Shown one piece after another: positions 1 to 64,000 of a stretch of DNA of 64,000 bases. This DNA is from Blattabacterium sp. (Blattella germanica) str. Bge (GTDB lineage Bacteria; Bacteroidota; Bacteroidia; Flavobacteriales; Blattabacteriaceae). A program made the position numbers and the translations under genes. The notes under the pieces were generated by a model that was not told the DNA's origin, made no database searches, and was given only the letters and a program-made list of their open reading frames with translations. How positions within the stretch are numbered: position 1 is the stretch's first letter; each line of letters starts with the position of its first letter. The stretch lies in the NCBI RefSeq assembly GCF_000022605.2, contig NC_013454.1, positions 496,001 through 560,000 on the forward strand, read 5' to 3'.

Positions 1-1125
1 ATTTTTACATTTTTTTAATTCATATTTGGAACGACGAATAATAACATCATGTCTATGATCCACAAAATGTTGAATCATATCTTTTATATTTAATTGAAGC
101 GGTTTCCCATTAACCAATGCTATGTTATTGACATTGAAAGAAGTTTGCAGAGGGGTATATTGAAACAATTTGTTCAATAGGATGTTCGGGTTTGTATTCT
201 GTTTCAGAATATAAACAATACGTAATCCATTTCTATCCGATTCATCACGAATTTGATAAATACCTTCCATTTTTCCTTCTTTCATTAATCCTATAGTTCT
301 AGTGATCATATCGGATTTATTCACTTGATAAGGAATTTCATCTACTATGATACATTGTCTTCCCTGAATTTCTTCAAAATGAACTTTTGCTCGTAAAACA
401 ATACGTCCTTTTCCAGTGTGAAAAGCATTTTTGACTCCATCATATCCATAAATAATTCCGCCCGTTGGAAAATCTGGAGCTTTCATATATTTCATGATCT
501 CTTCTACAGATAAATTGTTGTTATTGTCTATATAAGCGCAAATAGCATTTATAGTCTCTTTTAAATTATGAGGAGGAATATTAGTTGCCATTCCTACTGC
601 AATTCCAGAAGATCCATTAATCAAAAGATTAGGAATACGTGTAGGCAAAACTGTTGGTTCTTCTAAAGAATCATCGAAGTTCAATTGCATATCTACTGTT
701 TCTTTTTTGATATCCAATAACATTTCTTCAGATATTTGTCTCATTCTGACTTCTGTATAACGCATAGCGGCAGGGGGGTCTGCATCTAATGATCCAAAAT
801 TACCCTGTCCATCTATTAATGGATAACGAAGAGTCCATTTTTGAGCCAAACGAACCATAGTCTCATAAACAGAAATATCTCCATGCGGATGATATTTTCC
901 CAAAACTTCTCCAACAATACGAGCCGATTTTTTATAAGAACTATTAGAAAAAATTCCTAATTGATACATTCCATAAAGAACTCTTCTATGTACAGGTTTT
1001 AATCCATCTCTCACATCAGGAAGAGCTCTGGATACAATGACAGACATAGAATAATCTATGTAAGATGATTTCATTTCATCTTCTATATTGATGGGAATCA
1101 ATTTTTCTCCTTCACTCAAACTCAT
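1..1125 (-). CDS. gyrA: DNA gyrase subunit A, N-terminal 375 codons (cut by window edge)
   Basis: The reading frame starts at the ATG complementary to 1123-1125 ([13 protein letters not shown]) and stays open to base 1, so the C-terminal part lies outside the window. The breakage-reunion core is clear: GKYHPHGD, then the catalytic tyrosine in AMRYTEVRM near residue 122, then [17 protein letters not shown]. GyrA with GyrB forms the type II topoisomerase that introduces negative supercoils. At the positions equivalent to E. coli Ser83 and Asp87 the sequence reads Ile and Glu ([10 protein letters not shown]), residues of the quinolone-resistance region. Upstream lies aroB on the same strand, 57 bp away. 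Confidence 0.97.
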
Positions 1126-1182
1126 TTTTTTATGAGATTTTTTTATAATATAAAGAATATTAATAAATTAAGAAAAAAATGT

Positions 1183-2259
1183 TTATTTCCAAAAACTTTC
1201 CTTGATCAAGGAAAGTGGAACTCCACAATTATAAGAACATTTTCCTATTTCTTTTAATAAAGAGAATTGAATTTTGTTCTTTTCATTTTTTTTATCATAT
1301 TCCATAATCATCAAGATTTTTTCGATTTCTGAATCAGATAAATCATAAATTTTTTTTTGCATTGGATACAATCCAGAAAGTGTAGATTTGATATTTTTAT
1401 AATCATAAATGGATAACCCATTAATTTTGTAAGAAATCCAAGATTCACAGATTATTCCCATAATGACAGCTATACCATGTAATACTTCTTTCTCTGTATT
1501 CATAAAATAACTTTCTAAAGCATGCCCAATGGTATGTCCAAAATTAAGGATTTTTCTTAATCCTTTTTCTTTAGGATCTTTATCCACAATTTTTTGTTTG
1601 ATTAATATAGAGTGACGAATTAAATGATCCCATTGATTGATGTTATTTATATTTTTGATTTGATTCATATGGATCCAAAAATCTTTATCTGCTATTAAAC
1701 CATGTTTAAACATTTCAGCCATTCCAGAAAGAATTTCTTTCTCAGGAAGGGTTTTCAAAAAACGAGTATCTACGATTAAAAATTCTGGAATATAAAAAGA
1801 TCCTATTTCATTTTTAATAGAATCTAAATTTACACCTGTTTTGTATCCTACAGAAGCATCAACCATTCCTAACAAAGTAGTAGGAATATTCACAAAACGA
1901 ATTCCTCGTTTAAATATAGAAGCTACAAATCCACCTATATCTGTTATAACTCCTCCTCCTAAATTTAGGATTAAACTTTTTCTAGTTGCTTTAAACTTCT
2001 CCAGTTTTTTACATATTTGAATGCATGTATGAATATTTTTCTCTTTTTCTCCCGATTGAATCTGAATCAAATTAGATTCTTTCAAAAAATCTATATGAGA
2101 AATAAGAATGGGAATACAATATTTATGGGTTTTTTCATCCACCAAAATAAATGTATTTTTTGGGGAATCTATTTGGTTAAGGAGATAATTTTTCAGTATT
2201 TCATAAGCTTTTTCATCAAAGTATATGAATCCCCCCCTATCACTATTTTTCATTCGCAT
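1183..2259 (-). CDS. aroB: 3-dehydroquinate synthase
   Basis: A 358-residue protein of normal AroB length. It converts DAHP to 3-dehydroquinate, the second step of the shikimate pathway, using NAD and a divalent metal. Visible motifs are the NAD-binding stretch NLGGGVITDIGGFVAS, the family stretch IPTTLLGMVDASVGYKTGVN and the metal/substrate histidines in FGHTIGHALE. The ATG at 2259 is followed two codons later by another ATG, so the start is uncertain by two residues. The gene is on the same strand as gyrA. It fits a symbiont that makes aromatic amino acids. Confidence 0.96.
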   Translation of the reverse strand: MRMKNSDRGGFIYFDEKAYEILKNYLLNQIDSPKNTFILVDEKTHKYCIPILISHIDFLKESNLIQIQSGEKEKNIHTCIQICKKLEKFKATRKSLILNLGGGVITDIGGFVASIFKRGIRFVNIPTTLLGMVDASVGYKTGVNLDSIKNEIGSFYIPEFLIVDTRFLKTLPEKEILSGMAEMFKHGLIADKDFWIHMNQIKNINNINQWDHLIRHSILIKQKIVDKDPKEKGLRKILNFGHTIGHALESYFMNTEKEVLHGIAVIMGIICESWISYKINGLSIYDYKNIKSTLSGLYPMQKKIYDLSDSEIEKILMIMEYDKKNEKNKIQFSLLKEIGKCSYNCGVPLSLIKESFWK

Positions 2260-2297
2260 GCATTTGGCTTAACTCAACAAAATTAACTAATTTTTTA

Positions 2298-2417
2298 TTA
2301 ATCAATAAAATGAAATATTTGGTATAACCAAAAAATTATAAATAGTAAACCTACTATAAAAAAAAATATATTAGGAATCCATCCTAAAATATTAATAAAT
2401 TTGAATAAATACTCCAT
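2298..2417 (-). CDS. Small single-helix membrane protein, 39 aa, hypothetical
   Basis: A short frame from the ATG complementary to 2415-2417 to a TAA at 2298-2300. The product starts MEYLFKFINILGW and is almost entirely one hydrophobic segment (IPNIFFFIVGLLFIIFWLYQ) ending FHFID. It fills most of the gap between aroB and the divergent DedA gene, otherwise without a gene. It loosely resembles the membrane segment of short Bacteroidota proteins of the DUF6341 type, but I cannot confirm this without a profile search. In AT-rich DNA a hydrophobic frame of this size can arise by chance, so the call is tentative. Confidence 0.35.
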   Translation of the reverse strand: MEYLFKFINILGWIPNIFFFIVGLLFIIFWLYQIFHFID

Positions 2418-2475
2418 AGAAACATATTTTTGAGTATGAAAATAAATATTTTTTAATTTTTTTTCTTTATAGAAA

Positions 2476-3159
2476 ATGGAAATATTGAATTTTGTTTCTC
2501 ATATTTGTAGAATGTCTGATTTTTGGGATTTTTTTCAGCATCTATTCAATCCTAGATGGATATTTTTATATTTTGGAAATACAGCTTTGTTTATTCTATT
2601 AGCAATAGTGTTTGCAGAAACAGGATTTTTTATTGGATTCTTCTTACCCGGAGATTCTTTGTTATTTACTGCTGGAATTTTTGGAGAGGACTTATGCAGA
2701 AATTTTTATGATGTCCCTTTTTTTGTAATTATTTTAATTGTAGCGGGTGTAGCGACTCTTGGAAATATACAAGGATATTGGTTAGGATATAAATCCGGTC
2801 AATTATTATATAAAAAAAAGGATTCCTTTTTTTTTAAGAAAAAACATCTCATTCTAGCAAAATTGTTTTATAACAAATACAAAACAACGGCATTGATTAT
2901 GAGTCGTTTTCTTCCAATGTTTCGTTCTTTTGCTCCTATTGTAGCAGGTGCAATCCGCATTGATTTTAAAAAATTTATGATATATAATGTTATTGGAGCC
3001 CTTGCTTGGACTTTTTCTATTATGTTAGCTGGACATTATCTAGATAAAAGTTTTCCTGAATTAAAAAATCATCTTGAATGGATAATTTTATTAATCGTAT
3101 TCACTACTACTTTGCCGATTATTGTAAAACTCAGAATAAAGAAAAAAGCACTTATCTAA
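2476..3159 (+). CDS. DedA family (VTT domain) inner-membrane protein
   Basis: A 227-residue membrane protein with the DedA/SNARE-associated (VTT) layout: an N-terminal hydrophobic segment (FILLAIVFAETGFFIGFFLPG), the FLPGDSLLFTAG stretch, then the signature RFLPMFRSFAPIVAGA and C-terminal helices. The family works in polyprenyl or phospholipid carrier translocation across the inner membrane. Which lipid this member handles cannot be read from sequence. The first ATG is at 2476; a second ATG at 2512 (MSDFWDFFQHL) fits the usual family start better, so the first 12 residues may not be translated. Its 3' end overlaps convergent tadA by 8 bp. Confidence 0.9.
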   Translation: MEILNFVSHICRMSDFWDFFQHLFNPRWIFLYFGNTALFILLAIVFAETGFFIGFFLPGDSLLFTAGIFGEDLCRNFYDVPFFVIILIVAGVATLGNIQGYWLGYKSGQLLYKKKDSFFFKKKHLILAKLFYNKYKTTALIMSRFLPMFRSFAPIVAGAIRIDFKKFMIYNVIGALAWTFSIMLAGHYLDKSFPELKNHLEWIILLIVFTTTLPIIVKLRIKKKALI

Positions 3160-3598
3160 TTTTTAGATTTTTTTGATGTTTTTGAATTCTTTTAAAAAAA
3201 AAGAATTTTTGAATCAGAGCTTTACACTGATTTTTCATAATTCCAGATACAAATTTAGTTTTGGGATGTAGTTTAATACCAGAATACGAAAATCCTCTTA
3301 TAGAATTATTGGGGGCCCCACAAACAACTCTTCCTATTTGAGACAAAAATAAAGCCCCTGCACACATTATACATGGTTCTAGAGTGACATACAAAGTGCA
3401 TTTTTTTATGTATTTATTTCTCAAATAATTAGAAGCTAAGTTGATTACCAACATTTCTGCATGTGCGGTGATGTTGCTGAAAGTTTCAGTTAAATTGTGA
3501 GCTTTTGCTATAACTACATCTTCATATGTTATAGCAGCTCCTATAGGAACTTCATTTTTATGAAAAGCAATAAAAGCTTCTTTTAAAGCTATTTTCAT
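3152..3598 (-). CDS. tadA: tRNA-specific adenosine deaminase
   Basis: A 148-residue CDA-fold deaminase that converts A34 to inosine in the tRNA-Arg(ACG) wobble position. The zinc-site motifs are both present: HAEMLVI supplies His and the catalytic Glu, and EPCIMCAGAL supplies two Cys. Length and motif spacing match TadA rather than cytosine deaminase. It ends in a basic tail (QKHQKNLKIR). The stop overlaps the DedA gene end by 8 bp tail to tail. rplY lies 29 bp upstream on the same strand, so tadA may be the last gene of the prs-rplY-tadA unit. Confidence 0.93.
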   Translation of the reverse strand: MKIALKEAFIAFHKNEVPIGAAITYEDVVIAKAHNLTETFSNITAHAEMLVINLASNYLRNKYIKKCTLYVTLEPCIMCAGALFLSQIGRVVCGAPNNSIRGFSYSGIKLHPKTKFVSGIMKNQCKALIQKFFFFKRIQKHQKNLKIR

Positions 3599-3627
3599 AA
3601 AAAAAATCTTTTATTAAAAGACATTAT

Positions 3628-4263
3628 TTATTTTTTACTTTTTTTCTCTTCTTTTTTCTCTTCTTTTTTCTCTTCTTTTTTCTCTTCTTGATTTTCTTCT
3701 TGAGAACTTTTAATATTTATGCGTGAGTTTTTTACTCTTGCTATAAGTGTATGAGAAGGATTCAATATAACATATTGATCTTGATAGAGATCTTCTACTG
3801 TTATTCTATCTCCTATATCTAAAGAACTAATATTTAATTTGATATATTCTGGGATATTAGATGGAAAAGCTTTTATTTTTAGTTTTCTAATTGGAGAATA
3901 GTATTCTCCGCCTTTAGAAACTCCAATAGGTCTTCCAAAAGGTATTACAGGAATTTCTAAGACAAGAGGCTTTGATTCATCAATTTGAAAAAAATCTACA
4001 TGCAATATTTTGTCACTAATCGGATCAAATTGTATTTCTTTTTGAACTGCATTTATATTTTTATTATATCCCTCTATTTGAACAATTACTCCATACACCT
4101 CCGTTGTGTAGACTATTTTTTTTAAACTTTCTAATGAAGTTAAAAATGGAATATTGATATTTTTTCCATATAAAATACATGGTATTTTTCCAGAAAGTCG
4201 AATAGAACGAACAGCTTTTTTTCCTACATTTCTTTTTTGACCGTATATATTTACATATTTCAT
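3628..4263 (-). CDS. rplY: 50S ribosomal protein L25 (TL5/CTC type) with EEKK-repeat tail
   Basis: A 211-residue long-form L25: an N-terminal 5S rRNA-binding domain (KYVNIYGQKRNVGKKAVRSI) followed by the CTC beta domain (GRPIGVSKGGEYYSPIRKL). The C-terminus after about residue 185 is low-complexity, four EEKK repeats and KSKK, encoded by near-perfect 12-bp units. Its ATG overlaps the prs stop (ATGA, 4 bp), the usual prs-rplY pairing of Bacteroidota, so the two are probably translationally coupled. The charged tail is common in Bacteroidota L25 and probably not structured. Confidence 0.95.
   Translation of the reverse strand: MKYVNIYGQKRNVGKKAVRSIRLSGKIPCILYGKNINIPFLTSLESLKKIVYTTEVYGVIVQIEGYNKNINAVQKEIQFDPISDKILHVDFFQIDESKPLVLEIPVIPFGRPIGVSKGGEYYSPIRKLKIKAFPSNIPEYIKLNISSLDIGDRITVEDLYQDQYVILNPSHTLIARVKNSRINIKSSQEENQEEKKEEKKEEKKEEKKSKK
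3646..3689 (-). repeat. 12-bp tandem repeat encoding EEKK in rplY
   Basis: On the plus strand the unit ctcttctttttt occurs three times exactly (3646-3657, 3658-3669, 3670-3681) followed by a partial fourth copy. Read on the minus strand it encodes the Glu-Glu-Lys-Lys repeats of the L25 tail. The unit is a multiple of three, so copy-number change keeps the frame. Confidence 0.9.
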
Positions 4264-5198
4264 ATTATGAATTTATTACTGATAGATTCATCGTTATGTA
4301 CTGATTGCATGACTTCAGCAAAAAGTGAAGCGCAAGATAAAACTTTTATTTTATCATTGAATTTGATTGTGTTTATAGGAATAGTATCTGTAACTACCAA
4401 TTCTTCTAGTGCTGATTGATTTATTTTTTCGTATGAATTTCCTGATAAAACTGGATGAGTAGCAATAGCTCGTACACTTTTAGCTCCTTGTTTTTTGATT
4501 AAGTTGGCAGCTTCTGTTAAAGTCCCAGCAGTGTCTACCATATCATCTATAAGTATAATATTTTTTCCTTTAACATTTCCTATAAGATTCATAAATTCAA
4601 TCTCATTTGCTTTTTTTCTTTCTTTATAACAAATTACTACATCTGTTCCCAAATAACCAGCATAACTTCTAGCTCTTTTAGCTCCACCCATATCTGGAGA
4701 GGCAATAGTTAATTGATCTATGTTTAATTTTTTAATATAATCAATGAATATTCTAGACGCATACAAATGATCTACAGGAATATCGAAAAATCCCTGAATT
4801 TGATCTGCATGCAAATCCATGGTCATCACTCTAGTAGCTCCTGAAGCGACCATCAAATTTGCTATAAGTTTTGCAGCAATAGGAGTTCTAGGTTTATCCT
4901 TGTGATCTTGTCTCGCCCATCCAAAATATGGAATAACAAGTGTTATATTATGAGCGGAAGCTCTGCGAGCGGCATCACTCATTAATAGCAATTCCATTAA
5001 GTTATCTACTGGGGGAAAAGTAGAACCAATCAAAAAAACTTGAGATCCACGAACAGATTCTTCAAAACAAGGAGTATATTCTCCATCACTAAATTCTAAA
5101 AATCGTATTTTACCAAGAAAAGTTCCATAACAAGAAGCTATATTTTTTGATAATTTTAACCCACTTCTTGTAGAAAAGAAAAGAACCTTTTGATTCAT
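4260..5198 (-). CDS. prs: Ribose-phosphate pyrophosphokinase
   Basis: A 312-residue PRPP synthetase that makes 5-phosphoribosyl 1-diphosphate from ribose 5-phosphate and ATP, the common precursor for pyrimidines, purines, histidine and tryptophan. Motifs: FSDGEYTPCFEESVRG, the ATP-site region YFGWARQDHKDKPRTPI, and the PRPP loop NIILIDDMVDTAGTLTEA. Length is normal. It feeds the PyrE domain encoded at 18.4-19.8 kb. It overlaps rplY by 4 bp and is divergent from thyA, with a 74-bp spacer that must hold both promoters. Confidence 0.97.
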   Translation of the reverse strand: MNQKVLFFSTRSGLKLSKNIASCYGTFLGKIRFLEFSDGEYTPCFEESVRGSQVFLIGSTFPPVDNLMELLLMSDAARRASAHNITLVIPYFGWARQDHKDKPRTPIAAKLIANLMVASGATRVMTMDLHADQIQGFFDIPVDHLYASRIFIDYIKKLNIDQLTIASPDMGGAKRARSYAGYLGTDVVICYKERKKANEIEFMNLIGNVKGKNIILIDDMVDTAGTLTEAANLIKKQGAKSVRAIATHPVLSGNSYEKINQSALEELVVTDTIPINTIKFNDKIKVLSCASLFAEVMQSVHNDESISNKFII

Positions 5199-5272
5199 AG
5201 TTATATTTTTTTATGCAAAAATACTCTTATAATTAAATTAAAAAAAGAAATCATTTACTCATATTGGGGATT

Positions 5273-6067
5273 ATGAAACAATACTTAAATCTATTAAAAA
5301 ACGTATTAAAAAACGGAATAAAAAGAAAAGATCGTACTGGAATAGGGACAATCAGTATATTTGGCCATCAAATGAGATTTAATTTAGAAAAAGGATTTCC
5401 TCTTTTGACCACAAAAAAATTAAATATACGATCTATTATTTATGAATTATTATGGTTTTTAAAAGGAGACACAAATATACAATATTTAAAAGATCATCAA
5501 GTATCCATATGGAATGAATGGGCTGATCAAAATGGAGAATTGGGGCCAATCTATGGATTGCAATGGAGAAAATGGCCTACATATAATGGACATTTCATTG
5601 ATCAAATAGCTAATCTCATAGAAGAGATCAAATTTAATCCCAATTCACGACGTTTGATTGTTTCTTCTTGGAATGTTGGAATGATTCAAAATATGGCTTT
5701 ACCCCCCTGTCATTTGCTCTTTCAATTTTATGTATCTGAAAAAAAATTATCGTTGCTATTGTATCAGAGAAGTGCAGACATTTTTATAGGACTGCCTTTC
5801 AATATAGCGTCTTACGCCTTGTTACTCACTATGTTAGCTAAAATTCTTAATTTAAAGGAAAAAGAACTTATACACATTATAGGTGATGCTCATATCTATA
5901 ATAACCATATACAACAAGTGAAATTGCAAATGAAAAGAAGTCCAAGACCACTCCCAAAAATAATCCTGAATCCTTCAGTCAAAAACATTTTTGAATTTTG
6001 TTTTGATGATTTTCAATTAAAAAACTATAATCCTTTTCCTCATATCAAGGGAGATGTAGCCATTTAA
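5273..6067 (+). CDS. thyA: Thymidylate synthase
   Basis: The chosen ATG at 5273 gives 264 residues, the same length as E. coli ThyA and with a very similar start ([20 protein letters not shown]). An in-frame TTG three codons upstream is rejected. The enzyme methylates dUMP to dTMP using methylene-tetrahydrofolate. The catalytic cysteine lies in [13 protein letters not shown], and the dUMP-binding stretch [17 protein letters not shown] is intact. The protein ends [11 protein letters not shown], the typical ThyA C-terminus (usually MAPVAI). No folA follows in this window. Confidence 0.97.
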
Positions 6068-6077
6068 ACCATATGAT

Positions 6078-7394
6078 TTATTTTCTTTCTAATAACCAAT
6101 CTTTAAAAAGATTAAAATCATTGGATAAGGACATTTTTTGTTTTTTTCTTTTTTCACTTAAAAATGTTTCTAGTCCCTTAGGAACAATAATTTTTTCTCT
6201 TAAAAAATACGGCATATCATCTATAAATTTAATTGGATGAGCCGTTTCTAAAAAAATAGCTGTAGAAGCTGAAGTTTTTTTTACTGTCTGTAAATATTGT
6301 CTAAGTCCTAAATAACCAATAGCTCCGTGTGGATCCAGCATATATTTGTGTTCTTTCCATACCATCTCTATAATGTCTAGAGTTTCTTCGTCCGTAAATT
6401 GATAGGAAAAAAATTTTTTTCTTAATTGAGACATATTTTTTTTGTACAAATGCCATATTCTAGAAAAGTTGCTGGGATCAGATATATCCATAGCATTTGA
6501 TATCGTTTTTTTTACTGGAAGTGGATGATATTTTTCAGTTTTCAAAAACCTAGGAATGGTATCATTTACATTTGTGGAGGCAATAAAAAACTTGATGGGA
6601 AGGCCCATTTTTTCAGCCATTATTCCGGCACAAATATTTCCAAAATTTCCACTAGGAACTGAAAAAATTAATTCTATCGGATCCTCTATGATTTGTCTAT
6701 AAGCTAAAAAATAATAGAACATTTGAGGAAGCCATCTAGCTACATTAATAGAATTCGCAGAAGTTAATATATATTTTTTTTGTATTTCCTCATCTAAAAA
6801 GGCTTTTTTTACCATTTTTTGACAATCATCAAAATTCCCATCAATTTCTATAGCTAATACATTGTTTCCCAAAGAAGTAATTTGTTCCTTTTGTAAGGAA
6901 CTAATTCCATTATATGGATATAAAATGATTACTTCTATTCCAGATTTTTTATGAAACCCTTTAGCAACAGCTCCACCAGTATCTCCTGAAGTAGCGACTA
7001 AAACTGTTACATCTTTTCCTATTTTTTTTGAAAAAAAACTCAAACATTCTGCCATAAATTTAGCGCCTACATCTTTAAAAGCTAAAGTTGGACCATGAAA
7101 AAGCTCTAATACGTGAATATTATCATGAATTTTTTGCAATGGAAAAGGAAAATTTAAAGTATCATGAATAATATTATAGATAAATTCTTCTGGGATAGAT
7201 TTTCCTATATAAGGTTTGATAACAGTCATAGAAATTGTATAAATATCATAACTAGAAAGGTTATGAATTAATTTAGGATCTAATACAGGAATAGATACAG
7301 GAATGTATAATCCACCATCTGGCGCTAAACCTCTTAAAACAGCATCTTCAAAAGAAACTAAATTTTTATGATTTTTTAAACTATGATACAACAT
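6078..7394 (-). CDS. thrC: Threonine synthase
   Basis: A 438-residue PLP enzyme that converts O-phosphohomoserine to threonine, the last step of the pathway. The PLP lysine sits in GPTLAFKDVGAKFMAE near residue 110, and the phosphate-binding stretch ATSGDTGGAV follows. The domain order and length match the ThrC of E. coli and Bacteroidota. It is the third gene of a compact thrA-thrB-thrC operon, 24 bp after thrB. Confidence 0.97.
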   Translation of the reverse strand: MLYHSLKNHKNLVSFEDAVLRGLAPDGGLYIPVSIPVLDPKLIHNLSSYDIYTISMTVIKPYIGKSIPEEFIYNIIHDTLNFPFPLQKIHDNIHVLELFHGPTLAFKDVGAKFMAECLSFFSKKIGKDVTVLVATSGDTGGAVAKGFHKKSGIEVIILYPYNGISSLQKEQITSLGNNVLAIEIDGNFDDCQKMVKKAFLDEEIQKKYILTSANSINVARWLPQMFYYFLAYRQIIEDPIELIFSVPSGNFGNICAGIMAEKMGLPIKFFIASTNVNDTIPRFLKTEKYHPLPVKKTISNAMDISDPSNFSRIWHLYKKNMSQLRKKFFSYQFTDEETLDIIEMVWKEHKYMLDPHGAIGYLGLRQYLQTVKKTSASTAIFLETAHPIKFIDDMPYFLREKIIVPKGLETFLSEKRKKQKMSLSNDFNLFKDWLLERK

Positions 7395-7418
7395 AAAATT
7401 ATTTTTAATTATCCTTTT

Positions 7419-8360
7419 TCAAAGAATTTGAGACCACTTGACTCCTTGTTGATTAATAGGAGAAGTATAAGTTTTATAATCAACTTTTAATGGAGAGTAA
7501 ACACAATTCATGACTTCAGTAACTTTTTTCGCAGTATGGTTTCCTTTGCTTAACATAAAAACAGAGGGGCCTGAACCAGAAATCCCTCCACCTAAAGCCC
7601 CTATTTCTTTACATCTAATCTTTAATTCATAAAAAGCTGGAATGAGCATAGCTCGTATAGGCTCAACAATTACATCTTCCAGGGATCTACTTATTAACCC
7701 ATAATCTTCTTGGTATAAACCAGAAACTAATGCCCCTATGTTCCCCCACTGTCGAATCGCATCTGTCATTAATATTTTTTGTTTTAGAATTTCTCTCGCA
7801 TCCGACGTTTTGATTTCAATTTGTGGATGAATAATGCTAACCCATAATTCATTTGGAGTATGTAACCTTGTAATATCCAAAGGTTTATAGCTTCTAACCA
7901 AAGTCAACCCACCCATTATAGCAGGAGCTACATTATCCGCATGAGCGGTTCCACTTGCAACACGTTCTCCTTCCATAGCAAAACGGATTAACTGTATGGT
8001 ACTAAACGGGTTTCCTAATAGAATATTAGCGCCATAAACGACTCCCGCTGAACTAGCTGCACTGGATCCTATTCCACTTCCAGGATGTATATTTTTAATT
8101 AATTCTATTTCGAATCCTATTTTTTTTTCTTTTATTTGTTGATATTTTTTTAATAAAAACTGTAAAGCTACAAAAGCTACATTTTTTTTTGGATCGCTCG
8201 GCAACGATGATCCATGTATTCTATTAATACGTATTCCTGGTTTATTAGATTTATATAAAAAAATTTCATCTTTTGGAAAATCTAAAGCTAATCCAATAAC
8301 ATCAAAACCACAAGCTAAATTAGCAACAGTAGCTGGGGAAAATATTTTAATACCCTTCAT
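7419..8360 (-). CDS. thrB: Homoserine kinase
   Basis: A 313-residue GHMP kinase that phosphorylates homoserine. The ATP-binding GHMP motif is PGSGIGSSAASSAG, and the C-terminal motif GALGGGISGSGPSVFML is present. The N-terminus (IKIFSPATVANLACGFDVIG) matches homoserine kinases. Its ATG shares one base with the thrA stop (TAATG), so translation is probably coupled. Order thrA-thrB-thrC as in E. coli. Confidence 0.97.
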   Translation of the reverse strand: MKGIKIFSPATVANLACGFDVIGLALDFPKDEIFLYKSNKPGIRINRIHGSSLPSDPKKNVAFVALQFLLKKYQQIKEKKIGFEIELIKNIHPGSGIGSSAASSAGVVYGANILLGNPFSTIQLIRFAMEGERVASGTAHADNVAPAIMGGLTLVRSYKPLDITRLHTPNELWVSIIHPQIEIKTSDAREILKQKILMTDAIRQWGNIGALVSGLYQEDYGLISRSLEDVIVEPIRAMLIPAFYELKIRCKEIGALGGGISGSGPSVFMLSKGNHTAKKVTEVMNCVYSPLKVDYKTYTSPINQQGVKWSQIL

Positions 8361-10807
8361 TATTTAGTAGCTTTAATAATATCTGAAAAAACTCCAGATG
8401 CAGTAACTTCTGCTCCGGCACCTGCTCCTTTTATGATAAGAGGTTGTTCAGCATAACGATATGTATTATATAAAACCATATTGTCTTTTCCTTCTAATTG
8501 AAAAAATGGATGACTTTGTTTAATGGATTCTAAACCTACAGAAGGGACTCCATTTTCATAACGAGCAATAAAACGCAAACGTTTTTTATCTTTTTCTGCT
8601 TCATTTCTAATTTTAAAAAAGTAATCTCTGTATTTATCTAATTCTTGATAAAAATTATCTATAGAAGTGGATCTTGAACAAGATTCAGGAAGAAAAGATT
8701 TCTGATGAATATCACTCAGTTCTAATGGAGAACCACATTCTCTTGCTAAAATAAGTATTTTTCGCATGACATCTAATCCACTTAAATCAATACGAGGGTC
8801 AGGTTCTGTGTATCCTTTAAGTTGAGCTTCTTTGACAATTTCTAAAAAGGATTTGATTCCTGTAAAATGATTGAATATAAAATTCAAACTTCCTGATAAA
8901 ACAGCTTCTATCTTATTGATTTTGTCTCCACTATTGATAAGATCATTGAGGGTGCTAATGACCGGAAGACTGGCTCCTACATTGGTTTCAAATAAAAAAG
9001 GAGCTTTGAAATGTCTAGAAAGTGTTTTTAATCTTTTATAATGATCATAATCAGAAGAACAAGCTATCTTATTACAGGTAATAACACCAATTCCATTCTT
9101 CAAAAATTTATCATAGGTCATAGCCATTTCTTCACTAGCTGTATTATCAACAAATAAACTATTTCTTAGGTTGAATTTCCATACTTCCTCCATGAAAGAA
9201 TATATGTTCATTTTATGACCATCTTGGTGGAGATGTTTTTCCCAATGTCCTAAATTGATTCCATGATCATTAAAATACATTCTTTTGCTGTTAGCTAATC
9301 CTATTACCCTAACTTGAAGTTTTAATTCTTCCAATAGATAATTTTGTTGTTGATCTATCTGTTCAAGCAATTTGCTTCCTACTTTTCCTACTCCACAAAT
9401 AAAAAGATTAATTTGTTTTGGTGGACTTTCAAAAAAAGCTTCATGTAAAGTATTTAATGCTTTTTTAAAATCAGCTTTTCTAATAACTGCTGATATGTTT
9501 TTTTCAGTAGAACCTTGTGCAATAGCTCTAACATTAATACTGTTTCTTCCTAAAGAAGCAAACATTTTTCCGCTGGTTCCATGAAGATTTTTCATATTAT
9601 CTCCTACGACAGCAATAATGCAAAGATCTTTTTCTATTCTTAATGGATCAATACGTCTTTGATGTATTTCTTGAGCAAATTCACTGTCTATTACAGCTTT
9701 TGCTTTGATCACATCCATTTCATGAATTCCTGTGGTAATAGAATGTTCTGAAGAACTTTGAGTTATAAATATTACATTTATTTTTTCACGTGACAACGCT
9801 TCGAACAAACGTTTGGAATATCCAGGAATTCCTACCATTCCACTTCCTTCAAGAGTAAGTAAAGCCATGTTTTGTATTCCAGATATTCCCGTTACAGGTT
9901 GGCTGATATTTGTGTTTTTGCTAATGTAAATTAAAGTTCCTGTATCTAAAGGAGAAAAAGTATTTTTAATTTGTATAGGAATATGTTTTTTCATGGCAGG
10001 TTGTATCGTTGGAGGATAAATGACTTTTGCTCCAAAATGCGATAGTTCCATTGCTTCTTCATAAGAAATTTCCTTAATAGGAAAAGCTTGATTAACAATT
10101 TTTGGATTAGCAGTCATCATTCCACTTACATCCGTCCATATCTCAAGCAAACTAGCCGATATAGCTGCTGCTAAGATAGCCGCAGTATAGTCAGACCCTC
10201 CTCTCCCAAGAGTAGTCGTTTCGTTTTCCAAAGTACAACCAATAAAACCTGGTAATACAACATATTCTGATGTTTTTTCTCTGAAGAACTGAAGAATATG
10301 GTGATTGCTTGTTATAAAATCCACTTGTGCACATCCAAATTGGGAATCAGTGATAATTAAATCCCGACTATCTTTACAAATAGCATCTAATCCAGATTGT
10401 TTTAATTTTTCCGCAATCAAAAAAGAAGAACTGAGTTCTCCAAAACTCATGATTTTATCTAAAGAACGTTTTGAAAGTTCTTCTACTTGAAAAATTCCAT
10501 CACACAAACTTTCTAAATCATTTATATTTTTCTTAATCCAACTAATTAAATGACTTTGATAAGTAATTGGAAACAATTCTCTGATAATATTTAGATGACG
10601 AATTTCTATTTCTTCTAATATATTTTTATAAACATTTTTTCTTTCAGAAGCTAATTGACCACATTGTATTAATTGGTCCGTAATATTTCCTAATGCAGAT
10701 ACAACAATGGCATATCTTCCTTTTGGTTTTTTTTCTAATAAAGAACAAATACGTTTGATAGCATCAGAATGAGCTACGGAACTTCCCCCAAATTTTAAAA
10801 CTTGCAT
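8360..10807 (-). CDS. thrA: Bifunctional aspartokinase / homoserine dehydrogenase
   Basis: An 815-residue fusion. Residues 1 to about 300 form the aspartate kinase (VLKFGGSSVAHSDAIKR, GRGGSDYTAAILAAAI), about 310-450 the ACT regulatory region (LLTLEGSGMVGIPGYSKRLF; LCIIAVVGDNMKNLHGTSG), and about 460-815 the homoserine dehydrogenase (INLFICGVGKVGSKLLEQ for NADP, GVITCNKIACSSDYD, VLSGSLNFIFNHF). It performs the first and third steps from aspartate to threonine; the first also serves lysine (dapB at 53 kb). The ACT region looks complete, so threonine feedback could remain; this is inference. First gene of thrABC. Confidence 0.97.
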   Translation of the reverse strand: MQVLKFGGSSVAHSDAIKRICSLLEKKPKGRYAIVVSALGNITDQLIQCGQLASERKNVYKNILEEIEIRHLNIIRELFPITYQSHLISWIKKNINDLESLCDGIFQVEELSKRSLDKIMSFGELSSSFLIAEKLKQSGLDAICKDSRDLIITDSQFGCAQVDFITSNHHILQFFREKTSEYVVLPGFIGCTLENETTTLGRGGSDYTAAILAAAISASLLEIWTDVSGMMTANPKIVNQAFPIKEISYEEAMELSHFGAKVIYPPTIQPAMKKHIPIQIKNTFSPLDTGTLIYISKNTNISQPVTGISGIQNMALLTLEGSGMVGIPGYSKRLFEALSREKINVIFITQSSSEHSITTGIHEMDVIKAKAVIDSEFAQEIHQRRIDPLRIEKDLCIIAVVGDNMKNLHGTSGKMFASLGRNSINVRAIAQGSTEKNISAVIRKADFKKALNTLHEAFFESPPKQINLFICGVGKVGSKLLEQIDQQQNYLLEELKLQVRVIGLANSKRMYFNDHGINLGHWEKHLHQDGHKMNIYSFMEEVWKFNLRNSLFVDNTASEEMAMTYDKFLKNGIGVITCNKIACSSDYDHYKRLKTLSRHFKAPFLFETNVGASLPVISTLNDLINSGDKINKIEAVLSGSLNFIFNHFTGIKSFLEIVKEAQLKGYTEPDPRIDLSGLDVMRKILILARECGSPLELSDIHQKSFLPESCSRSTSIDNFYQELDKYRDYFFKIRNEAEKDKKRLRFIARYENGVPSVGLESIKQSHPFFQLEGKDNMVLYNTYRYAEQPLIIKGAGAGAEVTASGVFSDIIKATK

Positions 10808-11165
10808 TTTTTAATTATTTGTTTAAAACAATTTTCCCATTATTAAAGATGATAACAAAAATAATGATAATTTACGGAGACGTACTTGTTTTATTTTTTT
10901 CACAGAAAATTAATAGAATTAGATTCTGAAGAAGTTTGTTGGTATAATGTGAATTATGAATAAAAAATCATTCAATAATATTTTCATAAACTTAATATTT
11001 CAACCTTAATAAAATTGAAAATATTGAAGGCAATATAATTTTATTCATTTTTTTCTTTATTTTATTTTTAAAATTTCATAATAAGGAAAAAATTATTATA
11101 ATATTTCATAACTTTAAATGTTGCAACGATATTATGTTTATGAATAAAAATAACTTAAAGAAAGT
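10808..11165. other. 358-bp divergent intergenic region between thrA and ureAB
   Basis: This gap must hold the promoters of thrABC (minus) and ureABC (plus). The minus strand has a CGTTGCA element at 11122-11128 followed 21 bases later by TATAAT, and a 22-codon mini frame at 10919-10987 (starting MKILLNDF, containing FIIHIIPTN). A short hairpin AGAAT-CTA-ATTCT lies at its 3' end. I see no strong terminator and no threonine-rich leader peptide, so attenuation of thrA is not supported. The plus strand upstream of ureAB shows no clear ribosome-binding site beyond an AAAGAAAG stretch. Confidence 0.5.
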
Positions 11166-11795
11166 ATGCATTTAACTTCTTATGAAAAGGAAAAAATTCT
11201 TCTGCATATGGCTGGAGAATTGGCGAAAAAACGTTTAAAAAGAGGATTAAAATTAAATTATCCTGAATCTTTAGCTTTAATCACTCATTATGTCATGGAA
11301 GGAGCACGTGATGGAAAAACGGTAAAAGAACTTATGTATGAAGCTGGAAATATTCTGAATGATGAACAAGTTATGGATGGAGTATATGAATTACTTAATA
11401 ATGTTCAAATAGAGGCAACTTTTCCTGATGGGACAAAATTAGTTACTATACACAATCCTATTAAAAAAAATAGAAAAGAAAACTCTAATCTAATTCCAGG
11501 TCAATATGATCTTCTTGAAGAAGATATTATTTTATTACCTGGAAGACCTCGTATAGAAAGAGTAGTATCTAATACTGGAACTCGTCCTATTCAAATAGGA
11601 TCTCATTTTCATTTTTATGAAACGAATCCTGCTCTTCTTTTTGATAGAGAAGGAACTAAAGGATATAGACTGGATATTCCTTCTGGAAGATCTGTCCGTT
11701 TTGAGCCAGGAGAAACCAAAAAAGTCATATTAGTAGAAATAGGAGGAAGCAAAAAAATTTATGGATTTTCAGGAAAAGAAAATACAACAATATGA
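11166..11795 (+). CDS. ureAB: Urease subunit gamma/beta fusion
   Basis: A 209-residue fusion. Residues 1-100 are the gamma subunit ([41 protein letters not shown]), followed by a short linker and the beta subunit ([39 protein letters not shown]). Together with UreC it forms the nickel enzyme that hydrolyses urea to ammonia and carbamate. The fusion resembles the Helicobacter-type UreA. Its stop overlaps the ureC start by 4 bp (ATGA). In cockroach symbionts urease is linked to nitrogen recycling from host uric acid; that role here is inferred. Confidence 0.96.
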
Positions 11796-13498
11796 AAAAA
11801 ATAGACAGAGAATCTTATGCAAGTATGTATGGGCCTACAAAAGGGGATAGAATTCGTTTAGGAGATACATCTTTATGGATTGAAATAGAAAAAGATTATA
11901 CTATTTATGGAGATGAATGTGTTTTTGGAGGAGGAAAAGTCATTAGAGATGGAATGGGGCAGCATCCATTTGCTACAAAAAATGAAGGAATTTTGGATTT
12001 AGTATTGACTAACGCTATCATTGTTGATCATTGGGGAATTGTAAAAGCAGATATTGGAATAAAAAATGGAATTATCGTTGGAATAGGAAAAGCTGGAAAT
12101 CCATATTTTATGGATGGTGTTACTCCAAATATGTATATTGGAGCAGGAACAGAAGTTATCTCTTCTGAAAATCTAATTGTAACAGCGGGAAGTGTAGATA
12201 GTCATGTTCATTACATATGCCCACAATTATTTGAAGTGGCGTTAGAAAATGGAACAACTACTATTATCGGGGGAGGATCAGGTCCAGCAACTGGAACTAT
12301 AGCCACGAATTGTACTTCTGGGGTATGGAATATTCAAAGAATGTTAAAAAGTACAGATCATATTCCTATCAATTTTATTTTTCTTGCTAGTGGAAACAGT
12401 TCTCATCCTGAAGCTTTAATTGAACAAATAGAAGCAGGTGCAGGAGGATTAAAAATCCATGAAGATTGGGGAAGTACTCCTTATGTTATAGATCAATGTT
12501 TAAATGTTTCTGAAAAATTAGACGTACAAGTCAATATCCATACGGATTCACTAAATGAATCAGGCTATATAGAGGATACGTTAAAAACGTTTAAAGGAAG
12601 AACGATTCACACTTATCATACAGAAGGAGCTGGTGGAGGACATGCCCCTGATTTATTGAAAGTTATATCCTTTTCTAATATCTTACCTTCATCTACAAGT
12701 CCTACTATGCCTTACACTAGCAATACCATAGATGAACATTTAGATATGTTAATGATTTGTCATCATTTAGATTGTAATTTGCCAGAAGATATTGCTTTTG
12801 CTAAATCGCGTATCAGATCTGAAACTATTAGTGCCGAAGGAGTTTTACATGATATGGGTGCTATTAGTATGACGAGTTCTGATTCCCAAGCTATGGGGAG
12901 AATAGGAGAAATAGTGAAACGGACTTGGCAAACAGCTGATAAGATGAAAAAACAAAGAGGATATCTGAATGAGGACAATCCAAAAAATGATAATTTCAGA
13001 GTAAAAAGATATATTTCTAAATATACCATAAATCCTGCTATTACACATGGAATATCAGAATATGTAGGTTCTATAAACATTGGAAAAATGGGAGATTTAG
13101 TATTGTGGAAACCCTCTTTTTTTGGAGTCAAACCAGAATTAGTCATAAAAAGCGGAATGATTGTATACGCTAGTATGGGTGATCCTAATGCGACCATTCC
13201 TACACCTCAACCATTCATGTATAGAAAAATGTTTGGTTATTTTGAACCTAAATTGAGCTGTCTTTTTGTTTCAGCGTGTGCTATCAATCATGGTTTTTTT
13301 GAAAAAAATGAAATTAAAAAACAAATAAAAATAGTAAAAGGATGTCGTTCTTTATCTAAAAAAGACATGGTATTAAATGAAAAAACTCCAAACTTAGAAG
13401 TAGAACCAAAAACCTATAATGTTTATATAAACGGAGAAAAGATTATTTCTAATCCTTCTGATATTTTACCACTAGCTCAAAGATATTTTTTATTCTAA
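11792..13498 (+). CDS. ureC: Urease subunit alpha (catalytic)
   Basis: A 568-residue protein of normal UreC length. The active site is intact: the nickel-binding HxH in [12 protein letters not shown], the lysine to be carbamylated in [13 protein letters not shown] near residue 220, nickel histidines in [12 protein letters not shown] and [15 protein letters not shown], the catalytic histidine in [14 protein letters not shown], and the nickel aspartate in [15 protein letters not shown]. It overlaps ureAB by 4 bp. The nickel-insertion genes ureD, E, F and G do not follow: the next gene is tRNA-Leu on the other strand. They must be elsewhere for the enzyme to work. Confidence 0.98.
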
Positions 13499-13530
13499 TT
13501 AACATTTTCAAGGAACCATTCAAATAAAGT

Positions 13531-13612
13531 ACCCAGGGCGGGATTCGAACCCGCATGATGTAAAATCACTGGATTTTGAGTCCAGCGCGTATACCAATTT
13601 CGCCACCTGGGT
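13531..13612 (-). tRNA. tRNA-Leu (anticodon CAA)
   Basis: Reverse complement folds as an 82-nt class II tRNA: acceptor ACCCAGG / CCTGGGT, anticodon arm CTGGA-CTCAAAA-TCCAG with anticodon CAA, a variable arm, and T arm GCGGG-TTCGAAT-CCCGC. CCA is not encoded. Its 5' half overlaps the last codons of the dCMP deaminase frame on the same strand. Confidence 0.96.
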
Positions 13613-14033
13613 TTAATTTTTCTATTTTTATTTTCAATTTCTTCAAAAAAACCATTCCTTGATCGTTTTTCGTATACTCGTGTAAATAGATGACTCTTCT
13701 GATAGTAGATTGATAAATTAATTTACAACATTCTTGACATGGAAAATGTGTAACGTATATAGAAGCTCCTTTACAAGATAAGGATGAAGAAGAAAGTTTT
13801 AATATTGCATTTTCTTCTGCATGGATCACATACCATTTAGTTACTCCATTTTTTTCTTCACATATATTATCAAATCCACTTGGAGTTCTATTATATCCAC
13901 AAGATATGATTTGATTCTTTTGAACTATAACAGCTCCGACTTTTTTTTTTTTACAAAAAGATAATTTAGATTGTTCTATAGCCAGTTTCATATACGCTAT
14001 ATCATCGTGTTTTTTGTAAATTTCATAATTCAT
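13566..14033 (-). CDS. dCMP/cytidylate deaminase family protein, 3' end runs into tRNA-Leu
   Basis: A 155-residue zinc deaminase of the ComEB/dCMP type. HAEENAILKL gives the zinc His and catalytic Glu, and FPCQECCKLI gives the two Cys. dCMP deaminase makes dUMP, the ThyA substrate. The last 14 residues (PGGEIGIRAGLKIQ) are read from inside the tRNA-Leu gene, a 47-bp same-strand overlap. Related flavobacterial proteins end about where KIKIEKLN stands. With one A fewer in the five-base run complementary to 13617-13621 the frame would end KIEN followed by TAA, directly before the tRNA. The gene is divergent from the methyltransferase gene by 8 bp. Confidence 0.85.
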   Translation of the reverse strand: MNYEIYKKHDDIAYMKLAIEQSKLSFCKKKKVGAVIVQKNQIISCGYNRTPSGFDNICEEKNGVTKWYVIHAEENAILKLSSSSLSCKGASIYVTHFPCQECCKLIYQSTIRRVIYLHEYTKNDQGMVFLKKLKIKIEKLNPGGEIGIRAGLKIQ

Positions 14034-14041
14034 TATACAAA

Positions 14042-14845
14042 ATGAAAAAAATACACAGTCTACAAAATACAGAAATTAAAGATTTAATAAAAGTTTATAA
14101 AAAAAAAAATTATCCGAATGGATTTCTTGTAGAAGGAGTAAAAGAATTTGAAATGGCTATAGAAGGTAATTTTTTACCCCAAAAAATATTTATATGTGAA
14201 AAAATATTCCATGAGTATGATATGATTAAATCATATCATACTATGACTTGTTTGATCAGTATGAAAATCTTTAGAAAATTAGCATACAGAGAAAATTCAG
14301 GAGGAATTATTGCTTTTTTTAGAGAAAAATCTATTATTGATAAACTAATAAATGAAAAAATAACTAATAATTCTTTAATTCTTATATTAGATGGAATCGA
14401 AAAACCTGGAAACATAGGAGCTATGTTAAGAACAGCTGATGCTGCAGGGATTCATATTATTATATTATGTAATATGAAAACTCATATTTATAACTCTAAT
14501 GTTATCAGGTGCAGTTTGGGAAGTGTTTTTACAAGAAAGATTTTCATAGAAAAAATGGGATCAATTATTTCTTGGCTGCAAGAAAACAAAGTTAAAATTG
14601 TGGGAACAGGATTTTATAATCATCAAAAAGCGAAAAATTTATATAAAACTAAACTAAATTATTCAAATTTAGCTATTATTTTTGGTTCTGAAAATAAAGG
14701 AATATCTAATATTTGGTTTAATATAGCAAACAAAATTATAACTATTCCCATGTTTGGAAATGTGGATTCATTAAATGTCAGTCATGCTATGTCTATAATA
14801 ATATATGAGATTATTAGGCAGAGAAATTATAACTTCAATTTATAA
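14042..14845 (+). CDS. TrmH/SpoU family RNA 2'-O-methyltransferase
   Basis: A 267-residue SPOUT methyltransferase. An N-terminal substrate-binding domain (about 1-100) is followed by the SpoU domain with motif 1 (LDGIEKPGNIGAMLRTADAAG), motif 2 (LAIIFGSENKGIS) and motif 3 (ITIPMFGNVDSLNVSHAMSI), the three stretches that build the knotted AdoMet site. The family methylates ribose 2'-OH in tRNA or 23S rRNA; which nucleotide is modified cannot be decided here. Its end overlaps rnhA by 6 bp tail to tail. Confidence 0.9.
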   Translation: MKKIHSLQNTEIKDLIKVYKKKNYPNGFLVEGVKEFEMAIEGNFLPQKIFICEKIFHEYDMIKSYHTMTCLISMKIFRKLAYRENSGGIIAFFREKSIIDKLINEKITNNSLILILDGIEKPGNIGAMLRTADAAGIHIIILCNMKTHIYNSNVIRCSLGSVFTRKIFIEKMGSIISWLQENKVKIVGTGFYNHQKAKNLYKTKLNYSNLAIIFGSENKGISNIWFNIANKIITIPMFGNVDSLNVSHAMSIIIYEIIRQRNYNFNL

Positions 14846-15322
14846 AGACTTATTTTGCTTTTCATATATATAATCTATTTTAAGAATTTTTCTTTTAGAA
14901 GCTTCTACAGATAATCTATCACAATAATCATTAATATAATGATTGTTATGAGATTTAATCCATTGAAAATCAATTATATTTTTGTTATATATCTTTAAAA
15001 ATCTCTTCCACAGATCTACATTTTTCTTTTGAAAAAAGTTATTCTTTTTCCATTGATGAATCCAGTTATTTTGAATCGTATTTACTATATATTTAGAATC
15101 AGTAAAAACTACAATATTTTGTTTTCTTTTTTCTATTTTTTCTAATCCTACAATGACTGCTAATAGTTCCATACGATTATTCGTTGTATAACGAAATCCT
15201 TCTGAAATTATTTTTCTATTATAAGAATTTCCAATAGTTGTTTCTATGAAAATTCCGTATCCTCCTGGTCCAGGATTTCCTTTTGAAGAACCGTCAGTGT
15301 AAATATGAATTTTTTGATTCAC
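14840..15322 (-). CDS. rnhA: Ribonuclease HI
   Basis: A 160-residue RNase HI that cuts RNA in RNA-DNA hybrids. The four acidic catalytic positions are visible: Asp in IYTDGSSKGNPGPGGYG, Glu in NRMELLAVIVG, Asp in VVFTDSKYIV and Asp in HYINDYCDRLS, with the histidine loop KSHNNH before it. The basic region (HQWKKNNFFQKKNVDLWKR) corresponds to the handle. Lies 12 bp after plsC on the same strand. Confidence 0.95.
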   Translation of the reverse strand: MNQKIHIYTDGSSKGNPGPGGYGIFIETTIGNSYNRKIISEGFRYTTNNRMELLAVIVGLEKIEKRKQNIVVFTDSKYIVNTIQNNWIHQWKKNNFFQKKNVDLWKRFLKIYNKNIIDFQWIKSHNNHYINDYCDRLSVEASKRKILKIDYIYEKQNKSL

Positions 15323-15334
15323 GAATAATTCATA

Positions 15335-16105
15335 TTAAAATTTTGATTGATTTACTTTTTCACGTTCAAATTTTTCTAATTGATGTTTTATCAAATTGAA
15401 ACATTTTTTTTTCAAATCATTTTTATCCTTTAAGGATAAGTTTTTTGTTGATATAGAATGATGTTGCTTGATTCTTATTTTTCCTGGTCCTCCTTTCATA
15501 ATAGAAAAACTAGGAAATTTTGTTTTTATGTCAGCTATAGTAAAAGGAATAATAGATATTTTTTTGATTATAGCTATAAAAAAAGCTCCATTCTTAAAAT
15601 GATCTAAAAAAACAGATGGTTTAGGAACCCCTCCTTCTGGAAAAATACAAACACTTTTTCCAGAATCTACTTTATCCTGTATTTTTTTAAAAACTTGTAT
15701 ACAACTCGACAAATTTTTTCTATCTATAAGAATATTACTTTTTTTGTAAACAAAACCAAAAAATGGAAGTTTAGCTAATTCCGCTTTTCCTACAAAAACT
15801 AGAGGATGATTTCTCATTAAAGAATAAATTAACATAATATCCATGATAGAGGTATGATTGCTGATAATTACGTATTGTTTGTTTTTATCTAATATTTCTT
15901 CATCTTTTTCTAATACATACCAAAAACCCATGAGAAATAGATTACTTCTAGCCCACATTTGATGAAACCAATATGCAATGGGATAATATTTATCTTTAAA
16001 AAGAAATGGAATAGAAACTCCTGCCCAGAATGGAATTAAAAATATGTTGATAATCAAAAACCATGCACGCCACAATAATACAAATGATATTTGTAGAATT
16101 CTCAT
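15335..16105 (-). CDS. plsC: 1-acyl-sn-glycerol-3-phosphate acyltransferase
   Basis: A 256-residue membrane acyltransferase that makes phosphatidic acid from lysophosphatidic acid. The catalytic H(X4)D motif is NHTSIMDI, the glycerophosphate-binding motif is FPEGGVPKPS, and the block NILIDRKN lies between them. Two hydrophobic segments at the N-terminus (residues 1-45) should anchor it in the inner membrane. PssA at 34.6 kb acts downstream in phospholipid synthesis. Followed by rnhA after 12 bp. Confidence 0.92.
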   Translation of the reverse strand: MRILQISFVLLWRAWFLIINIFLIPFWAGVSIPFLFKDKYYPIAYWFHQMWARSNLFLMGFWYVLEKDEEILDKNKQYVIISNHTSIMDIMLIYSLMRNHPLVFVGKAELAKLPFFGFVYKKSNILIDRKNLSSCIQVFKKIQDKVDSGKSVCIFPEGGVPKPSVFLDHFKNGAFFIAIIKKISIIPFTIADIKTKFPSFSIMKGGPGKIRIKQHHSISTKNLSLKDKNDLKKKCFNLIKHQLEKFEREKVNQSKF

Positions 16106-16256
16106 TAAATAATAAAATTTAATAAAAATAAAAAAATTTTTAATAACTTTTTTTATCTATTTTTATGCAAATAAAAATGTATACATTATTATTATTTTGT
16201 TTTGAAAAAAAATCTGATCTTTATGGAAATAAAGTATTGTATTTCCTGATACATGT

Positions 16257-17258
16257 ATGTATACATTAGGAGAGTTTATTATAGAAAATAGAGATTGTTT
16301 TTCATGTTCCATTGAGTCTTTATTACGATTATTTAGTTCTATAAAATTGGCTTCTAAGGCAATTCATAAAGAAGTTAACAAAGCCGGTTTAACTGAAGAA
16401 ATTATAGGCAGCTCTGGAGTAACTAATATTCAAGGAGAAAATCAACAAAAATTGGATGATTTTGCTCACAGAGCTTTTATTGAATCTTTTAAAAGCAGAA
16501 ATGTAGTTTGTGGAATAGCTTCCGAAGAAAGTAAAGATTTTATAGTGATAAATAGTAAAAAAGAAAATCCTTTACAAAATCAATATATTGTTTTAATAGA
16601 TCCACTTGATGGATCTTCTAATATAGATGTAAATGTATCTATAGGAACTATCTTTTCCGTATACATGAAAAAGTCTCCTATTCAAATGGATGTAACAATA
16701 GAAGATTTTTTGCAAAAAGGAAATCAACAAATTCTTGCAGGATATATCATTTATGGATCTTCTACTATATTGGTGTTCACTACAGGGAATGGAGTATATG
16801 GATTTACTTTAGATCCTTCAGTTGGAACTTTTTATCTATCTCATTCTAATCTTAGATTTCCTAAAAAAGAAAAAATTTATTCTATTAATGAAGGAAATTA
16901 TGCGAAATTTCCTAATTCCATTAGGAAATTTATAAGATATTGCCAAGAAAAAAAAGAAAATCGTCCTTATACGGCAAGATATATTGGATCTTTGGTCGGT
17001 GACTTTCACAGAAATATGATACAAGGAGGAATATATATTTATCCTAAAACCGCTTCTTCTCCAGAAGGAAAATTAAGATTACTTTATGAATGCAATCCTA
17101 TGGCTTTTTTAGCAGAACAAGCTGGAGGAAAGGCTTCTGATGGAAAAAAACGTATTTTAGATATAGAACCTAAAAAATTGCATCAAAGAACTCCATTTGT
17201 ATGTGGGCCTATAGGAATGGTTTCTAAATTAGAAGAATTTATGGATAATTGTGAATAA
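16257..17258 (+). CDS. fbp: Fructose-1,6-bisphosphatase, class I
   Basis: A 333-residue class I enzyme that removes the 1-phosphate of fructose 1,6-bisphosphate in gluconeogenesis. The metal-binding motif is [16 protein letters not shown], and the substrate stretch [20 protein letters not shown] and the C-terminal metal-site [18 protein letters not shown] are present. Length equals E. coli Fbp. Upstream 150 bp show no gene. rnpA remnants begin 10 bp after the stop. Confidence 0.96.
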
Positions 17259-17268
17259 TTTTTATTGC

Positions 17269-17625
17269 ATGAAAATGAAAGGTAAAAAAAATTTTGATAA
17301 AGTTATAAAAAATGGAAAATATTTGTTAATAGATCCTGTTTGTTCTGTTTTTCTATTAGAAAAAATAAATTGTGAAAAAAATTCATTCATCAACTTAATT
17401 GGAACTTTAGTAAAAAAAAAACTTTAAAAATCAGTTCATAGAAATAGAATCAAACGTTTATTGAGAACTTGTTTTTCATTGAATAAATCCATTTTGGAAA
17501 AACATATGGAAAGCAAAAATATTTATATAATTTTCATTTATAATCATTTTTATCTTCCTAAATTTCAAGAGATAAATCAATCTGTAAAAAAAATATTCAA
17601 TAAAATAAAAAGAGATTATGGTTGA
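17269..17625 (+). pseudogene. rnpA: RNase P protein component, interrupted by an in-frame stop
   Basis: From ATG 17269 (or 17275) the frame reads MKMKGKKNFDKVIKNGKYLL and continues to a TAA at 17425-17427. The same frame then goes on with KSVHRNRIKRLLRTCFSLNK, the signature RNR motif of RnpA, to a TGA at 17623-17625, 119 codons in all and the family's normal length. The stop sits between an A10 run (17412-17421) and an A5 run. One A fewer in the first and one more in the second would read KKNFKKSVHRNR, the family pattern; a single A-to-T change in AAA explains it as well. A single slip does not restore the frame. RNase P RNA (29.3 kb) looks intact. Confidence 0.85.
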
Positions 17626-18197
17626 AATAATTGACCTGCATTAGCTCCAAAAATTTTAACGGCAAAAGCTAATAAAACAATTCCAAATATCTTTTTGAGT
17701 ATATCTAAGCCATTGTTTCCTATTTTTTCAGCTATAAAATCACATCTATCTATCACAAAATAAACAACGATCATGTTCAAGATCAAAGATAAAAGAATAA
17801 TATTTACGTCATAAGTTGTTCTTAATGAAATCAAAGTGGTTAAAGACCCAGGACCAGCTATAAGAGGAAAAGCTATTGGAACAATAGAAGTTTGTGCGTT
17901 TTCTGTAACTTTGTGTAAATCAACTCCTAATATCATTTCTAAACCTATTAAAAACAACACTATAGATCCTGCTACAGAAAAAGAGTGAACATCCACTCCA
18001 ATAATTTTTAGCATAGGTTGTCCTAGGAATAGGAAAGATAAGAATATAACAAGAGAAGTGACTATTACTTTTTTAGTTTCTATTATGTTTCCTTTTGATT
18101 TGAATCCCATAATAATCGGAGCATTTCCTAATATGTCTATAATGCTAAAAAGTATCATAAAACAACTGATTAATGAATTTATCCATTCCATATTCAA
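17616..18197 (-). CDS. MarC family integral membrane protein
   Basis: A 193-residue protein with six predicted hydrophobic segments and the family stretches FSIIDILGNAPIIMGF near the start and AFPLIAGPGSLTTLISL in the middle. MarC (UPF0056) proteins sit in the inner membrane and their substrate is unknown. The 3' end overlaps the rnpA remnant by 10 bp tail to tail. Upstream (18198-18402) there is a candidate promoter and an inverted repeat. Confidence 0.9.
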   Translation of the reverse strand: MNMEWINSLISCFMILFSIIDILGNAPIIMGFKSKGNIIETKKVIVTSLVIFLSFLFLGQPMLKIIGVDVHSFSVAGSIVLFLIGLEMILGVDLHKVTENAQTSIVPIAFPLIAGPGSLTTLISLRTTYDVNIILLSLILNMIVVYFVIDRCDFIAEKIGNNGLDILKKIFGIVLLAFAVKIFGANAGQLFQP

Positions 18198-18260
18198 AAT
18201 TTATTCTAAAGAATTTTTACCTTATTACGAATTATAATTTATTTAATGAAATAACACACT

Positions 18261-18290
18261 TGCAACGAGTTCTCTTATTTTTTTGAGAAC
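18261..18290. promoter_or_regulatory. Inverted repeat and CGTTGCA element upstream of marC
   Basis: An exact inverted repeat GTTCTC (18269-18274) / GAGAAC (18285-18290) with a 10-base AT-only spacer lies just beside a minus-strand CGTTGCA (18267-18261). TATAAT follows 24 bases further towards marC. No T-run follows the repeat on the minus strand, so it does not look like a terminator of pyrEF. A repressor site or chance are both possible. Confidence 0.3.
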
Positions 18291-18402
18291 AAGATCACAT
18301 AACATATAACATATACAAATTAAATAAAAATATAATCAGTATCATTAATTTTTTTTAAAAAAACTCATATTCCGTAAATTTCATTGAATTGTTGAATTTC
18401 AT

Positions 18403-19764
18403 TCAAAGTCCATTTTCATACGCTTTCCATCCTGCATTTCTATATTCTTCGGCTGCTATTTTTGGATTGTTAGACTGGTAAATTCCTCTTCCTACAATTA
18501 TAAAATCACTTCCATTTTTTTCAAAAGCTTTAGTGGGATGAATATAGGTATTTCCTAAGTTGTTTGAATTAGAAAAATGAATTCCAGGTGTAAATAGTAA
18601 TAATCTATCGTCTACTTTTCTTTGTGCTACAGTTCCAATAACTTTTGGGTTTTTCAAAGAAATATTTAATGCTTTTCTGATGTAATTATCGTCGGATAAT
18701 CTTCCATAAGAAGACATTTCAGATATTGTAATTAAACCCATCCTGGAAGGAATATTCAAGTTTTGTATACTTGCACTGCCAGAAAGGACGTGCGCAGTTA
18801 CAATATCGGCCCAAGAAGAAATCTTATATATTCCATCATGGAGTTGAAGATAATTAGTAGGTCCTACATCACATAATTTTCTATCTTCAAATAGTAAGAA
18901 TTTTTTTTCTATAGAAATGTTTTTAAGAGAATTTATAAATGAAAATGAAAAATCATTAATAATGTCTGCATGAAGTTTTAATCCACAAATTCTATCTCCA
19001 ATTAAATTGACTAATTTTAATATATTTTTAGAATGTACTAAATCCGCAGAAACTATCAAGTTGGTTTTTTTTTTCAATGTAATATCAATAAGTTTTTTTC
19101 CTATAGGATGAGAAATTCTCTCTTTTTTTTCTTCATAAGAAATACGTTTATTTTGAAGATTTTTTATATTTTTTTTGCTAAAAAAAAATTGAATCATATG
19201 TATTTTTTTTTTTTTAAAAAATTGTTTCTTTTCTAACATTTTTAAAACTTCTCCTATACGAAATAAAGTTCGTATATTGTATCCTCTTTTTTTTATGTTT
19301 TCTGTTCCTCCTTGTTCTCTATCAAGAATGGACATAATGTCTTTTATTATTAATCCTTCTTTTTCAAGATCTATTACAGTTTTCAGTAAACTATCTCCAC
19401 TTGTGATGACATCTTCTATGAGAAGACAATTTTGTCCTTTTTTGTAAATTCCTTCAATCATTCGCTTAGTTCCATAGCCTTTATTTTCTTTTCTTTTAAT
19501 AATTAACGGAATATTAGACCTCAAAGATAAAGTTGTAGCTATAGGCAAAGCGGCGTAGGGGACTCCACAAATGAGTTCAAAATTAGTAGATGAAACTTCA
19601 TTAAGAAGTAAATCCGATAATTTTATTAATAAGTCTGGTCTAGAAGCTATTGGACGAAAATCGATATATATGGGGGAATTCATTCCACTTTTCAAAGTAA
19701 AATTTCCAAATTTTATGATTCCTAAATTGTAAATTTTTAAAAAGAACTGTTCTTTTTCTTCCAT
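18403..19764 (-). CDS. pyrEF: Fused orotate phosphoribosyltransferase / OMP decarboxylase (UMP synthase type)
   Basis: A 453-residue fusion. Residues 1 to about 195 are OPRTase (LKSGMNSPIYIDFRPIASRP; KRKENKGYGTKRMIEG; PRPP loop CLLIEDVITSGDSLL). About 215-453 are OMP decarboxylase, with the lysine in GLKLHADI and the catalytic Asp-Lys-Asp group in FEDRKLCDVGPT. That last motif is the FEDRKFADIGNT form of animal and fungal UMP synthases, and the domain order is also the eukaryotic one. It makes UMP from orotate and PRPP. The PyrD gene lies divergently 64 bp away. A plausible extra C-terminus exists in another frame beyond the stop but is not supported. Confidence 0.92.
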   Translation of the reverse strand: MEEKEQFFLKIYNLGIIKFGNFTLKSGMNSPIYIDFRPIASRPDLLIKLSDLLLNEVSSTNFELICGVPYAALPIATTLSLRSNIPLIIKRKENKGYGTKRMIEGIYKKGQNCLLIEDVITSGDSLLKTVIDLEKEGLIIKDIMSILDREQGGTENIKKRGYNIRTLFRIGEVLKMLEKKQFFKKKKIHMIQFFFSKKNIKNLQNKRISYEEKKERISHPIGKKLIDITLKKKTNLIVSADLVHSKNILKLVNLIGDRICGLKLHADIINDFSFSFINSLKNISIEKKFLLFEDRKLCDVGPTNYLQLHDGIYKISSWADIVTAHVLSGSASIQNLNIPSRMGLITISEMSSYGRLSDDNYIRKALNISLKNPKVIGTVAQRKVDDRLLLFTPGIHFSNSNNLGNTYIHPTKAFEKNGSDFIIVGRGIYQSNNPKIAAEEYRNAGWKAYENGL

Positions 19765-19828
19765 AAAAAAAACTGTTTTGGTAAAGTTAAAAATTTTATA
19801 CTTGGATATTATTATAATTGATATGATT

Positions 19829-20764
19829 ATGAAAAAAATAGATATTTCTGCTCGTATAAATGGAATTCAACTTTCATCATGTATTATGAATGCTTCAGGA
19901 GCTCTTTGTACAACAGGTCAAGAATTATCTGATCTTTTAGATAGTTCTTCTGGAGCTATTGTAACAAAAAGTTGCACTAGACAACCAAGAAAAGGAAATA
20001 TAAAACCAAGATATTTCGAATGGAATGTGGGAAGCATTAATTCTATGGGATTACCTAATCTTGGAATAGATTTTTATTTAAACTTTTTAGAAGAAAAAAA
20101 AACTAAAAAACCTGTTTTTCTTTCTATATCCGGATTATCTATAGAAGAAATTTTTTTTCTTCTAAAAAAAGCTAATTTTTCTTCAAAAATTACGGCTATA
20201 GAGTTGAATTTATCTTGTCCAAACCTTCAAGAAGAAATATTAGGATACGATTTATACAAAATTTATGATTTTTTAGAAAATGTATTTAAATTCAATGAAA
20301 AACCTTTAGGGATTAAACTCCCTCCTTATTTCAAGGAGGAATACATAAAAAATATGTCTTTGATTTTAAATCAATTTCCTATTGTTTTTGTCACTTGTAT
20401 TAATAGCTTACCTAACGGAATTTTTGTTGATCCAAGGAATGAAACATCAGTCATACAACCAAGAAATGGATTTGGAGGGATAGGAGGATCAATAATCAAA
20501 CCATTTGCACTAGCTAATATTCGTAAATTTTATACTTATCTTAGGAAAGATATTTCTATCATAGGATGTGGAGGGATCTCTTATGGAAAAGATATTTTTG
20601 AACACATATTGTGTGGAGCTTCAGCTGTTCAAATAGGAACACAATTGATGAAAGAAGGAATTTCAGTCTTTGAAAGATTAAAAAAAGAGTTTACTCTTTT
20701 TTTGCAAAAAAAAAATTATTCATCGATAAACAGTTTTAAAGGAAAATTGAAAAATCTTCAATAA
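19829..20764 (+). CDS. pyrD: Dihydroorotate dehydrogenase, class 1A (fumarate type)
   Basis: Using the ATG at 19829 the protein has 311 residues and starts [20 protein letters not shown]; upstream TTG and ATG codons are less likely. Class 1A is indicated by [14 protein letters not shown] (catalytic Cys), [25 protein letters not shown] and [18 protein letters not shown], stretches shared with soluble Lactococcus PyrDA and yeast Ura1. Those enzymes are soluble and use fumarate as electron acceptor. No N-terminal membrane helix of class 2 enzymes is present. fumC lies at 38 kb. The 3' end overlaps proS by 7 bp. Confidence 0.92.
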
Positions 20765-22224
20765 GATTTGGAAAAAACAACCCTTTGCAAAGAAGGATTT
20801 CCGGAATAAATACATTTTCCTTTTTCCTTTTCGGAAGACAATGGGATACAACGTATAGTCGCTTCTGTTTCTTCTTGAATTTTTTTTCCTGTATTTTTAG
20901 TTCCATCCCAGTGAGCAAGAATGAAACCTCCCGAATCGTTTATTTTTTTTTTAAAATCATAATAACAATCTGATTGAGTAGTCAATCTTTGAGTTCTATC
21001 TAATGCTTTTTGATAAATGTTTTTTTGTATATCATCAAGTAATTTAGGAATCAAATTTTTTAAATTTATCCAAGATATATATATTTTTTCATATGTATCT
21101 CTTCTAAAAATCTCTACTTTTTCATTTTTTATTTCGTTTGATCCTATACTAATTCGTAGAGGAACTCCTTTCATTTCATATTCATGAAATTTCCATCCAG
21201 GAGTAAATGTTACTCTATTGTCATATTTTACTCGTATTCTTTCTTGTTCTAAAACATTTAGAATTTTTTCAACTACGTCATTTATAATTCCAAACTTTTC
21301 TTTGTTTTTATATATAGGAATAATAACAATTTGTATAGGAGCTATTTTGGGAGGTAAAATTAAACCTTTATCATCAGAATGTGACATAATCAATCCACCT
21401 ATTAATCTAGTAGATACTCCCCAAGAAGTGGACCATACATATTCTTTTTTTCCATTGTAATTAGTGAATTGAACATCAAAAGCTTTAGAAAAATTTTGTC
21501 CTAGAAAATGAGAAGTGCCAATTTGTAAAGCTTTTCCATCTTGCATAAGAGCTTCTATACAATATGTTTTTTCTGAACCATAAAATTTATCCATATGTGG
21601 TTTGATTCCTTGTAATACAGGAATTGCCATAAAATTTTCAGAAAAATCTGTGTAAATATTTAATATTTTATTAGCTTCTTCTATAGCTTCTTTTTTCGTA
21701 GAATGAGCAGTATGTCCTTCTTGCCACAGAAATTCAGTAGTTCTCAGAAACAAACGGGTTCGCATTTCCCATCTCAATGCATTTCCCCATTGATTTAATA
21801 AAACGGGTAGATCTCTATAAGATTGAATCCAACGTTTATAAGTTTTCCATATGATACTTTCAGAGGTGGGTCTAATTACTAATTCTTCTTGTAATCTGGA
21901 TTCAGGATCAATAATTAGTTCTTCTTTATTTTTTTTTAATCTAGAATGTGTTACCACAGCACATCCTTCAGAAAATATTTCAGTATGTTCTTTTTCTTTT
22001 GAAAAAACGGATTTAGGAATTAGTAAGGGAAAATAAACATTTTTATGTCCTGTATTTTTTAGCATTTTGTCTAGTTCTTGTTTCATTTTTTCCCATAAAG
22101 AGTATCCATATGGTTTTACAATCATAAAACCACGTACGCCGGAAAATTCGGCTAAGCCAGACTTGACTACTATTTCATTATACCATTTTGAATAATCCTC
22201 CCTACGTTTAGTTAATTGGTTCAT
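20758..22224 (-). CDS. proS: Prolyl-tRNA synthetase (short, archaeal/eukaryotic type)
   Basis: A 488-residue class II synthetase without the inserted editing domain of E. coli ProS. It has [17 protein letters not shown], the motif 2 region [20 protein letters not shown], the [20 protein letters not shown] block and an anticodon-binding domain with a C-terminal extension. This short type is usual in Bacteroidota. The C-terminus keeps a CIYSG remnant of the zinc-binding domain. It overlaps pyrD by 7 bp tail to tail. Confidence 0.95.
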
Positions 22225-22339
22225 AAGACATGAGAAATAAAACTAAGAATAAGACATATTAAAATAAAGATATAAAAATTATTTTTATTAACACATTTAA
22301 TTTTATTTCTAAATTAGTGGTTTATTATAATTTAATCTT

Positions 22340-22525
22340 ATGGCACATCCTAAAAGAAGACAGTCTAAATCTAGAAGAGATAAAAGAAGAAATCACTTAA
22401 AAATCAAAGAACCTTTATTAGTGAAATGTGCTTTAACAAATAAAAAACATTTATATCACCACGCTTATTGGCATGAAAAAAAACTCTATTATAGAGGAAA
22501 AATTGTATACAGCAAAGAAGAATAA
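22340..22525 (+). CDS. rpmF: 50S ribosomal protein L32
   Basis: A 61-residue basic protein starting MAHPKRRQSKSRRDKRRNH, the typical L32 N-terminus. The four zinc cysteines of some L32 proteins are absent, with one Cys left. It leads accB-accC on the same strand with a 24-bp gap, a plasX-like link between ribosome and fatty-acid genes. The 115-bp region upstream must hold the promoter. Confidence 0.95.
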   Translation: MAHPKRRQSKSRRDKRRNHLKIKEPLLVKCALTNKKHLYHHAYWHEKKLYYRGKIVYSKEE

Positions 22526-22549
22526 AGATCCTGATCTATTCTATCAATT

Positions 22550-23014
22550 ATGGATTTCGAAAAAATCAAGTCACTCATTCAATTTGTTTCAGAATCAAAT
22601 ATTAGTGAAATAAGGATTAAAATAGGAACTACTAAAATTCATATAAAAAATAGGACATTTATAAAAAAAAATGAAAAACATTTATGGAATTCTACTTATT
22701 CTAAAATGTCTTCCTCTATTTCTGATTTTTCAGACAGATTTTCTAAAATAGAAAAAGAAAACAGAAATCAATATTTAACAATTAAATCTCCTATGATCGG
22801 AACATTTTATAGAAAACCTCATCCAGATCAAGAACCTTTTGTGAAAATAGGAGATCAAATCAAAATAGGAACAAAGGTTTGTGTGATAGAAGCTATGAAA
22901 TTATTTAATGATATTGAATCTGAAGTCAATGGAAAACTTGTAAAAATTCTTGTAGAAGATTCTAGTCCTGTTGATTACGATCAACCTTTATTTCTTTTAG
23001 ATCCAAATTATTAA
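22550..23014 (+). CDS. accB: Biotin carboxyl carrier protein of acetyl-CoA carboxylase
   Basis: A 154-residue protein with an N-terminal helical part, a Ser/Lys-rich linker (about 55-75) and the C-terminal biotinyl domain. The biotin lysine is in VIEAMKLFNDIES, with Met on both usual sides reduced to AMKL as is common. It carries CO2 from AccC to the carboxyltransferase, the first committed step of fatty acid synthesis. Five bases separate it from accC. Confidence 0.96.
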   Translation: MDFEKIKSLIQFVSESNISEIRIKIGTTKIHIKNRTFIKKNEKHLWNSTYSKMSSSISDFSDRFSKIEKENRNQYLTIKSPMIGTFYRKPHPDQEPFVKIGDQIKIGTKVCVIEAMKLFNDIESEVNGKLVKILVEDSSPVDYDQPLFLLDPNY

Positions 23015-23019
23015 TTTTT

Positions 23020-24381
23020 ATGTTTAAGAAAATATTAATAGCCAATCGTGGGGAAATTGCTTTGAGAATTATACGAACCGTCAAAGAAATGGGAATCAAA
23101 ACAGTGGCGGTTTATTCTACAGCAGATAAACATAGTCTTCATGTTTATTTTGCAGATGAAGCTGTATGTATAGGTCCACCTTCTCCATCTCAATCCTACC
23201 TAAATGTTCCAAATCTAATTTCTGCTGCAGAAATTACAAATGCAGATGCTATTCATCCTGGATATGGATTTTTATCTGAAAACGCATATTTTTCATCCAT
23301 GTGTCATAAACATGGAATTAAGTTTATAGGAGCTAAACCCAATCATATGATTCAAATGGGGAATAAGATTTCAGCTAAGAAAACCATGAAAAAAGCTGGA
23401 ATTTCTTGTTTACCTGGATCAGATTGTTTTTCAGAATTTTCTTATAAAGAAATAGAATATTTTGCAGACAAAATAGGATACCCTGTTATCATTAAAGCTG
23501 TTTCTGGAGGTGGTGGAAAAGGAATACGATCTGTTTTCGATAAAAAAAGTTTAAAAAACTCTTGGGAAGAAGCTCAAAAAGAAGCTTGGTCATGTTTTAG
23601 AAAAAAAGATATGTATATAGAAAAATTAATTTTAGATCCAAGACATATAGAAATACAAATTCTAGGAGATAAATATGGGAAAGCATGTCATTTATCTGAA
23701 AGAGATTGTTCTATTCAAAGAAGAAATCAAAAATTAGTAGAAGAAGCTCCTTCTCCATTTTTAACTTCATCTCTTAGAAAAAAAATGGGAAATGAAGCAG
23801 TTAAAGCCGCTGAATTTATTCATTATGAAGGAGTAGGAACGATGGAATTTTTGGTGGATCAAAATAAAAATTTTTATTTCATGGAAATGAATCCAAGAAT
23901 ACAAGTAGAACACCCTATTACAGAAGAAATAACGGGTTTAGATTTAATTCAAGAGCAAATATTTCTAGCTTACGGAAAAAAAACTTTCCAGAAAAAAAAT
24001 TATTATCCAAAAATGTATTCAATAGAATGTAGAATTAATGCAGAAGAACCATCTCATAATTTTAGACCAGTTCCCGGAAAGATTACTCAAATGCATTTAC
24101 CAGGTGGAAAAGGAGTCCGTGTAGATACACATATTTATGCAGGATATTTGATTACACATTATTATGATTCTATGATTGCTAAAGTTATTGTTACAGCAAC
24201 AAATAGGAAAGAAACCATAGAGAAAATGCGTCGTTCTTTAGAAGAATTCGTTATAGAAGGAATCCAAACGACTATTCCTTTTCATAGAAAACTTATGCAA
24301 AACGATGATTTCTTAAAAGGAAATTATAATACAAATTTTTTAGATAGAATAGATTTCTATTCCCTATTATCAGATCATTGA
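23020..24381 (+). CDS. accC: Biotin carboxylase subunit of acetyl-CoA carboxylase
   Basis: A 453-residue ATP-grasp enzyme that carboxylates biotin on AccB. Motifs: KILIANRGEIALRIIRTVKE at the start, the glycine loop KAVSGGGGKGIRSV, ERDCSIQRRNQKLVEEAPSP, and the metal/biotin site MEMNPRIQVEHPITEEITG. Length is normal. FabD at 40 kb uses the malonyl-CoA produced. The carboxyltransferase genes accA and accD are not in the window. Confidence 0.97.
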   Translation: MFKKILIANRGEIALRIIRTVKEMGIKTVAVYSTADKHSLHVYFADEAVCIGPPSPSQSYLNVPNLISAAEITNADAIHPGYGFLSENAYFSSMCHKHGIKFIGAKPNHMIQMGNKISAKKTMKKAGISCLPGSDCFSEFSYKEIEYFADKIGYPVIIKAVSGGGGKGIRSVFDKKSLKNSWEEAQKEAWSCFRKKDMYIEKLILDPRHIEIQILGDKYGKACHLSERDCSIQRRNQKLVEEAPSPFLTSSLRKKMGNEAVKAAEFIHYEGVGTMEFLVDQNKNFYFMEMNPRIQVEHPITEEITGLDLIQEQIFLAYGKKTFQKKNYYPKMYSIECRINAEEPSHNFRPVPGKITQMHLPGGKGVRVDTHIYAGYLITHYYDSMIAKVIVTATNRKETIEKMRRSLEEFVIEGIQTTIPFHRKLMQNDDFLKGNYNTNFLDRIDFYSLLSDH

Positions 24382-24389
24382 GGATCATA

Positions 24390-25475
24390 TTATTTTTTAT
24401 TTTCAATAAATTTTAAAAAATTAATCATTTCTTGAATGTTTCCATTCATGAATCCTGCAAGATCATAAATAGATTTATGAATTCTATGATCCGTAACTCT
24501 GCTTTTGGGATAATTATAAGTCCTAATTTTTACAGAACGATCTCCCGTTGAGACTAACGATTTTCTTTTTATAGATATTTCCTTTAATCTTTTTTCCTTT
24601 TCATTTTGATAAATTCTTGATCGTAAAACATTTATAGCTTTTTCGAAATTTTTGTGTTGAGAACGTTCTTCTTGGCATTCGACTGTTATTTTGCTTGGTA
24701 GATGAGTTAATCGTACAGCAGATTCTGTTTTGTTAACGTGTTGTCCTCCTGCCCCACTAGATCTAAAAGTTTCTTTTTTTATATCAGATAAGTTAATGTT
24801 TACCTCTATATCTTTTACTTGAGGAAGCACCGCTACTGTTATAGCAGATGTATGCACTCTTCCTTGGGATTCTGTTTTTGGAATTCTTTGTACCCTATGT
24901 ACTCCAGATTCGAATTTTAAATTTCCATAAACTCCTTCTTTTCCATTCACATCCAAAATAATTTCTTTATATCCTTTTATTCCTCCTTTTTGAGCATGTA
25001 TAATTTTATATTTCCAACCTGATTTTTTAAAATACATTGTATACATTCTTAATATATCTTCTACAAAAAGACACGCTTCATCTCCTCCTGTTCCAGAACG
25101 GAGTTCTACAATAGCATTTCTATGATTTTCTGTTGTTTCTTCTGTTTCATTTGATAATGAAAAAATAAGATCATAAGATTCCTTTTCAATAGATGATAAA
25201 TTTTCTAAAATTTTGTATTTCTCTATGGAGGCTAATTCTTTTAGATCCGCATCGGAATCATTTTTCAATATAAAATCTGCTTCTTGAAGTAAAGCTAGTT
25301 TTTTGTTGTATTTTTCATAAAGAGAAACTATTTTTTCTAGTTTTAGATATTTTTTTAATAATATTTTATATTTTTTTTGATCAGATATAATATTAGGTTG
25401 AATGATAGATTTTGAAATTTCATAAAATTCCTTTTTAGATCCTTCTAATTTTTGAATGAATGAAGCTTTTTTCAT
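24390..25475 (-). CDS. prfA: Peptide chain release factor 1
   Basis: A 361-residue class I release factor. The GGQ tripeptide for peptide release is in SSGAGGQHVNKTESAVR, and the stop-codon reading P-x-T element is RIPKTESQGRVHTSA (PKT instead of the common PAT), the RF1 form reading UAA and UAG. It ends next to accC, 8 bp tail to tail. A 34-bp piece of its coding sequence is repeated exactly just upstream of its start (25506-25539). Confidence 0.96.
   Translation of the reverse strand: MKKASFIQKLEGSKKEFYEISKSIIQPNIISDQKKYKILLKKYLKLEKIVSLYEKYNKKLALLQEADFILKNDSDADLKELASIEKYKILENLSSIEKESYDLIFSLSNETEETTENHRNAIVELRSGTGGDEACLFVEDILRMYTMYFKKSGWKYKIIHAQKGGIKGYKEIILDVNGKEGVYGNLKFESGVHRVQRIPKTESQGRVHTSAITVAVLPQVKDIEVNINLSDIKKETFRSSGAGGQHVNKTESAVRLTHLPSKITVECQEERSQHKNFEKAINVLRSRIYQNEKEKRLKEISIKRKSLVSTGDRSVKIRTYNYPKSRVTDHRIHKSIYDLAGFMNGNIQEMINFLKFIENKK
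25051..25084. repeat. 34-bp direct repeat, copy inside prfA
   Basis: The sequence from aatatatcttctac to cttcatctc is identical, base for base over 34 positions, to 25506-25539. Here it is coding DNA for the RF1 region ending ACLFVEDIL (minus strand). The flanks differ directly outside. Confidence 0.95.
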
Positions 25476-25505
25476 TTTATTTTGGTTTTTTTAATAAATA
25501 ACAAA

Positions 25506-25539
25506 AATATATCTTCTACAAAAAGACACGCTTCATCTC
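25506..25539. repeat. 34-bp direct repeat, copy in the prfA 5' region
   Basis: Exact second copy of 25051-25084, same orientation, placed 31-64 bp upstream of the prfA start and ending 3 bp before the stop of the DUF4293 gene. Because the coding copy is constrained by RF1 function, this copy is the derived one. It fills about half of the spacer between the two genes. Confidence 0.95.
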
Positions 25540-25542
25540 ATA

Positions 25543-25935
25543 TCATCGGATTCTACTCATCGAATCAATCAATTCTATGTCTTTTTTTATGGCTTTATTA
25601 GCCATGTACAAAACACACATACTACAAAAACATAATGATACGAAAAAAAGCGAAATTTCTTTTAGAATGGATTGATTGAATTGATATAAAAAAAGAATCA
25701 AATTAGTACTAATTGCAAGTATATTTGTTTTATTCATAAATATTTGCAATTTTTTTTTTTTGAAAAAAAGAAGACTTAAAAGAGATAAAATAAAACCTAT
25801 AATTAGAAAAATGAAAATCGTTTTTTTTAAAGAAAAAAAATTAGACGTCAAAAAAATGAAACGAAAATAATATAGAGAAATGGAATAAATCAAAATAGAA
25901 ATAAATAGATATAATGTTTGTATCCTATATAACAT
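25543..25935 (-). CDS. DUF4293-type four-helix membrane protein
   Basis: A 130-residue protein with four hydrophobic segments (about residues 5-30, 38-58, 72-90, 96-112) and a short polar tail ending SMSRIR. The start MLYRIQTLYLFIS matches the usual MIQRIQT(V/L)YL start of DUF4293 proteins of Bacteroidota, which typically sit beside rho, as here (divergent, 121 bp). The function is unknown. It is followed by prfA on the same strand. Confidence 0.75.
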   Translation of the reverse strand: MLYRIQTLYLFISILIYSISLYYFRFIFLTSNFFSLKKTIFIFLIIGFILSLLSLLFFKKKKLQIFMNKTNILAISTNLILFLYQFNQSILKEISLFFVSLCFCSMCVLYMANKAIKKDIELIDSMSRIR

Positions 25936-26056
25936 ATAGATTAAATTGTTTATTAGTTCAAATTAATTTTTTGTATAATTGCATTTATCGTTTCTAAAAT
26001 AATTATACTAAAAAAGTATATTATTTGCCAAGTATAAAATCTAACCCAATCACTTT

Positions 26057-27850
26057 ATGTTTGATATTACTGAATTAAAAAGTAAGAAACTTTTTGAATT
26101 ACAGGAAATAGCTCGTTCTTCAGGATTAAAAAAATGTACACAATTACGAAAAAACGAACTCCTAGAGAAAATCATTTCCATTTTTAATAACAAAAATACT
26201 TCCATACATTCTTCATTAAGAAAAGAAAATCCTTTAAAAAAAGGATTTAAAGTGCGAAAAGAATCGAAAAATTCATTTTCGGAAAATAAAAATACAAACA
26301 ATGAGAAAAAAAAACATTCTCAAGAAAATTTAAAAGCTTCCAAAAATTCATTTTCGGAAAATAAAAATACAAACAATGAGAAAAAAAAACATTCTCAAGA
26401 AAATTTAAAAGCTTCCAAAAATTCATTTTCGGAAAATAAAAATACAAACAATGGGAAAAAAAAACATTTTCAAGAAAATTTAAAAACCTCCAAAAATTCA
26501 TTTTCGGAAAATAAAAATACAAACAATGGGAAAAAAAAACATTTTCAAGAAAATTTAAAATCTTCTAAGCTGTCAGAAGATATAAAATATCAAAAAAAAC
26601 ATCAAAATTTTACGAATTGGAAAAAAAATGACAGAAATGATAGATCTGAATCTATCCCATCATCTCAGAGTCACGGTATAGAAGGAATATCACAAAAAAT
26701 TTCTTCTAATAAATACCGCACTCCTGAATATGAATTTGAAGGAATTATAATCAGTGAAGGAGTATTGGAAATTATGCCAGAAAATTACGGTTTTTTAAGA
26801 TCTTCCGATTTTAACTATTTATCATCGCCTGATGATATTTACGTTTCTCAATCTCAAATTAGACTTTTCGGAATGAAAACAGGAGACACAATAAGAGGAG
26901 AAGTACGGCCCCCTAAAGATGGAGAAAAGTATTTTCCCTTAATTAAAATTCTTGAAATCAATGGAAGGCCTCCTTCTTTTGTAAGAGAAAGAGATTCTTT
27001 TGAACATTTAACTCCATTATTTCCCAATGAAAAATTCAAATTAGCTGAAAAAAATGCAACTCTTTCTACAAGAATAGTAGATCTTTTCACTCCTATAGGA
27101 AAAGGACAAAGAGGAATGATTGTTGCTCCTCCTAAAACAGGAAAAACTACTTTATTAAAAGAAATAGCTAATGCTATTGCGGCCAATCATCCTGAAGTCT
27201 ATTTAATCATATTATTGATTGATGAACGTCCGGAAGAAGTAACAGATATGCAAAGAAATGTAAAAGGAGAGGTCATCGCATCTACTTTTGATGAACCTGC
27301 AGATAGACATGTCAAAGTAGCTAATATTGTTTTACAAAAAGCAAAAAGAATGGTTGAATGTTCTCATGATGTAGTCATATTATTAGATTCTATCACACGT
27401 TTAGCACGTGCATATAATACTGTAGCTCCTGCATCTGGAAAAGTATTGTCAGGAGGAGTAGATGCAAATGCATTACATAGACCGAAAAGATTTTTTGGAG
27501 CTGCTAGAAATATAGAGAATGGAGGATCTTTATCTATTATTGCTACTGCTATGATTGACACAGGATCCAAAATGGATGAAGTTATTTTTGAAGAATTTAA
27601 AGGAACAGGAAATAAAGAACTTCAATTAGATAGAAAAATAGCTAATAAACGAATTTATCCAGCTATAGATTTGGTTTCTTCTAGTACAAGAAAAGATGAT
27701 CTTTTGCTTGATCAAAATACATTACAAAGAATGTGGATTTTGCGAAAACATCTTTCTGATATGAATCCAGTGGAAGCTATGGAATTTTTAAGATCTAGAA
27801 TGGCTAGAACTCAAAATAACGAAGAATTTTTAATATCTATGAATGGATAA
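26057..27850 (+). CDS. rho: Transcription termination factor Rho with repeat-containing N-terminal insertion
   Basis: A 597-residue Rho, about 180 longer than E. coli Rho. Order: N-terminal helical Rho_N domain (residues 1-40, [20 protein letters not shown]), a Lys/Asn/Ser-rich insertion (about 50-215) with four 25-residue repeats, the RNA-binding cold-shock domain ([20 protein letters not shown]), then the ATPase with Walker [14 protein letters not shown], Walker B region [16 protein letters not shown], the Q-loop and R-loop stretches. It is a hexameric RNA helicase that stops transcription. Disordered insertions at this place are usual in Bacteroidota Rho. tRNA-fMet follows. Confidence 0.96.
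26267..26566 (+). repeat. Four tandem 75-bp repeats in rho
   Basis: Four in-frame copies of 75 bp (26267-26341, 26342-26416, 26417-26491, 26492-26566), each encoding a [12 protein letters not shown]...KKKH.QENLK.S unit. Copies 1 and 2 are alike; copies 3 and 4 share E-to-G and S-to-F changes, which suggests stepwise duplication in pairs. The unit keeps the frame. Confidence 0.95.
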
Positions 27851-27906
27851 AATATATTTCTATCAATATTTGATTTTGTAGATGAAAAACGTTATATTAT
27901 TATATG

Positions 27907-27979
<73 letters not shown>

Positions 27980-28057
27980 CTTTTTCCTCAATCACAAGGA
28001 TTTCTTTCTATTCATTCATGTATTATTCTTTTATTTTTTGTTTGTTTTTTTATTTTT

Positions 28058-29146
28058 TTGATATGCATATATTTTTTGAGAAAATTGGAATTGTTTTTCA
28101 GAAAAGAATTTAAGGATCAAAAAGAAGAAATTCAAAAATTATCTCAATACAGTAAAAAAGAGCTTAATAATTCTTTAGTGGAAGTTAAAAATGGATTAAC
28201 ACAAACTGTTAAAGATTCTCAAGATTCTCTAGAAAAAAAAATTCAATTTTATTTTGATCATCAATCTAAAAAATTAGATTCTGTTTATAAGGAACAAGAA
28301 AAATTGATTAGAATTATAGAAAAAAAACTTGAAGAAATAAAAGAAAATGTTAATGAAAAACTTCAAAATTCTTTGAATATTCATCTGGGAAAATCATTCG
28401 AAATTATCGGAAATCAGTTATTCTTTTTACAAGAAGGTTTGGGGGAAATGAAAATTTTGGCGAAAGATGTAAGTTCTTTAAAAAGAACCTTAAATCATGT
28501 AAAAATATGTGGGAGTTTTAGCGAAATGCAACTTTCAATGCTTTTACAACAAATTTTGTCTCCAGAACAATATGCTTCTAATGTTATTACCAAATCTAAC
28601 ACAAATTTTGTGGTAGAATTTGCAATAAAACTTCCAGGACTTGAAGACGGGAATATTATATGGCTTCCTATTGATGTGAAATTTCCAAAAGAAACTTATG
28701 AAAAAGTGCAGACAGCTTATCGTAAAGGAGAAAAAAAAAATATAGAAATAGCTATAAAAAATATGGAATCTGTACTTAAAAAAATGTCAAAAGATATTAA
28801 AGAGAAATATATAGATCCTCCACATACTACTGATTTCGCTATTCTATTCTTACCTTTTGAAGGAATATACGCTGAGATAGCAAGAAATTCTGGTCTACTA
28901 GAAGAATTATTGAGAAAATACAAAACCGTAATAACAGGACCTTCCACATTAGCAGCTGTATTAAACAGTTTACAAATAGGATTTAGAACTTTAGCTATTC
29001 AAAAAAGAAGTTCTGAAGTATGGAAAATTTTAGAAACTGTCAAACAGGAATTCACAAAATTCAGATTCTTACTTCATCAAGCTCAGGATAAATTGCAAGG
29101 CGCTTCAAAGGATATAGATAAATTATTGGCGTTAGAACTAATTTGA
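28058..29146 (+). CDS. rmuC: DNA recombination protein RmuC, 5' end frameshifted
   Basis: A 362-residue frame starting at a TTG. A long coiled coil (about residues 15-110, KKELNNSLVEVKNGLTQTVKD) precedes the nuclease-fold RmuC domain with GSFSEMQLSMLLQQIL, IWLPIDVKFPKETYEKV and TDFAILFLPFEGIYAE. Family members start with a membrane helix. Such a helix is encoded here from the ATG at 28018 (MYYSFIFCLFFYF) but in the neighbouring frame; one T fewer in the T7 run at 28053-28059 joins it to ICIYFLRKLELFFRKEF. Either the run was over-called, the gene is decayed at its 5' end, or slippage rescues it. The role in limiting recombination of repeats is known only in outline. Confidence 0.88.
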   Translation: MICIYFLRKLELFFRKEFKDQKEEIQKLSQYSKKELNNSLVEVKNGLTQTVKDSQDSLEKKIQFYFDHQSKKLDSVYKEQEKLIRIIEKKLEEIKENVNEKLQNSLNIHLGKSFEIIGNQLFFLQEGLGEMKILAKDVSSLKRTLNHVKICGSFSEMQLSMLLQQILSPEQYASNVITKSNTNFVVEFAIKLPGLEDGNIIWLPIDVKFPKETYEKVQTAYRKGEKKNIEIAIKNMESVLKKMSKDIKEKYIDPPHTTDFAILFLPFEGIYAEIARNSGLLEELLRKYKTVITGPSTLAAVLNSLQIGFRTLAIQKRSSEVWKILETVKQEFTKFRFLLHQAQDKLQGASKDIDKLLALELI

Positions 29147-29184
29147 TTGAAAAGAAATTGAAAGATATAGAAAACTATTAAAGC

Positions 29185-29268
29185 GGAGAGAAAGGGATTC
29201 GAACCCTTGACACTTTTTTGTGAACACGCTTTCCAGACGTGCGCCTTAATCCTCTCGGCCATCTCTCC
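29185..29268 (-). tRNA. tRNA-Ser (anticodon GGA)
   Basis: Reverse complement is an 84-nt class II tRNA: acceptor GGAGAGA / TCTCTCC, anticodon arm CACGT-CTGGAAA-GCGTG with anticodon GGA, long variable arm (TTCACAAAAAAGTGTC) and T arm AGGG-TTCGAAT-CCCT. It follows the RNase P RNA on the same strand with only about 13 bp between. Confidence 0.95.
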
Positions 29269-29281
29269 TTTGAAGTTAAGG

Positions 29282-29577
29282 AAGTAGGACTATAAGCCGG
29301 ATTCTGTATTTAACCTATCATTTATCTAGGATTTAGGTCACCCATGATCTCTATCTGCCTACCCCCCGGTATCAACCGAGCCAGTTAACCGGTGTACATG
29401 GCATTTCACCACACAGAGTTTACATGATTTCACTACAGCCTTTGAACTTTGAATCTAATCTGTACTTCCTTTCTGTTGCACTATTCCTCATCTCTCGATG
29501 GATGGGTGTTACCCATTGTGTTGCTCTATGGTGTCCGGACTTTCCTCATTTTTTCAATGCGATAGGTCGTCCTACTT
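29282..29577 (-). ncRNA. rnpB: RNase P RNA
   Basis: About 296 nt. The conserved 5' core reads GAGGAAAGTCCGGACACC on the minus strand, and the conserved 3' core reads ACAGAATCCGGCTTATAG. The ends pair as P1 (AGTAGGAC with GTCCTACT). CACAATGGGTAACACCC and GTGAAATGCCATGTACACC correspond to inner conserved stems. This is the catalytic RNA that removes tRNA 5' leaders. The 5' end coincides with the yebC stop codon, so it is probably co-transcribed with yebC and tRNA-Ser. The exact ends are judged from P1. Confidence 0.95.
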
Positions 29578-30287
29578 TATTTTTCTAAATTCGAGTAAAT
29601 GTTTTCTACATCTTCATCTTTTTCAAGTTTTTCAATAAAATTCAAAACTTTTTCTTTATTTTCTTCTGAAATCCATTTCATCATTTGTTTTGGCATACGA
29701 ATGACTTCATATTCATGGAATATTTCTAATTTTTCTAAATTGCTTTTCATAGATCCAAAGGATTCAAAATTTGTGTATATGGAAACCATATCGTCATTTT
29801 GTACAAAATCCTTAGCTCCGAAGTCTATTGTCATCAGTTCAAAATCTTCCATTGAATAATGAATATCTTTTTTTTTTATATAAAAGACACCTGTTCTATG
29901 AAACAGGTGAGTTAACTCTCCATTATGACATAGTCTTCCTCTATTTTTATTAAAAAATGTTCTGATATTAGAAATTGTACGAATACTATTATTCGTCATA
30001 CATTCTATAATTAAACTTACTCCATTAATCTGTCCTTCTAAATTTAAATTTTTGTAATCTTCTGTTTTTATTTGTAAAGCTTTTTTTATGGCTTTTGCTA
30101 TAGTGCTTTTAGGAATATTAACTGATTTTGCATTCATCATTGCATTTCTGAAACGAAAATTATTTTTTCCTGATTCTTTGACAGCTATAGTTATTTCTTT
30201 AATGATCTTAGAAAATTTTCTAGATTTTCTAAAATCTTGATTAGATTTTCTATGTTGTATATTTGCCCACTTACTATGTCCTGACAT
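29577..30287 (-). CDS. yebC: YebC/PmpR family protein
   Basis: A 236-residue protein starting MSGHSKWANIQHRKSNQDFR, the hallmark start of the family. NFRFRNAMMNAKSVNIPKST and the middle domain GVSLIIECMTNNSIRTISNI follow. Long annotated as DNA-binding regulators, members have recently been linked to ribosome stalling on proline stretches; the role here cannot be decided. Its TAA overlaps the first base of RNase P RNA. Confidence 0.94.
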   Translation of the reverse strand: MSGHSKWANIQHRKSNQDFRKSRKFSKIIKEITIAVKESGKNNFRFRNAMMNAKSVNIPKSTIAKAIKKALQIKTEDYKNLNLEGQINGVSLIIECMTNNSIRTISNIRTFFNKNRGRLCHNGELTHLFHRTGVFYIKKKDIHYSMEDFELMTIDFGAKDFVQNDDMVSIYTNFESFGSMKSNLEKLEIFHEYEVIRMPKQMMKWISEENKEKVLNFIEKLEKDEDVENIYSNLEK

Positions 30288-30338
30288 GAAGTGTCTTTTT
30301 TTTTATGCTAAATTAGCAATTTAGAAAAAAAAATTATT

Positions 30339-30569
30339 ATGTCAAAAGTTTGTGAATTGACAGGAAAAAAAGCAATGATAGGAAATAAAGTTTCTCATGC
30401 AAATAATAAAAAAAAACGTCGCTTTAATATTAACTTGTGTAAAAAACGTTTTTTTTTTAATAAAAGAAAAAAATGGATTACTTTAAAAATTTGTGCTTAT
30501 GCGGTTAAGATCATTAATAAAATAGGAATTGAAAATGCATTAAAACGTTACAAACATAAAAATGGCTAG
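30339..30569 (+). CDS. rpmB: 50S ribosomal protein L28
   Basis: A 76-residue protein starting [20 protein letters not shown], the standard L28 start, with a basic body ([19 protein letters not shown]). First gene of the Bacteroidota block rpmB-rpmG-DUF4295-ftsY. It overlaps rpmG by 8 bp and is divergent from yebC by 51 bp. Confidence 0.96.
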
Positions 30570-30744
30570 AAAAGGAAACAGAATACAAATTATATTAGAA
30601 TGTATTGAACAAAAAAAAAGTGGAATTCCTGGTTGTTCTAGGTATATTACAACAAAAAATAAAAAAAATACTCCAAATAGAATTGAATTAAAAAAATATA
30701 ATCCAGTGTTAAAAAAATATACAATTCATAAAGAAATAAAATAG
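30562..30744 (+). CDS. rpmG: 50S ribosomal protein L33
   Basis: A 60-residue protein ([40 protein letters not shown]), matching the L33 pattern RxxIxLxCxE...Y.T.KNK.N.P.RlElkKy.p. The zinc cysteines are mostly absent. It overlaps rpmB at its start and the DUF4295 gene begins 1 bp after the stop. Confidence 0.96.
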
Positions 30745-30745
30745 T

Positions 30746-30901
30746 ATGTCTAAAAAAATGGTAGAAAACAAAAAAAAAAGTAATCAAAAAAAAATGACTT
30801 TGGCTATAAAAATAATTAAATCTAAAAAATCTGGTTTTTATACCTTTGAAAAGAAAATGCTTTCGAATGGGGAAGTCAATATTTTTTTTCTAAAAAAGTA
30901 G
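30746..30901 (+). CDS. DUF4295 small basic protein
   Basis: A 51-residue frame (MSKKMVENKKKSNQKKMTLA...; IKSKKSGFYTFEKKML) between rpmG and ftsY. It matches the compact Bacteroidota family DUF4295, whose members read AKK.va.....k.mtk.IkmvKspKtGaYtF.e. The family's position after two ribosomal protein genes suggests a ribosome-linked role, not shown. The ftsY start is 9 bp downstream. Confidence 0.85.
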   Translation: MSKKMVENKKKSNQKKMTLAIKIIKSKKSGFYTFEKKMLSNGEVNIFFLKK

Positions 30902-30910
30902 TTACTCATA

Positions 30911-31864
30911 ATGTTCTTTCTAAAAAAGAAAAAAGAATCGGAGGATAAGAAGACTTTTGATCATGAATTGAAAAAAACTAGAGAATCCTTTTTTTCTAAA
31001 ATCAAAAATCTTTTTTTGAGAAAATCAAAAATAGAAATTAATGTGATTGATCAAATGGAAGATATATTATTATCTGCAGATATAGGCATTCCAACCACCA
31101 TAAAAATTATTGATAATTTAGAAAAAAGAATTCAAAAAGAAAAATATAGAGATACACAAGATTTATATAATTTACTAAAAAAAGAGATAGAAAATCTTTT
31201 TATAAATATTAAAAATGAATGCTTAGAAAAAAAAATAAAATCTCATAAAAAACCATATGTAATAATGATGGTAGGTGTCAATGGAGTTGGAAAAACAACA
31301 ACTATTGGAAAATTAGCTTTTCTTTTAAAGAAAAAAGGTTTTCATTCAATTATAGGAGCTTCTGATACATTTAGAGCTGCTGCTATTGATCAACTTGAAA
31401 TATGGGCAAATAAAGCTAAAGTTCCTTTAATCAAACAACATATGTATGCCGATCCAGCATCTGTTGCATATGATACTTTACAATCTGCTAAGTCCAAAGA
31501 AAAAGATGTGGTATTAATTGATACGGCAGGTAGATTACAAAATCGTATTGGTCTTATGGAAGAGCTTTCTAAAATAAGTAGAGTTATGAAAAAAATTATA
31601 CCTGAATCTCCTCATGAAATTATGCTTGTTTTAGATGCAAGTACAGGTCAAAATGCTTTTGAGCAGGTAAAAAAATTTACTTTTTTTGTTAAAATTTCTT
31701 CTATTGTATTGACAAAAATAGAAGGAACAGCTAAAGGAGGAGTAGCAATAGGAATTATGGATCAATTTAAAATTCCCATACAATATCTAGGTACAGGAGA
31801 AAAAATACAAGATTTGAAAGAATTTGATGGTAAAAAATTTATAAATTGTTTTTTTGAAGAATAA
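30911..31864 (+). CDS. ftsY: Signal recognition particle receptor FtsY
   Basis: A 317-residue SRP GTPase. A short charged N-terminus is followed by the NG domain: G1 GVNGVGKTTTIGKLA, DTFRAAAIDQLEIWA, G3 VVLIDTAGRLQNR, G4 TKIEGTAKGG. It receives ribosome-SRP complexes at the inner membrane. The acidic A domain of E. coli FtsY is absent, as usual in Bacteroidota. Last gene of the rpmB block. Confidence 0.96.
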   Translation: MFFLKKKKESEDKKTFDHELKKTRESFFSKIKNLFLRKSKIEINVIDQMEDILLSADIGIPTTIKIIDNLEKRIQKEKYRDTQDLYNLLKKEIENLFINIKNECLEKKIKSHKKPYVIMMVGVNGVGKTTTIGKLAFLLKKKGFHSIIGASDTFRAAAIDQLEIWANKAKVPLIKQHMYADPASVAYDTLQSAKSKEKDVVLIDTAGRLQNRIGLMEELSKISRVMKKIIPESPHEIMLVLDASTGQNAFEQVKKFTFFVKISSIVLTKIEGTAKGGVAIGIMDQFKIPIQYLGTGEKIQDLKEFDGKKFINCFFEE

Positions 31865-31941
31865 AGAATTATGAAATCTGACATTATGTATTTTTATTTA
31901 TTACGGTATGATATTTGTATAATTTCAATAAATTCAGTTTC

Positions 31942-33792
31942 ATGGATAAAATTAGTGTAACTTCAGATAATATTTTTCCTATCATAAAAAAATTTCTTTA
32001 TTCTGATCAAGAAGTTTTTTTACGAGAACTTGTTTCTAATGCAACAGACGCTATTGTGAAATTAAAAACGATAGCCAAATTAGAAAATTTGGATGATTTT
32101 GCAGAAGATGATTTGAAAGTTCGTGTTCTAATAAACAAAGAAAATAAAACTATTCATATCATAGATAATGGAATTGGAATGACCAAAGAAGAAGTAGAGA
32201 AATATATTAATCAAATAGCTTTTTCTGGAGCAGAGGAATTTATTAAAAAATATAAAACATCTGAAAAAAATAATCAGATTATTGGTCATTTTGGATTGGG
32301 CTTTTACTCTTCCTTTATGGTGTCTAATAAAGTGATGATATTCACTCAATCTTATCAAAAAAATGCATCATCTATATTTTGGTCTTGCGAAGGATCTCCT
32401 AATTTTATTATGAAAGAAATTGAAAAAAGAGATAGAGGGACAGAAATTGTTTTATTGATTCATGAAAATAGCAAGGAATTTTTAGAATATGATCGTATTT
32501 TCAAATTGTTACAAAAATATTGCAAATTTATGCCTGTAGCAATTTCTTTATCTTCTAAAGAACAAAAAAAGGATGAAAAAGAAACTATTGTCAATAATAT
32601 TCATCCTGCTTGGACAAAAAATCCACTTCAATTGATTGAAAAAAATTATTTAGATTTTTATCATCAATTGTATCCTAATCAGTTGGAAGATCCTTTATTT
32701 TGGGTCCATCTAAATATAGATCATCCTTTTCATTTGACAGGTATTTTATTTTTTCCTAAAATAGAAAAAAGAATTGATATACAAAAAGATAAAATTCATT
32801 TGTATCAAAATCAAGTTTATATTACGGATAATTTAGAGGGAATTGTTCCAGATTTTTTGAGCTTGTTAAGAGGAGTTATAGATTCTCCAGATATTCCTCT
32901 TAATGTATCACGTTCTTATTTACAATCCGATATGTCGGTAAAAAACATATCTAGATATATAACAAGGAAAGTTGCAGATAAGCTAGATTCCCTGTTTAGA
33001 AGGGACAGAGAAGATTTTCAAAAAAAATGGGAAGATATAAAAATTATAGTAGAATATGGAATGATAAGTGCACAAAACTTTTTTGATAAAGCTATCAAAT
33101 TTTTCATTTGTTTTACTGTAAACAACATTTATTTTACTTTAGAAGAATTCAAAAATAAAATCAGTAAAATACAAAAGAATAAAGAAGGAAAAATTATTTT
33201 TCTTTATTCTTCAGATAAAGAAGAACAATACAGTTATATTAAAGAAGCAACAGATAGGGGTTATGAAGTTTTGATTTTGGACAGCCCACTTTCAGTTCAT
33301 TTAATACAAAAATTGGAGTTTTTTGATAAGGAAATTTTTTTTGTTAGAATCGATTCAGATCATATTGACAAATTAATTGATCAAGATAAAAAATATGATT
33401 CAGAGCTTTCTGAAAAAGAAAAACAAGATTTAAAAAATCTTATTAACACTCATTTAGTGGAAAAATATAAATTTTCCATACAATTAGAAAATTTATCCAA
33501 AAAAGATTATCCTTTTTTAATTATCGTTCCGGAGTTTTTAAGAAGGATCCAAGAAATGAATTCTATAGGGAAAAAAATTGTAGAGGAAAAAGATCAAACA
33601 AAATATTATCAATTGATAGTAAATACAAATCATATTTTGATGAAAAAAATTTTACAAGAAATATCTGAAGAAAAAAGAAAAAAAATAATTCAAGAAGCTT
33701 TAAATTTAACTTTTTTATCCAAAAATATGCTTCATGGAAAAAATCTTTCTACTTTTGTATCAAAAAAATTAGAAGATTTAACTAGAGATTAG
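31942..33792 (+). CDS. htpG: Chaperone HtpG (Hsp90)
   Basis: The ATG at 31942 gives 616 residues beginning MDKISVTSDNIFPIIKKFLY, the normal start; an upstream in-frame TTG at 31915 is rejected. The ATP-binding Bergerat fold shows ELVSNATDAIVK, IIDNGIGMTKEE and IGHFGLGFYSSFMVS. The middle domain has GVIDSPDIPLNVSRSYLQ. The C-terminal dimer domain is present. An ATP-driven cytosolic chaperone. dnaJ and grpE lie at 62 kb. Confidence 0.96.
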   Translation: MDKISVTSDNIFPIIKKFLYSDQEVFLRELVSNATDAIVKLKTIAKLENLDDFAEDDLKVRVLINKENKTIHIIDNGIGMTKEEVEKYINQIAFSGAEEFIKKYKTSEKNNQIIGHFGLGFYSSFMVSNKVMIFTQSYQKNASSIFWSCEGSPNFIMKEIEKRDRGTEIVLLIHENSKEFLEYDRIFKLLQKYCKFMPVAISLSSKEQKKDEKETIVNNIHPAWTKNPLQLIEKNYLDFYHQLYPNQLEDPLFWVHLNIDHPFHLTGILFFPKIEKRIDIQKDKIHLYQNQVYITDNLEGIVPDFLSLLRGVIDSPDIPLNVSRSYLQSDMSVKNISRYITRKVADKLDSLFRRDREDFQKKWEDIKIIVEYGMISAQNFFDKAIKFFICFTVNNIYFTLEEFKNKISKIQKNKEGKIIFLYSSDKEEQYSYIKEATDRGYEVLILDSPLSVHLIQKLEFFDKEIFFVRIDSDHIDKLIDQDKKYDSELSEKEKQDLKNLINTHLVEKYKFSIQLENLSKKDYPFLIIVPEFLRRIQEMNSIGKKIVEEKDQTKYYQLIVNTNHILMKKILQEISEEKRKKIIQEALNLTFLSKNMLHGKNLSTFVSKKLEDLTRD

Positions 33793-33796
33793 TTTT

Positions 33797-34567
33797 TTAA
33801 GATTTATTGAATTTTCTTAACTTAACTCCTGTTAATATTTTTTTTGTATACAAGGGAAAATCTGAATTTTGGATCCATTCATAATAGTTAGGGTCTTTTT
33901 CAAAAATTTCAAAAACCTTTTCTCCTTTATATTTTCCAAAATTAAATATTTCGTTTCCTTCTTCATCTATTTTTACAAATCCAGCAAGATCTGCTATATT
34001 TTTTTGATGAGAAAATTGATTTAGACTTTTGACATCTTTTTTCAAATTTTCATATTTTTCCAATTGAGACAGTAATATTTCATATGTAGCGAATGCATCT
34101 TCTTTTGAACTGTGAGCTTTTATAAGCTCTTTACTGCAATAATATTTATAAGCAGCAGAAAGAGTTCTAGGTTCCATCTTATGGAAGATAACTTGCACGT
34201 CTATGGTTTTGTGTTTTTTGATATCAAAAGAGATTCCTGCACGAAGCATTTCTTCTGCTAAAATTGGTATGTCAAATCTATTAGAGTTATATCCTGCTAG
34301 GTCTGTATTTTCAATCATTTTAAAAATGGAAAAGGCTACATCTTTAAATTTCAGTTTTCCTTCTACATCTTCATTTTTAATTCCATGAATAGCTGTTGAT
34401 TGTGGAGGAATAGGAATTCCAGGACAAACTAGCCAAGTTTTATCTTCTTGATTCCCATTAGGAAATATTTTTAATATGGATATTTCTATGATTCTATCTT
34501 TTCCGATATTGATTCCTGTAGCTTCTATATCAAAGAAACAAATGGGACGATGAAGTTTTAATTTCAT
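33797..34567 (-). CDS. DnaQ-like 3'-5' exonuclease
   Basis: A 256-residue DEDD exonuclease. ExoI motif CFFDIEATGINIGKDRIIEI gives Asp and Glu, ExoII lies in LAGYNSNRFDIPILAEEM, and ExoIII is AHSSKEDAFATYEIL (His and Asp). The C-terminal 60 residues (NFGKYKGEKVFEIFEKDPNY) form the small domain often fused to such exonucleases in Bacteroidota. It may act as a stand-alone proofreading or repair nuclease; no polymerase domain is attached. Its stop is 4 bp from the htpG stop. Confidence 0.88.
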   Translation of the reverse strand: MKLKLHRPICFFDIEATGINIGKDRIIEISILKIFPNGNQEDKTWLVCPGIPIPPQSTAIHGIKNEDVEGKLKFKDVAFSIFKMIENTDLAGYNSNRFDIPILAEEMLRAGISFDIKKHKTIDVQVIFHKMEPRTLSAAYKYYCSKELIKAHSSKEDAFATYEILLSQLEKYENLKKDVKSLNQFSHQKNIADLAGFVKIDEEGNEIFNFGKYKGEKVFEIFEKDPNYYEWIQNSDFPLYTKKILTGVKLRKFNKS

Positions 34568-34585
34568 ATTTAATTTAGATATTGA

Positions 34586-35284
34586 TTATGAATTTTTCAA
34601 TCTATAAAAATAGATTGAAATTGTTATGTAAAAAATAATAATGCATGGTAAAGCAACTACATGTAAAGTTAATAAAAGAAATGTACTAATCAATAATAAA
34701 ATATAACGTTCTTTATTCTTTTTCCAAGAGTATCCTTCAAAAGAAAACGAAATCATTGGTATTTTACAAACTAAAAAATAACAAGATAAAAATATCAAAA
34801 AAAGCATTATAACAGGATACATGATAATATTTTTGATAAAAATTGGTACTGTAGAATAAGTTGTCATAATAGATAAAGAAGAAAAAAATAAAGTATTGAC
34901 AGGAGTCGTCAATCCTCTATAATCATAAGGATTCATATTGAATTTAGCTAAACGACATGCGGAAAAAATGGAAATTAAAAAAGAAAACCATTCAATAAAT
35001 GGTATTTTTTTTTCATTGTTTTCAATAAAAAGGAAAACTATTATAGATGGAACTATTCCAAAAGAAACCATATCAGCGAGAGAATCTAATTCTTTTCCAA
35101 ATTGATTTTCGTTTTTTATCAACCTGGATACAAAACCGTCTAAAAAATCAAAAATTATTGAAAATAAAGTAGCAATAGCAGAACCGTAAAAATTTTTAGA
35201 CTGTAAAAAAATTATGGATATGCATCCACAAAACAGATTCAATAAAGTAAAAATGTTTGGAATTATTTTTTTAATTTTTGTCAA
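34586..35284 (-). CDS. pssA: CDP-diacylglycerol-serine O-phosphatidyltransferase
   Basis: A 232-residue membrane protein of the CDP-alcohol phosphatidyltransferase family. The signature is DFLDGFVSRLIKNENQFGKE followed by LDSLAD, containing the metal aspartates (one usual Ala is Ser). The start IPNIFTLLNLFCGCISIIF and about six further hydrophobic segments follow. It makes phosphatidylserine, the precursor of phosphatidylethanolamine. Upstream gene plsC at 15 kb supplies phosphatidic acid. Confidence 0.92.
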   Translation of the reverse strand: MTKIKKIIPNIFTLLNLFCGCISIIFLQSKNFYGSAIATLFSIIFDFLDGFVSRLIKNENQFGKELDSLADMVSFGIVPSIIVFLFIENNEKKIPFIEWFSFLISIFSACRLAKFNMNPYDYRGLTTPVNTLFFSSLSIMTTYSTVPIFIKNIIMYPVIMLFLIFLSCYFLVCKIPMISFSFEGYSWKKNKERYILLLISTFLLLTLHVVALPCIIIFYITISIYFYRLKNS

Positions 35285-35319
35285 AATATGTAAAAATTAT
35301 ACTGCTAAAATAATAAATA

Positions 35320-35718
35320 ATGATTAAATTATTCTATGAAATTTCTGATTTTCAGATTGAAAATGAATCTTTCTTTATTCAAGAAATTTGTCTATTGTTA
35401 AAAAATGAAGGAATGTATATTGGAAACATAAATTATGTTTTTTGTAATGATAATTTTCTTTTAGATATGAATGAAAAATATTTGCAAAAAAATCTTTATA
35501 CAGATGTGCTTTCATTTAATTATTCCATCAATCAATGGATATGTGGAGATATATTTATTAGTGTTGATCGTGTTTTAGAGAATTCGAAACTATGGAATCA
35601 ATCTTTTTTGGTTGAATTAAAACGTGTCATGATACATGCTGTATTACATTTTTTAGGATATGATGATCAAAACAAAATGGATAAAAAAATAATGAAAAAA
35701 AAGAGGAGTTTTATTTAA
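35320..35718 (+). CDS. ybeY: Endoribonuclease YbeY, 3' end frameshifted
   Basis: A 132-residue frame. YbeY matures 16S rRNA 3' ends and takes part in ribosome quality control. The metal site is MIHAVLHFLGYDDQNK (two His; the third His of E. coli is absent, as in related flavobacteria). The final residues KKKRSFI are unusual. One more A in the A8 run at 35695-35702 would read [13 protein letters not shown] and stop, which matches the family tail (E...YYL..F). The catalytic site is upstream of the shift. mnmG starts 27 bp later. Confidence 0.9.
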   Translation: MIKLFYEISDFQIENESFFIQEICLLLKNEGMYIGNINYVFCNDNFLLDMNEKYLQKNLYTDVLSFNYSINQWICGDIFISVDRVLENSKLWNQSFLVELKRVMIHAVLHFLGYDDQNKMDKKIMKKKRSFI

Positions 35719-35745
35719 ATTTATTTCAATTTTGAAAAAATAATC

Positions 35746-37614
35746 ATGTTTTTAGATATATATGATATTATAGTAGTTGGGGGTGGACATGCTGGAGCTG
35801 AAGCTTCTTTAGCATCTTCCAATATAGGATCTAAAACTTTGCTTGTTACTACTAATTTACAAACAATAGGTCAAATGTCATGTAATCCAGCTATAGGGGG
35901 AATAGCAAAAGGACAGATGGTTAGAGAAATAGATGCTTTAGGAGGTTATTCTGGAATAATTTCTGATTATAGCATGATTCAATTTAGGATGCTCAATCAA
36001 TCCAAAGGGCCTGCCATGTGGAGTCCTAGAGCTCAATGCGATAGAAAATTATTTTCCTATTATTGGAGATTTTTTCTAGAAAAAAATACTCAATTAGATC
36101 TATATCAAGATACAGTTACATCTTTAATAATAGAAAAAAATCAGGTGAAAGGTGTAAAAACTTTTTTTGGATTAAAAATTAAAGGAAAATCAGTAATACT
36201 CACAAATGGGACTTTTTTAAATGGAAAAATACATATTGGTGAAAAAAAAATTAATGGAGGAAGAATAGCAGAACAAGAAGTTCGTGGAATCACAGAACAA
36301 TTAACCAAACACTTTGGATTCAAATATGGTAGAATGAAAACGGGAACATCTCCAAGGGTAGATGGACGTTCCTTGAATTATGATAAAATGAAATCTCAAT
36401 ATGGAGATATTCATCCAAAAAAATTTTCTTTTTTTTATGAAACAAAAAAATTAACGAAACAACGAAAATGTTATATAACTTATACCAATCAAAAAGTCCA
36501 TGATTTAATACGTAAAAATTTCAATTGTTCTCCAATTTTTACAGGATCCATTCAAGGTGTAAGTCCCAGATACTGTCCTTCTATAGAAGAAAAAATTTTT
36601 AGATTTTCCGATAAAGAAGAACATCCTATTTTTGTTGAACCTGAAGGTTGGAATACTGTAGAAGTATATATCAATGGGTTTTCCACTTCTTTTTCAGAAA
36701 AAATACAATATCAATCATTAAAACAAATTTCTGGATTTGAAAAAGTGAAAATATTAAGACCTGGATACGCTATTGAATATGATTATTTTCCTCCCGAACA
36801 ATTAAAACCTACTTTAGAGAGTAAAATTATAGAAAATCTTTTTTTTGCTGGACAAATTAATGGGACTACTGGATATGAAGAAGCGGCGGCTCAAGGATTA
36901 ATAGCAGGAATCAATGCTTCTTTAAAAATTAGTCAAAAAGAACCGTTTATTCTTAAAAGAAATCAAGCTTATATTGGTGTTTTAATAGATGATTTAATTA
37001 CAAAAGGAACAGAAGAACCTTATAGAATGTTTACTTCAAGAGCTGAATATAGAATGTTATTGCGACAAGATAATGCAGATATTAGATTAACTCCTATGGG
37101 ATACAATATAGGTTTAATTTCAGAAGAAAAAATGAGAATATTAGATAAAAAAAAATCTAATATAGAAAAATGTATGCATTTATTTCAAAATAGAAATTTT
37201 GAGCCAAAAGTTATAAATCCCATTTTAGATGATAAAAAATCTCCCAGAATATATCATGATAAGAAAATAGAAACTATTTTATCTCGTTCTGAAATTGATA
37301 TAAAGGACATTATCTCCATTCCGTTTCTAATGAAAGAAATTAAAAATTTTGATCAAGAAATATTGGAGCAAGTTTCTATTAGAATCAAATATAAAGGATA
37401 TATAGATAGAGAAAAAGAAAATGCAAAAAAATTATTAAAATTAGAAAATTTAAAAATTCCAAATAATTTTGATTATAAAACCATTCAATCTCTTTCTTTA
37501 GAAGCAAGAGAAAAATTGGATTATCATCGTCCAGTATCATTAGCGCAAGCTTCAAGGATTAGTGGGGTTTCTCCTTCTGATTTAAGTATTTTGCTCATTC
37601 ATATGGGACGGTGA
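35746..37614 (+). CDS. mnmG: tRNA uridine-5-carboxymethylaminomethyl modification enzyme MnmG
   Basis: A 622-residue FAD protein. FAD fold [20 protein letters not shown], the conserved [20 protein letters not shown], a second FAD block [20 protein letters not shown] and the C-terminal helical domain ([20 protein letters not shown]) are all present. With MnmE it modifies U34 of several tRNAs. MnmA at 61 kb adds the 2-thio group to the same base. It overlaps the DivIC-like frame by 33 bp tail to tail. Confidence 0.97.
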
Positions 37615-37937
37615 TAGTTTTGTTTTGTCGGATATCACAAATAAATCTTCATCCTCTTTCTTCATGTAAAATTTTTCTCTTGCTAATTTTTCTAGATATT
37701 TAGGGTCTGTAGTCAATTTTTTTAAATGATTTTCTTCTAATAAAATTTTCTTTTTCAAAGAGTCTCTATCCAATGTCATTTGTTGAATACTTTTCTTAAA
37801 CTTATAATGTAGTATCAAAGAATTGGAATCAAAAAAAGATATCCATATGAAGAAAAAAAACTTATCCAAAAATATTTGTTTTTAAATATTTTATATTTTT
37901 TTCCATTTTCACGTTTTAAACTGATTATAAAATTCAT
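37582..37937 (-). pseudogene. DivIC/FtsB-like septum formation protein, frameshifted near the N-terminus
   Basis: The frame 37869-37582 begins at a TTG inside the membrane helix (KFFFFIWISFFDSNSLILHY) and continues with a coiled coil (LKKKILLEENHLKKLTTDP) and the family ending LAREKFYMKKEDEDLFVIS. A natural start lies upstream in other frames. With one more T at the T5 run complementary to 37868-37872 the ATG at 37937 gives KYKIFKNKYFLDKFFFF. With one T fewer the ATG at 37906 gives MEKNIKYLKTNILDKFFFF. Flavobacterial DivIC proteins have just this layout. The protein stabilises the divisome with FtsL. Whether it is expressed is open. Confidence 0.7.
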
Positions 37938-37957
37938 AAATACGTTAATGAATAAGC

Positions 37958-38062
37958 TTAAAACAATCCAATAAATACTAAAAAAAGATAGAAAAAAACA
38001 CACCAAAAACCAGATATGGTTATTGCTAAAAAAAGTAAAAATCCTATAAATTTTATTATCAT
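37958..38062 (-). CDS. Tiny hydrophobic ORF, 34 aa, doubtful
   Basis: ATG at 38062 gives MIIKFIGFLLFLAITISGFW and runs to TAA at 37958, hydrophobic throughout. A second hydrophobic frame (LSFFSIYWIVLSLFINVF) overlaps it and joins the DivIC remnant. I do not recognise either. The 38000-38110 region may be the remains of a small membrane protein gene, or just AT-rich leader DNA. Confidence 0.2.
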   Translation of the reverse strand: MIIKFIGFLLFLAITISGFWCVFFYLFLVFIGLF

Positions 38063-38115
38063 AATTTTTTTAAGAAGTTATAATTTTTTCTATAATTTCG
38101 TAAAAAAATAGGACA

Positions 38116-39501
38116 ATGATTTATAGAAAAGAAAAAGATACTTTGGGGATCGTAGAAGTTCCTGTCGATAAATACTGGGGGCCGCAAACAGAAAGATCTA
38201 GGAAAAATTTTAGAATCGGACCAGAAGCTTCTATGCCTATAGAAATTATTCATTCTTTTGGTTTTTTAAAAAAAGCTGCTGCTCATGCAAACTGTGAATT
38301 TGGTCTTTTATCTAAAAAGAAAAGAGATATTATTTCTTTGGTTTGTGATGAAATTATAGAAGGAAAATTAAATGATCAATTTCCTTTAGTCATATGGCAA
38401 ACAGGATCTGGAACTCACACCAATATGAATGTTAATGAAGTAATTTCCAATAGAGCTCATATTTTAATGGGTGGGGTACTGGGTCAAAACAAATCTTTTA
38501 TACATCCTAATGATGATGTCAATATGTCTCAATCATCTAATGATACTTTTCCTACAGCCATGCATATTGCTTCTTATAAAGAATTAATAGAGAAGACCAT
38601 TCCTTCTATTCAAAAATTAAAAGAAACTTTAGAAAAAAAATCAAAATCATTTCAAGATGTGATCAAAATAGGAAGAACCCATCTGATGGATGCTACTCCT
38701 ATCACTTTAGGACAAGAATTTTCCGGGTATGTTTCTCAAATAGATCATGGATTAGACTCTATTAAAAAAACTTTATATCATCTTTCTGAATTAGCTATAG
38801 GTGGAACGGCTGTTGGTACAGGATTGAATGCTCCTAAAGGATATGATACAAAAGTTACTGAATACATATGTCAATATACAGGGGCCCCTTTCAAAGTCGC
38901 AAAAAATAAATTCGAAGCTTTATCATCGCATCATGCGATGGTGGAAGCTCACGGAGCTCTAAAACAAATAGCTGTTTCTTTAATAAAAATATCAAATGAC
39001 ATTCGTTTTTTAGCTTCTGGACCACGTTCAGGAATTGGAGAAATTTATATTCCCGAAAACGAACCCGGATCTTCTATCATGCCTGGAAAAATAAATCCGA
39101 CTCAATGTGAAGCTATTATTATGGTTTGTACCCAAATTATGGGAAATGATGTATCCATTTCCATAGCAGGATCTTCAGGAAACTACGAATTAAATGTTTC
39201 TAAACCATTAATAGTGTATAATTTTTTACAATCTTCCCAACTTCTTGCAGATGCTTGCGCATCTTTTTCTTCTTTTTGTGTAAAAGGAATCAAACCAAAC
39301 TATCAAAGAATTAAAGAATTTTTGGATAAATCTTTGATGCTTATAACAGCACTAAATACTCATATTGGATACGAAAAATCAGCAGAAATTGCCAAATCTG
39401 CTTATGCAAATAATAGAACTTTAAAAGAAGAAGCTATTAGATTAGGATACTTAACTGGGGATAAGTTTGAAGAGTTAGTCAATCCATCAAAAATGGTGTG
39501 A
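38116..39501 (+). CDS. fumC: Fumarate hydratase class II
   Basis: A 461-residue enzyme interconverting fumarate and malate. Signature [15 protein letters not shown], plus [19 protein letters not shown] and [20 protein letters not shown]. Length is normal. It links to the class 1A PyrD in this window, which would consume fumarate as oxidant, and to gltA in the partial TCA cycle expected for such symbionts (inference). The start [16 protein letters not shown] is typical. Confidence 0.97.
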
Positions 39502-39502
39502 A

Positions 39503-40273
39503 TTATGAAAAAAATAAATTTTCTACATTCATATGAATAATATTGGCTATTTTTTCTTCTGATGTAGAATAAATTTGAGAAAGTTTTTTCAAAATTATTC
39601 TTAAATTTTTTGGCTCATTTCTTTTTCCTCTAAAAGGATGTGGAGAAAGATAGGGGGAATCGGTTTCTAGCATTATATGATCCAAACTTATTTTATGCAA
39701 AAATTGACTCACATGATTGTTTTTGAAAGTAATCATTCCTCCAATTCCTATTTTAATTCCTAAGTCAATAATTTTTTTAGCTTCTTCTAGAGTTCCAGAA
39801 AAACAATGGAACACTCCTCTAAGAGAAGAGCTTTTTTCTTTTGATAAAATATGAAAAATGTAATCAAAAGCTTGTCTACAATGTATAACTATGGGAAGTT
39901 TTTTTTTTTTTGCCCATTTTATTTGAGTTTGAAAAGCGTATTCTTGTTCTGATACAAATTTATTTTCTAAATAAAGATCCATTCCAATTTCTCCGATAGA
40001 AATGAAAGAATGTTTCAATAACCATTTTTCAATACTATTTAATTCTTTTTCTAAATTATTTGGAAAAACTTTATTAGGATGAAGCCCTATCATAGGATAA
40101 CATATGTTAGGATATTTTTTTTCTAATTTTAATATATTAGGGATGTCTGAAGTGTCTATAGAAGGAATAAAAAATCTGTGTATTCCTAGATGAATAGCTT
40201 TTTGTATGACACTGTCAATATCTTCAGAAAATTCTTTCATATACAGATGAGCGTGGGTATCAGTAATTTTCAT
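39503..40273 (-). CDS. TatD family metal-dependent hydrolase
   Basis: A 256-residue TIM-barrel hydrolase. Metal ligands in ITDTHAHLYMKEF, SIGEIGMDLY, PIVIHCRQAF, GVFHCFSGTLEEA and LETDSPYLSPHPFRGKRNEP. Family members act as 3'-5' DNases or D-aminoacyl-tRNA deacylases. Subfamily (TatD, YcfH) cannot be fixed by eye. It abuts fumC tail to tail with a 1-bp gap. Confidence 0.93.
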   Translation of the reverse strand: MKITDTHAHLYMKEFSEDIDSVIQKAIHLGIHRFFIPSIDTSDIPNILKLEKKYPNICYPMIGLHPNKVFPNNLEKELNSIEKWLLKHSFISIGEIGMDLYLENKFVSEQEYAFQTQIKWAKKKKLPIVIHCRQAFDYIFHILSKEKSSSLRGVFHCFSGTLEEAKKIIDLGIKIGIGGMITFKNNHVSQFLHKISLDHIMLETDSPYLSPHPFRGKRNEPKNLRIILKKLSQIYSTSEEKIANIIHMNVENLFFS

Positions 40274-40306
40274 GTAATTAATTATTAATTTTAAAAAAAA
40301 TTTTTT

Positions 40307-41176
40307 ATGAAAGCTTATCTATTTCCTGGTCAAGGATCTCAATTTATAGGAATGGGAAAAAACTTATACAAAAACTCTTTTTTGGCAAAAAAATTATTCC
40401 AATTAGCTGATGATGTTTTAGAATTCAGAATCACATCTATAATGTTTGAAGGAACTATGGATGTATTAAAACAAACAAAATACACGCAACTTGCAATTTA
40501 TATATATTCAGTCATAAAAGCAAAAATATCAAATGATTTTAATCCTGATATGGTCGCTGGACATTCTCTTGGTGAATTTTCTGCTTTAGCTGCAATAAAC
40601 GTCTTTTCTTTTGAAAATGGCTTGATATTAGTGAATAAAAGAGCATCAATTATGCAAAAAATTTGTGAATCAATCCATGGAGGAATGGCTGTAGTGTTTG
40701 GGTTGGATGATTCCATTATAGAAGACGTTTGTAAAAATGATAGTGGAATTATTGTTCCGTCTAATTATAATGCCCCTGAACAATTAGTCATTTCCGGTGA
40801 ATATCAAGCTTTGAAAAGAGTTTGTTTTTCTTTAAAAGAAAGAGGAGCCAAAAAAATATTTATTCTTCCTGTTCATGGAGCTTTTCATTCTCCTATCATG
40901 GAACCAGCTAAAAAAGAATTAAAAAAATTTATAAACAAAATTTCTTTTAAAGATTCTAAATGTCCAATCTATCAAAATGTAACCGCTCAATCAGTCATCA
41001 AATCTAACGATATAAAAAAAAATCTTGTAGAACAATTGACTTCTCCTGTAAAATGGAAACAATCTATAGAAAACATGATTACTCATGGAGCTATTTCATT
41101 TACAGAAGTAGGTCCAGGAAATATTTTACAAGGTTTAACGAAAAAAATTTCAAAAAATCTTGCAAAAAAAATATAA
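40307..41176 (+). CDS. fabD: Malonyl-CoA:ACP transacylase
   Basis: A 289-residue acyltransferase. FPGQGSQFIGMGKNLY at the start, the catalytic serine in VAGHSLGEFSALAA and the catalytic histidine in LPVHGAFHSPIMEPA. It loads malonyl groups on acyl carrier protein for fatty acid synthesis, using malonyl-CoA from the AccBC-containing carboxylase at 22.5-24.4 kb. The next gene begins 17 bp downstream. Confidence 0.96.
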   Translation: MKAYLFPGQGSQFIGMGKNLYKNSFLAKKLFQLADDVLEFRITSIMFEGTMDVLKQTKYTQLAIYIYSVIKAKISNDFNPDMVAGHSLGEFSALAAINVFSFENGLILVNKRASIMQKICESIHGGMAVVFGLDDSIIEDVCKNDSGIIVPSNYNAPEQLVISGEYQALKRVCFSLKERGAKKIFILPVHGAFHSPIMEPAKKELKKFINKISFKDSKCPIYQNVTAQSVIKSNDIKKNLVEQLTSPVKWKQSIENMITHGAISFTEVGPGNILQGLTKKISKNLAKKI

Positions 41177-41193
41177 TATAAAACCATGTGATC

Positions 41194-42114
41194 ATGCATC
41201 AACATGAGAATTTTTTTTATAGTCATGGAAAACTGTTGTTAACAGGAGAATATTTTATTTTATGTGGAGCTTGTGGATTAGCTTTACCTACAATTAAAGG
41301 ACAATCATTAACTATATTGAGACACAATTTATCTTCTGTTTTACATTGGAAAAGTTATGATGAAATCAATCAACTTTGGTTTGAAGTTATTTTCAAACTT
41401 CCTTCCTTAGAAATTTTTTATGAAACAGAAAAGAGAACAGCAATGAGGTTAAGAGATCTATTATTAAAATCCAAAAAACTTCAAAAAAGTTTTCTTCATA
41501 ATTCATTGGGAATATATGTAAAAACAAAATTAGAATTTCCTAGAAATTGGGGATTGGGAAGTAGTTCCACTTTAATTCACAACATAGCAAAGTGGGCTCA
41601 AATCGATCCCTATATGTTATTAGGAAATAATTTTCCAGGAAGTGGTTATGATATAGCTTGTGTTACTATATCAAAACCAATAATTTATAAATTGCATAAT
41701 AAAAAACCTCATATTATTCCTATAGATTTTAATCCTCCATTCAAAAATCAACTTTTTTTTCTACATCTCAATAAAAAACAAAATACTTATGATGGAATAC
41801 AATTTTTTCTTTCTCAAAAAAATATATCCAGTCAAAGTATTGAGTCTATATCTTCTATTACTCAAAAAATTACTTTTTGTAAAACATTAGAAGAATTTGA
41901 AGAATTATTATTGAAACATGAAATGATTATATCAAAAATATTGAATATTCCTACCATTAAAGAAACATATTTTCCAGATTATTTAGGATTGGTTAAAAGT
42001 TTAGGCGCATGGGGGGGGGATTTTGTTTTGATAAGCTATAGAGAAGGAATGAGAAATTATTTTTCTAAGAAAGGATTTCATACTCTCATTTCATTTGACC
42101 AGATGATTTTCTAA
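41194..42114 (+). CDS. GHMP kinase family protein, GYDIA type
   Basis: Starting at ATG 41194 the protein has 306 residues. It begins with the sugar/mevalonate kinase pattern FFYSHGKLLLTGEYFILCG, has the ATP loop NWGLGSSSTLIHNIA and the diagnostic GSGYDIACVT, and ends with the GHMP C-terminal motif LGAWGGDFVLIS. The GYDIA subfamily is known from Bacteroidota, often near mevalonate-pathway genes. No other such gene is present here, so the substrate is not known. A GTG two codons upstream is less likely as start. Confidence 0.82.
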   Translation: MHQHENFFYSHGKLLLTGEYFILCGACGLALPTIKGQSLTILRHNLSSVLHWKSYDEINQLWFEVIFKLPSLEIFYETEKRTAMRLRDLLLKSKKLQKSFLHNSLGIYVKTKLEFPRNWGLGSSSTLIHNIAKWAQIDPYMLLGNNFPGSGYDIACVTISKPIIYKLHNKKPHIIPIDFNPPFKNQLFFLHLNKKQNTYDGIQFFLSQKNISSQSIESISSITQKITFCKTLEEFEELLLKHEMIISKILNIPTIKETYFPDYLGLVKSLGAWGGDFVLISYREGMRNYFSKKGFHTLISFDQMIF

Positions 42115-42171
42115 AAATATGGAAATCTACATTTTATTTATATTATATTGTATATTTTAAATTTATTTCAT

Positions 42172-43422
42172 ATGTGCAGCGTTGTTCATTTCGATATCAA
42201 TGGATGTCATTATAAGTTTCCTGTAGTTTATGGAACTTTTTACGAAAAAGCCATTAATATTTCTAAATTAAGAGAAAATACAGGCTTTATGACATTTGAT
42301 CCAGGATTAAAAAATACAGGAATTGCTAAAAGTTCTATCAGTTTCATAGATGGGGAAAAAGGAGACCTTTTATATAGAGGATATCCTATTGAACAAATTA
42401 TTAATAAATGTTCGTTTATGGAAACGAGTTACCTGATTTTAAATGGAGAATTACCCAATACTGCACAATTAAAATATTTCTCTGAAAAAATAAAAAAATT
42501 TAATTATATTAACCAGGAAATTTATCAAATACTTGATAAAATCCCTGATAATTATCATCCAATGGGGATATTATCTTCCTTAACCTATGTTTTGACTGTG
42601 TTTACAAATTGGCTAAAAGAAGAAGATATGTATCTTCATCTTTTAGCCAAACTACCTATATTAGCTGCTTTGACTTACAGAAAAAAAGTAGGACTTCCTC
42701 CTTCTTATGCAGATCATGATCTTGATTATACTTCTAATTTATTAAAAATGTTTTTTTCTGTCCCTAATAAATCTTACCAACAAAATCCAATTATAACGGA
42801 TGCTTTGGATAAACTATTAATCCTGCATGCTGATCATGAGCAAAATTGTTCAACAACTACTGTACGTTTATTAAGTTCTGTTCATTCAGGACTATTTTCA
42901 TCTGTTTCTGCAGGAATTAGTGCTCTTTGGGGAAGATTGCATGGAGGCGCTAATCAAGCTGTAATTGAAATGTTAGAAACGATTTTAAGAAGTGGAGGAA
43001 ATATAAAAAAATGGATAGAAAAAGCAAAAAATAAAAAAGATCCATTTCGATTAATGGGATTTGGACATAGAATTTATAAAAATTTTGATCCTAGAGCAAA
43101 AATAGCGAAAGAAGTAGCTGAAAATCTTATCAACAAATTGGGAATTCTTGATCCAATTTTAGAATTGGCAAAAAATCTTGAAGAAAGTGCCCTTCAAGAT
43201 TCTTATTTTGTGGAAAATAAACTTTATCCCAATATTGATTTTTATTCAGGAATTATTTATCAAGCTATAGGTCTTCCAAAAGACATGTTTACTGTGATGT
43301 TTGCTTTAGGAAGATTGCCAGGATGGATGGCTCATTGGAAAGAAATGAAATTTAATAAAGATCCTATAGGAAGACCTAGACAAATTTATATAGGATCCAA
43401 AAAAAGGAATATAAAGTGCTAA
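42172..43422 (+). CDS. gltA: Citrate synthase
   Basis: The ATG at 42172 gives 416 residues (MCSVVHFDINGCHYKFPVVY). A TTG start 24 bp upstream is possible but unnecessary. Catalytic residues: His in HADHEQNCSTTTVRL, His in MGFGHRIYKNFDPRAKI and Asp in the region LYPNIDFYSGIIYQAI. It condenses oxaloacetate with acetyl-CoA. The hexameric type with an N-terminal beta domain is suggested by the length. tRNA-Leu lies 2 bp after the stop on the other strand. Confidence 0.96.
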   Translation: MCSVVHFDINGCHYKFPVVYGTFYEKAINISKLRENTGFMTFDPGLKNTGIAKSSISFIDGEKGDLLYRGYPIEQIINKCSFMETSYLILNGELPNTAQLKYFSEKIKKFNYINQEIYQILDKIPDNYHPMGILSSLTYVLTVFTNWLKEEDMYLHLLAKLPILAALTYRKKVGLPPSYADHDLDYTSNLLKMFFSVPNKSYQQNPIITDALDKLLILHADHEQNCSTTTVRLLSSVHSGLFSSVSAGISALWGRLHGGANQAVIEMLETILRSGGNIKKWIEKAKNKKDPFRLMGFGHRIYKNFDPRAKIAKEVAENLINKLGILDPILELAKNLEESALQDSYFVENKLYPNIDFYSGIIYQAIGLPKDMFTVMFALGRLPGWMAHWKEMKFNKDPIGRPRQIYIGSKKRNIKC

Positions 43423-43424
43423 AG

Positions 43425-43507
43425 TGCGGGCGAAGGGATTCGAACCCTTACGCCTAATAGGCATCAGATCCTAAGTCTGACGTGTCTACCAATTCCACCA
43501 CGCCCAC
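43425..43507 (-). tRNA. tRNA-Leu (anticodon TAG)
   Basis: 83-nt class II tRNA on the minus strand: acceptor GTGGGCG / CGCCCGC with a T2:G71 wobble and A as discriminator, anticodon arm CAGA-CTTAGGA-TCTG with anticodon TAG, variable arm TGCCTATTAGGCGT, T arm AGGG-TTCGAAT-CCCT. It decodes CUA, the codon used twice in the putative ilvD leader peptide. Confidence 0.95.
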
Positions 43508-43534
43508 TAATTTTTAAATAATTTTATTGTAAAA

Positions 43535-45067
43535 TTAATGAAAAGAAGAAGATATAATTTCATGATTTTCATTGAAAATTTTATATTCCGTATATCCAAA
43601 TGAATCTCTTGGAATTATTTGAATCCATTTTTTATATTTTAACAACCATTTTTGTTGAATAGAAGGAAATCCTTTTTTTAAATAAGCTGAAACAAAAGAA
43701 TGTATGTGCAATTGTATTTTCTGATGATTTTTATTTTTTATAATAGATTCTAGAACAAATTCTAAACGATGAATATAATGTATAGGGGAATCTTTAGATT
43801 TTTCATTATTGATATTAACTTTTAATTCAGGTCTCACTCTATGACGAGTAAATTGAACTAACCCAAATTTGTTTGGTGGTAAAATTTTGTGTTTAGCTCT
43901 ATCATTTTTCATTTTTTCCTTTAAATGTTCATATAACTGTTTTCTCTGAATAGGTTCAGACATGTCTATAAAATCCACTACAATTATACCTCCCATGTCT
44001 CTTAATCTCAGTTGTCTTGCTATTTCTGTAGCTGCTAATAGATTAATTTTTAATATATTATCAATTCTTTCTGATTCTGTACAATTTTTTTTCATATGAT
44101 TGTTCATTCCGCTATTAACATCTATAACATGCAAAGCTTCAGTGTGTTCTATTATAAGATAAGCCCCATTTTCAAGAGGAACATTTCTACCCAAAAAAAT
44201 TTGTATTTGTTTTTCGATTCCATATTTTTCAAATATGGGAATATTTCCTTTATAATATTTAATAATGTTGATTTTTTCCGGAGCTATTAAAGATAAATAG
44301 GAATGAATTTCTTGACAAAGAAAATTATTGTTACAGTAAATAGATTTAAAATCATCATTGAATGTATCTCTTAATAAACAAGAAGTTTTGCTGATTTCAC
44401 TCAACACCCTAACTGGAGGTGGAGGCAATTTAATCAGATTTTTTAATGTTTTTTTCCATTTTTTGATTAAAAAAATCAGTTCTTCATTCAAAACTTCTTC
44501 TCTTTTATTATGAGAAGCTGTACGAATGATAATACCAAATTCATGAGGTTTTATCTTTCTTATGTAAGAAAGCAATCGACTTTCTTCTTTTGCATTTTTT
44601 ATTTTTTTAGAAATAGAAATTTTTTCTGAAAAAGGAATAAGTATCAAATACCTTCCTGGTATACAAATTTTAGAAGTTAATTTTGGCCCTTTATTAGAAA
44701 TAGGTTCTTTCGAAATTTGAACCAAAATTCTTTGTCCAGGATGCAATATCTTATCTATAGAATTTCTGTTTTCTTTTTTTTCAAAATTGTTAGAGAAAAA
44801 TTTTCTATTCATAGAAATCAACTCTAATATTTTATTTATTTGAAATCCAAGATCGTTGTAATGTAAAAAAGCCCCTTTTGAATGTCCTATATCGATAATA
44901 GCAGCATTTAATCCATACAAAATTTTTTTTACTATTCCTAAATAGATATCTCCTACAGAGAATTTTTTATTGAAAACATCTCTATGAAGCTCTAATAATT
45001 GTCCTTCTTCTAAAAGAGCTATTTCTACTTCTTGTTCTTCTGCATTTATAATTAACTCTTTATTCAT
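43535..45067 (-). CDS. rng: Ribonuclease E/G family protein
   Basis: ATG at 45067 gives 510 residues (MNKELIINAEEQEVEIALLE), the RNase G size; an upstream TTG is rejected. The S1-like RNA-binding region (FSVGDIYLGIVKKILYGLNA), the catalytic DNase I-like part with metal aspartates in LHVIDVNSGMN and GGIIVVDFIDMSEP, and FGLVQFTRHRVRPEL are visible. It trims rRNA 5' ends and decays mRNA. The C-terminal scaffold of RNase E is missing. A 57-bp gap separates it from the bL38-like remnant. Confidence 0.93.
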   Translation of the reverse strand: MNKELIINAEEQEVEIALLEEGQLLELHRDVFNKKFSVGDIYLGIVKKILYGLNAAIIDIGHSKGAFLHYNDLGFQINKILELISMNRKFFSNNFEKKENRNSIDKILHPGQRILVQISKEPISNKGPKLTSKICIPGRYLILIPFSEKISISKKIKNAKEESRLLSYIRKIKPHEFGIIIRTASHNKREEVLNEELIFLIKKWKKTLKNLIKLPPPPVRVLSEISKTSCLLRDTFNDDFKSIYCNNNFLCQEIHSYLSLIAPEKINIIKYYKGNIPIFEKYGIEKQIQIFLGRNVPLENGAYLIIEHTEALHVIDVNSGMNNHMKKNCTESERIDNILKINLLAATEIARQLRLRDMGGIIVVDFIDMSEPIQRKQLYEHLKEKMKNDRAKHKILPPNKFGLVQFTRHRVRPELKVNINNEKSKDSPIHYIHRLEFVLESIIKNKNHQKIQLHIHSFVSAYLKKGFPSIQQKWLLKYKKWIQIIPRDSFGYTEYKIFNENHEIISSSFH

Positions 45068-45123
45068 ACACAAAAACAAGGAAAAAAGTTTTAGAAATTA
45101 GATTAGAAATTACAATAGATTAA

Positions 45124-45217
45124 TTAAGTTTTATTTTTTTTATGCCTATTTTTTCTATTTCTTTTTTTCTTTTATGGGTAGCTATCTTACGTCTTTTTCT
45201 TTTTTTCCGTTTGGCAT
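45124..45217 (-). pseudogene. Very small, very basic ribosome-associated protein (bL38-like), two homopolymer frameshifts
   Basis: From ATG 45217 the frame gives MPNGKKEKDVR and stops. Adding one A in the A7 run complementary to about 45198-45204 and one in the A7 run complementary to 45162-45168 yields MPNGKKRKRRKIATHKRKK followed by RNRKNRHKKNKT and TAA at 45124. That fits the roughly 30-residue Bacteroidota protein I recall as MPSGKKRKRHK.ATHKRKK.R..NRHKKK, thought to be ribosomal (bL38). Identification is from memory. The match of both halves in different frames makes chance unlikely. It lies between HU and RNase G genes. Confidence 0.65.
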
Positions 45218-45273
45218 AATTTTCAATCGTTATTGATTCATCTTCTTTTTTTCTTTTCTTTGTAATTATTTTT

Positions 45274-45558
45274 TTATAGGAACATTTTTTTTACTAATTC
45301 GGTAAAAGATTTTGCCGGTTTAAATGCTGGAATGTTATGCGCAGGAATTACAATAGACTCATCCTTGGATATATGACGTCCCAGTTTTTTAGCTCTATAT
45401 TTAATGATAAATGATCCAAACCCTCTTAAATAAACATTTTCTCCCGAAGTTAGGCTTTGTTTTATTTTTTTCATAAATGTTTCTATCACCTTTTGCGTAT
45501 CAATTCTCTCAGATCCAGTTTCTGATATGATTTCTGTTATTATATCTGCTTTTGTCAT
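45274..45558 (-). CDS. hup: HU family DNA-binding protein
   Basis: A 94-residue HU/IHF protein: MTKADIITEIISETGSERID at the start, the flank GENVYLRGFGSFIIKYRAKK, the DNA-contacting arm (RHISKDESIVIPAHNIPAFK) with the conserved Pro between Ile and Ala, and the usual C-terminus FKPAKSFTELVKK. It bends and compacts DNA. Divergent from mutY, 82-bp spacer. Confidence 0.96.
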   Translation of the reverse strand: MTKADIITEIISETGSERIDTQKVIETFMKKIKQSLTSGENVYLRGFGSFIIKYRAKKLGRHISKDESIVIPAHNIPAFKPAKSFTELVKKMFL

Positions 45559-45640
45559 GTTAAATCATTATATCGAATAACAAAATTCGGTTTCCTAAAT
45601 ATACCAATTTTTTATAAAATTGCTCTAAAATTAAACATAT

Positions 45641-46678
45641 ATGGATTTTTCTAAAAAAATAATAAATTGGTACAAAAAAAATCATAGAAAACTTCCTTGG
45701 AGAGAAACTCAAAATCCATATTATATATTAGTTTCAGAATTTATATTGCAACAAACAAGAATTTCAAAAACTACTATAAAATATTATTCAAACTTTATTA
45801 AAAAATTTCCAGATTTAGAAAAATTAGCTCAAGCAGAGGAAAAAAACGTGTTAAAAGAATGGGAAGGATTGGGTTATTATTCCAGAGCAAGAAACTTGCA
45901 TTCTTTTGCTAAAGAATTAAAAAAAAATAATATCTTTCCAAAAAAATATAAAGAACTAATCAAGTATAAAGGAATAGGTCCATATACAGGAGCCGCTATT
46001 GCATCTATATGTTTTAATGAGGTTATTCCTGCTGTTGATGGAAATGCTTATAGAGTATTTTCTAGATATTTGGGAATTTACGATGATATAACATCTACTG
46101 CAACAAAAAATATGTTTAGAATTCTCATTTTAAAAATGATGGATTATAAATATCCAGGAATTTTTAATCAAGCAATTATGGATATCGGGTCTGTTTTATG
46201 CACTCCAAAAAATGCAAAGTGTTTTTTATGTCCAGTTAAAGATTCTTGTTTTTCCATTAAAAATGATACTGTCTATAAATTCCCTGTAAAAAGAATAAAA
46301 AAATCTATTCTGAAACAGAGATTTTTTTATTATATTTTCATGTATGATCATGATAGAAATATTTGTATCAATAAAAGATCTTCCCAAGATATATGGAAAG
46401 GACTTTATGATTTTCCTTTAATAGAATCAGAAAAAAATCTTTCTGTTGATGAAATTCATGATAAAATTTGGAAAAAATTTCGGATAATTTATTCGAATAC
46501 CATTTATAAAATCAAACATAAAATCACTCATCAAATTTTATATATTCAATTTTTGAATTGTGAAATTTTACGAAATTTTCATTTCCAAAAATTTTTTTTT
46601 GTACCACATTATGAAATAGGAAAGTATCCTTTTCCTAGTCCTATTGTCTTATTTTTAAAACATGAGAAAATGATTTAG
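45641..46678 (+). CDS. mutY: A/G-specific adenine glycosylase MutY
   Basis: A 345-residue base-excision glycosylase that removes A opposite 8-oxoG. WYKKNHRKLPWRETQNPYYI start, catalytic Glu in ILQQTRISKTT region (SEFILQQTR), helix-hairpin-helix YKGIGPYTGAAIASI, catalytic Asp in PAVDGNAYRVFSR, and the 4Fe-4S cluster cysteines in CTPKNAKCFLCPVKDSC. The C-terminal domain resembles MutT and recognises 8-oxoG. First gene of a co-directional run to 51.6 kb. ssb, which commonly sits between mutY and gldE in flavobacteria, is absent here. Confidence 0.95.
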   Translation: MDFSKKIINWYKKNHRKLPWRETQNPYYILVSEFILQQTRISKTTIKYYSNFIKKFPDLEKLAQAEEKNVLKEWEGLGYYSRARNLHSFAKELKKNNIFPKKYKELIKYKGIGPYTGAAIASICFNEVIPAVDGNAYRVFSRYLGIYDDITSTATKNMFRILILKMMDYKYPGIFNQAIMDIGSVLCTPKNAKCFLCPVKDSCFSIKNDTVYKFPVKRIKKSILKQRFFYYIFMYDHDRNICINKRSSQDIWKGLYDFPLIESEKNLSVDEIHDKIWKKFRIIYSNTIYKIKHKITHQILYIQFLNCEILRNFHFQKFFFVPHYEIGKYPFPSPIVLFLKHEKMI

Positions 46679-46755
46679 TGATGAACTCTAATCTTATAGA
46701 TAATGGATTGTTTTGCCATTTTATTTTCTAAAAATTATCATCAAAATTTAATCTA

Positions 46756-48072
46756 TTGGAAAAAGAATTTTCGACGAATGTTTTTTTAGAAAGTACTTTA
46801 TATTTTGCATTAATAATAATACTACTATTATTTTCTGCACTAATATCTGGATCAGAAACCGCTTTTTTTTGTCTTGAAAAAAAAACTATTGACAGAGAGA
46901 GAAAAAAAAATTCTCATAAAGGAAATCTTGTATTAAAAATTCTTAGAGATAGAAAAAAACTATTGGCAACAATATTAATATCCAACAATTTTTCGAATAT
47001 TGGAATCGTGATATTAAGTTCCTATTTGATAACAGAATTTTTAGAAAATGAATGTTTGATTATTTCTAATCAGTTTCATATCCCTATTAATTTTATTTTA
47101 GAAGTAGTGCTTCTCACTTTTATTTTACTTTTATTCGGAGAGATCATTCCTAAAATATATGCTAGTAAAAATAATTTTCGTTTTGCTATTTTTATGTCAA
47201 AACCATTAATATTTCTTAGTAAAATATTAAATCCTATTAGCAGAATAATAATTTTTATTTCAAAGTTTATAGAAAAGAAAGTGATTAAAAAAAAGAATCT
47301 TATTTCTGTAGATCAACTTTCAAAAGCATTGAAAATCACATCTTCAAATGAAAAAAATGTTAAAGAATGTCAATTCTTACAAAGAATTGTTGATTTTGGA
47401 AATACAGAAACACATCAGATTATGACTCCAAGAATAGATATGTTTGCTTTAAATAGTAACACTATTTTCTCTGATGTTTTAGAATTAGTTCGTAATCAGG
47501 GATATTCTCGTATACCTATTTATAAAGATAGTATTGATGATATAGAAGGAGTTCTTTTCGCTAAAGATCTTCTTCCATTTATTTATGATAAAAATTTTAA
47601 ATGGACTCAATTAATTCATCCTCCTTTTTTTGTTCCAGAAAAAAAAAAGATAGATGATCTTTTAAGTGATTTTAAAAAAAGAAAGATACATTTAGCTATT
47701 GTAGTAGATGAATATGGAGGGACTTGTGGATTAGTTACTCTTGAAGATGTAATTGAAGAGATAGTAGGAGACATTATCGATGAATTTGATGAAGAAGATA
47801 TGTCTTATTCCAAGCTAAATCAAAATAATTATTTATTTGATGGAAAAACTTCTTTAATTAATTTCTATCGTATTATGGAAATTAAAGAAGAAGTTTTTTT
47901 TGAGAAAAAAAAAGGTGATGCAGATACTTTAGGTGGTTTCATTCTAGAAATAAATAAAGAATTTCCAAAAAAAAAACAGAAGATTAATTTTTTAAATTAT
48001 TCCTTTATTATAAGAACTATCGAGAATAAAAGAATAAAAACGATAGAAGTAATAAGAAAAAAAAATAATTAG
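46756..48072 (+). CDS. gldE: GldE-like CNNM/CBS/CorC membrane protein
   Basis: 438 residues. An N-terminal CNNM membrane domain (about 10-190, IILLLFSALISGSETAFFCL) is followed by a CBS pair (ETHQIMTPRIDMFALNSNT; QGYSRIPIYKDSIDDIEGVL) and a CorC_HlyC domain (GDADTLGGFILEINKEFPKK). VDEYGGTCGLVTLEDVIEEI is typical. The position after mutY identifies it as GldE, named for gliding motility; the CNNM family also moves magnesium. Start is a TTG, since no in-frame ATG lies upstream before a stop. A TPR gene follows. Confidence 0.88.
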   Translation: MEKEFSTNVFLESTLYFALIIILLLFSALISGSETAFFCLEKKTIDRERKKNSHKGNLVLKILRDRKKLLATILISNNFSNIGIVILSSYLITEFLENECLIISNQFHIPINFILEVVLLTFILLLFGEIIPKIYASKNNFRFAIFMSKPLIFLSKILNPISRIIIFISKFIEKKVIKKKNLISVDQLSKALKITSSNEKNVKECQFLQRIVDFGNTETHQIMTPRIDMFALNSNTIFSDVLELVRNQGYSRIPIYKDSIDDIEGVLFAKDLLPFIYDKNFKWTQLIHPPFFVPEKKKIDDLLSDFKKRKIHLAIVVDEYGGTCGLVTLEDVIEEIVGDIIDEFDEEDMSYSKLNQNNYLFDGKTSLINFYRIMEIKEEVFFEKKKGDADTLGGFILEINKEFPKKKQKINFLNYSFIIRTIENKRIKTIEVIRKKNN

Positions 48073-48097
48073 AATTAATTAAATTTATAAATCTATT

Positions 48098-48685
48098 ATG
48101 AATGAAATCAATAAAAATTTAACAAAAAAGAATACGATTTTTTTTTCTATTATATTTCTATTAATAATAATAGTAATTGGTATATGTTTTTTTTTCAAAA
48201 ATTCTTCAGAAGAAAAAGCTATGAAAGAATTGAATTATGCTCAACAATATTTTTATCAAGGATCTATAGAGAAAGCTTTAAATAGAAAAAAAAATCAAAT
48301 AAATTATTTAGGTTTTTTAGGAATTGCTTCTAAATATCCTTTTACAAAAGCAGGAAATATTTCTAAATTTTATGCAGGAATTTGCTATTATAAATTAGGG
48401 GATTACAAAGAATCCATTAAAGTAATGAAAAATTTTTCTGCAAAAGATGAAATTTTACCTGCTGTAAAATATGGGATTATAGGTGATGCATTTACACAAA
48501 TGAAAAATAAAAAAGAAGCCTTAAAAAATTATGTAATCGCAGCAAATATCAGAGAAAATGAAATAACAACTCCTCTTTATTATTACAAAGCTGCATTATT
48601 AAGTTTTTCTATGAAAAAATACAAAAATTCTAAATATTTTTTTCAAAAAATAGAAACCAAATATCCTTTTTTTTGTATAGAATAA
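48098..48685 (+). CDS. TPR-repeat protein with N-terminal membrane helix, 3' end frameshifted
   Basis: 195 residues with a basic N-terminus, one membrane helix (TIFFSIIFLLIIIVIGICFF) and TPR-like helix pairs (about 45-185, SKFYAGICYYKLGDYKESIK). The family sits before ribH-mutL in many Bacteroidota and has no firm function. The end KYPFFCIE is abrupt. One more T in the T8 run at 48667-48674 gives YPFFLYRINVEKYLMFIENK plus L and TAA, the expected C-terminal helix. Followed by ribH after 50 bp. Confidence 0.82.
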   Translation: MNEINKNLTKKNTIFFSIIFLLIIIVIGICFFFKNSSEEKAMKELNYAQQYFYQGSIEKALNRKKNQINYLGFLGIASKYPFTKAGNISKFYAGICYYKLGDYKESIKVMKNFSAKDEILPAVKYGIIGDAFTQMKNKKEALKNYVIAANIRENEITTPLYYYKAALLSFSMKKYKNSKYFFQKIETKYPFFCIE

Positions 48686-48735
48686 ACGTAGAAAAATATC
48701 TCATGTTTATTGAAAATAAATTATAAATTATATTT

Positions 48736-49218
48736 ATGAAAGCATGTTCTGTTTATTCATTAGATAAAAAAAAAATAAAAGATGCAAATTTAAAATTTGC
48801 GATTATTGTTTCTCTATGGAATCAAGAAATTACTAATAGATTATATAAAGGAGCTTATGAAACTTTAATTCAATCAGGAATTTTGAAAGAAAAGATCCAA
48901 ACTTGGAAAGTTCCTGGAAGTTATGAATTAATTTATTCTGCTAAGAAAATAGCACATTGTTATAATTTTGATTCAATTATTACAATTGGATCTCTGATAC
49001 AAGGAGAAACTTATCATTTCGAATATTTATGTCAAGCTATTTCGCAAGGAATCAAAGATATTAATATAAAATATGATGTTCCTGTTATATTTTGTGTTCT
49101 GACTGATAAAAATCAACAACAATCTTTTGATCGATCAGGTGGTAAAAATGGAAATAAGGGAATAGAATGTGCCAAAACAGCTATATATATGTCTTTATTT
49201 AGAAAATCTATAAAATGA
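48736..49218 (+). CDS. ribH: 6,7-dimethyl-8-ribityllumazine synthase
   Basis: A 160-residue lumazine synthase. LKFAIIVSLWNQEITNRLYK start, WKVPGSYELIYSAKKIA, ITIGSLIQGETYHFEYLCQA with the substrate-binding Gly-Glu-Thr and the catalytic His after it, and IPVIFCVLTDKNQQQ pattern PVIFCVLTDKNQQQSFDRSG. It makes the riboflavin precursor and forms icosahedral shells in many bacteria. Its stop overlaps the mutL start by 4 bp (ATGA). Confidence 0.95.
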   Translation: MKACSVYSLDKKKIKDANLKFAIIVSLWNQEITNRLYKGAYETLIQSGILKEKIQTWKVPGSYELIYSAKKIAHCYNFDSIITIGSLIQGETYHFEYLCQAISQGIKDINIKYDVPVIFCVLTDKNQQQSFDRSGGKNGNKGIECAKTAIYMSLFRKSIK

Positions 49219-50942
49219 AAGATCTTATTCAATTTTTGCCTATTAATGTGATTAGTCAAATAGCTGCAGGAGAAGTAATACTACGTCCTTCTTCTGTTCT
49301 GAGAGAGCTTTTAGAAAATGCAATAGATGCAAACGCAAAAATGATCGATATTTTTATAAAAAATTCAGGAAAAACGTTAATTCAGTTAATAGATGATGGA
49401 GATGGAATGAGTGTAAATGATGCAAAAATGAGTATTCAAAGATATGCTACTTCAAAAATCAAACAAGCTGATGACATTTTTAAAATGAGAACCAAAGGAT
49501 TTAGAGGAGAAGCTTTAGCTTCCATTGCTCTGATTTCTCAACTAGAAATACAAACTAAAAATCAAGAAAATGTATTAGGAATTCATCTTTTTGTAGAAGA
49601 AGGAAAGATCAAAGAAGAAATTCCTATAAACATGCTTAAAGGAACAAGAATTTCGGTCAAAAACATTTTTTATAAACTTCCTGCTAGAAGGCAATTTTTA
49701 AAATCTTCACAAATAGAATTTCAACATATTGTTCATGAATTTTATAAAATAGTTCTAGCACATAGAAATATTCTATATCGTTTTTATCATAATGACAAAA
49801 TTGTTTTTTACTTTCAAGAAGCTTCTTTAAGAGAAAGAATCAAAGAAATTTTTAAAAACGAAAATAAAATATTAACACCTATTTTCATTAAGAAAAACAG
49901 AATTCTTGTAAAAGGATTTGTAAGTGTTCCAGATTCTTCTATAAAAAAAGGAAATCAGTTGATATTGGTTAATCAACGTTGTGTGACACATTTATTTTTG
50001 CATAAAAAAATTATTCATGCTTATGATGGTTTTTTGAAAGACTTGAAAACAGTTTCTTATTTTATTTTTATTCATATAGATCCCAATTTTGTGAATTGGA
50101 ATATTCATCCTTCAAAAAAAGAAGTCCAATTAGAAGAAGAAGATATTATTGGTTGTATGATTCAACAGGAAATCAAAAACATTTTGTTTGATCAATATGA
50201 AGTGAAAAACAAAGAATTGAAAAAATATGATGTTCTGTTATCCTGTGATTCTAAAAATTCTTTTTTGAATGATTTTTCTTTTGAAGAACTTTCTTATAAA
50301 AAAAAAGTGATTCAATTAGAAAATTTATTTCGATTGAATGATTCTTCTTTTTTCAACAAAAATGTTGATTTAACAAATCAATTATCCCGTTATATTGCTA
50401 ATAAAAAAAGAATAATAACTCTTCAAATTAATAGAAAATATATAATTTTTACATTGAATAATGAATATATCATATTCGTAGATCAACATAGAGCACATAG
50501 AAACATATTATTTGAATTTTTTTTAAGAGAAAAAAACTTAATAAGTCAACAATTTCTTTTTCCTATAGAAGTAAGACTTTTGAAAAAAGAATTCATTTCT
50601 TTAAAAAATATAAAAGATGATTTGATCAATTTTGGATTTCATTTATATTTTTGTAATGAATCAGCTTATTTATATTCTGTTCCTGAAAATATACATCAAA
50701 ATATATTAGTTGAAGTTTTTCAAAATATTTTAAAATATAATTTCATTAAAGGAAAAAAAAAGAACAAAAAAATACTTATTCAATCAATATCTAAATCTGC
50801 ATCTATAAAATATGGAACGGAATTATATCCTGATAAAATGGAATGTTTAATTAGAGATTTATTTTCTTGTCATAATCCTAATTATACGGATTCAGGAGAT
50901 CCTATATTTTTTGTTTTAAGAAAAAATTTTTTTAAAAAGTGA
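49215..50942 (+). CDS. mutL: DNA mismatch repair protein MutL
   Basis: 575 residues, slightly short. The GHKL ATPase domain is intact: IAAGEVILRPSSVLRELLEN, IQLIDDGDGMSVNDAKMSIQ, TKGFRGEALASIALIS. The transducer domain has QLILVNQRCVTHLFLHKKI and NIHPSKKEVQLE. The C-terminal dimerisation domain lacks a clear DQHA(x)2E(x)4E nuclease motif; VDQHRAHRNILFEFFL stands in its place (Ala-His instead of Ala-x-Glu). mutS is not in this window. Its stop overlaps the rhomboid GTG. Confidence 0.94.
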   Translation: MKDLIQFLPINVISQIAAGEVILRPSSVLRELLENAIDANAKMIDIFIKNSGKTLIQLIDDGDGMSVNDAKMSIQRYATSKIKQADDIFKMRTKGFRGEALASIALISQLEIQTKNQENVLGIHLFVEEGKIKEEIPINMLKGTRISVKNIFYKLPARRQFLKSSQIEFQHIVHEFYKIVLAHRNILYRFYHNDKIVFYFQEASLRERIKEIFKNENKILTPIFIKKNRILVKGFVSVPDSSIKKGNQLILVNQRCVTHLFLHKKIIHAYDGFLKDLKTVSYFIFIHIDPNFVNWNIHPSKKEVQLEEEDIIGCMIQQEIKNILFDQYEVKNKELKKYDVLLSCDSKNSFLNDFSFEELSYKKKVIQLENLFRLNDSSFFNKNVDLTNQLSRYIANKKRIITLQINRKYIIFTLNNEYIIFVDQHRAHRNILFEFFLREKNLISQQFLFPIEVRLLKKEFISLKNIKDDLINFGFHLYFCNESAYLYSVPENIHQNILVEVFQNILKYNFIKGKKKNKKILIQSISKSASIKYGTELYPDKMECLIRDLFSCHNPNYTDSGDPIFFVLRKNFFKK

Positions 50943-51631
50943 ATTTTTATACAAATCTCAACTCAGATGCTGTAAAACATTTAATCAGTATTAATATACT
51001 TGTCTATACAGCTACTTTTGTTTTTTCACAATATAAAATAGAAAGTATACTTTCTTTATATCATCCTCTAGATGAACGATTTGAATTATATCAGATTTTA
51101 ACTCATATGTTTGTACATTCCAAACGTCTTTTTTTGCATATAATTTTCAATATGTTAGCTTTATTCATGTTTGGAGGACAAATAGAAACTTTATTGGGAA
51201 TCAAAAAATTTCTAATAATATATTTTTTATCGGGAATTTTTGCTGCATTTTTTCAAATAATTTTTAATACGAGTGTCATGTATCATTTTGTTCAGACTTT
51301 GGATTTTTCACAAGCTAAAAAAACATTGGATTATCTAAATGAAGAACAAAAAATGAATGTTTATAGTTCCATGTATTCTCCTATGATGGGAGCCTCTGGG
51401 GCCGTAAGTGGAATAGTGGGAGCTTTTGCTAAATTTTTTCCAGAACATAAAATTTTTATTCTTCCTTTTCCTTTTCCAATTGCTGTTAGAAAAGCTCTTA
51501 TAATTTTTATTTTCGGAAGTTTGATTTCAGCTATTTTTAACTTAGCACCTGGAGTGGCTCATTTTGCTCATATCGGAGGAATTTTATCTGGTTATTTTAT
51601 AGGAAGTTTTTTTTTTAGAAATGAAGATTAG
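50939..51631 (+). CDS. Rhomboid family intramembrane serine protease
   Basis: 230 residues, GTG start overlapping the mutL stop by 4 bp (GTGA). Six or so hydrophobic segments. The catalytic serine is in MMGASGAVSGIVGAFAKFFP (GxSG) and the catalytic histidine in VAHFAHIGGILSGYF. The loop L1 pattern HMFVHSKRLFLHIIFNMLAL fits the family. The order ribH-mutL-rhomboid is typical for Bacteroidota. Its substrate is unknown. Confidence 0.92.
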   Translation: MNFYTNLNSDAVKHLISINILVYTATFVFSQYKIESILSLYHPLDERFELYQILTHMFVHSKRLFLHIIFNMLALFMFGGQIETLLGIKKFLIIYFLSGIFAAFFQIIFNTSVMYHFVQTLDFSQAKKTLDYLNEEQKMNVYSSMYSPMMGASGAVSGIVGAFAKFFPEHKIFILPFPFPIAVRKALIIFIFGSLISAIFNLAPGVAHFAHIGGILSGYFIGSFFFRNED

Positions 51632-51636
51632 CAAAT

Positions 51637-53025
51637 TTATTCTATTCTTGTTATAATCCGATTCCAACGGAATTTCCAACTGAATAAATTAAAAGGATTT
51701 TTTCGATCCCAATCGATACTCATCCATATCAATATGGGTTTTCCTACTATATGATCTTCTGGAACAAAACCCCAATAACGAGAATCATATGAATTGTGTC
51801 TATTGTCTCCCATCATAAAATAGTAATTATTTTTGATTTTGTAATCCTTTCCTGAAGGAAACTTAATTTTTTTTCCTGTTTCATAACTAATAATTTCATT
51901 ATAAATATGAATATTTCTTAAATTCAATTTAATTAATTCTCCTTTTTTAGGAATATATAATGGACCAAAAAAATCTCTGTTCCAACCAGAAGGAAATATA
52001 CAATCTTCTTGAAAATGAATTGGAAAAATATTTTTTTTCATAAAAACTATGTTGTAGAACAAATTTTTTATTTGAATTGCTTTTTTTTTGGTTAACATAA
52101 TTTGATAAAAATATTCATCGTTTTTTTCTTCAATCAACTCAATATCTTCAATATCCATTTTGTTTTTAAGATATTCTATGTTTAAAGGAATGTTTTCTGT
52201 TTTAATTAAATAAGCTTGTTGCCTTTCTGAAAAAAATTTTTCTTTTTTGTGATTAACAAATAAAACACCTTTTTTAATAGAAATTAAATCTCCTGGTAAT
52301 CCTATACAACGTTTAATATAATGATCTTTTCTATCTATAACTTTATGATTAGAATCTTTAGGAAAATTAAAAACAACTATATCATTTCTTCGTATAGATT
52401 GTATGGGATAAAAACGAAAATAGGGCCATTGTAAAATAGATATGTAAGATTTTATATTTCCAATAATGTTATTATGCGTAAAAGGAATAGAAATAGGAGA
52501 CATAGGCATTCGCAGCCCATAATGAATTTTACTGACTAGTATAAAATCTCCTACCAATAAGGTTCCTTCCATAGAAGAAGTAGGGATTACAAAGGGTTGA
52601 ACTATGTAAGTTTGTGTGATAAAAGAAAAAATAATAGCCAATAATATTCCTGTATTATCTTCTTTTTTTTTTATTTTTTCAATTTTTAATAATTGAATCT
52701 TTTCAAAAAAATTGATGTAGTAAACATATAGACCTGCAGAAAAAAAGAGAATAATAATATCTTTTTTTGTTTTTTTTCCAAAAGAACGAATTAAATCCAT
52801 CCACAAAATAAAAAGCAAAACAATACTTGTTAATGGATTTAATAAGAAAAACATATAGCATATAGATCTATTATAAGTTTTTAAAAAAATGAAAATATTA
52901 TATATAGGAATAAAAATTTTCCAGGAATTGATTCCGCATTTTTGATAAAGCCTCCATGTTCCTAAAATATGAATAATATATTCAAAAAATAAAAAAAGAC
53001 CACTAGAAACGAAGTATTGGTGCAT
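51637..53025 (-). CDS. lepB: Signal peptidase I (long Bacteroidota type)
   Basis: 462 residues, longer than E. coli LepB. The N-terminus has about four hydrophobic segments (residues 5-105), the S26 peptidase part starts near 130. The catalytic serine is in [20 protein letters not shown], the catalytic lysine in [17 protein letters not shown], and the late block [20 protein letters not shown] is intact. A roughly 130-residue insertion between them is usual in Bacteroidota. It removes signal peptides from secreted proteins. dapB lies 9 bp upstream. Confidence 0.94.
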
Positions 53026-53034
53026 AAAATACTT

Positions 53035-53751
53035 TTATATTTCTAACACTTCCTTCATAGAAAAAATACCTTTTTTATTTTTAATCCATTCTGCAGCAAT
53101 TACAGCCCCCATAGCAAATCCTTCTCTATTATGAGCTTTATGTTGGATTTCTATATTTTCTATTTGAGATTCATATTTAACGGTATGTGTTCCTGCTATG
53201 TTCTCTAATCTTTTTGAAAGAATTAAAATCTGATCTTTTGTTTCTTTTGCATCTAATTTTGCATCTAAAATCCATGTTTTTTTCATTTTGTTATTAATAA
53301 TATCCTTCGCCAAAGAAATAGCTGTTCCACTAGGTTTATCTATTTTTTCTTTGTGATGAGTTTCTTCTATTTTTACCTCATAATTTTCAGAATATGGAAA
53401 CAACAATTTTGATAATTTTTTATTAATTTCAAAAAAAATATTCATTCCAATGCTAAAATTGGAAGAATATAAGAAAGAGCCATTTTTTTCTATACATATT
53501 TTTTGAATAAGTTCAAATTTTTCTAACCAACCTGTAGTTCCACATACAGTAGGAATATTATTTTCTATGCAAATTTTTACATTATTGAAAGCAGAATCAG
53601 GTTGACTGAACTCTATTGCCACATCTGAATTTTTCAATAAAAACGGAGAAGGAGTTTCATCATAACACAATGATATTTTGTGATTTCTAATTTTTGCTAT
53701 TTTTTCTATGGATTTTCCCATTTTTCCATACCCTATTATTGCTATATTCAT
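53035..53751 (-). CDS. dapB: 4-hydroxy-tetrahydrodipicolinate reductase
   Basis: 238 residues. NAD(P) fold MNIAIIGYGKMGKSIEKIA, NIPTVCGTTGW, and the substrate motif EETHHKEKIDKPSGTAISLA with the catalytic His-His-Lys. It reduces the dihydrodipicolinate precursor in the lysine and diaminopimelate pathway, downstream of the aspartokinase activity of ThrA. Grouped with lepB as in many flavobacteria. Confidence 0.96.
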   Translation of the reverse strand: MNIAIIGYGKMGKSIEKIAKIRNHKISLCYDETPSPFLLKNSDVAIEFSQPDSAFNNVKICIENNIPTVCGTTGWLEKFELIQKICIEKNGSFLYSSNFSIGMNIFFEINKKLSKLLFPYSENYEVKIEETHHKEKIDKPSGTAISLAKDIINNKMKKTWILDAKLDAKETKDQILILSKRLENIAGTHTVKYESQIENIEIQHKAHNREGFAMGAVIAAEWIKNKKGIFSMKEVLEI

Positions 53752-53883
53752 AAATTTTTTTTTAAAACTTATTCAAAGATAGATCATCTTTTTTTTTGAA
53801 AAAATTCCAATAATTTCTTATATTATCGTTCCTGCATGGAATCTTCATTGTAAAATGTAAAAACTATGCTTTTTTCACTTTCA

Positions 53884-53968
53884 GCCCACGTGGTGAAAAT
53901 GGTAGACACGCCACTTTGAGGGGGTGGTATCCGATTAGGATGTGCTGGTTCAAATCCAGTCGTGGGTA
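53884..53968 (+). tRNA. tRNA-Leu (anticodon GAG)
   Basis: 85-nt class II tRNA: acceptor GCCCACG / CGTGGGT with G1:T72 wobble, anticodon stem CCACT / GGTGG with loop TTGAGGG and anticodon GAG, T arm CTGG-TTCAAAT-CCAG. The 132 bp upstream of it show no gene. It reads CUC and CUU codons. It lies 8 bp beyond the stop of ilvA, on the other strand. Confidence 0.92.
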
Positions 53969-53976
53969 CAATGTCA

Positions 53977-55242
53977 TCAAATTAGAACACGAAATAAGTC
54001 TGGATTCTGATTTAAATATTGAAAATGAACTTTATATTTTTTCATTCTTCCTAATAATGCAGAAAATTCATTTTTATCTGCCAATTCTATTCCTATTACA
54101 GCAGGGCCTTCCTCTTTGGAAGTTTTTTTAGAATATTCAAAATAGGCAATATCATCTTTGGGTCCTAAAATATTATTAACAAATTCTTTCAAGGCTCCAG
54201 CTCTTTGTGGAAATTTAACAATAAAATAATGCTTTTTTTCTTCATACAAAAGAGATCTTTCTCGTATTTCTTCAGTTCTAGTAATATCATTATTTCCCCC
54301 ACTTAAAATACAAACAATAGTTTTTCCTTTTATTTTTTCAGAATAAAAATCTAAAGCTGCTATTGAAAGAGCTCCAGCTGGCTCCGCAACAATAGCTTCT
54401 AAATTATATAAATCTAAAATAGTTGTACAAACTTTTCCTTCCGGAACTGTTTTGATATCATATAATATTTGATTGCATATATTAAAATTCAATTCTCCTA
54501 CCTTTTTCACTGAAGCTCCATCAATAAATCTATCGATTGTTTCTAACTCTACAACTTTTCCTTTTTTTAAAGAAAAACTCATAGATGGAGCTCCTTGAGG
54601 TTCCACTCCTATAATTTTAGTTTTGGGACTAAATTCTTTAAAATGACTTCCTACACCAGAAACTAAACCACCTCCTCCAATAGGAATAAAAACATAATCG
54701 ATATTTGAAATGGATTGTTCTAAAATTTCTAAACCAACAGTAGCTTGGCCTTCAATAATTTTAATATCATCAAAAGGATGAATAAAAATTTTTGCATTTT
54801 TTCTACAATCTTTCATCGCCTCATAACTAACCGCGTCAAAAGTATCTCCAATCAAAATGATTTCAACATATTCTTTTCCAAACATTTTTACTCTTTCCAC
54901 TTTTTGTTTGGGAGTAGTACTCGGCATATAAATTTTTCCTGGAATTTTGAGTATATGACAAGAATAGGCCACCCCTTGGGCATGATTTCCTGCGCTGGCA
55001 CACACAATTCCTTTTTTTAATTCTGTTTGAGATAGACTTTTTATTTTATTATAGGCTCCTCTAATTTTATATGAACGTATAATTTGTAAATCTTCTCTTT
55101 TCAAAAAAACATTAGCTTTATATTTTTCTGACAACAGAGTATTTCTCTGTAACGGAGTTTCATAAATGATATCTTTTAATACATTTTTAGCTCTGATTAC
55201 CTCTTTATAAGAAGGAAAGTAACCTTTTAATTTCTTTTTCAA
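53977..55242 (-). CDS. ilvA: Threonine dehydratase (biosynthetic)
   Basis: 421 residues, the single-ACT form as in Bacillus. The PLP lysine is in QIIRSYKIRGAYNKIKSLSQ, PLP-contact loop CASAGNHAQGVAYSC, glycine loop VFIPIGGGGLVSGVG, and the C-terminal regulatory ACT-like domain (HYFIVKFPQRAGALKEFVNN) is present. It converts threonine from ThrABC to 2-oxobutanoate for isoleucine. Last gene of the ilvDBNCA run. Confidence 0.96.
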   Translation of the reverse strand: MKKKLKGYFPSYKEVIRAKNVLKDIIYETPLQRNTLLSEKYKANVFLKREDLQIIRSYKIRGAYNKIKSLSQTELKKGIVCASAGNHAQGVAYSCHILKIPGKIYMPSTTPKQKVERVKMFGKEYVEIILIGDTFDAVSYEAMKDCRKNAKIFIHPFDDIKIIEGQATVGLEILEQSISNIDYVFIPIGGGGLVSGVGSHFKEFSPKTKIIGVEPQGAPSMSFSLKKGKVVELETIDRFIDGASVKKVGELNFNICNQILYDIKTVPEGKVCTTILDLYNLEAIVAEPAGALSIAALDFYSEKIKGKTIVCILSGGNNDITRTEEIRERSLLYEEKKHYFIVKFPQRAGALKEFVNNILGPKDDIAYFEYSKKTSKEEGPAVIGIELADKNEFSALLGRMKKYKVHFQYLNQNPDLFRVLI

Positions 55243-55297
55243 TCTTTTACTTTAATAAATTAGTGTCATTGTTAATTAGTCAGTCTAAAAAAACCAA

Positions 55298-56350
55298 CTA
55301 TTTATTTGTGTTTTTTTCCGGTCTAAGACTACGAATAACGGATCCAACTTCCCATAATTCACTTTTTCTAAGATCTCGCAATTCATTTTTCAACTTTACT
55401 CTGTAATCTATATTACTGTTAGATTTAATAATTCTTTCAGCTTCATTTCCAGAATGAACTTCATGATATAATTCTTTAAATATTGGCAACGTCGCATCTC
55501 TAAATTTTTTCCACCAATCTAAAGCTCCTCTTTGTGCTGTAGTAGAACAATTATCATACATCCAATCCATTCCTTTTTCCGATACTAATGGCATTAAACT
55601 TTGAGTAAGTTCTTCTACGGTTTCATTGAAAGATTCTGAAGGAGAATGACCTTTTTCTCTTAATATTTGATATTGTGCGGCAAAAATTCCTTGTATTGCC
55701 CCCATTAAAGTTCCTCTTTCTCCTACCAAATCTGAGTAGACTTCATTTTTAAAATTTGTTTCAAATAAATATCCAGATCCTATTCCTATCCCAATAGATA
55801 GAGTTTTTTCTAAACTTTTTCCACTATAATCTTGATAAATAGCATAACTGGAATTAACTCCTTTTCCTTGTAAAAATAGTCTCCTTAAACTGGTTCCTGA
55901 TCCTTTAGGAGCAACTAAGAAAATATCTATATCTTTAGAAGGATATATTTTTGTTTTATCACAAAAAGTTAATCCAAACCCATGCGAGAAATACAAAGAC
56001 TTTCCTTTAGTGAGATACCTAGAAAGAGTTGGCCAAAAAGAAATTTGACCTGCATCTGATAAAAGATACATGAGTAGAGTCCCTCTTTCAGAGGCTTCTT
56101 CTAAAGAAAAAAGATTTTTTCCTTCTATCCATCCATCTTTGAGTGCTTTTTCCCAAGAAATAGAATTTTTTCTTTGTCCTACAATAATTTGAAATCCATT
56201 ATCTCTTAAGTTTAGAGATTGACCAGGTCCTTGAACTCCATATCCTAAAACAGAAATAGTTTCTTTTTTTAATATTTCTCTAGCTTTTGATAATGGAAAT
56301 TCTTCTCTGGTTACAATAGTTTCTTCTACAGATCCAAATTTAATTTTCAT
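55298..56350 (-). CDS. ilvC: Ketol-acid reductoisomerase
   Basis: 350 residues. NADP fold ETISVLGYGVQGPGQSLNLR, GQRKNS, the stretch HGFGLTFCDKT and the C-terminal metal-binding region (EVYSDLVGERGTLMGAIQGI; Asp and Glu ligands; ETVEELTQSLMPLVSEKGMD). It is the shorter form found in part of Bacteroidota and plants' relatives, not the 490-residue E. coli form. It makes dihydroxy acids for valine and isoleucine. 17 bp after ilvN. Confidence 0.95.
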   Translation of the reverse strand: MKIKFGSVEETIVTREEFPLSKAREILKKETISVLGYGVQGPGQSLNLRDNGFQIIVGQRKNSISWEKALKDGWIEGKNLFSLEEASERGTLLMYLLSDAGQISFWPTLSRYLTKGKSLYFSHGFGLTFCDKTKIYPSKDIDIFLVAPKGSGTSLRRLFLQGKGVNSSYAIYQDYSGKSLEKTLSIGIGIGSGYLFETNFKNEVYSDLVGERGTLMGAIQGIFAAQYQILREKGHSPSESFNETVEELTQSLMPLVSEKGMDWMYDNCSTTAQRGALDWWKKFRDATLPIFKELYHEVHSGNEAERIIKSNSNIDYRVKLKNELRDLRKSELWEVGSVIRSLRPEKNTNK

Positions 56351-56366
56351 GATTTTTATTTAATTT

Positions 56367-56681
56367 TTAAGATGTTGCTAACGGTAAATCTATTTTTTTC
56401 CATGAATTTTTTCTGGAATTTTTTTCTTCTATTTTAGAATAGTAAACATGAATAATTCCAATTAATTTTTCAATTAATTTTTTAACTTTAATTAATTGTT
56501 CTTCTTGACATTCTAAATCTAAAACATACTGAAATTGAACCTTTCCAATAGTTTCATTCTCATTGCTAGAAACGTTAATATGATTGGTTTTCAAATTTCT
56601 TCTGTTCAATATAATAAGTATTCTACTCAATAATCTTGTTTCTCTTTCTCCTAAAATTATTATTCTGAATTGATGCTTCAT
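56367..56681 (-). CDS. ilvN: Acetolactate synthase small subunit, reduced to ACT domain
   Basis: Only 104 residues against 150-190 in relatives. One ACT domain is left (MKHQFRIIILGERETRLLSR; NHINVSSNENETIGKVQFQY) and the C-terminal domain is missing. At positions equal to E. coli IlvH Asn11, Gly14 and Asn29, which take part in valine binding, it has Arg, Arg and Lys (alignment by eye: NESGALSRV to RETRLLSRI). That predicts a subunit which may still activate but does not sense valine. Encoded between ilvB and ilvC. Confidence 0.85.
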   Translation of the reverse strand: MKHQFRIIILGERETRLLSRILIILNRRNLKTNHINVSSNENETIGKVQFQYVLDLECQEEQLIKVKKLIEKLIGIIHVYYSKIEEKNSRKNSWKKIDLPLATS

Positions 56682-56699
56682 AGTATATAAATATTTTAA

Positions 56700-58394
56700 T
56701 TATGTTAAACGAATTTTATCTACAGCTGCTCCTGCAGGAATCATAGGAAAAACATTGTCTTCTCTTTCGATTACAACTTCTAATAAAAAAGCTTTTTCAT
56801 GATTTAATGCTTTTTTTACAGATTCTTTTAATTCTTCTCTTTTGTTTACTTTTTTTGCTTCTATATTATAAGCATTAGCTAATTTGATAAAATCTGGATT
56901 CACTAATTCTGTACACGAATAACGTTTATCAAAAAAAAGCTGTTGCCATTGACGTACCATTCCTAAAAAATTATTATTCAGCAATATTATTTTTACAGGA
57001 ATATCATTTTGTAAAATGGTTCCCATCTCTTGTATTGTCATTTGAATACCTCCATCTCCCACTATACAAATAACTTGTCTATTTTTTGCTCCTAATTGAG
57101 CTCCTATTGAAGCTGGTAAAGCAAACCCCATAGTTCCCAATCCTCCAGAAGTTATTTGACTTCTTTTATAGGTAAAATTGAAATATCTAGAAGCTATCAT
57201 TTGATGTTGTCCTACATCAGTTACAAGAATAGCATTTTTTTGTTTATATTGATTTATCCACTTAATTACCTCTCCCATAGTCATTCCTTCTTTTTTTGGA
57301 TTTAGATCCCCTTGTATAACTGCAATTTTTTCTCTTTCTTTGAGAGCACAAAACTTTTTTATCCACTCTTCATGAGTTGATTCATTGACATAGTTAATTA
57401 ATTTTCTTAAAGAACATTTGCAATCTCCCAATATTGGAATATGACATAATATATTTTTATTAACTTCAGAAGGATCAATCTCTAAATGAATAATTTTAGC
57501 TTGTTTTGCATATTGTTTAACGTCTCCTGTTACACGATCATCAAAACGGATCCCTATTGCAATAAGAATATCACATTGATTAGTTAAAATATTTGGAGCA
57601 TAATTTCCATGCATTCCTAACATACCTACATATAGATAATGATTGCTGTCCAAAACTCCTAATCCCAATAAAGTGCTAGCTACAGGAATCCCTGTTTTTT
57701 CAACAAATTTTTTAAATTCTTCCTCTGCTTCAGCTAAAATAACACCTTGACCTACAAGAATTAAAGGCTTGTTAGCTTTATTTATGAAATTTGCAGCTTC
57801 TATTATTCTATTTTCCTCTATACAAGGATATGGATGAAAATTTTTTACGTATTTACAACGTTCATAATGAAATTCAGATTTTTGAAATTGAGCGTCCTTA
57901 GTGATATCTATCAATACAGGTCCTGGTCTTCCTCTTTTAGCTATAAAAAATCCTTTTTGAATTGATTCACAAATATCTTTAGATTTTAATACTTGAGTAT
58001 TCCATTTTGTTACAGGAATAGAAATGTCTATAATATTTGTTTCTTGAAAAGCGTCGGTTCCCAATAAATGAGAAGAGACTTGTCCTGTAATACAAACAAG
58101 AGGGGTGCTGTCAATCAAGGCATCTGCCAATCCAGTAATCAAGTTAGTAGCTCCCGGTCCTGAAGTAGTAAAACATACTCCTATTTTTCCAGTAGCTCTA
58201 GCATATCCTTGTGCTGCATGAATGGATCCTTGTTCGTGACGCATTAAAATATGTGAAACTAAATTTAAATAATCGTGTAAAGAATCATAAATAGGCATAA
58301 TTGCTCCACCTGGATAACCAAAGATGTATTCTACCTCTTCATGTAAGAGTGCTTTTATTACTATTTCCGAACCAGAGAATAACTTTTTTTCCAT
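56700..58394 (-). CDS. ilvB: Acetolactate synthase large subunit
   Basis: 564 residues, ThDP enzyme. The catalytic Glu is in FGYPGGAIMPIYDSLHDYLN region (RHEQGSIHAAQGYARATG), ThDP-binding GDGGIQMTIQEMGTILQND with N in KIILLNNNFLGMVRQWQQLF, and FAD-binding part in the middle. It condenses pyruvate with pyruvate or 2-oxobutanoate. Followed by ilvN after 18 bp. Preceded by ilvD by 4 bp. Confidence 0.97.
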   Translation of the reverse strand: MEKKLFSGSEIVIKALLHEEVEYIFGYPGGAIMPIYDSLHDYLNLVSHILMRHEQGSIHAAQGYARATGKIGVCFTTSGPGATNLITGLADALIDSTPLVCITGQVSSHLLGTDAFQETNIIDISIPVTKWNTQVLKSKDICESIQKGFFIAKRGRPGPVLIDITKDAQFQKSEFHYERCKYVKNFHPYPCIEENRIIEAANFINKANKPLILVGQGVILAEAEEEFKKFVEKTGIPVASTLLGLGVLDSNHYLYVGMLGMHGNYAPNILTNQCDILIAIGIRFDDRVTGDVKQYAKQAKIIHLEIDPSEVNKNILCHIPILGDCKCSLRKLINYVNESTHEEWIKKFCALKEREKIAVIQGDLNPKKEGMTMGEVIKWINQYKQKNAILVTDVGQHQMIASRYFNFTYKRSQITSGGLGTMGFALPASIGAQLGAKNRQVICIVGDGGIQMTIQEMGTILQNDIPVKIILLNNNFLGMVRQWQQLFFDKRYSCTELVNPDFIKLANAYNIEAKKVNKREELKESVKKALNHEKAFLLEVVIEREDNVFPMIPAGAAVDKIRLT

Positions 58395-58398
58395 ATAA

Positions 58399-60087
58399 TT
58401 AATTCAATTGATCTGTAATGCACCCTTTGGAAGCTGGAGACACCATTTTGGTATATTTGTATAAATATCCTTTTTTTACCTTAAATGAAGGGGGAATCCA
58501 TGATTTTCTTCTTTTATTTATCTCCTCATCTTTCACTTCAAGAGTAATGGTATTATTTTCCGCATCTATTTTAATAAAATCTCCATTTTTAATCAAAGCA
58601 ATCAATCCTCCAGACTGTGCTTCTGGAGTTATATGCCCTACTACAAAACCGTGTGATCCTCCTGAAAATCGACCATCTGTAATAAGAGCGACTTCTTTTC
58701 CTAATCCAGATCCCATAATATAAGATGTTGGCTTTAACATTTCTGGCATTCCAGGCCCTCCCTTTGGTCCGACATATCTGATGACAATTACAACTCCAGG
58801 CAAAATTTTATTTTTCAAAATAGCTTGATTGGCTTCTTCTTCTGAATCAAAAACATTAGCTTTTCCACGAAAAATAGTACCTTCCTTTCCAGTAATTTTA
58901 GCTATGGCTCCTTCAGGAGAAAGATTTCCATATAAAATTCTGATATGTCCGTTTTTTTTGATAGGGTTATCTAAAGAATGAATAATTTTTTGATTGAAAG
59001 TTATATTAGGAACATTTTTCATATTTTCAGATAATGTTTTTCCAGTAACGGTTAGACAATCTCCTGATAATATTCCTTCGTTTAATAGATATTTTATAAT
59101 AACAGGCATTCCACCTATATACATATGAATATCTTCCATTAAGAAAATTCCACTTGGTTTTAAATTTCCAATGAGAGGAACTTGATTGCTAAGTCTTTGA
59201 AAATCTTTTAAAGAAAAATCAATATTTGCCGATTTAGCTATCGCTAAAAAATGTAAAACTAAATTGGTTGAACCACCTAAACACATGGCTAATTTTACCC
59301 CATTTTCTATAGAAGATTTTGTTACGATATCTTTCGGTTTTATTCCTATTTCCAATAGTTTTTTAATATATATAGAAACTTCTTCACACTCTATTTGTTT
59401 CTTTTCACTTGTAGAAGGAGATGAAGAAGAATAAGGGAGCATCATTCCCATCGTTTCCAAAGCAGAAGCCATAGTATTTGCAGTATACATTCCTCCACAA
59501 GCTCCTGGTCCTGGACAAGAATTTTTAACAATATTTTTGTACTCTTTTTCAGTAATTTGGAAAGTATTTTTTTTTCCTAGAGCTTCAAAAGAAGAAACAA
59601 TGTCTAATTTTTGACCATTATAATGACCTGAAGAAATACTTCCTCCATACACTATAATAGATGGACGATTCAATCTAAGTAAAGCTATCATAACTCCTGG
59701 CATATTTTTATCACATCCAGGTATGGCAATTATTCCATCATAATGATGTGAATCAATTACTGTTTCTATGCTATCCGCTATCAATTCTCTGGAAGGCAAA
59801 GAGTACCTCATTCCTGGAGTACCCATAGTAATTCCATCACTGACTCCAATAGTAGTCAATTGAAATCCTACTAAATTTTGAGTAACAACTGATGATTTGA
59901 TTTTTTTTGCCATTTTATCTAAATGCATGTTGCAAGGATTTCCCTCGTACCAATTGCTAACTATTCCTATTTGAGCTTTACAAAAATCGGATTCTTTCAT
60001 CCCTGTAGCATATAACATAGCGTGTGCTGCTGGCAAATCGGGTTCTTTAGTTATGTTTTTACTAAAATCGTTAATTCTTTTTTTCAT
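58399..60087 (-). CDS. ilvD: Dihydroxy-acid dehydratase
   Basis: 562 residues. Iron-sulfur cysteines in AIPGCDKNMPGVMIALLRLN and KNSCPGPGACGGMYTANTMA, and LMEDIHMYIGGMPVIIKYLL and GLGKEVALITDGRFSGGSHG. It dehydrates dihydroxy acids to the keto acids of valine and isoleucine. First structural gene of ilvDBNCA; the leader upstream has an attenuator-like arrangement (60103-60177). Gap to ilvB is 4 bp. Confidence 0.97.
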   Translation of the reverse strand: MKKRINDFSKNITKEPDLPAAHAMLYATGMKESDFCKAQIGIVSNWYEGNPCNMHLDKMAKKIKSSVVTQNLVGFQLTTIGVSDGITMGTPGMRYSLPSRELIADSIETVIDSHHYDGIIAIPGCDKNMPGVMIALLRLNRPSIIVYGGSISSGHYNGQKLDIVSSFEALGKKNTFQITEKEYKNIVKNSCPGPGACGGMYTANTMASALETMGMMLPYSSSSPSTSEKKQIECEEVSIYIKKLLEIGIKPKDIVTKSSIENGVKLAMCLGGSTNLVLHFLAIAKSANIDFSLKDFQRLSNQVPLIGNLKPSGIFLMEDIHMYIGGMPVIIKYLLNEGILSGDCLTVTGKTLSENMKNVPNITFNQKIIHSLDNPIKKNGHIRILYGNLSPEGAIAKITGKEGTIFRGKANVFDSEEEANQAILKNKILPGVVIVIRYVGPKGGPGMPEMLKPTSYIMGSGLGKEVALITDGRFSGGSHGFVVGHITPEAQSGGLIALIKNGDFIKIDAENNTITLEVKDEEINKRRKSWIPPSFKVKKGYLYKYTKMVSPASKGCITDQLN

Positions 60088-60102
60088 GAAATGTTTTATA
60101 AA

Positions 60103-60159
60103 TCAAAAAGCCCTACCGGTTAGTAGGGATAAAAAATAACACTCAATTTGAATAGTCAT
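60103..60159 (-). CDS. Putative leader peptide of the ilv operon
   Basis: ATG complementary to 60157-60159, TGA at 60103-60105. Product MTIQIECYFLSLLTGRAF, 18 residues, with two Ile and three Leu, among them UUA and a CUA-CUA pair. It lies 15 bp upstream of ilvD and overlaps two hairpins. No clear Shine-Dalgarno site is seen, which is normal for Bacteroidota. That it is translated is inferred from position and composition only. Confidence 0.5.
   Translation of the reverse strand: MTIQIECYFLSLLTGRAF
60105..60128 (-). terminator. Terminator-like hairpin in the ilvD leader
   Basis: On the minus strand CCCTAC (60128-60123), loop TAACCG, GTAGGG (60116-60111), then CTTTTT. A 6-bp, GC-rich stem with a T-run is conspicuous in this AT-only spacer. 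Its 5' arm contains the Leu codons CUA-CUA of the leader peptide, so a ribosome stalled there would keep the hairpin from forming. Confidence 0.6.
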
Positions 60160-60177
60160 TAAAAATATCTATTCAAA
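60147..60177 (-). promoter_or_regulatory. Second hairpin of the ilvD leader, start codon in its loop
   Basis: TTTGAATAG (60177-60169) pairs exactly with CTATTCAAA (60155-60147), a 9-bp stem with a 13-base loop. The leader ATG (60159-60157) lies in the loop and the first codons in the 3' arm. It may control access of ribosomes to the leader or pause RNA polymerase. Confidence 0.5.
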
Positions 60178-60285
60178 AAATGAATTATATAATATGCAAA
60201 AATATGAAAAAAATAGATTATATAAAAGCGTTTTTTAGGTATTTATTTTTATAATATTATTATTTTTTGATTAATTAATGAATAT

Positions 60286-60322
60286 ATTGTAAAGTTTACA
60301 ATCATAAATTCTATCTGCAACG
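60286..60322 (-). promoter_or_regulatory. Candidate promoter of the ilv operon
   Basis: CGTTGCA (60322-60316) followed 24 bases later by TACAAT on the minus strand. The same CGTTGCA with a downstream TATAAT occurs before thrA (11122-11128) and marC (18261-18267). Bacteroidota promoters use a TTG element near -33 and an AT-rich -7 element, which this arrangement could represent. The 354-bp spacer 60088-60441 holds nothing else I can name besides the leader. Confidence 0.3.
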
Positions 60323-60441
60323 TATTATTGTTAATAATAAAAAAAAACTATTTTTTTTTGAAAAAAATGAAATTTTACATTTATAAAATATATTCAATAT
60401 TTAACAAAATAAATATAAAATGTAAAATAATATGATTTTAA

Positions 60442-61638
60442 TTAAGAAATAACACCTGATCCTACCAATTCTTTTCCAATATACCAAGCAGCAAACTGTC
60501 CTTCCGTTATAGCACATTGCATTGTTTCAAATTCTATGAACATTCCTTTTTTTATTTTGTATAATTTTGATTTTTGCAATGATTGTCTATAACGAATTCT
60601 ACAAAAAACATCCATTTTTTCTCCTTCTTTAAGACTAAGATCTTCTCTTATCCAATGAATATTTTTTTCTTGAATAAACAAAGATTTTCTATATAATCCT
60701 GGATGCTTTTTTCCTATTCCAGTATAAACAATATTTTCTTTTACATCGGTTTCAATGACAAAAAGAGCTTTTTGATAACCTCCTAAAGCTATTCCTTTAC
60801 GTTGCCCTTTAGTAAAACAATGAGCTCCTTTATGATATCCTATTATTTTTCCATCTGATTTTTTATACTTTTTTTTTCTAGATAAAAAAAGTAACTCTTC
60901 TTCCTTAGAAGAAGGAAAAGGAAATTGATTTTCTTTATATACTAAAGCATCAGAATTTATGCAAACTACTTCTCCTTTTTTTGGAATAATTTTTTTTTGT
61001 AGAAATTCGGATAATTTAATTTTTCCTACAAAACAAAGACCTTGTGATTCTTTTTTATGAGCATTACGTAATCCATTTTTTTCCGCTATTTTTCGAACTT
61101 GATTTTTCGTTAATAAACCTAATGGAAACAGTGTTTTTCCCAATTGATATTGCGTTAATTGACATAAAAAATATGATTGATCTTTATTAAGATCTTTTCC
61201 TATTAAAAGACGATAAATTATTTTTTTGTTTTTTATAATTTTTTCTTTATTTACATAATGGCCTGTTGCAATCAAATCTGCTCCTAAATCAATGGCTTTT
61301 TTTAAGAAGATGTTGAACTTAATCTCTCTGTTGCATAAAATATCTGGATTAGGAGTTTTTCCAGATTCATATTCATGAAACATGTAATCAATGACATATT
61401 TTTTATATTCTTTTTTCATTTCTATTACTTGAAAAGGAATATTTAATTGTTGAGCGACTAACATAGCATCAATTTTATCTTCTTTCCAAGTAGTACATTT
61501 ATTGAAAACAGAATCTTCCTCTTCCCAATTATGCATAAACAAACCAATAACCTCATAACCTTTCTTTTTAAGAATTAATGCAGCAACACTTGAATCAACA
61601 CCACCTGAAAGGCCAACAACGACAACCTTTTGCATCAT
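60442..61638 (-). CDS. mnmA: tRNA-specific 2-thiouridylase MnmA
   Basis: 398 residues. PP-loop VVVGLSGGVDSSVAALILKK, catalytic cysteine in TPNPDILCNREIKFNIFLKK, and second cysteine in ESQGLCFVGKIKLSEFLQKK. The central domain has GYHKGAHCFTKGQRKGIALG. It thiolates U34 of tRNA-Lys, Glu and Gln and acts on the same base as MnmG. The start is ATG 61638, with a second ATG next to it. Confidence 0.97.
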   Translation of the reverse strand: MMQKVVVVGLSGGVDSSVAALILKKKGYEVIGLFMHNWEEEDSVFNKCTTWKEDKIDAMLVAQQLNIPFQVIEMKKEYKKYVIDYMFHEYESGKTPNPDILCNREIKFNIFLKKAIDLGADLIATGHYVNKEKIIKNKKIIYRLLIGKDLNKDQSYFLCQLTQYQLGKTLFPLGLLTKNQVRKIAEKNGLRNAHKKESQGLCFVGKIKLSEFLQKKIIPKKGEVVCINSDALVYKENQFPFPSSKEEELLFLSRKKKYKKSDGKIIGYHKGAHCFTKGQRKGIALGGYQKALFVIETDVKENIVYTGIGKKHPGLYRKSLFIQEKNIHWIREDLSLKEGEKMDVFCRIRYRQSLQKSKLYKIKKGMFIEFETMQCAITEGQFAAWYIGKELVGSGVIS

Positions 61639-61736
61639 GATATTATTGATTTACTGAATTGATCTGTTGAAAACTTATATTCAAAAGTGTTTTTAAAAAA
61701 AAAATAAACATTCACTGATCTGTAAATTTTTTCTTT

Positions 61737-62855
61737 TTAAGAAAACATTTCTCTTACACGATCAAAAAAAGATTTTTCTGAATTACCGGGATGAGGAAGG
61801 AAATTTTCATTTTTTCTCATTTTTTCGAAAAATTTTCTTTGTTCTTCATTAATTTTTTTTGGAGTCCAAACATTAACATGAATCAAAAGACTCCCATGTC
61901 CATATCCTTCAATGTTAGGTAATCCTTTATTTTTTAATCTAAGAGTTTTTCCCGATTGTGTTCCTGGATCTATTTTGATTCTAGCCTTTCCATTAATAGT
62001 AGGTACTTCTTTAGAAGCCCCCAATATTGCATCCGGAAAAGAAATATATAAATCATAATGGAGGTTGATCCCTTCTCTTTTCAGTTGAGAATGAGGAATT
62101 TCTTCAATGAGTACAATTAAATCTCCAGGAATTCCCCCAAATGGAGCTTCATTTCCTTTTTCAGAAATTTTAAGTTGAATTCCTTCTGTAAGTCCTGCAG
62201 GAATTTTTATATTTACCAATTCTTCTTCTTTAATTAATCCATGTTTATTAGCTCCATAAGGTATATTTTCAACATTTTTTCCAGTCCCTGAACATATATG
62301 ACATTGAGAAGTAGTTTGCATTTTTCCTAAAATGGTATTGGTTACACGTATAATTTGACCAGTTCCATTACAAGATGAACAATTTTTAAATTTGATTCCT
62401 TTAGCTATTTTAAGTCTTTTTACTTTAACTTTTTTTTCTATTCCATTAGCGATCTCTTCTAATGAAAGTTTAACTCTTATTCTTAAATCACTTCCTTTAA
62501 TAGTTTTATTCCGATTTGATCTTCCAAATCCAAAACTAGAAAAACCTTCTCCAAATGCATCAGCGAAAATATCTCCAAAATTTGCAAAAATATCTTCCAT
62601 ATTCATTCCTGAACCAGTACCGCTTCCTTTTACCCCAGAATGACCAAATTTATCATAACGTTGTCTTTTTTCTGGATTACTTAAAATTTCATAAGCTTCA
62701 GCAGCTTCTTTAAATTTTTCTTCTGCTTTTTTTTTATCATCCAAATTTTTATCTGGATGATATTTGATTGCTAATTTTCGATAAGCTTTTTTAATTTCTT
62801 CTGAAGAGGCATTTTTAGAAACTCCTAATACTTCGTAATAATCTTTTTTAACCAT
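61737..62855 (-). CDS. dnaJ: Chaperone protein DnaJ
   Basis: 372 residues: J domain with HPD ([20 protein letters not shown]), Gly/Phe-rich linker ([20 protein letters not shown]), zinc-finger region with only two CxxCxGxG motifs (CSSCNGTG and CHICSGTG) instead of four, and C-terminal substrate domains. Two-motif DnaJ occurs in flavobacteria, so this is not decay. Works with DnaK (not here) and GrpE, whose gene is 12 bp upstream. Confidence 0.95.
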
Positions 62856-62867
62856 GAAGATAAAAAT

Positions 62868-63443
62868 TTACTTTCCGGTTATGACTTTAGCATGTCGTAT
62901 GACTTTTTCTTTAAGAAGATATCCAGCTTCTATAATTTCTATTATTTTTCCTTTTAAATCTTCTGTAACAGCTGGAATTTGTGAAATAGCCTCGTGTAAA
63001 TCTGTATTAAAGTCATCTCCCTTTTTTATTTTGATTTTATTTAATCCTTTTTCTTTTAAAATTTTAACAAGTTTTTCTTGTATTAAAGAAACTCCTTTCA
63101 CAATCAGTTCATCTTTAGATTTTCTTAACTCTTTAAGTCCTCGTTCAAAATCATCCAAAATCGGAATTAAATCTATAAGAATTTCTTCATGAACAGCTCT
63201 AAAAATATCAAATCTTTCTTTTTGAATGCGTTTTTTATAATTTTCAAATTCTGCAAAAAGACGTAAAAATTTATTCTTTTCTTTCTCTACTTCTTTTTGA
63301 AGTAATTCCATTTCTTTTTTTAATGGATCCTGTATTTCTCCTTGACAAGAAGATGATCCCACATTACAGACATCGTTAGATGGATCTGATTGTTTTTTCA
63401 GTTGTTTTTTTGATTGATATCCATAATATAAAAATATTTTCAA
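62868..63443 (-). CDS. grpE: Nucleotide exchange factor GrpE, unusual 5' end
   Basis: 191 residues from a TTG. Long N-terminal helix (about 40-85, MELLQKEVEKEKNKFLRLFA), FENYKKRIQKERFDIFRAVH, then the C-terminal beta domain GYLLKEKVIRHAKVIT(G)K. It releases ADP from DnaK. No in-frame ATG exists near the start. The ATG at 63424 (MDINQK) lies in another frame, and one more A in the A7 run complementary to 63405-63411 would join it to KQLKKQSDPSND, a normal start. So the first 10-15 residues of the given frame are doubtful. Confidence 0.92.
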   Translation of the reverse strand: MKIFLYYGYQSKKQLKKQSDPSNDVCNVGSSSCQGEIQDPLKKEMELLQKEVEKEKNKFLRLFAEFENYKKRIQKERFDIFRAVHEEILIDLIPILDDFERGLKELRKSKDELIVKGVSLIQEKLVKILKEKGLNKIKIKKGDDFNTDLHEAISQIPAVTEDLKGKIIEIIEAGYLLKEKVIRHAKVITGK

Positions 63444-63504
63444 TACAGGACTAACAGCAAAAGATTTGCCATAATTTTAATTATGCCATAATGACATTTT
63501 TTAA

Positions 63505-64000
63505 TTAAATTAAAGGGTTGAATTTGAAACATTTTCTAATATCATTCAACCTTTTATGAGCTATAATTTTTGCTTTTTTAGCACCAGAATCCAGAATATG
63601 ATCTAATAAAGATTTATTTTTCATAAAATAAAAAAACTTTTTCCTTTCTATTGAAAATTTATGAATGATAAGTTCATACAATGCTATTTTAGCCTCATAA
63701 TAACCATATCCACCCCTTATATATTTTTCTTTCATTTTCTCTATTTGATCTAAAGAAGCTATTAATTTGTATAGAGACATTATATAATCTGTTTCGTGAT
63801 TTTTCTTTTCTTCCAAAGATTGACTGTCTGTACGAATACTCATAATTTGTTTTTTCAAAATTTCGTCTGAAGAGAAAATGTTAATCCAATTTTTTTTAGA
63901 TTTACTCATTTTTTCTCCATCTGTTCCAGGGACAGACATCATTTTTTTTTGTAAAAAAGCATTAGGCAATACAAATAATTTATGACCTATTTTTTTATTG
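63505..64000 (-). CDS. trpS: Tryptophanyl-tRNA synthetase, C-terminal part (cut by window edge)
   Basis: The frame is open from base 63999 down to a stop at 63505 and continues outside the window. It shows LFVLPNAFLQKKMMSVPGTD followed by the class I KMSKS loop (GEKMSKSKKNWINIF) and the helical C-terminal domain with YYEAKIALYELIIHKF. The Rossmann part with HIGH is not in the window. It charges tRNA-Trp. Confidence 0.93.
   Translation of the reverse strand, partial: NKKIGHKLFVLPNAFLQKKMMSVPGTDGEKMSKSKKNWINIFSSDEILKKQIMSIRTDSQSLEEKKNHETDYIMSLYKLIASLDQIEKMKEKYIRGGYGYYEAKIALYELIIHKFSIERKKFFYFMKNKSLLDHILDSGAKKAKIIAHKRLNDIRKCFKFNPLI

Follow-up and report, generated by a model that had tools for sequence, protein, structure and literature searches.

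A single-domain acetohydroxyacid synthase small subunit with replaced valine-site residues in Blattabacterium, and its predicted release from valine feedback

Known small subunits of acetohydroxyacid synthase

The small subunit of acetohydroxyacid synthase (AHAS) is required for full catalytic function in the systems studied (PMC13158618). In Escherichia coli, IlvH of AHAS III (structure 2f1f) has two domains and 163 amino acids, and its valine binding has been linked to residues Asn11, Asn29, Leu9, Leu16, and Val35, according to the citation of Kaplun 2006 in PMC11893703. AHAS I is sensitive to valine and AHAS II is insensitive, and their small subunits, IlvN and IlvM, have one ACT domain each (PMC5727371). 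Site residues, not domain count, thus carry a prediction of feedback, and since E. coli IlvN (96 amino acids, one ACT domain) is sensitive, loss of the C-terminal domain alone predicts nothing. In a MAFFT alignment, E. coli IlvN and IlvH both have Asn/Gly/Asn at the positions of IlvH Asn11, Gly14, and Asn29, and IlvM has Phe/Glu/His. Two published mutants fall on these positions: N17K of E. coli IlvN, at the Asn11 position, retains more than 70% of activity in 10 mM valine (PMC6483228), and feedback in Corynebacterium glutamicum is weakened by Gly20Asp, which corresponds to Gly14 (PMC9834717).

The Blattabacterium protein described here resembles IlvM in its single ACT domain, its length (~90 to 100 amino acids for IlvM), and the replacement of all three site residues, but these are Arg/Arg/Lys, the lineage is a different one, and the partner is a Bacteroidota-type IlvB encoded in an ilvDBNCA operon. 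With E. coli IlvN it shares one ACT domain and a similar length, and with the N17K mutant a basic residue at Asn17; the wild type, unlike it, retains Asn/Gly/Asn and is valine-sensitive. The likeness to IlvH extends to the ACT fold and alignment register, not to the two-domain architecture or the Asn11/Gly14/Asn29 site. One-domain AHAS small subunits that are insensitive to valine are already known, and Blattabacterium IlvN is likely another form. Among symbiont enzymes, the prephenate dehydratase of Buchnera shows regulatory-domain changes that suggest desensitization, as PMC2649895 and PMC5054487 cite Jimenez 2000, although enzyme, amino acid, and host all differ. We found no treatment of Blattabacterium ilvN or of its AHAS feedback in the open-licence papers searched.

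The ilvN gene and its operon

The window, a 64,000-nucleotide stretch of the genome of the Blattella germanica symbiont strain Bge, contains the branched-chain operon in the order ilvD-ilvB-ilvN-ilvC-ilvA (Table 1). The ilvN frame opens with an ATG at 56681 and stops at 56367; the plus strand of the same interval has many stops. The 104-residue small subunit reported in the initial annotation is real but lies on the minus strand. It is separated by 18 nt from ilvB and by 16 nt from ilvC. IlvB retains the motifs RHEQG, GLGTMGF, and GDG...NN. No further match to an AHAS small subunit was obtained anywhere in the whole genome (640,935 bases, two contigs), where a single AHAS was found, with the ilvN product as its regulatory subunit. 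Just past the 3' end of ilvA, on the opposite (plus) strand, lies a tRNA-Leu(GAG) gene (53884 to 53969). We also observe two types of ketol-acid reductoisomerase (KARI) inside the phylum: across loci L035 to L112, Blattabacterium IlvC is ~70% identical to that of Cyclobacteriaceae but only ~25% identical to that encoded in most Flavobacteriaceae loci.

Table 1. Features of the ilv operon and its leader in window coordinates
Feature	Position	Strand	Remarks
ilvA, threonine ammonia-lyase	53977..55242	minus	with C-terminal regulatory domain
ilvC, ketol-acid reductoisomerase	55298..56350	minus	
ilvN, AHAS small subunit, 104 aa	56367..56681	minus	one ACT domain followed by a tail
C-terminal tail SWKKIDLPLATS, residues 93-104	56370..56405	minus	recurs through most of the genus
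ACT domain, residues 3-83	56433..56675	minus	AlphaFold2: strand-helix-strand-strand-helix-strand
Lys31, codon AAA	56589..56591	minus	IlvH Asn29
Arg16, codon AGA	56634..56636	minus	IlvH Gly14
Arg13, codon AGA	56643..56645	minus	IlvH Asn11, E. coli IlvN Asn17
ilvB, AHAS catalytic subunit	56700..58394	minus	motifs intact
ilvD	58399..60087	minus	first gene of the operon
Terminator-like hairpin CCCTACT-AACC-GGTAGGG, then CTTTTTGA	60111..60128	minus	leader, 23 nt ahead of the ilvD ATG
TATTTTTG	60197..60204	minus	matches TAnnTTTG

Domain content and fold

The NCBIfam model TIGR00119, which describes the two-domain form, matches IlvN at 23.8 bits (E = 3.5e-5), below its curated cut-off of 56.9 bits, and only over model positions 6 to 75 of 158, i.e., the ACT half. 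No Pfam match to a C-terminal domain was obtained in IlvN, whose chain ends at residue 104. A C-terminal domain concealed by a frameshift was considered and rejected, there being no space for it ahead of ilvC, so that the protein does lack this domain, as first annotated. A Pfam TcdB_N match (20.1 bits against a cut-off of 27) is sub-threshold and was taken as chance.

In an AlphaFold2 model built from an alignment of 49 rows, residues 3 to 83 form a confident ACT fold, with pLDDT mostly above 85 except in a loop at about residues 41 to 50, and residues 87 to 104 are unordered. The top structural matches of the model include the AHAS small subunits 6wo1 (Z 14.3), 2f1f (Z 13.2), 5ypp (Z 12.4), and 2pc6 (79 residues at 1.7 A). 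The modeled fold supports identity as an AHAS small subunit but does not prove it, being unspecific: many other ACT proteins score alike. The tail beyond the ACT domain is perhaps what is left of strand one of the missing C-terminal domain, judging from an alignment by eye with YQEIALYKIP in relatives and with MFNKIAVFFQ, which ends E. coli IlvN.

Replacement of the valine site

A phmmer alignment to IlvH (2f1f) and a wide MAFFT alignment give one gapless register, in which IlvN numbers equal IlvH numbers plus two; positions 11, 14, and 29 below are IlvH numbers. The hand alignment of the initial annotation, with Arg/Arg/Lys in place of Asn11/Gly14/Asn29, was upheld by both methods, and neither restored the valine-site residues. 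The equivalents of Leu16 and Val35 remain.

The replacement is genus-wide, as comparison with other Blattabacterium strains shows. Across 42 intact Blattabacterium IlvN proteins, position 11 is Lys in 19, Asn in 15, Arg in 4, and Asp in 4; position 14 is Arg in 39, Gly in 2, and Lys in 1; and position 29 is Lys in 40, with one Gln and one Arg. The IlvH residue is thus kept by 15, 2, and none of the 42, respectively. The commonest residue at position 11, Lys, is that of the N17K mutant. Relatives had been said to keep the Gly, and this extends to the whole site: in 78 other Bacteroidota, with IlvN taken from beside ilvB (all ~165 to 195 amino acids, with a C-terminal domain), we find Asn11 in 78, Gly14 in 78, and Asn29 in 77 (Asp in the remaining one).

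Several other near-invariant ACT columns are retained in the 42 proteins, including Glu10 (40/42), Leu16 (41/42), and Arg18 (41/42), and Ser36 and Lys66 are also mostly kept. Phe23, Ser38, and Gln63, in columns with no known valine contact, are lost as well; the loss therefore includes the valine site but is not confined to it.

Predicted consequence for valine feedback

We consider it likely that IlvN is a constitutive activator of IlvB that is unable to bind valine. The reduced subunit would still dock on IlvB and activate it, while valine would no longer bind at the dismantled site; AHAS would be inhibited weakly or not at all, and flux to branched-chain amino acids would be less restrained. 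The original prediction of an AHAS free of valine feedback draws support from the site residues and the published mutants and none from the missing C-terminal domain, in view of the valine sensitivity of one-ACT E. coli IlvN.

That same sensitivity without a C-terminal domain could instead suggest that IlvN still senses feedback, with valine, leucine, or isoleucine bound by the altered site in a different manner. C. glutamicum IlvN is regulated despite Asp at position 11, and the kept Leu16 and Val35 equivalents fit such a sensor. E. coli IlvN, however, retains Asn/Gly/Asn, inhibition is mostly lost once Lys takes the place of the Asn11 equivalent, and in Blattabacterium Gly14 and Asn29 have given way to two bulky charged residues, so that we regard continued sensing as quite improbable.

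Should an assay agree with the favored reading, that of a valine-blind activator, Blattabacterium would be a nutritional symbiont whose AHAS is naturally resistant to feedback throughout the genus, matching both the Buchnera prephenate dehydratase and the IlvN N17K mutant employed for valine overproduction. The long-standing idea that symbionts shed end-product control over the nutrients they supply could then be tested directly with one enzyme pair and the series of close relatives described below.

Retention and selection in the genus

Of the 49 Blattabacterium genomes searched, 44 have ilvB, and every one of these has an ilvN match, located between ilvB and ilvC; in 42 it is a clean ATG frame. 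The other five (G001, G015, G042, G043, and G047) have neither an ilvB nor an ilvN match, the sole ilvN match in G047 (E = 0.39) being taken as chance, and their ilvC is either missing or eroded to a fragment. Median pairwise dN/dS over 756 non-independent pairs is 0.30 for ilvN, 0.13 for ilvB, and 0.16 for ilvC, which points to purifying selection on ilvN, with a constraint weaker than that on ilvB and ilvC. Both ACT helices are conserved, with mean top-residue fractions of 0.90 and 0.81. Retention of ilvN fits the need for a small subunit for full catalytic function elsewhere.

Could IlvN be a decaying relic, with IlvB working alone and ilvN merely awaiting deletion? The twofold higher dN/dS of ilvN relative to ilvB would fit, as would the AT-rich replacement codons, the two genomes without a clean ilvN frame (G009 and G016), and a family relative, G066 (L188), in which no ilvN was found and only 43 nt separate ilvB from ilvC. 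We nevertheless hold this to be unlikely, given the presence of ilvN in every genome with ilvB, the conserved helices, and a dN/dS well below 1; inside Blattabacterium, moreover, ilvN disappears together with ilvB and not earlier. The G066 IlvB, whose branch is very long (1.69), is possibly a natural AHAS catalytic subunit without a partner.

In G009 (L121) and G016 (L127), ilvN is split or lacks a clean start, G010 (L122) has a broken ilvB, and no leuA match was obtained in G016. AHAS may be beginning to decay in these three genomes, or the breaks may be sequencing errors.

History of shortening and site loss

Short IlvN proteins were not invented by cockroach symbionts, the form being common to a family relative with a 1.3-Mb genome (G053; 103 residues, Asn/Arg/Asn at the three positions). 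Two further members of the symbiont family have Asn/Arg/Ser in 74 residues (G067) and Asn/Val/Lys in 94 residues (G055), and the symbiont relative G054 has an 81-residue IlvN without the C-terminal domain yet with Asn/Gly/Asn. These relatives form a stepwise series, from Asn/Gly/Asn without the C-terminal domain in G054 to Asn/Arg/Asn in G053, Asn/Arg/Lys in Blattabacterium, and then Lys or Arg/Arg/Lys. On the IlvB tree, built without IlvG, the symbiont family is one clade among Bacteroidota, beside Cyclobacteriaceae, whose IlvN is long, which argues for a shortening independent of that of IlvM.

Short IlvN also occurs in nine genomes of the same order (group g14: L192 to L201 except L196), with genome sizes of 3.7 to 5.2 Mb. 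These probably Chryseobacterium-like and presumably free-living bacteria share with Blattabacterium the single ACT domain, the operon order, and the KARI type, but their IlvN is 93 amino acids long with Asp/Gly/Ser at the valine-site positions, and they form a separate IlvB clade, so that IlvN was shortened at least two times in Bacteroidota. G124 has a short IlvN too. We therefore rejected loss of the C-terminal domain as specific evidence of a symbiosis trait.

On a tree of ilvB plus ilvC from 40 Blattabacterium genomes, the fewest changes required are 5, 2, and 2 at positions 11, 14, and 29, respectively, and Arg at position 11 is limited to one small clade within the Lys clade. Loss of the C-terminal domain would have come first, in the symbiont family's ancestor; Gly14 to Arg and Asn29 to Lys would have been fixed when Blattabacterium arose or close to that point; and the change of Asn11 to Lys and then Arg would have come later, on the branch to the strain Bge genome. 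Within the symbiont family, the aligned proteins show domain loss as an apparently separate event that preceded full site loss. The suggested tie to symbiosis, by which release from valine would serve export of valine, leucine, and isoleucine to the host, is correspondingly weak: the domain loss is shared by the 1.3-Mb relative, has a separate origin in members of the order with large genomes, and in G054 leaves Asn/Gly/Asn in place.

ACT domains bind ligands where the Arg16/Lys31 site lies. The near-fixed pair (39/42 genomes with Arg, 40/42 with Lys, and Glu12 kept) could accordingly be read as a site for a new effector such as an anionic metabolite. With only about two changes per position on the tree, however, shared descent and AT bias explain its constancy, and no ligand is known; a new effector site seems to us very unlikely.

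Adaptation or drift

Desensitization of AHAS to feed the host is plausible, the Buchnera prephenate dehydratase being a precedent, but AT-biased drift or relaxed selection fits equally well, the replacement codons AGA, AGA, and AAA lying in the direction that AT-biased drift would push. Other regulatory domains of the pathway were inspected. Two ACT_9 domains are still present in ThrA, and the C-terminal regulatory domain is still present in IlvA. LeuA (405 amino acids; L214:1489-2706) is without the leucine-binding LeuA_dimer domain, as is usual in the sampled order, where LeuA has ~390 to 420 amino acids. A general loss of regulatory domains was rejected, given the intact ThrA and IlvA domains and the ordinary form of LeuA.

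A terminator-like hairpin in the ilvD leader

Ahead of ilvD we identified a hairpin followed by a T run (Table 1), for which shuffles of the same stretch give an expectation of 0.0 +/- 0.1. Strong hairpins of this kind precede ilvD in 27 of 41 Blattabacterium leaders, against 0 to 1 per set in shuffled sets (n = 15). About 117 nt before the ilvD ATG stands TATTTTTG, a match to TAnnTTTG, the Bacteroidota -7 promoter motif, and most Blattabacterium leaders have the motif comparably far from the ATG; from its position upstream, the hairpin should fall inside the transcript.

Cyclobacteriaceae leaders have a terminator at the same place, preceded by frames such as MFVLVSLVVLIVIII and MFSIVNIILLVVIVI, and in G053 (L263) MEQFYILLINITLVVTLLIRQRGRH stands ahead of the terminator. 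Frames rich in Ile, Val, and Leu combined with strong terminators were seen upstream of ilvD in L263, L035 to L050, L061, and L107; by appearance, these Bacteroidota leaders are classical leader-peptide attenuators. In the Blattabacterium ilvD leaders, where the terminator is kept, no conserved leader peptide rich in Ile, Val, or Leu codons was seen, and the hairpin resembles the terminator of an attenuator that has lost its leader peptide. More speculatively, and in our view doubtfully, sensing of branched-chain amino acids may have been removed at two levels with the hardware kept: an activating ACT subunit whose pocket is filled by the fixed Arg/Lys (or now serves another effector) and a terminator without its leader peptide.

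Across the genus (leaders L227 to L262), hairpin loops measure 4 to 18 nt, one compensatory pair change occurs in L247 (TCCTACT/AGTAGGA), and the hairpin is decayed in the small-genome clade.

Follow-up and report, generated by a model that had tools for sequence, protein, structure and literature searches.

Organization of the ilvD locus

The window, i.e. the whole stretch of 64,000 nucleotides analysed here, is part of the 641-kb genome of Blattabacterium and carries the genes for branched-chain amino acid synthesis in the order ilvD-B-(N)-C-A. NCBIfam assigned ilvD, ilvB, ilvC and ilvA, and the 104-aa frame at the position of ilvN had no NCBIfam match at 1e-10. A gene for Rho is present in the genome. 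The features of the ilvD gene and its leader are given in Table 1. An earlier note on this DNA had described an attenuator-like leader in front of the operon, and the sequence items it relied on (an 18-codon frame, a 9-bp repeat, CCCTAC-N6-GTAGGG and T5) were all recovered on the minus strand where it had placed them.

A total of 49 genomes of the genus, including that of the window, were searched for ilvD. The gene is present in 45 of them; it was not found in G007, G026, G036 and G060, is fragmented in G010 and G013, and its frame ends at 412 aa in G071. The leader alignment comprises 35 sequences, ten of the 45 loci (L025, L027-L033, L049, L050) being omitted as they have no recognisable stem. 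Like the T-box and other Rfam leaders, the ilvD leader would be a cis-acting RNA preceding an amino-acid operon, but it matched neither the T-box nor any other Rfam leader or riboswitch family at gathering thresholds. No description of an ilv leader in Blattabacterium was found in the literature searched. Elsewhere in the window (11941-12236, minus strand) the Rfam family 5_ureB_sRNA was matched with 46.4 bits (threshold 40) opposite a long plus-strand frame (11792-13498), and this match may merely mirror conserved coding sequence.

Table 1 Features of the ilvD gene and its leader (positions in the window)
Feature	Position	Strand	Basis
ilvD, leading gene of the ilvDBNCA run	58399-60087	minus	NCBIfam
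Conserved spacer from T tract to ilvD ATG	60088-60104	minus	Identity 0.797
18-codon frame MTIQIECYFLSLLTGRAF and stop, not conserved, probably fortuitous	60103-60159	minus	ATG 60159, TGA 60105-60103
T5 tract 3′ of hairpin 2 (one C between)	60105-60109	minus	Identity 0.914 over six post-stem columns
Hairpin 2, CCCTACTAACCGGTAGGG, conserved terminator-like stem (CCCTAC-N6-GTAGGG)	60111-60128	minus	Conservation, fold prediction
Hairpin 1, TTTGAATAG (60177-60169) / CTATTCAAA (60155-60147), perfect 9 bp, loop 13	60147-60177	minus	Inverted repeat
CATATTATATAATT, strongly conserved block directly 3′ of the -7 box, about where the RNA is expected to start	60183-60196	minus	Identity 0.921 for the TTATATAATT columns
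TATTTTTG, predicted Bacteroidetes-type -7 promoter box of ilvD (TAnnTTTG)	60197-60204	minus	Mean pairwise identity of box columns 0.958, 34 leaders
AT-rich conserved block 5′ of the promoter box	60232-60302 (approximate limits)	minus	Conservation across the genus
Upstream Ile/Leu-rich frame MIVNFTIYSLINQKIIIL, 5′ of the promoter box, lacks coding conservation	60249-60305	minus	ATG in three genomes, N/S 3.75

A predicted promoter heads a long leader

In 304 kb of the window's own genome the motif TAnnTTTG occurs at 5.66 per kb in the region 20-48 nt before gene starts and at 1.49 per kb farther upstream. Five altered motifs reached 0.25-1.23 per kb near the starts, but TAnnTTTA came to 5.17. 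The distribution indicates that TAnnTTTG marks promoters in the Blattabacterium genome. A scan for sigma-70-type promoters was not informative (63 found, 59.6 expected). The ilvD box is separated from the ATG by 117 nt, which makes for a long leader. A transcription start downstream of 60128, named in the earlier note as an observation that would speak against its model, is unlikely in view of the conserved predicted TAnnTTTG box at 60204-60197. Within the conserved AT-rich block at 60183-60196 a palindrome, ATTATATAAT, was seen.

A conserved terminator-like hairpin precedes ilvD

Hairpin 2 consists of seven pairs, four of them G-C, followed by C and T5, and has a probability of 1.00 in the predicted ensemble of the window. 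It shows the sequence hallmarks of an intrinsic (Rho-independent) terminator, namely a stem containing G-C pairs and a U-rich tract directly after it, and as in an attenuator this hairpin and its U tract are located between the predicted promoter and ilvD. Its short stem and the brief run of U (U5 followed by GA) speak against a terminator function.

A strict scan revealed an intact stem of the CCCTACT/AGTAGGG type with a T tail at 31 of the 45 ilvD loci of the genus. Since the hairpin is degenerate at four loci (L004, L014, L018, L043) and absent from ten, it is dispensable in some lineages. The distance from stem to ATG is 23 nt in the window and 20-26 nt at 30 of the 31 intact loci, the exception being L045 with 33 nt. 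Pairwise identity of the stem amounts to 0.915 vs. 0.638 at the fourfold sites of ilvD (33 genes; L034 omitted), and for 240 deep pairs to 0.924 vs. 0.588; these fourfold sites have just ~13% G+C. Pairwise identity is 0.515 in the leader between the post-promoter block and the stem, hairpin 1 included, and 0.368 in the loop of hairpin 2, whose length ranges from 4 to 30 nt. Judged by these alignments, hairpin 2 is under selection, and a constant stem with a variable loop is more in keeping with an RNA hairpin than with a DNA operator of fixed spacing. Pairing is retained in 96.3% of 245 cells (35 sequences). Of two double changes, one falls in the otherwise broken stem of L018; the evidence for conservation is mostly invariance. 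In L034 (genome G013) a hairpin 2 of six pairs persists, yet ilvD is fragmented and the promoter block unrecognisable. Apparent AT-rich inverted repeats were noticed near the position of hairpin 2 in the stem-less loci L050, L032 and L049.

The IlvD tree (42 proteins and two outgroups; L033, L034 and L048 omitted), whose bootstrap values are not settled, has the stem-bearing L026 as the first branch of the genus (fork support 80/80) and groups eight stem-less loci in one clade (98/96), with a separate loss in L025. The contigs of the eight-locus clade measure 561-586 kb, and stem-bearing contigs at least 613 kb among the sizes shown. Off the ilvD locus the stem pattern was matched once in G030 and once in the window's own genome (G000:C1:275347). 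The latter match was rejected, as it lies inside a coding frame of 767 aa, which we take to be that of a penicillin-binding protein.

Terminator-like hairpins are scarce in the genome

Terminators were surveyed in the same 304 kb (the window and L081-L092) with simple longest-ORF gene models. Hairpin 2 is the sole terminator-like hairpin with at least four G-C pairs outside coding frames and tRNAs in this sample. L087:544-581 (five G-C pairs) and L085:4885-4909 (four) were discarded, being located inside frames of 224 and 214 aa. AT-rich candidates with three G-C pairs outside clear coding frames are L084:9237-9282 (-14.1 kcal/mol, both strands) and L084:2862-2902 (-8.9 kcal/mol). Intergenic matches numbered five in one scan, three of them in tRNA genes or their complement, and eight in another. 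The density of intergenic matches is 0.35 per kb in the window's own genome and 3.87 in the free-living G039, for which 36 terminator matches were counted in 80 kb. Two further Blattabacterium samples, G015 and G020, gave 0.83 and 0.97 per kb, with some matches that are by eye plainly coding or rRNA sequence. Hairpins followed by T at 28 gene ends of the window were no better than in shuffles (mean -1.19 vs. -1.27 kcal/mol). By these counts the genome is terminator-poor, not terminator-free.

Leader fold and antiterminator pairing

The leader of the window folds with -22.4 kcal/mol (z -2.46; 3 of 200 shuffles equally good), and hairpins 1 and 2 form together in the predicted structure. At hairpin 1, homologous pairing was found in 88.4% of 233 cells (21 chosen sequences). 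In 18 of the 35 leaders this stretch folds at a z value near -2.0 or lower, and 17 of these leaders belong to the window's own clade. Hairpin 1 seems to be partly beyond chance.

No 2:3 antiterminator was predicted for the window (z -0.8), and a search for antiterminator pairing in the window and its nearest relatives L002, L007 and L041 was likewise negative (z -1.0 to 1.3). In the sister clade, segment 2 (TTCAAGTTYGG) is able to pair with the 5′ arm of hairpin 2 in 11 of 15 leaders (L004, L005, L006, L008, L009, L012, L014, L040, L042, L044, L045; z -2.4 to -4.3); the low z of L023 is due to another pairing and was not counted. In L004 and L014 this pairing displaces hairpin 2, whose probability falls to 0.01 and 0.00. 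Covariation was not detected in the segment 2 pairing (0 pairs altered on both sides), and there is no evident switch for it unless a ribosome sits on segment 1. The proposal of the earlier note that attenuation proceeds without a 1-2-3-4 series fits the close relatives of the window, but not the sister clade.

Reading frames of the leader

The ATG of the 18-codon frame is situated in the loop of hairpin 1, and its stop codon precedes the start of ilvD (ATG at 60087) by 15 nt. None of the 34 other aligned leaders has an ATG at this start position. ATG frames run over the stem in 9 of the 35 leaders; among the 34 leaders compared with shuffles they amount to 8, against 10.0 ± 2.4 in the shuffles, and are distributed over all phases. 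In L002, L007 and L041 the stem is not crossed by any ATG frame. Differences in the length of T runs move the phase of the frame among the leaders. A conserved 18-codon leader peptide was rejected, because its start ATG is unique to the window among the aligned leaders, the number of frames is at shuffle level and the phases are mixed. The expectation that stem and frame are both conserved among relatives was therefore borne out for the stem and failed for the frame, and sensing of Leu or Ile by this peptide is left without support.

With GTG and TTG starts included, 28 of 34 leaders have a frame over the stem, more than the 19.9 ± 2.8 of the shuffles (0 of 200 as high). We do not take this excess as support for a peptide. 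The shuffles ignore relatedness among the genomes, the number is pushed up by GTG/TTG letters that genomes share, and the frames are spread 18/14/14 over the three phases. The upstream frame (60305-60249) has an ATG in three genomes only (L001, L013, L047) and shows no sign of being coding (N/S 3.75 vs. 4.34 expected from the sites; 31 rows, with L015 and L019 out of register). It was rejected as a conserved peptide for its few ATGs and its non-coding substitution pattern. An apparent likeness of this frame to MRVNNVILSIIILLCQL of G039 and to MKVNFNIISVV of L068 was noted. In the 300 nt before ilvD, ATG frames rich in branched-chain residues attained p ≤ 0.05 in just one of the 34 Blattabacterium loci tested (11 of 45 were omitted). 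Across the genus no such ORF rises above chance, and the conserved ORF typical of attenuators, in which codons for the amino acids of the pathway serve regulation, was not found.

ilvD leaders of free-living relatives

Among free-living ilvD loci, leader ORFs rich in branched-chain residues (p ≤ 0.05) were detected at 6 of 25 (up to 340 nt). In G039 the leader MRVNNVILSIIILLCQL is followed by a terminator 28 nt before ilvD. Further leaders are MKLRVVIISVIVIIIIPW (L055), MNRQIINIISIIIVVIISHR (L060) and MKVNFNIISVVIIIPSGG (L068), each with a terminator-like hairpin on its 3′ side, as is also the case for MMQISIIITSVIVVNV... of L076 (p 0.08). At other free-living loci neither a leader peptide nor a terminator was seen. 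Several free-living Flavobacteriales have an attenuator at ilvD, composed of an Ile/Val/Leu-rich leader peptide and a terminator. By eye, a block resembling TTGAAYATSATA recurs between the attenuator terminator and ilvD in the free-living Flavobacteriaceae L052, L055, L056, L057, L060, L063 and L068; possibly it is a second leader element.

Discussion

We put it at about an even chance that hairpin 2 is the terminator of a former attenuator whose peptide sensor is gone and which now acts as a fixed partial throttle on ilvDBNCA. RNA polymerase would start near 60190, hairpins 1 and 2 would fold independently of each other, and hairpin 2 would serve as an intrinsic terminator in an ilvDBNCA leader of ~105 nt. 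In the lineage of the window a constant fraction of the transcripts would then end near 60105 and cap ilv expression. We infer that transcription terminates at hairpin 2, that it does so for part of the transcripts and that amino acids bring about no response. The arrangement would derive from a free-living ancestor among the flavobacteria that had a leader-peptide attenuator; Blattabacterium would have lost the peptide sensor and retained the terminator by selection. Hairpin 2 is probably descended from an attenuator of the free-living type, since several free-living relatives have Ile/Val/Leu-rich leader peptides and terminators before ilvD. Its homology to these terminators rests on position, as its sequence differs from theirs. 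The attenuator-like leader of the earlier note is supported in part, by the conserved terminator-like hairpin, the long promoter-headed leader and the attenuators at ilvD in free-living relatives; sensing of Leu or Ile by the proposed 18-codon peptide is not supported.

It is unlikely, though to be taken seriously, that the attenuator is still regulated without the proposed peptide, by re-pairing of RNA segments 1-2-3-4 with the help of a non-AUG leader, the upstream frame MIVNFTIYSLINQKIIIL, the speed of RNA polymerase or a trans factor. The segment 2 pairing of the sister clade, which displaces the terminator in two leaders, the excess of ATG/GTG/TTG frames, the highly conserved blocks adjoining the promoter and the resemblance of the upstream frame, in places, to the L068 leader would agree with such regulation. 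Against it, the pairing is missing from the window and its nearest relatives and shows no covariation, the GTG/TTG frames have no common phase, and the upstream frame lies 5′ of the promoter box, in addition to its rare ATG and its non-coding-like substitutions. A fixed partial terminator is favoured because covariation is absent and nothing obvious would flip the sister-clade pairing without a ribosome. We regard as rather improbable the more specific case of a peptide-free attenuator that senses the supply of branched-chain amino acids, its terminator being turned on and off through re-pairing of the RNA or through a factor that acts at the conserved 5′ block; if true, ilv expression would stay responsive in a symbiont thought to lack such control.

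Selection on hairpin 2 could also be for something besides termination. That it is a structural part of the 5′ UTR and no terminator, which might leave the translation start accessible or stabilize the mRNA, would suit the near-constant distance to the ATG, the conserved spacer and the other apparent inverted repeats at stem-less loci (TCTAATCTATATAGATTAGA in L050, TTATTCC..GGAATAA in L049), but we consider it unlikely, as conservation of the T tract (0.914) matches that of the stem and terminators precede ilvD in free-living relatives. The mechanism of the earlier note, in which hairpin 2 cannot form while a ribosome is held up at CUA-CUA (Leu-Leu) in MTIQIECYFLSLLTGRAF, is very improbable, and so is its variant that the frame aids reinitiation at ilvD, a role proposed for Bacteroidetes leader genes 11-14 bp upstream (PMC4833913). 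Frame and codons do exist in the window, but the frame statistics given above speak against them, and a ribosome at the stop codon would cover the same arm, leaving no clear off state. A neutral relic in slow decay would account for the loss or degeneration of hairpin 2 at 14 of 45 loci; it can hardly be reconciled with a stem identity far above that of the fourfold sites, poor in G+C as these are, and of the adjoining leader, and we give it almost no credence.

Leader-peptide (ribosome-mediated) attenuators are known from the ilv operons of enterobacteria. The Blattabacterium locus resembles them in having a promoter, a leader RNA and a terminator hairpin ahead of the first gene of a branched-chain operon; it differs in that a conserved Ile/Val/Leu leader peptide is absent and that no convincing antiterminator was found in the close relatives of the window. 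The spacing of terminator and ilvD is similar to that of the attenuator in G039 (23 vs. 28 nt). For amino-acid operons of Flavobacterium psychrophilum, a member of the same bacterial class, structured 5′ regions have been described and leader-peptide attenuation has already been suggested (PMC9723704); a leader peptide was inferred there, whereas in Blattabacterium the terminator part alone would be left. For the reduced symbionts Buchnera and Serratia symbiotica, loss or erosion of leader peptides and attenuators has been reported (PMC3091783, PMC3229713, PMC5013485). Blattabacterium would share with these insect symbionts the loss of leader peptide and attenuation along with genome reduction, but would differ from them in that the terminator half is kept under selection. 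Since Buchnera keeps terminators too, 55 conserved ones being reported (PMC3164680), retention of a terminator in a symbiont is not odd by itself. What stands out is a terminator kept without its peptide in a terminator-poor genome.

A leader frame in a single genome is weak evidence for attenuation, and caution is advisable in similar cases. The distribution over the genus suggests an order of attenuator decay, in which the sensor was lost first, while the terminator was selected through much of the genus and then lost in the clade with smaller genomes. It can now be tested whether obligate symbionts hold the expression of costly pathways at a fixed ceiling after regulation has been lost.
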